From Pyrenula massariospora (taxonomy: Eukaryota > Ascomycota > Eurotiomycetes > Pyrenulales > Pyrenulaceae): a stretch of 23,950 nt of DNA. Every line of letters starts with the position of its first letter. Position 1 is the first letter of the stretch. The notes under the pieces were generated by a model, which was not told the DNA's origin, ran no database searches, and saw only the letters and a program-made list of their open reading frames with translations. The stretch spans positions 1 through 23,950 of the forward strand of contig JAGFMI010000032.1 in assembly GCA_021030905.1 (NCBI GenBank). The letters are read 5' to 3'. A program made the position numbers and the translations under genes. Below are positions 1-23,950 of the stretch, one piece after another.

Positions 1-589
1 AACCATACTTCAGCAAAGCACTATTAATCATACTTCTCCCCTTTTTAATTTCTGATTCTAAGAAATAAATGGAAATATAACCTTTTAATCTTCTATCTAG
101 ATTAACACTACTACCAATATAACTATTTCCATTTTTTAAATTTGTTCAACGATATACACCGCATTTACCTTTATTTTCTTTTAGTATTAGCACTTTATCT
201 AGATCAGCATTTCTATATATTTTTACAGCTGAAGAATAATCTCTGCGTAGAAATCCTCCAGATTTTAGATGGCTACCTATAATAATAAGCAGGAGAGACG
301 ATTTATCACGAAATAAACCCATTCCATTACTACGCAGAGGGGAGTTTATCCCATCAACAGATAAAGGCAAAGTAAAAAAGAAGTTTATAAGATTAAAATC
401 GGATTGTAAAGGAAATAAACTTAAGTTATAAAGAAGTAACGAATTAAAGTGCTGTGTCGGAAAGAACATAATGCAGGAAATAATAGGTGTTATAGCTAAA
501 ACTAGCAAACTAACTAAAACTAATAACATGGTTGACTTAGATCCGCGATCATCCATTTTGTTTTCACTCATCTTAAGGCTTGTTACCAT
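1..589 (-). CDS. Intron-encoded GIY-YIG endonuclease, partial (C-terminus outside window)
   Basis: Free-standing ORF in the nad5 intron, starting at the ATG ending at 589 and still open at position 1. An in-frame TGA at 146-148 is Trp. The first 40 residues overlie intron core sequence and are followed by a hydrophobic stretch (about residues 20-75). From about residue 143 comes the GIY-YIG module: GVYRWTN, then SYIGSSVNLDRRLK with the catalytic-type Arg, then SALLKYG. These features are typical of fungal group I intron homing endonucleases, which cut intron-less alleles and spread the intron. It is not in frame with nad5 exon 1. The true start could be downstream of the intron-core overlap. 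Family call is secure; activity is unknown because the C-terminal part is missing. Confidence 0.85.
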
Positions 590-712
590 ACCTGAATAAT
601 TACTTCAGCCACTATTGATTTTTCAATTACAGCTTGGTACCTTAAGCTTTAGGACTTCCCCGGAATTTGACAGTTTATCCCCATAGAAACGTTTTCCCCT
701 AACGAAACTCCG
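1..712 (-). other. Group I intron in nad5 (5' part)
   Basis: The intron begins directly after the nad5 CAT GAT CCT codons (exon end 713). The exon end UCCU can pair with an internal GGGG at about 695-698, leaving a U-G pair at the splice site, as expected for P1. The stretch from about 590 to 690 is unusually GC-rich for this genome and holds group I core-like strings (for example AAATTCCGGGGAAGTCC and TAAGGTACC on the minus strand). It hosts the GIY-YIG ORF. The 3' end lies before position 1 of the window. Confidence 0.8.
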
Positions 713-1036
713 AGGATCATGACTCATATATCCTATTGAATATATGTGTACTAAAAATGACACTGTTAATACAGGTATTAACATTGAAACTGTTAAAGAA
801 TCAAAATTAAAACTTCAAGATACATTAAATAATTCTATATCTATTCATTTAAATAAATGTATAGTTGTAGGTATGTTGTTTAATCCTACTTCTATAAAAG
901 TAATAATTGATAATATTGTTGATATTAATATACACAAACTTGTTATTATTTGTGATCCTTTAACTCCAACTTTTCTAGCAAAAAAACCTGATACTATTGA
1001 TCCTACTAAAGGTAACATAATTATTATTATATACAT
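713..1036 (-). CDS. nad5: NADH dehydrogenase subunit 5, exon 1 (partial gene)
   Basis: Encodes the first 108 residues of the complex I proton-pumping subunit ND5 in the inner membrane. It starts [13 protein letters not shown] and ends with the conserved [10 protein letters not shown] motif, where the intron interrupts the gene in phase 0. A TGA at 843-845 is Trp and splits the frame under the standard code. The start ATG shares its A with the last base of the nad4L TAA stop, a 1-nt overlap that is common in ascomycete mitochondria and implies coupled translation of a shared mRNA. The other exons lie beyond the window start. Confidence 0.95.
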
Positions 1037-1305
1037 TATTTATACTCAATTGCTATACTTCCTCTTAATCTATAAAATGCTACTAGTATACCTAAACCTA
1101 TTGCAGATTCTGCCCCTGCTATAGCTATTACATATATAGCGAAGGTCTGTCCTATTATATCATCAAATGATAAGGAATTTATTAAAATTAAAAATGTTAT
1201 AGATAATAACATTATTTCTATGCATATAATCATTAAAATTATATTTTTTTTGTTTAATACAAATCCTAATATTCCAATTAAAAATAATAATAAAGGTAAA
1301 CTCAT
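1036..1305 (-). CDS. nad4L: NADH dehydrogenase subunit 4L
   Basis: An 89-residue complex I membrane subunit with three hydrophobic helices. The full-length family pattern is clear: GILGFVLNKKN near the start, IEIMLLSITFLIL in helix 2 with the conserved Glu, and a C-terminal AGAESAIGLGILVAFYRLRGSIAIEYK-type ending (residues about 63-89). No intron. The stop TAA at 1038-1036 overlaps the nad5 start by one base, so both are almost certainly on one transcript. Length matches the family. Confidence 0.98.
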   Translation of the reverse strand: MSLPLLLFLIGILGFVLNKKNIILMIICIEIMLLSITFLILINSLSFDDIIGQTFAIYVIAIAGAESAIGLGILVAFYRLRGSIAIEYK

Positions 1306-1334
1306 TTTACATTATATAAATTATACAATGTAAA

Positions 1335-1405
1335 GAAATAAGGAGGATTCGAACCTCGGGCTATAAGATTTGCAATCCTTAGACAGACCACCTGTGTCTT
1401 ATTCC
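1335..1405 (-). tRNA. trnC: tRNA-Cys (GCA)
   Basis: Cloverleaf by eye on the minus strand. The acceptor GGAATAA pairs with TTATTTC (one G-T). The anticodon loop TTGCAAA gives GCA and the T arm carries TTCGAAT. It lies between cox2 and nad4L and may act as a processing signal between the two transcripts. Confidence 0.9.
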
Positions 1406-1459
1406 TTTTTTTTTATTAATAGTAGTTTTTTTGTTTTTATTTTATCTAAATAATTTTTA

Positions 1460-2179
1460 TTATAAATTTATTTGATCATATAATCAATATAAAAACTTGT
1501 TTAAACTTACACATTGTATTGCTATTGGCATTGAACTATGTAATATTCCACAAATTTCTGAACATTGACCAAAATATATTCCTTCTCTATTTAAATATAC
1601 AGATGATTGATTTAATCTACCTGGATATGCATCACATTTTATTCCTAAACTAGGACAAGCGTAAGAATGTATTACATCTGCTCCTTGTACTACAAATCTT
1701 ACATGAGTTAATTCAGGTAAAATTACTCTGTTATCCACTTCTAACATTCTTAAATAACCTTTATCTAAATCACTTTCTGGTATAATATAAGAATCAAATT
1801 CAATATATTCATTATCTGTATTAGTAAAATCAGGATATTGATAGCTTCAGTATCATTGATGTCCTTCCCCAAGTATAACAATAGCTGGGTCAATAACTTC
1901 ATCCATTAAATAAAGTAATTTAAAGGAAGGAAAAGCAATAAAGATTAAGATTAGTGCAGGAGTAATTGTTCAAATCAATTCTATTAATGTACCATGATTT
2001 ACATATTTATTTGCTATTCTAGCCTTAGTAAAACTTATTATTATTGATCCCATAATCCATGTAACTGCAAATAGTACAATAGCTAAATAAAACATAATGT
2101 TATTATGTAATTCTTCTAATCCTTCCATTTGTGGACTACCGCTATCTTGGAAAAAAGTAGCTCAAGGTTCAGGAGTATC
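1460..2179 (-). CDS. cox2: Cytochrome c oxidase subunit 2, expressed as the C-terminal part of a COX1-COX2 fusion frame
   Basis: About 239 residues (670-908 of the fusion) matching mature COX2. It opens [20 protein letters not shown] and has two N-terminal membrane helices around [16 protein letters not shown] and [19 protein letters not shown]. The aromatic GEGHQWYWSYQYPDF motif follows. The copper-A ligands are visible: the His in DVIHSY and the [12 protein letters not shown] motif (Cys-x3-Cys-x3-His-x2-Met). Electrons from cytochrome c enter complex IV through this copper centre. TGA Trp codons occur at 1484-1486 and 2162-2164. The frame ends KFLYWLYDQINL at the TAA at 1460-1462. There is no start codon or stop separating it from the upstream COX1 frame. 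Post-translational release of mature COX2 is likely but is inference. Confidence 0.95.
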
Positions 2180-2602
2180 ACAACAAATTCTAGAGGCTGA
2201 ATAAGGACTAGATTGTGGCCCAACAACTTGTTGTTGTGAATTTCAAGGTATACCGTTTCTAACTCTCAGTGCAGTTTGATTAAAATATTCTAACATTAAT
2301 TCTCTATGCGATGGTCCTGTAGCCGTAAAATTTGCATTTGCATATTGATGAGGATTATGAATAACTGTATTACCATGCCCATCAGCAAATGTGGCATTTA
2401 AATTACGTCAAACACAATTATGATTAATTTCGAGGTTGTGTATATTTTCACAATTCACACCTATTGTGCTTTCATGTACTGTTCTATAAGAGTGTTCAAA
2501 ACGACTGGCTAAACTTTTATAAGCTATACTAGCTTGCTCATACCATCCATTTGATTTTTCTAAATAACAAGTACTTTTATCTATTATTTTAGAATCAGGA
2601 GC
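2180..2602 (-). other. In-frame linker joining COX1 to COX2
   Basis: 141 codons lie between the usual COX1 end (HAFTSLPLMS) and the mature COX2 start (DTPEPW). The frame is open throughout and contains two TGA codons read as Trp (2408-2410 and 2243-2245). The segment is polar, rich in Asn, Gln, His and Ser, has no obvious membrane helix, and includes a Cys-Cys pair just before the COX2 part. COX2 normally has only a short presequence here. I recognise no domain. It may be removed by proteolysis or may stay as a spacer. Confidence 0.85.
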
Positions 2603-11069
<8,467 letters not shown>

Positions 11070-11300
11070 AGATAAATCAAGAAAGCTTTTTTGTTTTTCT
11101 ATGGATTTAAAAATATCAACAGTTATTTCTTGCCTAGATTGTTCATTTGATTCAGTCAATTCTTGCCTGGTTTGTCCATTTGATTTAGTTAATTCTTGCC
11201 TAGTTTGTTCATTTGATTCACTTTTTTTCCAATTTAAAGACAAATAATTTTTCAATAAATTGAAATGAAAAAGCTTTGTAGATCTATGACTATTTAACAT
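11070..11300 (-). CDS. Possible N-terminal extension of COX1 with three 11-residue repeats
   Basis: 77 codons from ATG 11300 that stay in frame with COX1; the TGA at 11064-11066 just inside COX1 is Trp. An in-frame TAA lies a few codons upstream of 11300. The middle holds three near-identical 11-residue units ending RQEL/IT (patterns ESNEQTRQELT, KSNGQTRQELT, ESNEQSRQEIT). The extension is polar and charged with no membrane helix, unlike COX1. It could be translated as part of a COX1 precursor or be a 5' leader ORF. Confidence 0.55.
11127..11225. repeat. Three tandem 33-bp repeats upstream of cox1
   Basis: Units at 11127-11159, 11160-11192 and 11193-11225, each starting TTCTTGCCT on the plus strand. 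The unit length is a multiple of three and keeps the frame of the COX1 extension. Differences between units are a few substitutions only, suggesting recent slippage or selection on frame. Confidence 0.92.
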
Positions 11301-11617
11301 TAAGTAAAATTTTACTTATACATATAATATATTTATATTTAATGTATATTAGCTAAATTAAAACAGTTACTTATTTTACTGCTATTAATTTTGCTATTAT
11401 ATCATTTTACTTTTATATCTTAAAAGTTTACAATTATATTATATGTATAATATTCCTATACCCGAAAAAAAAAATTTTTTGTTGTTAAATATACAAACTT
11501 TTGCATTTTAAAAATTACGTATTAAACAAGTATAAATTTAGGAAATAGGGTAAATTACAACACAATCACGCTTGTTTTAAACAAACGATTTTAAAGTAAA
11601 AAAAGTGTTTTTTTTTT
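11301..11617. other. AT-rich spacer upstream of cox1
   Basis: No ORF or tRNA seen. It contains an A10T6 tract near 11465-11480 and short direct and inverted AT repeats. It should hold the 5' leader of the cox1 transcript, but I cannot identify a promoter. Confidence 0.5.
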
Positions 11618-11690
11618 AGGAGGATATCTTGACTTGAACAAGAAAATATTGAGTCACATGCAATTGTTTTACCTTTAAACTATATCCACC
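11618..11690 (-). tRNA. trnH: tRNA-His (GTG)
   Basis: Cloverleaf by eye. The acceptor GGTGGAT pairs with ATCCTCC (one mismatch). The anticodon loop ATGTGAC gives GTG; the T loop is TTCAAGT. It closely follows tRNA-Gln, the usual Gln-His order in filamentous ascomycetes. Confidence 0.88.
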
Positions 11691-11698
11691 TGAATATT

Positions 11699-11770
11699 TA
11701 TGTTGGAGCGATTCGAACACTCAATAATAAATACCAAAAATTTATGACTTACCTATTAGTCCACAACATA
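11699..11770 (-). tRNA. trnQ: tRNA-Gln (TTG)
   Basis: Perfect 7-bp acceptor TATGTTG/CAACATA, D stem GACT/AGTC, anticodon stem TAAAT/ATTTA with loop TTTTGGT (anticodon TTG), and T stem GAGTG/CGCTC with loop TTCGAAT. Confidence 0.92.
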
Positions 11771-12450
11771 TTTAGAATAAGAGTATAATAATATATAAAT
11801 AATTTATATAGCCTAAAATAAGTAAGAAAGTATTTACTTTCTTAACCGTTTGAGAAAAAAAATTATTTTATAGGTTAAATTAAGAATAATTAAAAAAAAT
11901 AAATTGGAAACTCCTAGATATATAAATAAATAAAAAAGAAATAATATATTCTAACCTTTTTCTTCAGATAACACTTACATAGTGTATCTTCACTTAAACC
12001 AGTGGTATTAATATAGTCTTATAAAAAATCCTTCGACAACATAGCTTATACCTCTTCAGTATTTAGCCCTGTTTATTTTAATTGTTTACCTACTTAGTCT
12101 ATGTATGACTGTAATTCAGAATCTTTATCTTTATATGATTCTTCATAAATATGGTTACTAGTTTATTTACCTCAATCATTATCATTAGTATTTAACACTC
12201 TAATAAAGAACAATATTTTAATTGTATTATTATAAATATAAAAGCTTTAACAACATACTGCTTTTAATATAATATTTTTTTAATTTTATTTATAAAAAAC
12301 ATAAACTTATATTACATCTTTAATACTAAATATATATTTTGCATTCGGATAATCTATAAATTATCCTTAAATATAAAAAAACTACAAAAAATTTTTTTTT
12401 GATCACACAATAGCTATATATAACACATAAAATGCAATTTTTTTTTTAAT
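11771..12450. other. 680-nt spacer containing a hairpin and a stop-riddled protein-like frame
   Basis: No intact gene. It holds an AAGAAAGTA...TACTTTCTT hairpin at about 11824-11842, a GGATAAT/ATTATCC hairpin near 12346-12365, and the decayed frame listed separately at 11930-12245. Confidence 0.6.
11930..12245 (-). pseudogene. Protein-like frame interrupted by five TAA codons
   Basis: One minus-strand frame reads as a hydrophobic start followed by a polar, coding-like stretch (HIYEESYKDKDSELQSYID, then TGLNTEEV, then DYINTTGLSEDTLCKCYLKKK). It is broken only by TAA codons (five in about 90 codons) with no frameshift needed. Several stops sit where Gln, Lys or Glu would fit. No family recognised. 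Best read as a relic of an ORF; the amino-acid pattern could still be chance. Confidence 0.35.
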
Positions 12451-12525
12451 TAGCCAGAAGAGAAAATCGAATTCTCATTCTTAATATATGAGATTAATGT
12501 TCTAACCTATTAAACTATTCTGGCT
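12451..12525 (-). tRNA. trnM: tRNA-Met (CAT), copy 1
   Basis: Acceptor AGCCAGA/TCTGGCT, anticodon stem TTAAT/ATTAA with loop CTCATAT (CAT), T stem GAGAA/TTCTC with loop TTCGATT. It is one of three CAT tRNAs in the window. Which one is the initiator cannot be decided here. Confidence 0.92.
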
Positions 12526-12584
12526 TTTTTTCTTTTTTTTTTTTTTTAATATTTAGAAAACAAATGTAAAATATTAATGTCAAT

Positions 12585-12900
12585 AAAAAGAATTTAATTG
12601 TTAAAAATCATTTATTTGATCCATAAGTTTTGATACATAATTTAAATCCTGTGCTTTTATTTGTTTTTCTATCTCTAAACCTTTATGAAATATATCATTA
12701 ATAGTTTAAGTTTGCGTATTAATTAAACGATCTAAAACACCAATCCTTTTACTAATATTATAAGCTTCTGATTCAGGCATATTATGTGGCGCATCTATAG
12801 ACATATTACCTTGTGAATCTATAATTACGTTGATACCAGTATCAACCGCTATAATATTAAATTGTGTTATAAAATAACTTAGTTGAGGTAGCAAATTATC
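12585..12900 (-). pseudogene. Broken second copy of ORF119
   Basis: Closely similar to codons 12-115 of the intact ORF at 14292-14651. It lacks the first 11 codons and has an in-frame TAA at 12706-12708 where the intact copy has CAA (Gln), plus a second stop near the end. The 5' end is cut off at a junction with cox3-like sequence at about 12901. It is therefore a decayed duplicate, not an expressed gene. Confidence 0.85.
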
Positions 12901-12955
12901 TAAAGGCCAAGATTATAGAGAAACTTAATGAAAAAAAAAATTAAAATAAATTAGG
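12901..12955 (-). pseudogene. Fragment of the cox3 5' coding region
   Basis: The sequence from AAAGGCCAAG at 12904 onward matches the region of cox3 encoding [10 protein letters not shown] (16625-16665) with a few changes, then fades. It is directly joined to broken ORF119, so the cox3 body, its intron and the ORF119 start have been deleted between them. Confidence 0.75.
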
Positions 12956-12975
12956 TGATCTTTGAAAAGTACCAA

Positions 12976-13311
12976 TTAAAATCTACATTTACAAGGATGA
13001 CTACAAACATGACAATTTTTTCCTGGGATAACTCAGGTTTCTCTGCCATGTCTTCAGCAATTTGGACATCTTATGCCCGACATAGGTGACATTTCGTCAT
13101 TACTTGAATTGTCATTTTCGGGTCCAAATGTCTCACCAAACACCTCTGTACTTGAAAAAATTCCATTCACTAATCAAATAAAAATAAACCCTGCTAAAGT
13201 TTTTAGTATTGGATATTTGTTCAAATAATATTGAATTGTGTAAAAATATAAAGATAAATACATACCCGTAGTAGCTAGGCCATTACCTATAAATTTTACC
13301 ACTTGTATCAT
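12976..13311 (-). CDS. ORF111: chimeric protein with ATP9-like N-terminus, membrane segment and C-terminal zinc-ribbon-like motif
   Basis: 111 residues from ATG 13309-13311 to TAA 12976-12978. All three Trp codons (46, 86 and 93) are TGA, so the frame is hidden under the standard code. Residues 1-16 are ATP9-like (MIQVVKFIGNGLATTG versus [16 protein letters not shown]). Residues 17-55 are hydrophobic with two possible helices. An acidic, Ser/Asn-rich stretch follows (56-79). The tail carries Cys82-x2-Cys85 and Cys100-x2-Cys103, plus His101, His105, Cys107 and Cys109, suggesting metal binding. It occupies the position of atp9 in the second copy of the duplicated block and has an almost identical atp9 5' leader. 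The non-ATP9 part is more GC-rich than its surroundings, suggesting foreign origin. Function unknown; expression unproven. Confidence 0.75.
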
Positions 13312-13380
13312 AAAAATGATTCTTTAATGCGTATTTTATAATACACTATTAAGGGAAATATTTTTCAAAATCAAAAAAAA
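13312..13380 (-). repeat. Second copy of the atp9 5' leader
   Basis: The 69 nt upstream of ORF111 match the leader of true atp9 (17102-17170) with only a one-base insertion next to the start codon. This region probably carries translation or processing signals. It is far better conserved than the neighbouring relics. Confidence 0.92.
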
Positions 13381-13452
13381 TTTTTTTTTATGCCTACTTA
13401 CAAATACACTAAAGAGAGATAAAAAAAAAAAAGATTAGATCATTTTCTAATA

Positions 13453-13482
13453 TAGGCCAGAGCAAGAATCGCATTACATAAA
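13453..13482 (-). pseudogene. Fragment of the duplicated tRNA-like sequence
   Basis: GGCCAGAGCAAGAATCGCAT on the plus strand resembles the 3' half (acceptor plus T arm) of the tRNA-like copies at 13685 and 17323. No D or anticodon arm is present. Confidence 0.5.
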
Positions 13483-13487
13483 AAAAA

Positions 13488-13650
13488 AAGTTATCATTAA
13501 AATAAATAATCCCGTAGCTTTAGCGAATGCAATACCGAGTATAGCATAGGCAAATAATTGTGTTCTTAATAAAGGATTTCTTGATACACCTATTATTAAT
13601 GCGCCAAAAACTACACCTATACCTACTCCAGCCCCAAGGTATTGTTCTTA
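13488..13650 (-). pseudogene. ATP9 relic (C-terminal two thirds), essential Glu changed to Lys
   Basis: The frame encodes [20 protein letters not shown] and then [16 protein letters not shown], clearly derived from atp9, but it lacks the first 20 codons and a start. The proton-carrying Glu of the FAEATG motif is Lys (GAA to AAA, near 13513). It cannot function as a c-ring subunit. It sits between tRNA-like sequences just upstream of the duplicated leader. Confidence 0.85.
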
Positions 13651-13684
13651 CTCCAGCCCAGTGAAATAAACCTAACCTAATCTA

Positions 13685-13754
13685 ACCCAGTGTAAGAATC
13701 GCACTTACATAAACCAATTTGTAAATGGACGCATTACTATTAAGCTAACCGGGT
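13685..13754 (-). tRNA. tRNA-like gene, copy 2 (apparent anticodon ACA); possibly non-functional
   Basis: Acceptor ACCCGGT/ACTGGGT pairs (one G-T), and the T stem GTAAG/CTTAC is perfect with loop TGCGATT. The D stem is imperfect and the anticodon stem has two T-T mismatches. The loop TTACAAA would give ACA, whereas the other copy (17323-17392) reads GCA. Probably a decaying duplicate of a Cys-like tRNA. Confidence 0.5.
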
Positions 13755-13812
13755 TTAACTGTTTAAACATTAATTATTTTAATATTTTATTTGCTTGTTT
13801 AAAAGGAGAGAT

Positions 13813-13885
13813 TCGGGTTATTATGATTCGAACATAACTCATCCTCAACCCAAATGAGGCGCCTTACCAACCTGGCTCTAACCCG
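13813..13885 (-). tRNA. trnP: tRNA-Pro (TGG)
   Basis: Perfect acceptor CGGGTTA/TAACCCG, D stem GCC/GGC, perfect anticodon stem CCTCA/TGAGG with loop TTTGGGT (TGG), T stem TTATG/CATAA with loop TTCGAAT. It overlaps the 3' end of the chimeric cox3-atp9 frame. Confidence 0.95.
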
Positions 13886-14151
13886 TCATATATACCATAA
13901 AACCTGTAATTGTATAAACTACATAAAAACAAAAAAGCCATTAAAGTAAAAATACCTATAGCTTCAGCAAAAACAAACCTCAAATAGCATAATAATAAAA
14001 ATATTAAAGTAGCAATATGTAAAGAAAAAAGACTACACCTTTTAAATGTTAATACTGCACTAAAAGTTATATTAAATAAAAACATAAAGGCTAAGGAGAT
14101 GTAGGGGACTAAATAAAAAGGATGAAATTTATTGAAATGCTGAAGCTTCAA
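13864..14151 (-). pseudogene. Chimeric cox3-atp9 reading frame (95 codons)
   Basis: An open frame whose first half follows the COX3 start (FHPFYLV and TFSAVLTF versus FHPFHLV and [10 protein letters not shown] of true COX3) and whose second half follows the ATP9 C-terminus (FVFAEAIGIFTLMAFLFL versus [19 protein letters not shown]). The ATP9 glutamate is retained. The frame runs into tRNA-Pro (its last codons overlap the acceptor), so a separate mature protein is doubtful. Most likely a recombination product with a fortuitously open frame; a two-helix peptide could be made. Confidence 0.65.
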
Positions 14152-14291
14152 GTTAAATTTATTTATTTATTATGATTTTAAGGGACATATCAAGATATTT
14201 ATAGATATATCTCATTTTAAACAATTTTATTAATCTTATACATTATTATTTATTTTTTTTTAAGTAAAATTTTGAAAACAAATGTAAGATA

Positions 14292-14651
14292 TTAATGTTT
14301 ATAAGAAGAATTTAATTGTTTAAAATGATTTATTTGATTCGTAAATTTTGATACATAATTAGGATCCTGTGCTTTTATTTGTTTTTCTATATCTAAACCT
14401 CTATGAAATATATCATTAATACTTTGAGTTTGCGTATTGATTAAACGATCTAAAACACCAATCCTTTTACTGATATTATAGGCTTCTGATTCAGGCATAT
14501 TATGTGGCGCATCTATAGACATATTACCTTGTGAGTCTGTAATTACGTTAATACCAGTATCAAGCACTGTATTATTAAATTGTGTTATAAAGTTACTTAG
14601 TTGAGGTAGCAAATTATCTACCTGGGTTATTAAATTAAATATTTCTTCCAT
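14292..14651 (-). CDS. ORF119, hypothetical protein downstream of cox3
   Basis: 119 residues, starting MEEIFNLITQ, ATG at 14649-14651. No membrane segment, no Trp, no known motif. It is polar with likely amphipathic helices: NLLPQLSNFITQF near the start, RIGVLDRLINTQTQSINDIF in the middle and KFTNQINHFKQLN at the end. It starts 24 nt after the cox3 stop, so it is probably co-transcribed with cox3. A damaged copy at 12585-12900 diverges but keeps most residues. Intact length in one copy suggests selection. I do not recognise the family; it may match an uncharacterised ORF seen in other fungal mitochondria. Confidence 0.7.
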   Translation of the reverse strand: MEEIFNLITQVDNLLPQLSNFITQFNNTVLDTGINVITDSQGNMSIDAPHNMPESEAYNISKRIGVLDRLINTQTQSINDIFHRGLDIEKQIKAQDPNYVSKFTNQINHFKQLNSSYKH

Positions 14652-14675
14652 TCTTTTTTTATTTTTTCCTATAAT

Positions 14676-16695
14676 TTAACATCCTCAATAATATACAGAT
14701 ATATACAAGAATAATCAAACTACATCTACAAAATGTCAATATAAAATACCGGATTCCAAACCTAAATGGTGATTTTCAGTTAAATGGTAGGTCAACATTC
14801 TTAATAGCCCTACAGCTAAAAAAGCTGTACCTATTATAACATGTAATCCATGGACAAATTGTTATCAAAAAAGCTCTTTATCTTTTTTTCCATCTCTTAT
14901 CAAGATGGTTCAGACTATGTCTTCAGCATATAATTGCCGCAAGGTGTTCGTGGTAGAATTATTGTAAATAAAGTACTCATCTACTAGTCGTTGAGGCTTC
15001 TTGTATCCCCCCCAATATTGGTTAATTTATTCAATACAAACTTCGCCGCACATTGTCCTTATTATTTTATGTAATAATGAAGGAGTTTCATGCTATTTAC
15101 CTCGTTTTCTACCTAAACTATTATCTATTTCTATTCATTCTATTTTTAATATCTTTTATATTTTCCAATTGTTTGTGATTTAAATTTTGATTTTCTGAAA
15201 CAATCTTGGTTACTGTTCTAAAATCCTCATAATCTAATCTTTTTTTTCCATGTAAACTATATTTGTAAAAAAAATGTACAATTTTATCAAAAATGTCACT
15301 AAATTTATATACAACAAAAGTAGATTGAGTAGGTCTAGTTTTTACTGTTTCTACCAATCCACAATTCAAATAAATTGCTATTTTTTCAAGTAAGTTTATA
15401 TCTCTTATATCCTGAGATATTGAAAAATAAGGTTTTGCTTTGTTAGGTTGGTTTTTACTTATTTTTATATAAAAACAACCTTCTGCATCAGTAAAACCTG
15501 CAATTCAATAAGGATTAAAATTACCATCACAATACACTTTATTTCGTGTTATTGGTACTATACCTGGAAAAATGTTAAATAATGATTCAGATAATCCTTT
15601 GTTCATTGAAGCTCTAATAGATAAAATTTCATTTAATCCCTTTTCGTTTTTATCTTGTTTATCATAAATAATATTAACAGCTAAACAAAAAAGCCTAAAA
15701 TCTTCTTTTTTTTGAGTGAGTAAACTATATTTGTTGAAATGAGGTATAATTTTTTCTTTAATGCTTTTTATAGATTGTACTGAATATATTGCATTTTTTC
15801 TACCATTTCTTATTCTACTGATAATAGTACCTACACCAAAAAAATCTTGGATATTTATTAATAAATCTTTATCTTTTTCATTCAATTCTATTGTGAATAT
15901 AGGACTTATACGTAGAGATTTAAATCTGCTGTTATCTTTTGCAATTCTTATAAAAAAACTAGCTTCTCCGTCACAAAAACCTGTAACTCAATTAGGATTT
16001 AATTTAAAATTTGTTACAATTGAATAGAATCTATTTAATTGTTTTAAAGTAGGGGCTAGAAATAACCCGGTACCAAAATAAAAACAAGAAGCATAAGTGC
16101 TGTCTGATAAAGTATACGAAGATACTGTGTATTCAATTGCTTGTAATCCTGTGAATATAATAGCTAATATTATTGTATATGTTAAACCATATAATGCTCC
16201 ACTTCTGTTACCTTGTATTAATGAATGATGAGCATATGTTACAGTTACACCAGAAGATAATAATATAACTGTATTTAACAATGGCAACTCAAATGGATTT
16301 ATAGAATCTATACCCAATGGAGGTCATTTAGCCCCCAGCTCCGTATTAGGAGACAAAGCACTGTGAAAAAATGACCAAAATATTGCTAAAAAAAAAAATA
16401 TTTCAGAAACTATAAATAATCCTATTCCTAAATTTAAACCTTTTTGTACTGCTAAAGTATGATTACCTAAATATGTTGCTTCTGATATCACATCTTTAAA
16501 TCAGAATGACATACAAAATATTACACTAATTAAAGCTGTATATAGGTAAAAATATGATGATATAAAACCATGAAATGTTAATACTGCACTAAAAGTTAGA
16601 TTTAATAATGATATACTACTATATAAAGGCCAAGGAGATGGAGAAACTAAATGAAAAGGATGAAATTGAAATAAACTCCTAGTTAAATTTGTCAT
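14676..16695 (-). CDS. cox3: Cytochrome c oxidase subunit 3, two exons
   Basis: Exon 1 16695-16065 (631 nt) and exon 2 14854-14676 (179 nt) make a 269-residue protein, the usual length. Start [24 protein letters not shown]. Conserved blocks include [44 protein letters not shown] and, across the junction, [14 protein letters not shown]. It ends [22 protein letters not shown]3 is the third core subunit of complex IV. The splice joins GGG T to TC CAT, restoring the GFHG motif. TGA Trp codons occur, for example in [17 protein letters not shown] near 16501. Confidence 0.97.
14855..16064 (-). other. Group I intron of cox3
   Basis: 1210 nt, phase 1. Exon end GGGT pairs with guide GCCC (U-G at the cut), and the intron ends in G at 14855. 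A core-like string GAAGACATAGTCTGAACC lies near 14905-14925. Most of it is filled by a LAGLIDADG ORF. Confidence 0.85.
15121..16064 (-). CDS. LAGLIDADG homing endonuclease/maturase ORF of the cox3 intron, in frame with exon 1
   Basis: About 314 codons continuing from the COX3 FGTG codons and stopping at 15121-15123. Two motifs, GFCDGEASF near 15980 and GFTDAEGCF near 15490, both keep the acidic residue. Two internal TGA codons are Trp, each just before a motif (WVTGF, WIAGF). It appears intact. Likely intron homing and/or maturase role. Confidence 0.88.
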
Positions 16696-16876
16696 ATTGT
16701 TTTAAGAATATTGATATTAATTAATAAAAAATTACTATAACGCTAAAATATTTTTTTATTGATATTGTCGCTATCTATATAAATTTACATAATAGTAAGC
16801 ATTTCTATATGCTAAACTGGTAAGATAAGGTGTTTTATAACCTTTTTAAGTTATAAATAACAAATGTCAGTTTTTC

Positions 16877-17170
<294 letters not shown>

Positions 17171-17214
17171 TTAAATAAAAAAAAATTATAATTTTTTTTT
17201 TAAGATGTAATAGA

Positions 17215-17325
17215 TTTGTAGCTTCAGCGTATGCAAAACTTAGTTTTGCATAATTGTGCTATTAATAAAGGATTTCTTTATACACCTTTAATGAAAAAAA
17301 ATCTACACCTGTATATACTGTAGCC
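17215..17325 (-). pseudogene. Decayed atp9 fragment upstream of atp9
   Basis: Plus-strand words TAGCTTCAGCG, GCAAAAC, AATTGTGCT and GGATTTCTT..ATACACCT match atp9 codons 25-63, but there are indels, so no frame survives. The same arrangement (relic next to the tRNA-like gene and before the leader) recurs at 13488-13650. Confidence 0.75.
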
Positions 17326-17392
17326 CAGTGTAAGAATTGCACTTACATAAACCAACTTGCAAATGGACGCATTACTGTTATGCTAACCGGGT
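17323..17392 (-). tRNA. tRNA-like gene, copy 1 (anticodon GCA, Cys-like)
   Basis: The D stem GCAT/ATGC and T stem GTAAG/CTTAC are perfect. The acceptor ACCCGGT/ACTGGGC has one A-C mismatch at the end. The anticodon loop TTGCAAG gives GCA but its stem has two T-T mismatches. A normal tRNA-Cys(GCA) exists at 1335-1405, so this may be a second or decaying Cys tRNA. Identity is uncertain. Confidence 0.55.
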
Positions 17393-17688
17393 TTTTTGAT
17401 TTTTAGATATAATAGGGATTGTTATTTGTATATAAAATACTTTAAACAATAAATGGAAAATAATTTACAAAGTTATTTAACATAATTTAAGTACTGTCTT
17501 AAATTGTTAGTTTTTAAAAAATAATATTAGTAAAAAAGTAGTATTTATATTTGATAAATTTATAATTTATTAAAAATAAATTATAGGATATTTAAAATTA
17601 AAATTAATATATATTAATATACAAATATATTGTTTAAATAGATTCAAGTAAAAAATATAAAAATAGTCATACTTTTTAAGCTAAATTT
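17393..17688. other. AT-rich spacer between nad1 and the tRNA-like gene
   Basis: No tRNA, ORF or strong hairpin seen; almost pure A/T with short direct repeats. Confidence 0.5.
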
Positions 17689-19851
17689 TTAGATTAGATA
17701 AAAATTTGTAGGAAATATATTTAAACTATAAACAAAACAAGGCACTAATATAATAAATGCAATAATAACAGGTAATAAAACTGTTCAACAAAAAGACATA
17801 AGTTGATCAAAACGTATTCTTGGGAATGAAGCTCTTGCTAATATAAATATAAATATCATTATACATGATTTTAAACCTAACATCAAACTAAAAAATAAAC
17901 CTTCAATTAAAATATCATTAATTTGTAAACTTAAAGGATTATATGAAAAATAAAAATTAGGACTTATAATATTAAAGAAAAATAAGACTTTTAATAAAAC
18001 AAAAACATCTAAAGGATAAAATAACAAATATCCACCAAAAAACAATATGGCAGTTAAAATACATATTAATACAATGCTAGCATATTCAGCTAGAAAGAAA
18101 AAAACAAAAATAACTGCAGAATGTTCTGTCATAAAACCACTAACTAGTTCTGATTCCAAAATAATGAACAATGATGTATATTTATTCAAATTTATTTACT
18201 TTTAAATAATACATACCTTTATAAGCCAATCCTTTTTTTTTTAGTTACAGTAACCTTAGATATACTTAAATATTTTGCTAAATCTGTATAAAAATCAAAA
18301 CTTTTTATTAAATTATTGTTTAAATCATAAACACCTATTCTGTTAACGTATACTTTCTTTTTGTTTATCAGTATACTTATGGTTTTTCGCATGAGTTTAC
18401 TAAACATAGGATTTAATGACCCAGGTTTACTTATAAAAAAAAAATTTTTTTTATCTTGACCTTTTCCTCAAAGATAATCACTTTTGTTTTCAAATCTATA
18501 AAAGATTTTCATTCTAGCGGCTTTAGTTTATATTCTTCTAAGCTAATTGCATCTTTCATAAAATTATATAAATTACTAAATTAATATTTTTTTATAGAAA
18601 CACTTTCTAAATTTGTTAATAATTTACCACTAGATGATTTATTATCAAAAGTAAAATACTCATAAATACAATAAAATTTTCAAAACCATGTTTTGAAATA
18701 GCAGATTGTAATCCTTTATTTGATTTCCTACTAAATAAATGTTCTTTTAATCTTAAAAACAAATCTTTGGCACTTCCTATATACTATTTTTCATTAATGT
18801 TATTAACGAAAATATAAATACCTCCAATTATTTTTCGTTCCGATTTAACATTATCTTTATAAGTAACTTATAATTAAAATTGGTATTAGTAAATTTAAGT
18901 TTGATACTGTAGAATAATTTTTACAGTACTTTAATTTATATTTACAAATATTAGTATAAAGAATTATTTTATTCATTTTTTTTTCATATATTTTAATATA
19001 TAAATGGACTATATCATTTACAAAAATAAATACTTTTGTATGATCGCATATAGTCTCTGAGGATCCCATTAAACTACAATGTTTAAAAATTTCCTGCTGA
19101 TTATCCTTTGTTATTACTATTAAGATTTTTATTTGTTTAAGTACTTAAATCTTTAGAGTTTTCAGCATACAGCGATCTTTAAAGAGGCCAAATCTTTACA
19201 AGTTAGTATTAAAATAGCCTCTGCTAAGTCAAATGGGGCTCTATTTGTTTCTGCTATACATCCTATAAAAAATATAATTAGTATAGGAAGTAAAGGTAAG
19301 AAAAAAAAAATACTTTTTTGCGTTTCTATATTAACAGTTAAATTTAAACTACCTGTCAATAATATTACAATTAAAATTGCAGAGGTTAATATTAATTCAT
19401 AACTTATTAACTGTGCTGTGCTTCTTAGTGAACCTAAAAAAGCATATTTAGAGTTTGCCGATCAACCTGCTAAAAGTATACCATATGTAGATAAAGAAGA
19501 CACAGCTAATAAATATAATATGCCTAAATTTAAATCTGCTATAGTAATACCCGGTCCATATGGTATTACTGCATAACCTAACAATGAAAATATTAAAGTA
19601 ATAATAGGCCCTAAAAAAAACAAAACTAAATTTGCTTGTGAAGGCGAGACATATTCTTTTAGTAACAATTTAAGGGCATCAGCAAAAGCTTGTAATAAAC
19701 CATAATATCCTACAATATTAGGGCCTAGTCTTCTTTGCATGCTTGCCATCGTCTTTCTTTCCGCTATTGTTACAAAGGCGACAGTTAGTAAAGCAGGAAC
19801 TAATAATATTAATACCTCTATAACAGAGAATAAAGTTTGAAAATTTATCAT
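17689..19851 (-). CDS. nad1: NADH dehydrogenase subunit 1, two exons
   Basis: Exon 1 19851-19216 (212 codons) and exon 2 18156-17689 (156 codons) give a 367-residue complex I membrane subunit. Start [26 protein letters not shown]; conserved [15 protein letters not shown] and [15 protein letters not shown] form the quinone-site region. Across the junction the acidic loop reads [20 protein letters not shown], a hallmark of ND1. The C-terminus includes [21 protein letters not shown] Trp codons occur at 19462 and 17785. It is the ubiquinone-binding region protein linking the arms of complex I. No overlap with atp6 upstream. Confidence 0.97.
18157..19215 (-). other. Group I intron of nad1
   Basis: 1059 nt, phase 0. 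Exon end AGAGGCT pairs over seven bases with the guide GGCCTCT (U-G at the cut), and the intron ends in G at 18157. The core string TCCTCAGAGACTATATGCG lies near 19046-19064. The ORF inside is broken. Confidence 0.88.
18182..18862 (-). pseudogene. Broken GIY-YIG endonuclease ORF in the nad1 intron
   Basis: The reading opens [13 protein letters not shown], then TAG (18784-18786), then [17 protein letters not shown]: a GIY-YIG module with a stop inside the motif. After [11 protein letters not shown] the frame shifts more than once. A clean C-terminal stretch [16 protein letters not shown] with YLSISKVTV (NUMOD1-like DNA-binding part) survives near 18340-18240, followed by another shift at the T run near 18235 and the final stop at 18182. 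It cannot make a full-length enzyme. Confidence 0.8.
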
Positions 19852-20048
19852 TTTTCTTTATTATATAAAGTTTATAAGTTATATATTTTATTTTCTTATT
19901 AATGTATTCAGCTTTTAACCTATTAAATTAATTATATAAAGGTCTTTTTAGTTCATTCTTTTTTTTTTTATTTAGAACTATATATATACAGGGATAGTTA
20001 TATAAATATATAGCTACATTTTTTTAGAATACACTATATTCTAATTTT
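19852..20048. other. Spacer between nad1 and tRNA-Asn
   Basis: AT-rich. On the minus strand, 19898-19945 carries AATTTAATAGGTTAAAAGC and GAATAC words reminiscent of the D and anticodon arms of the neighbouring tRNA-Asn, perhaps a degenerate copy. No ORF. Confidence 0.4.
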
Positions 20049-20120
20049 CGCCTTAAAGATGAATTGAACATCTATAAAAATATTAACAGTATTCCGCTTT
20101 ACCTATTAAGCTATAAAGGC
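20049..20120 (-). tRNA. trnN: tRNA-Asn (GTT)
   Basis: Acceptor GCCTTTA/TTAAGGC (one T-T mismatch), D stem GCTT/AAGC, anticodon stem GAATA/TATTT with loop CTGTTAA (GTT), T stem AGATG/CATCT with loop TTCAATT. Confidence 0.92.
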
Positions 20121-20207
20121 TTAAAAAAATTTATTTTTTTTACGTGTACAACACAAATTAATTGTATACTATATGTAATATACATTTTATTTATCTATAT
20201 ATAATAA

Positions 20208-20966
20208 CTAATGTAAATCCAGACTATCTTTAATGTATGAAGAAGTCAAGACAACAAAAACTTGTGCTTGTATAAAAGCTATACCTAACTCTAATCCTGA
20301 AAAAGCTATTATAAAAGCTAAAGGAATAAAAGCTAAAAAAAAATAAATAAAACCATTATTTGCAATGTTATATGTAAAACCAGCTAATATGTTAAGTAAC
20401 ATATGACCACTTAAAATATTAGCTGCTAATCTTAAACCTAATGAAACATTTCTTGCTAAAAATGATATAAACTCTATTAAAACTAGTAAAGGTAATAATC
20501 CTAATGGACAACCTGATGGCACAAATAAAGAAAAAAATTCTATACCATGTTTGTTAAAGCCTAATATTGTGGTACCTAATACGACAGTAAAACTTATCGA
20601 AAAAGTTAAAATAAAGTGAGATGTAGAAGCAAAACTATAGGGTATCATACCCGATAAATTATTTGCTAATATATATAGAAACAAAGCATATATAAAAGGA
20701 AAATACATTTGTCCTTTATTTTTATTAATTTGACCATATACTATACTATATATAGTAGAGTATAAGGTTTCTATAACAATAGATCAATAATTAAAAATAA
20801 TTTTATTGTAATTTGTACTTATTAAGTGTAAGTACACTATAAAAAATGTAGCTATATATATATATAGAGCTATATTTGTTATAGATAACTTTAAACTATT
20901 TAATAAATATAAGCTAAAAAGATCTTTAATATCAAATTGTTCTAATGGGCTAAAAACTGAATACAT
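20208..20966 (-). CDS. atp6: ATP synthase F0 subunit 6 (subunit a)
   Basis: 252 residues, start MYSVFSPLEQFDIKDLFSLYL. A TGA at 20784-20786 is Trp and splits the frame under the standard code. Conserved membrane blocks: NNLSGMIPYSFASTSHFILTFSIS, then SLGLRLAANILSGHMLLNILAG with the essential Arg of the proton path, then the C-terminal LELGIAFIQAQVFVVLTSSYIKDSLDLH-type ending. It forms the stator half-channels next to the c-ring. The first residues are probably cleaved, as in other fungi. atp8, often upstream of atp6 in fungi, is not present in the adjoining sequence. Confidence 0.97.
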
Positions 20967-21110
20967 AAATTATAAAATAATAAAAAATATGTTTTGTTGG
21001 ATTATAACATTTATTTATATTTAGTATTAACTATAACGATGTTAATACTAATATACCTTAAATATATAAATCTAGTCATAAATCTATTAACAATTACAAA
21101 TAATAATATT

Positions 21111-21192
21111 ATAGATGGCAAGACTTGAACTTGCAAAGAAAAATCTATTCCGTCCTAAGCGGAACCTGGTTACCAATTTTCAGCACACCTAT
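21111..21192 (-). tRNA. trnL: tRNA-Leu (TAG)
   Basis: Acceptor ATAGGTG/CATCTAT, anticodon stem TTCCG/CGGAA perfect with loop CTTAGGA (TAG), a long variable arm typical of class II tRNAs, T stem GCAAG/CTTGC with loop TTCAAGT. Confidence 0.93.
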
Positions 21193-21200
21193 TAGTCAGT

Positions 21201-21273
21201 GTCCGAGATAAGATTTGAACTTACAACCTAAACATCTTCAGTGTTCCGCTCAACCAATTTGAGCTTCTCGAAC
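21201..21273 (-). tRNA. trnF: tRNA-Phe (GAA)
   Basis: Acceptor GTTCGAG/CTCGGAC, D stem GCTC/GAGC, anticodon stem GAACA/TGTTT with loop CTGAAGA (GAA), T stem GTAAG/CTTAT with loop TTCAAAT. It ends 8 nt from tRNA-Leu. Confidence 0.93.
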
Positions 21274-21470
21274 TTTTTTCTTACATCCATAATAATTATA
21301 CATATAATATTTTTCTGATAATAAAATTATTAAGTTTTTGGTTTAATTATAGCCTAGCCTGGAGTGTGTAGTATCTTTCATGTGTTATGTAAAATATAAT
21401 TTTATTATTTAATATTAGTAGTTGGTACAATATACTTAGAGTTTTTTTAAGTTAGATTTTGTACAAAAAC

Positions 21471-21542
21471 TGGAAACATTAGGAATTGAACCTAAAATAA
21501 CGATATGCAAAATCGCTGTTTTACCATTTAAACTATATCCCC
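21471..21542 (-). tRNA. trnA: tRNA-Ala (TGC)
   Basis: Acceptor GGGGATA/TGTTTCC, D stem GTTT/AAAC, anticodon stem GCGAT/ATCGT with loop TTTGCAT (TGC), T stem TTAGG/CCTAA with loop TTCAATT. Confidence 0.92.
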
Positions 21543-22199
21543 TTTACTCTTTTTCATTTAAACTTTATTATGTATATATATATATATAAATAGAGTTATT
21601 GAAGTAATGCAGGAAATAGTTATTAAAATACTATATCTTTCTATAAAGAAAAATTAAAAAAGTTATATTTTTATACAGAATATAAATAAGCGGGTTCTTG
21701 TGTTATGTATGTGCTATGAAAATTATATATAAAGAGTAATTTCAATAATTATACGTTATTTTCTACTAAATAATTAAGTATTTACTTAAGTTAATATTTT
21801 AAACATCAACTTATATTTTAAAAATTTCTGACTTTCCTATATATATATATATAATACATTTTATATTACTAAAAAAAACAACTAATAAAGTTTCTTTATA
21901 TAAAAACTGAAAAACACGTGGATTTATAAAAGTCTAACCAAAAGTCCTAAAAAGCTAGGTTAAAGATATTAAAAACATAAAATCATTATTAGCTATAATA
22001 AACTAATAGTTAGATATTTTTTTTTAGACATTTTATAAATTATTTAGTTATAAATGACTATTTAAGTTGTCAATTGACTATTTTTTTTTTAACAGTTATT
22101 AATAAATTCTAGTTAAATATAATTATTTTTATTAAACCATTAATATAATTACAATTAATTTAATACAAAACTTTAAAAATTTTTCATTACGATATTTAT
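21543..22199. other. 657-nt AT-rich spacer between tRNA-Ala and tRNA-Leu(TAA)
   Basis: No gene seen on either strand. It has TATATA runs near 21570 and 21840. I searched by eye for an RNase P RNA (conserved GAAAGUC and ACAGAA boxes) and did not find it. The slightly more GC-rich patch near 21915-21965 matches nothing I know. Confidence 0.5.
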
Positions 22200-22280
22200 A
22201 TCCAAAAAACGACTTGAACGTTCACGATTTCAATCAACAAAGCTTAAATTTGTCCTGTCTACCAATTCCAGCACTTGGAT
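22200..22280 (-). tRNA. trnL: tRNA-Leu (TAA)
   Basis: Acceptor ATCCAAG/TTTGGAT, perfect anticodon stem ACAAA/TTTGT with loop TTTAAGC (TAA), long variable arm, T loop TTCAAGT. Confidence 0.93.
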
Positions 22281-22651
22281 TTTTTTTTTACTTAACAAAT
22301 TTAATAAGCTTACACTTATATATGTTAGTTATAAAGTATTTATACCAAAAACTAAAAAACTTTTAAACGGCTTTTTAATAAAAAAAAGTTTATCTGTTTA
22401 TATAAGCCCATAATTATAAAAAAGGCACTATAGTTTTAGTCTTATGATGATTTTAATAATAAATTGATATACAAAAATAAAAGTTTATAAATGACTTAAG
22501 AAATGAAAATTAAAGCACTTTAGTAATATTTAACTAAACTATTATATATATTTACGCATATATAAATTACTTAAAAACATATCTAAACATAATAAAAACA
22601 AGACAAAATCGTACTGATACATTTTTTTTTCTGAATCAAAGAAAAAGTAAT
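22281..22651. other. 371-nt AT-rich spacer between tRNA-Leu(TAA) and tRNA-Met
   Basis: No ORF, tRNA or clear repeat seen. Confidence 0.5.
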
Positions 22652-22723
22652 AAGGCTAAAATGATTTGAACATTCATCTAAGCTATTATGAGCAGCTGGC
22701 TTTACCTATTAAGCTATAGCCTT
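22652..22723 (-). tRNA. trnM: tRNA-Met (CAT), copy 2
   Basis: Perfect acceptor AAGGCTA/TAGCCTT, D stem GCTT/AAGC, anticodon stem AGCTG/TAGCT with loop CTCATAA (CAT), T stem GAATG/CATTT with loop TTCAAAT. Confidence 0.92.
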
Positions 22724-22922
22724 AGTGCGTACCAAGTTTTTGTTTCTTGATACATATATAAGCCAATCCGCACTTTAGAGTTAAAGAAGAACTTATAAAA
22801 TATATAAATATTTATATATATTGTAATATATGTAAAAATTAGTAAAATAACATATATATTAATATACATATGGAGCACCTTGTCAGGTAAAAAAAAATTA
22901 CCATTTAGGTTGTTAACTTTAT

Positions 22923-22992
22923 ATGGTTAGTCGAATTCGAATCGACACATTTCGTTTGGAAGACGATAGGTCTACCATTAACCTATAACCAT
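22923..22992 (-). tRNA. trnG: tRNA-Gly (TCC)
   Basis: Perfect acceptor ATGGTTA/TAACCAT, anticodon loop CTTCCAA (TCC) on a stem with one mismatch, perfect T stem GTCGA/TCGAC with loop TTCGAAT. Confidence 0.93.
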
Positions 22993-23512
22993 TTTAATTT
23001 ATTAGTAATATTAAATAATAATTTAAACTTAGTAAATATGCTAAGTAGAAAACAATAATCTTTTTAGCTATTTTTTTTTGTTAGGCCAAAAAATAAACAA
23101 AAATATCTTTACAAATTTGAAACAATAGTTAAAAAAAAAATCTTATATAAAACTAAAGTTTAATAATTTAAATTTTGCTATATCCATGTATGATAGCCCT
23201 GTATTTAAAAATATTGTTAAACTTGGAATTTTTAAGGTCATTAATTACTTAACTAAATTTTTTTAATACCTAAATAACAACCACATAACTTATACACCTT
23301 TTTACTTCATATAATACACTTAAAATACTAAGATAATTTTAATTGGTTTAACGGAATAACAAAAAAAAAATTTTTTTTTATAGATAAATTGTTCAATATA
23401 AAAAATAAAATTATAAATATAAACATATAGCTGAGTTTTCAAATTTATAAATTGTAAATATTCTAATATTGTTATTAAAAAAAAATAAACAAATAATAAA
23501 ATAATAACTAGC
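22993..23512. other. 520-nt AT-rich spacer between tRNA-Gly and tRNA-Arg
   Basis: No convincing gene. It contains a symmetric A10T9 tract at about 23363-23380, of a type seen elsewhere in the window. An 82-codon frame here overlaps tRNA-Arg and is not credible. Confidence 0.5.
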
Positions 23513-23582
23513 AGGTTATAAAGGACTCGAACCTCTATTACAGTGGCCGTAATACTCCGCTTTACCATTAAGCTAATAACCC
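23513..23582 (-). tRNA. trnR: tRNA-Arg (ACG)
   Basis: Acceptor GGGTTAT/ATAACCT (one G-T), D stem GCTT/AAGC, T stem AGAGG/CCTTT with loop TTCGAGT. The anticodon loop TTACGGC gives ACG. The anticodon stem has mismatches at both ends (A-C and G-G), so the identity is a little less sure than the others. Confidence 0.8.
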
Positions 23583-23649
23583 GTGTATTAAATCTATACA
23601 GCTTTTTACTTTAGAAAAAATTGTAATTAAACTATATTATTTTTTAATA

Positions 23650-23722
23650 GTGCGGACCAAGGATTTGCACCTTGATATATTGGTCATGAGCCAATTATGT
23701 TAACTAATTACATCAATCCGCA
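23650..23722 (-). tRNA. trnM: tRNA-Met (CAT), copy 3
   Basis: Acceptor TGCGGAT/GTCCGCA, D stem ATGT/ACAT, perfect anticodon stem ATTGG/CCAAT with loop CTCATGA (CAT), perfect T stem CAAGG/CCTTG with loop TGCAAAT. Confidence 0.93.
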
Positions 23723-23950
23723 TTTTTTTTTTTCAAGCCTTAAAATTTAGAACCTCTAAATTTAGCGTTAATAATAGTACAAATAATAAAAAAAAAGTAT
23801 AGGACTAGAAAATTAGTTATATAAAAAGCGAATTAATACATTAAGAATAACCGTATGTGTGGCAATTATTGCCATGTATTAATTAAACTAAACATAGTTA
23901 AACTGTAGTATACAATAAATAATAACAATAAAAGTTATTATTAAATAAAA
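23723..23950. other. AT-rich terminal spacer
   Basis: Nothing recognisable; a GTGGCAATTATTGCCA near-palindrome sits at about 23859-23874. Confidence 0.4.

Follow-up and report, generated by a model that had tools for sequence, protein, structure and literature searches.

A mitochondrial hybrid gene of Pyrenula massariospora with a tail matching a spliced nuclear gene suggests inward movement of nuclear sequence

A small hybrid gene, ORF111, lies in the mitochondrial DNA (mtDNA) of the fungus Pyrenula massariospora, and its tail matches a nuclear gene of this fungus in spliced form. The match suggests that nuclear sequence has moved inward, against the usual direction; to our knowledge, gene flow between mitochondrion and nucleus has nearly always been described outward. 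Judged from its sequence, ORF111 is apparently a functional gene, and its product is probably a selected, membrane-anchored, zinc-ribbon-like protein. In the most far-reaching reading, to which we assign a probability of about 0.5, part of a nuclear gene came in via spliced RNA, obtained an atp9 leader and a membrane segment, was recoded from TGG to TGA and was retained by selection to become a new gene of the mitochondrion, with the original still present in the nucleus.

ORF111 within a duplicated atp9 locus

The window (the whole stretch of DNA analysed, 23,950 nt) is one entire contig (C25) of a 37.8-Mb, 33-contig assembly. It is fungal mtDNA: cox1 and cox2 in one frame and atp9 are recognized by Pfam, several frames are of intron type, ARAGORN finds 13 tRNAs, and cox3, atp6, nad1, nad4L, and nad5 can be picked out by eye in the list of open reading frames, with nad4L and nad5 overlapping by one base. 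The last exon of cox1 and cox2 form one continuous frame (1460-3040). According to the accessible part of PMC5626475, a single cox1/cox2 frame occurs in Pleosporales, which lack a mitochondrial atp9; here, unlike in Pleosporales, atp9 is mitochondrially encoded, and a search with the mitochondrial protein found no nuclear atp9 at E ≤ 0.001. ORF111 lies at 12976-13311 on the minus strand and is translated with code 4 into 111 aa. Its parts, and those of the surrounding locus, are as follows.

13312..13380, minus strand: captured copy of the atp9 5′ leader, 1 difference in 69 nt from the true leader at 17102-17169
13264..13311, minus strand: ORF111 codons 1-16, N-terminus from ATP9, with 6 differences in 48 nt from the same codons of atp9
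13096..13263, minus strand: ORF111 codons 17-72, hydrophobic segment (by hydropathy) and acidic linker, without a match in the organism's own genome
12991..13095, minus strand: ORF111 codons 73-107, zinc-ribbon-like tail (Cx2C-x14-Cx2C), homologous to the spliced nuclear gene
12976..12990, minus strand: ORF111 codons 108-111 (KCRF) with the stop codon, beyond the end of the nuclear gene, which stops after codon 107
12897..12950, minus strand: relic of the cox3 start directly 3′ of ORF111, 80% identical to 16620-16675
12525..12902, minus strand: decayed copy of orf119, 90% identical to 14243-14620, with two internal TAA stops under code 4
13484..13635, minus strand: relic of atp9 codons 19-69, 5′ of ORF111, 88% identical to 16896-17047
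13684..13754, minus strand: tRNA-like gene (Rfam RF00005), duplicate of 17322-17392, 90% identical over 79 nt
16877..17101, minus strand: intact atp9, source of the leader (Pfam PF00137, E 2.5e-13)
17102..17169, minus strand: true atp9 leader, compared with that of ORF111
14292..14651, minus strand: intact orf119 of the duplicated block, from the list of open reading frames

Self-comparison of the window places ORF111 inside a recombined duplication of a tRNA-atp9-cox3-orf119 block. The intact block runs from 17394 to 14292 on the minus strand and consists of a tRNA-like gene, an atp9 relic, the leader, atp9, cox3 with an intron, and orf119. In the copy, the minus-strand order is the tRNA-like gene (13754-13684), the remainder of atp9 (13635-13484), the leader with codons 1-16 (13383-13264), about 310 nt of unique sequence, the cox3-start relic (12950-12897), and the decayed orf119 (12902-12525). 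From the order of the two blocks, the part peculiar to ORF111 takes the place where atp9 would continue and cox3 would begin; the remainder of atp9 does not follow the insert, since the sequence downstream is the cox3-start relic and the atp9 relic lies upstream.

The architecture that the first-pass annotation had read from the letters (a 111-codon frame with an ATP9-like start of 16 residues, a hydrophobic segment, and an acidic linker) was found as described. All three of its Trp codons are TGA, again as annotated. The leader does differ from that of atp9 by a single base in 69 nt, the sole difference being a one-base indel (68/69 nt the same), and it is indeed better kept than its neighbours: differences amount to 37/378 in orf119, 18/152 in atp9 codons 19-69, and 8/79 in the tRNA-like gene, and the leader is less diverged than each of these three pieces and codons 1-16 (Fisher P 0.009 to 0.037, uncorrected). 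Its RNA folds only modestly in both copies (z −1.9 and −2.0). Within codons 1-16 the six base changes replace five residues, the number annotated, so the N-terminus is not visibly under constraint.

The hydrophobic stretch spans about residues 30-59, with its highest-scoring 19-mer at 35-53 (Kyte-Doolittle 1.75). The two CxxC knuckles of a zinc-ribbon protein are present at C82/C85 and C100/C103, in the annotated spacing, with C107 and C109 as the extra cysteines. The chance of a 95-codon open frame at the local base composition, measured on a stretch that includes the ORF111 frame itself, is about 0.0012.

Several other features of the duplicated locus were observed. The intergenic frame orf119, whose intact and decayed copies (14292-14651 and 12525-12902) are 90% identical in DNA, has no significant family match, no further copy in the assembly at E ≤ 1, and no confirmed relatives in IMG/VR. 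The duplicated tRNA-like genes at 13684-13754 and 17322-17392 were detected by Rfam and missed by ARAGORN; they differ within the apparent anticodon loop, as placed by eye (TTTACAA vs. TTTGCAA). A 73-aa frame at 13864-14085 consists, by eye, of a relic of the cox3 start joined to a relic of the atp9 end, and looks like another recombination product of the same block.

The tail corresponds to a spliced nuclear sequence

A protein search of nuclear sequence, proposed in the first-pass annotation and run here on the organism's own assembly, finds a homologue of the tail: with ORF111 as query, the one match outside the window is at C9:633658-633759, on a 972-kb contig (residues 76-109, 82% identity, E 4.5e-16). 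The rest of the protein beyond the ATP9 start had been annotated as an unrelated protein of unknown origin; this no longer holds for residues 73-107, which have a nuclear homologue in the same organism, and stands for residues 17-72, where the searches gave no relative.

As read from DNA and not from RNA, the nuclear gene has two exons separated by a 69-nt GT..AG intron: the first is short and ends in GAAATGTCTCCT, and the second extends from ATGTCTGG to TGTTAA; joined, they encode a protein of 52 residues. Near its end the intron has a CTGAC motif that resembles a branch site. The protein begins MEDHVKPTKGVQLPPNPE, which on inspection is unlike a targeting presequence. The neighbouring frames (chaperonin-like and phospholipase-like) have an ordinary nuclear look by eye.

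When the spliced nuclear protein is used as query, its match to mtDNA (residues 15-52, 84%, 72.2 bits, E 1.1e-18) scores above its matches to the single nuclear exons (68.6 and 38.6 bits). Immediately before the junction, the mitochondrial frame agrees with the end of exon 1 at 11/12 and 13/18 nt, as against 3/12 and 4/18 nt for the end of the intron; 11/12 was reached in none of 200,000 random draws and 13/18 has P 1.5e-5. The spliceosomal intron, itself read from sequence, is thus exactly missing at the junction, and the mitochondrial tail corresponds to the spliced sequence. Homology to exon 1 is not visible further than these last 12-18 nt. At the other end, where the nuclear gene stops, mtDNA has a Lys codon and then three further codons.

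The nuclear gene was also considered as a NUMT, an ordinary stretch of mtDNA in the nucleus, and this was rejected: when 10 kb of C9 around the gene were compared with the window by blastn, only one of 16 rows had E < 0.5 (L003:4962-5057), and that row is the exon itself. Neither the upstream nor the downstream nuclear flank aligns with the mitochondrial flanks.

Selection on the tail and searches for relatives

Of the 35 codons shared by the mitochondrial and nuclear sequences, 17 show synonymous differences, 3 encode another residue, and the other 15 agree fully; this count omits the position of the nuclear stop, with which it becomes 36 codons and 4 replacements. Synonymous sites are saturated (pS 0.89) and dN is 0.08. 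The third positions differ at 20 codons, 11 times as nuclear G/C to mitochondrial A/T and 3 times in reverse, and a Trp common to both proteins is encoded by TGG in the nucleus but by TGA in mtDNA, as expected from selection for the protein under the mitochondrial code. The codon usage score of the tail is 11.1, compared with 17.3 ± 5.8 for sequences drawn from mitochondrial usage and −22.2 ± 8.3 for those drawn from nuclear usage; because the codons are mitochondrial-like and the third positions have shifted to A/T, the mitochondrial branch must have taken many changes. A nuclear residue in codon usage is not clear in the tail (P 0.14) and is weak in residues 17-72 (P 0.017), and third-position G+C, taken by itself, does not set the tail apart as foreign (P 0.30; residues 17-72, P 0.066).

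Neutral simulation with 10 substitutions on the mitochondrial branch gives three or fewer replaced codons with P 0.0055-0.0075, and with 14 or more substitutions with P ≤ 0.0003. Since simulated neutral decay fails to produce 17 synonymous changes against 3 replacements, the tail has very probably been kept by purifying selection inside the mitochondrion, a signal that covers residues 73-107 and says nothing on residues 17-72; the counts are small (35 codons, one mitochondrial genome) and the contrast is strong. The test presumes that the mitochondrial copy began with nuclear-like codons; were the mitochondrial copy the older one, the changes would fall on the nuclear branch and the test would speak for the nuclear gene. 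From the selection signal we infer that ORF111 is expressed. Both the structure of the locus and this selection on the tail support the earlier proposal that a captured atp9 leader precedes a new gene.

Residues 17-72 have no match in the organism's own assembly at E ≤ 10. Their best score against all frames of the window is 44 (shuffled mean 43.3, sd 5.1, max 56) and against the 10 kb around the nuclear gene 42 (shuffled mean 34.0, sd 4.0, max 45), and neither comparison yields a relative. Family libraries and PDB sequences gave no match to ORF111 above cut-off, and no known zinc-ribbon family; Pfam finds no LAGLIDADG, GIY-YIG, or NUMOD domain in it. The best insignificant matches are Aph-1, which is not a zinc ribbon (E 0.015, 15.1 bits with a cut-off of 25.6), Glyco_hydro_95 (E 0.051), and DUF7575 (E 0.23) in Pfam, RNA polymerase subunit P (E 0.09) in NCBIfam, and eL37 (E 0.14) and OTOP3 (E 0.37) in PDB. 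Beyond these, no homologue was confirmed in IMG/VR, which is almost without eukaryotes; a plasmid collection gave five records at E 2 to 8 only and phages none at E ≤ 1, both with almost no eukaryotes covered. The single match in GTDB contigs (12 residues in a Clostridia MAG, with an E of 2e-5 that is relative to candidate stretches only) was taken as chance. The missing external homologues say little, because these collections hold almost no eukaryotes.

A second mitochondrial contig (C26, comprising L009 and L010; 15175 bp) carries two inverted copies each of a nad4-like frame and of a 192-aa frame that by eye is nad6. The nad4-like frame at L009:2269-4458 (minus strand) is a single frame of 729 aa with Pfam PF00361, named nad4 by eye, and presumably runs about 240 aa beyond the usual end of nad4. 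Its extension has the same layout as ORF111, with a hydrophobic stretch followed by a long hydrophilic linker and, at the end, a zinc-ribbon-like tail (CPIC-x16-CYKC). The last 173 aa have no significant relative in Pfam or PDB, and their best place in the assembly outside C26 has E 0.034. When the extension was compared with ORF111 as a candidate relative, no significant kinship emerged (P 0.28 for residues 17-111, 0.35 for 17-72, 0.21 for the tail, and 0.11 for the nuclear protein).

Chimeric ORFs associated with cytoplasmic male sterility (CMS) in plants join an atp-derived leader and N-terminus to a foreign membrane frame, and these frames are usually shuffled mitochondrial sequence, unlike ORF111, whose tail is common to a spliced nuclear gene. 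The likeness to such ORFs drawn in the first-pass annotation holds for the construction only (an atp leader with a foreign frame), and fungal ORFs behind duplicated atp9 starts are nearer, as far as the accessible parts of two reports go (PMC3434094; PMC4162613). In Phialocephala subalpina, the 123-aa ORF_01 combines 14 bp of the atp9 ORF with a 488-bp insertion, and 124 bp upstream are duplicated; it occurs in 3 of 8 species, is broken in one, and is judged non-coding by its authors (PMC3434094, accessible part). ORF111 resembles it in size and in starting within a duplicated atp9 frame (42/48 nt over codons 1-16) with upstream sequence included (68/69 nt); unlike ORF_01, which has 14 bp of atp9 and for which the accessible text mentions no nuclear relative (PMC3434094), ORF111 shows a selection signal, and its tail has a homologue in the nucleus. 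ORF 0044 of Sclerotinia borealis likewise joins a copy of atp9, in frame, to a C-terminal part unrelated to it; unlike ORF111, it keeps a full-size atp9 and has a 213-aa tail, with no nuclear homologue mentioned in the accessible text (PMC4162613). A mitochondrial N-acetyltransferase of P. subalpina shares with the ORF111 tail the property of being mitochondrially encoded with relatives in nuclear genomes, and differs in its length (579 aa) and family (PMC3434094, accessible part). ORFs behind duplicated atp9 starts are thus already known from Phialocephala; the nuclear-like tail, the spliced correspondence, and the selection signal are new in ORF111. A literature search covering few subscription journals found no fungal mitochondrial gene derived from nuclear mRNA.

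Origin and direction of transfer

We think it rather probable that sequence from spliced nuclear RNA entered the mtDNA, directly or nearly so; RNA-mediated movement from nucleus to mitochondrion fits because the intron is missing at its exact site. Spliced nuclear RNA would have entered mtDNA as cDNA, and the cDNA-derived sequence would have come to lie behind the duplicated atp9 start, whose leader would supply expression signals. The hydrophobic segment (best 19-mer 35-53) might anchor the product in the inner membrane. The N-terminus of ATP9 faces the intermembrane space, which, with a single membrane span, would place the tail in the matrix; the predicted metal site of this tail could then be a zinc ribbon exposed, probably, to the matrix, and the ORF111 product might be a locally made, anchored version of a small nuclear-encoded protein.

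Against this reading, no poly-A trace was seen by eye, and the mitochondrial contigs C25 and C26 (part of C26 reads N) gave no reverse-transcriptase match. In the nucleus at least 24 places with reverse-transcriptase matches were scored, 23 of these 24 with internal stops, among which TAA is commoner overall than the other stops. Repeat-induced point mutation is known in filamentous ascomycetes, and the TAA-rich stops are suggestive of it in this one.

Movement in the opposite direction, which we consider unlikely, would make ORF111 the older, full-length gene, whose hydrophilic tail was copied to the nucleus and there acquired an intron together with a new start, a piecewise transfer of the kind known for the cox1 3′ end in protists and rpl2 in plants. 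It would require the gain of a spliceosomal intron inside the shared stretch, and intron gain is rare; the mitochondrial gene, moreover, starts with captured atp9 codons and is therefore young in its present form, and the nuclear N-terminus does not resemble a presequence. Outward movement would accord with the mitochondrial gene being longer than the nuclear one and largely mitochondrial-like in its codons, and with nad4 of the same organism also ending CPxC..CxxC, so that such tails may be at home in this mitochondrion. Hydrophilic ends are pieces known to move (PMC5664110, accessible part), whereas the standard fungal mitochondrial gene set has no such gene (PMC5626475, accessible part). 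The inward direction is drawn from this last absence together with the intron argument, and not from an outgroup sequence.

It is quite unlikely that the tail came from an already intronless nuclear copy, or horizontally from the mtDNA or a plasmid of another fungus, rather than directly from this mRNA. The saturated synonymous sites imply an old transfer, and this genome offers no source for residues 17-72, both of which would suit such an origin; against it, the nucleus has no second good homologue (the search at E ≤ 10 leaves just two weak matches, on C28 with E 0.046 and on C30 with E 7.0), and no polymerase-like frame was seen by eye beside ORF111 in the list of open reading frames.

A transcribed, non-functional remnant, with a reading frame open by chance after a duplicated atp9 start, is very unlikely. 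ORF111 does sit among decaying copies of atp9, cox3, and orf119, and its analogue ORF_01, found in 3/8 species and broken in one, is partly transcribed (PMC3434094, accessible part); yet the low open-frame probability (~0.0012) and the 17 synonymous against 3 replacement codons at saturated synonymous sites, with which neutral simulation disagrees, argue otherwise. A selfish or incompatibility element of the plant CMS kind, in which a membrane protein expressed from the atp9 leader disturbs respiration, would share the construction of a captured atp leader and a foreign hydrophobic frame, but is exceedingly improbable given a conserved tail common to ORF111 and a nuclear gene of the host.

If entry from spliced nuclear RNA is the true course, ORF111 would represent a rare inward transfer that retains a trace of its RNA intermediate and of its recoding (the shared Trp, TGG in the nucleus and TGA in mtDNA), and would show that a captured atp9 leader can render foreign sequence expressible. 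ORF111 and its nuclear homologue offer a concrete gene pair, one in each compartment, for functional tests.
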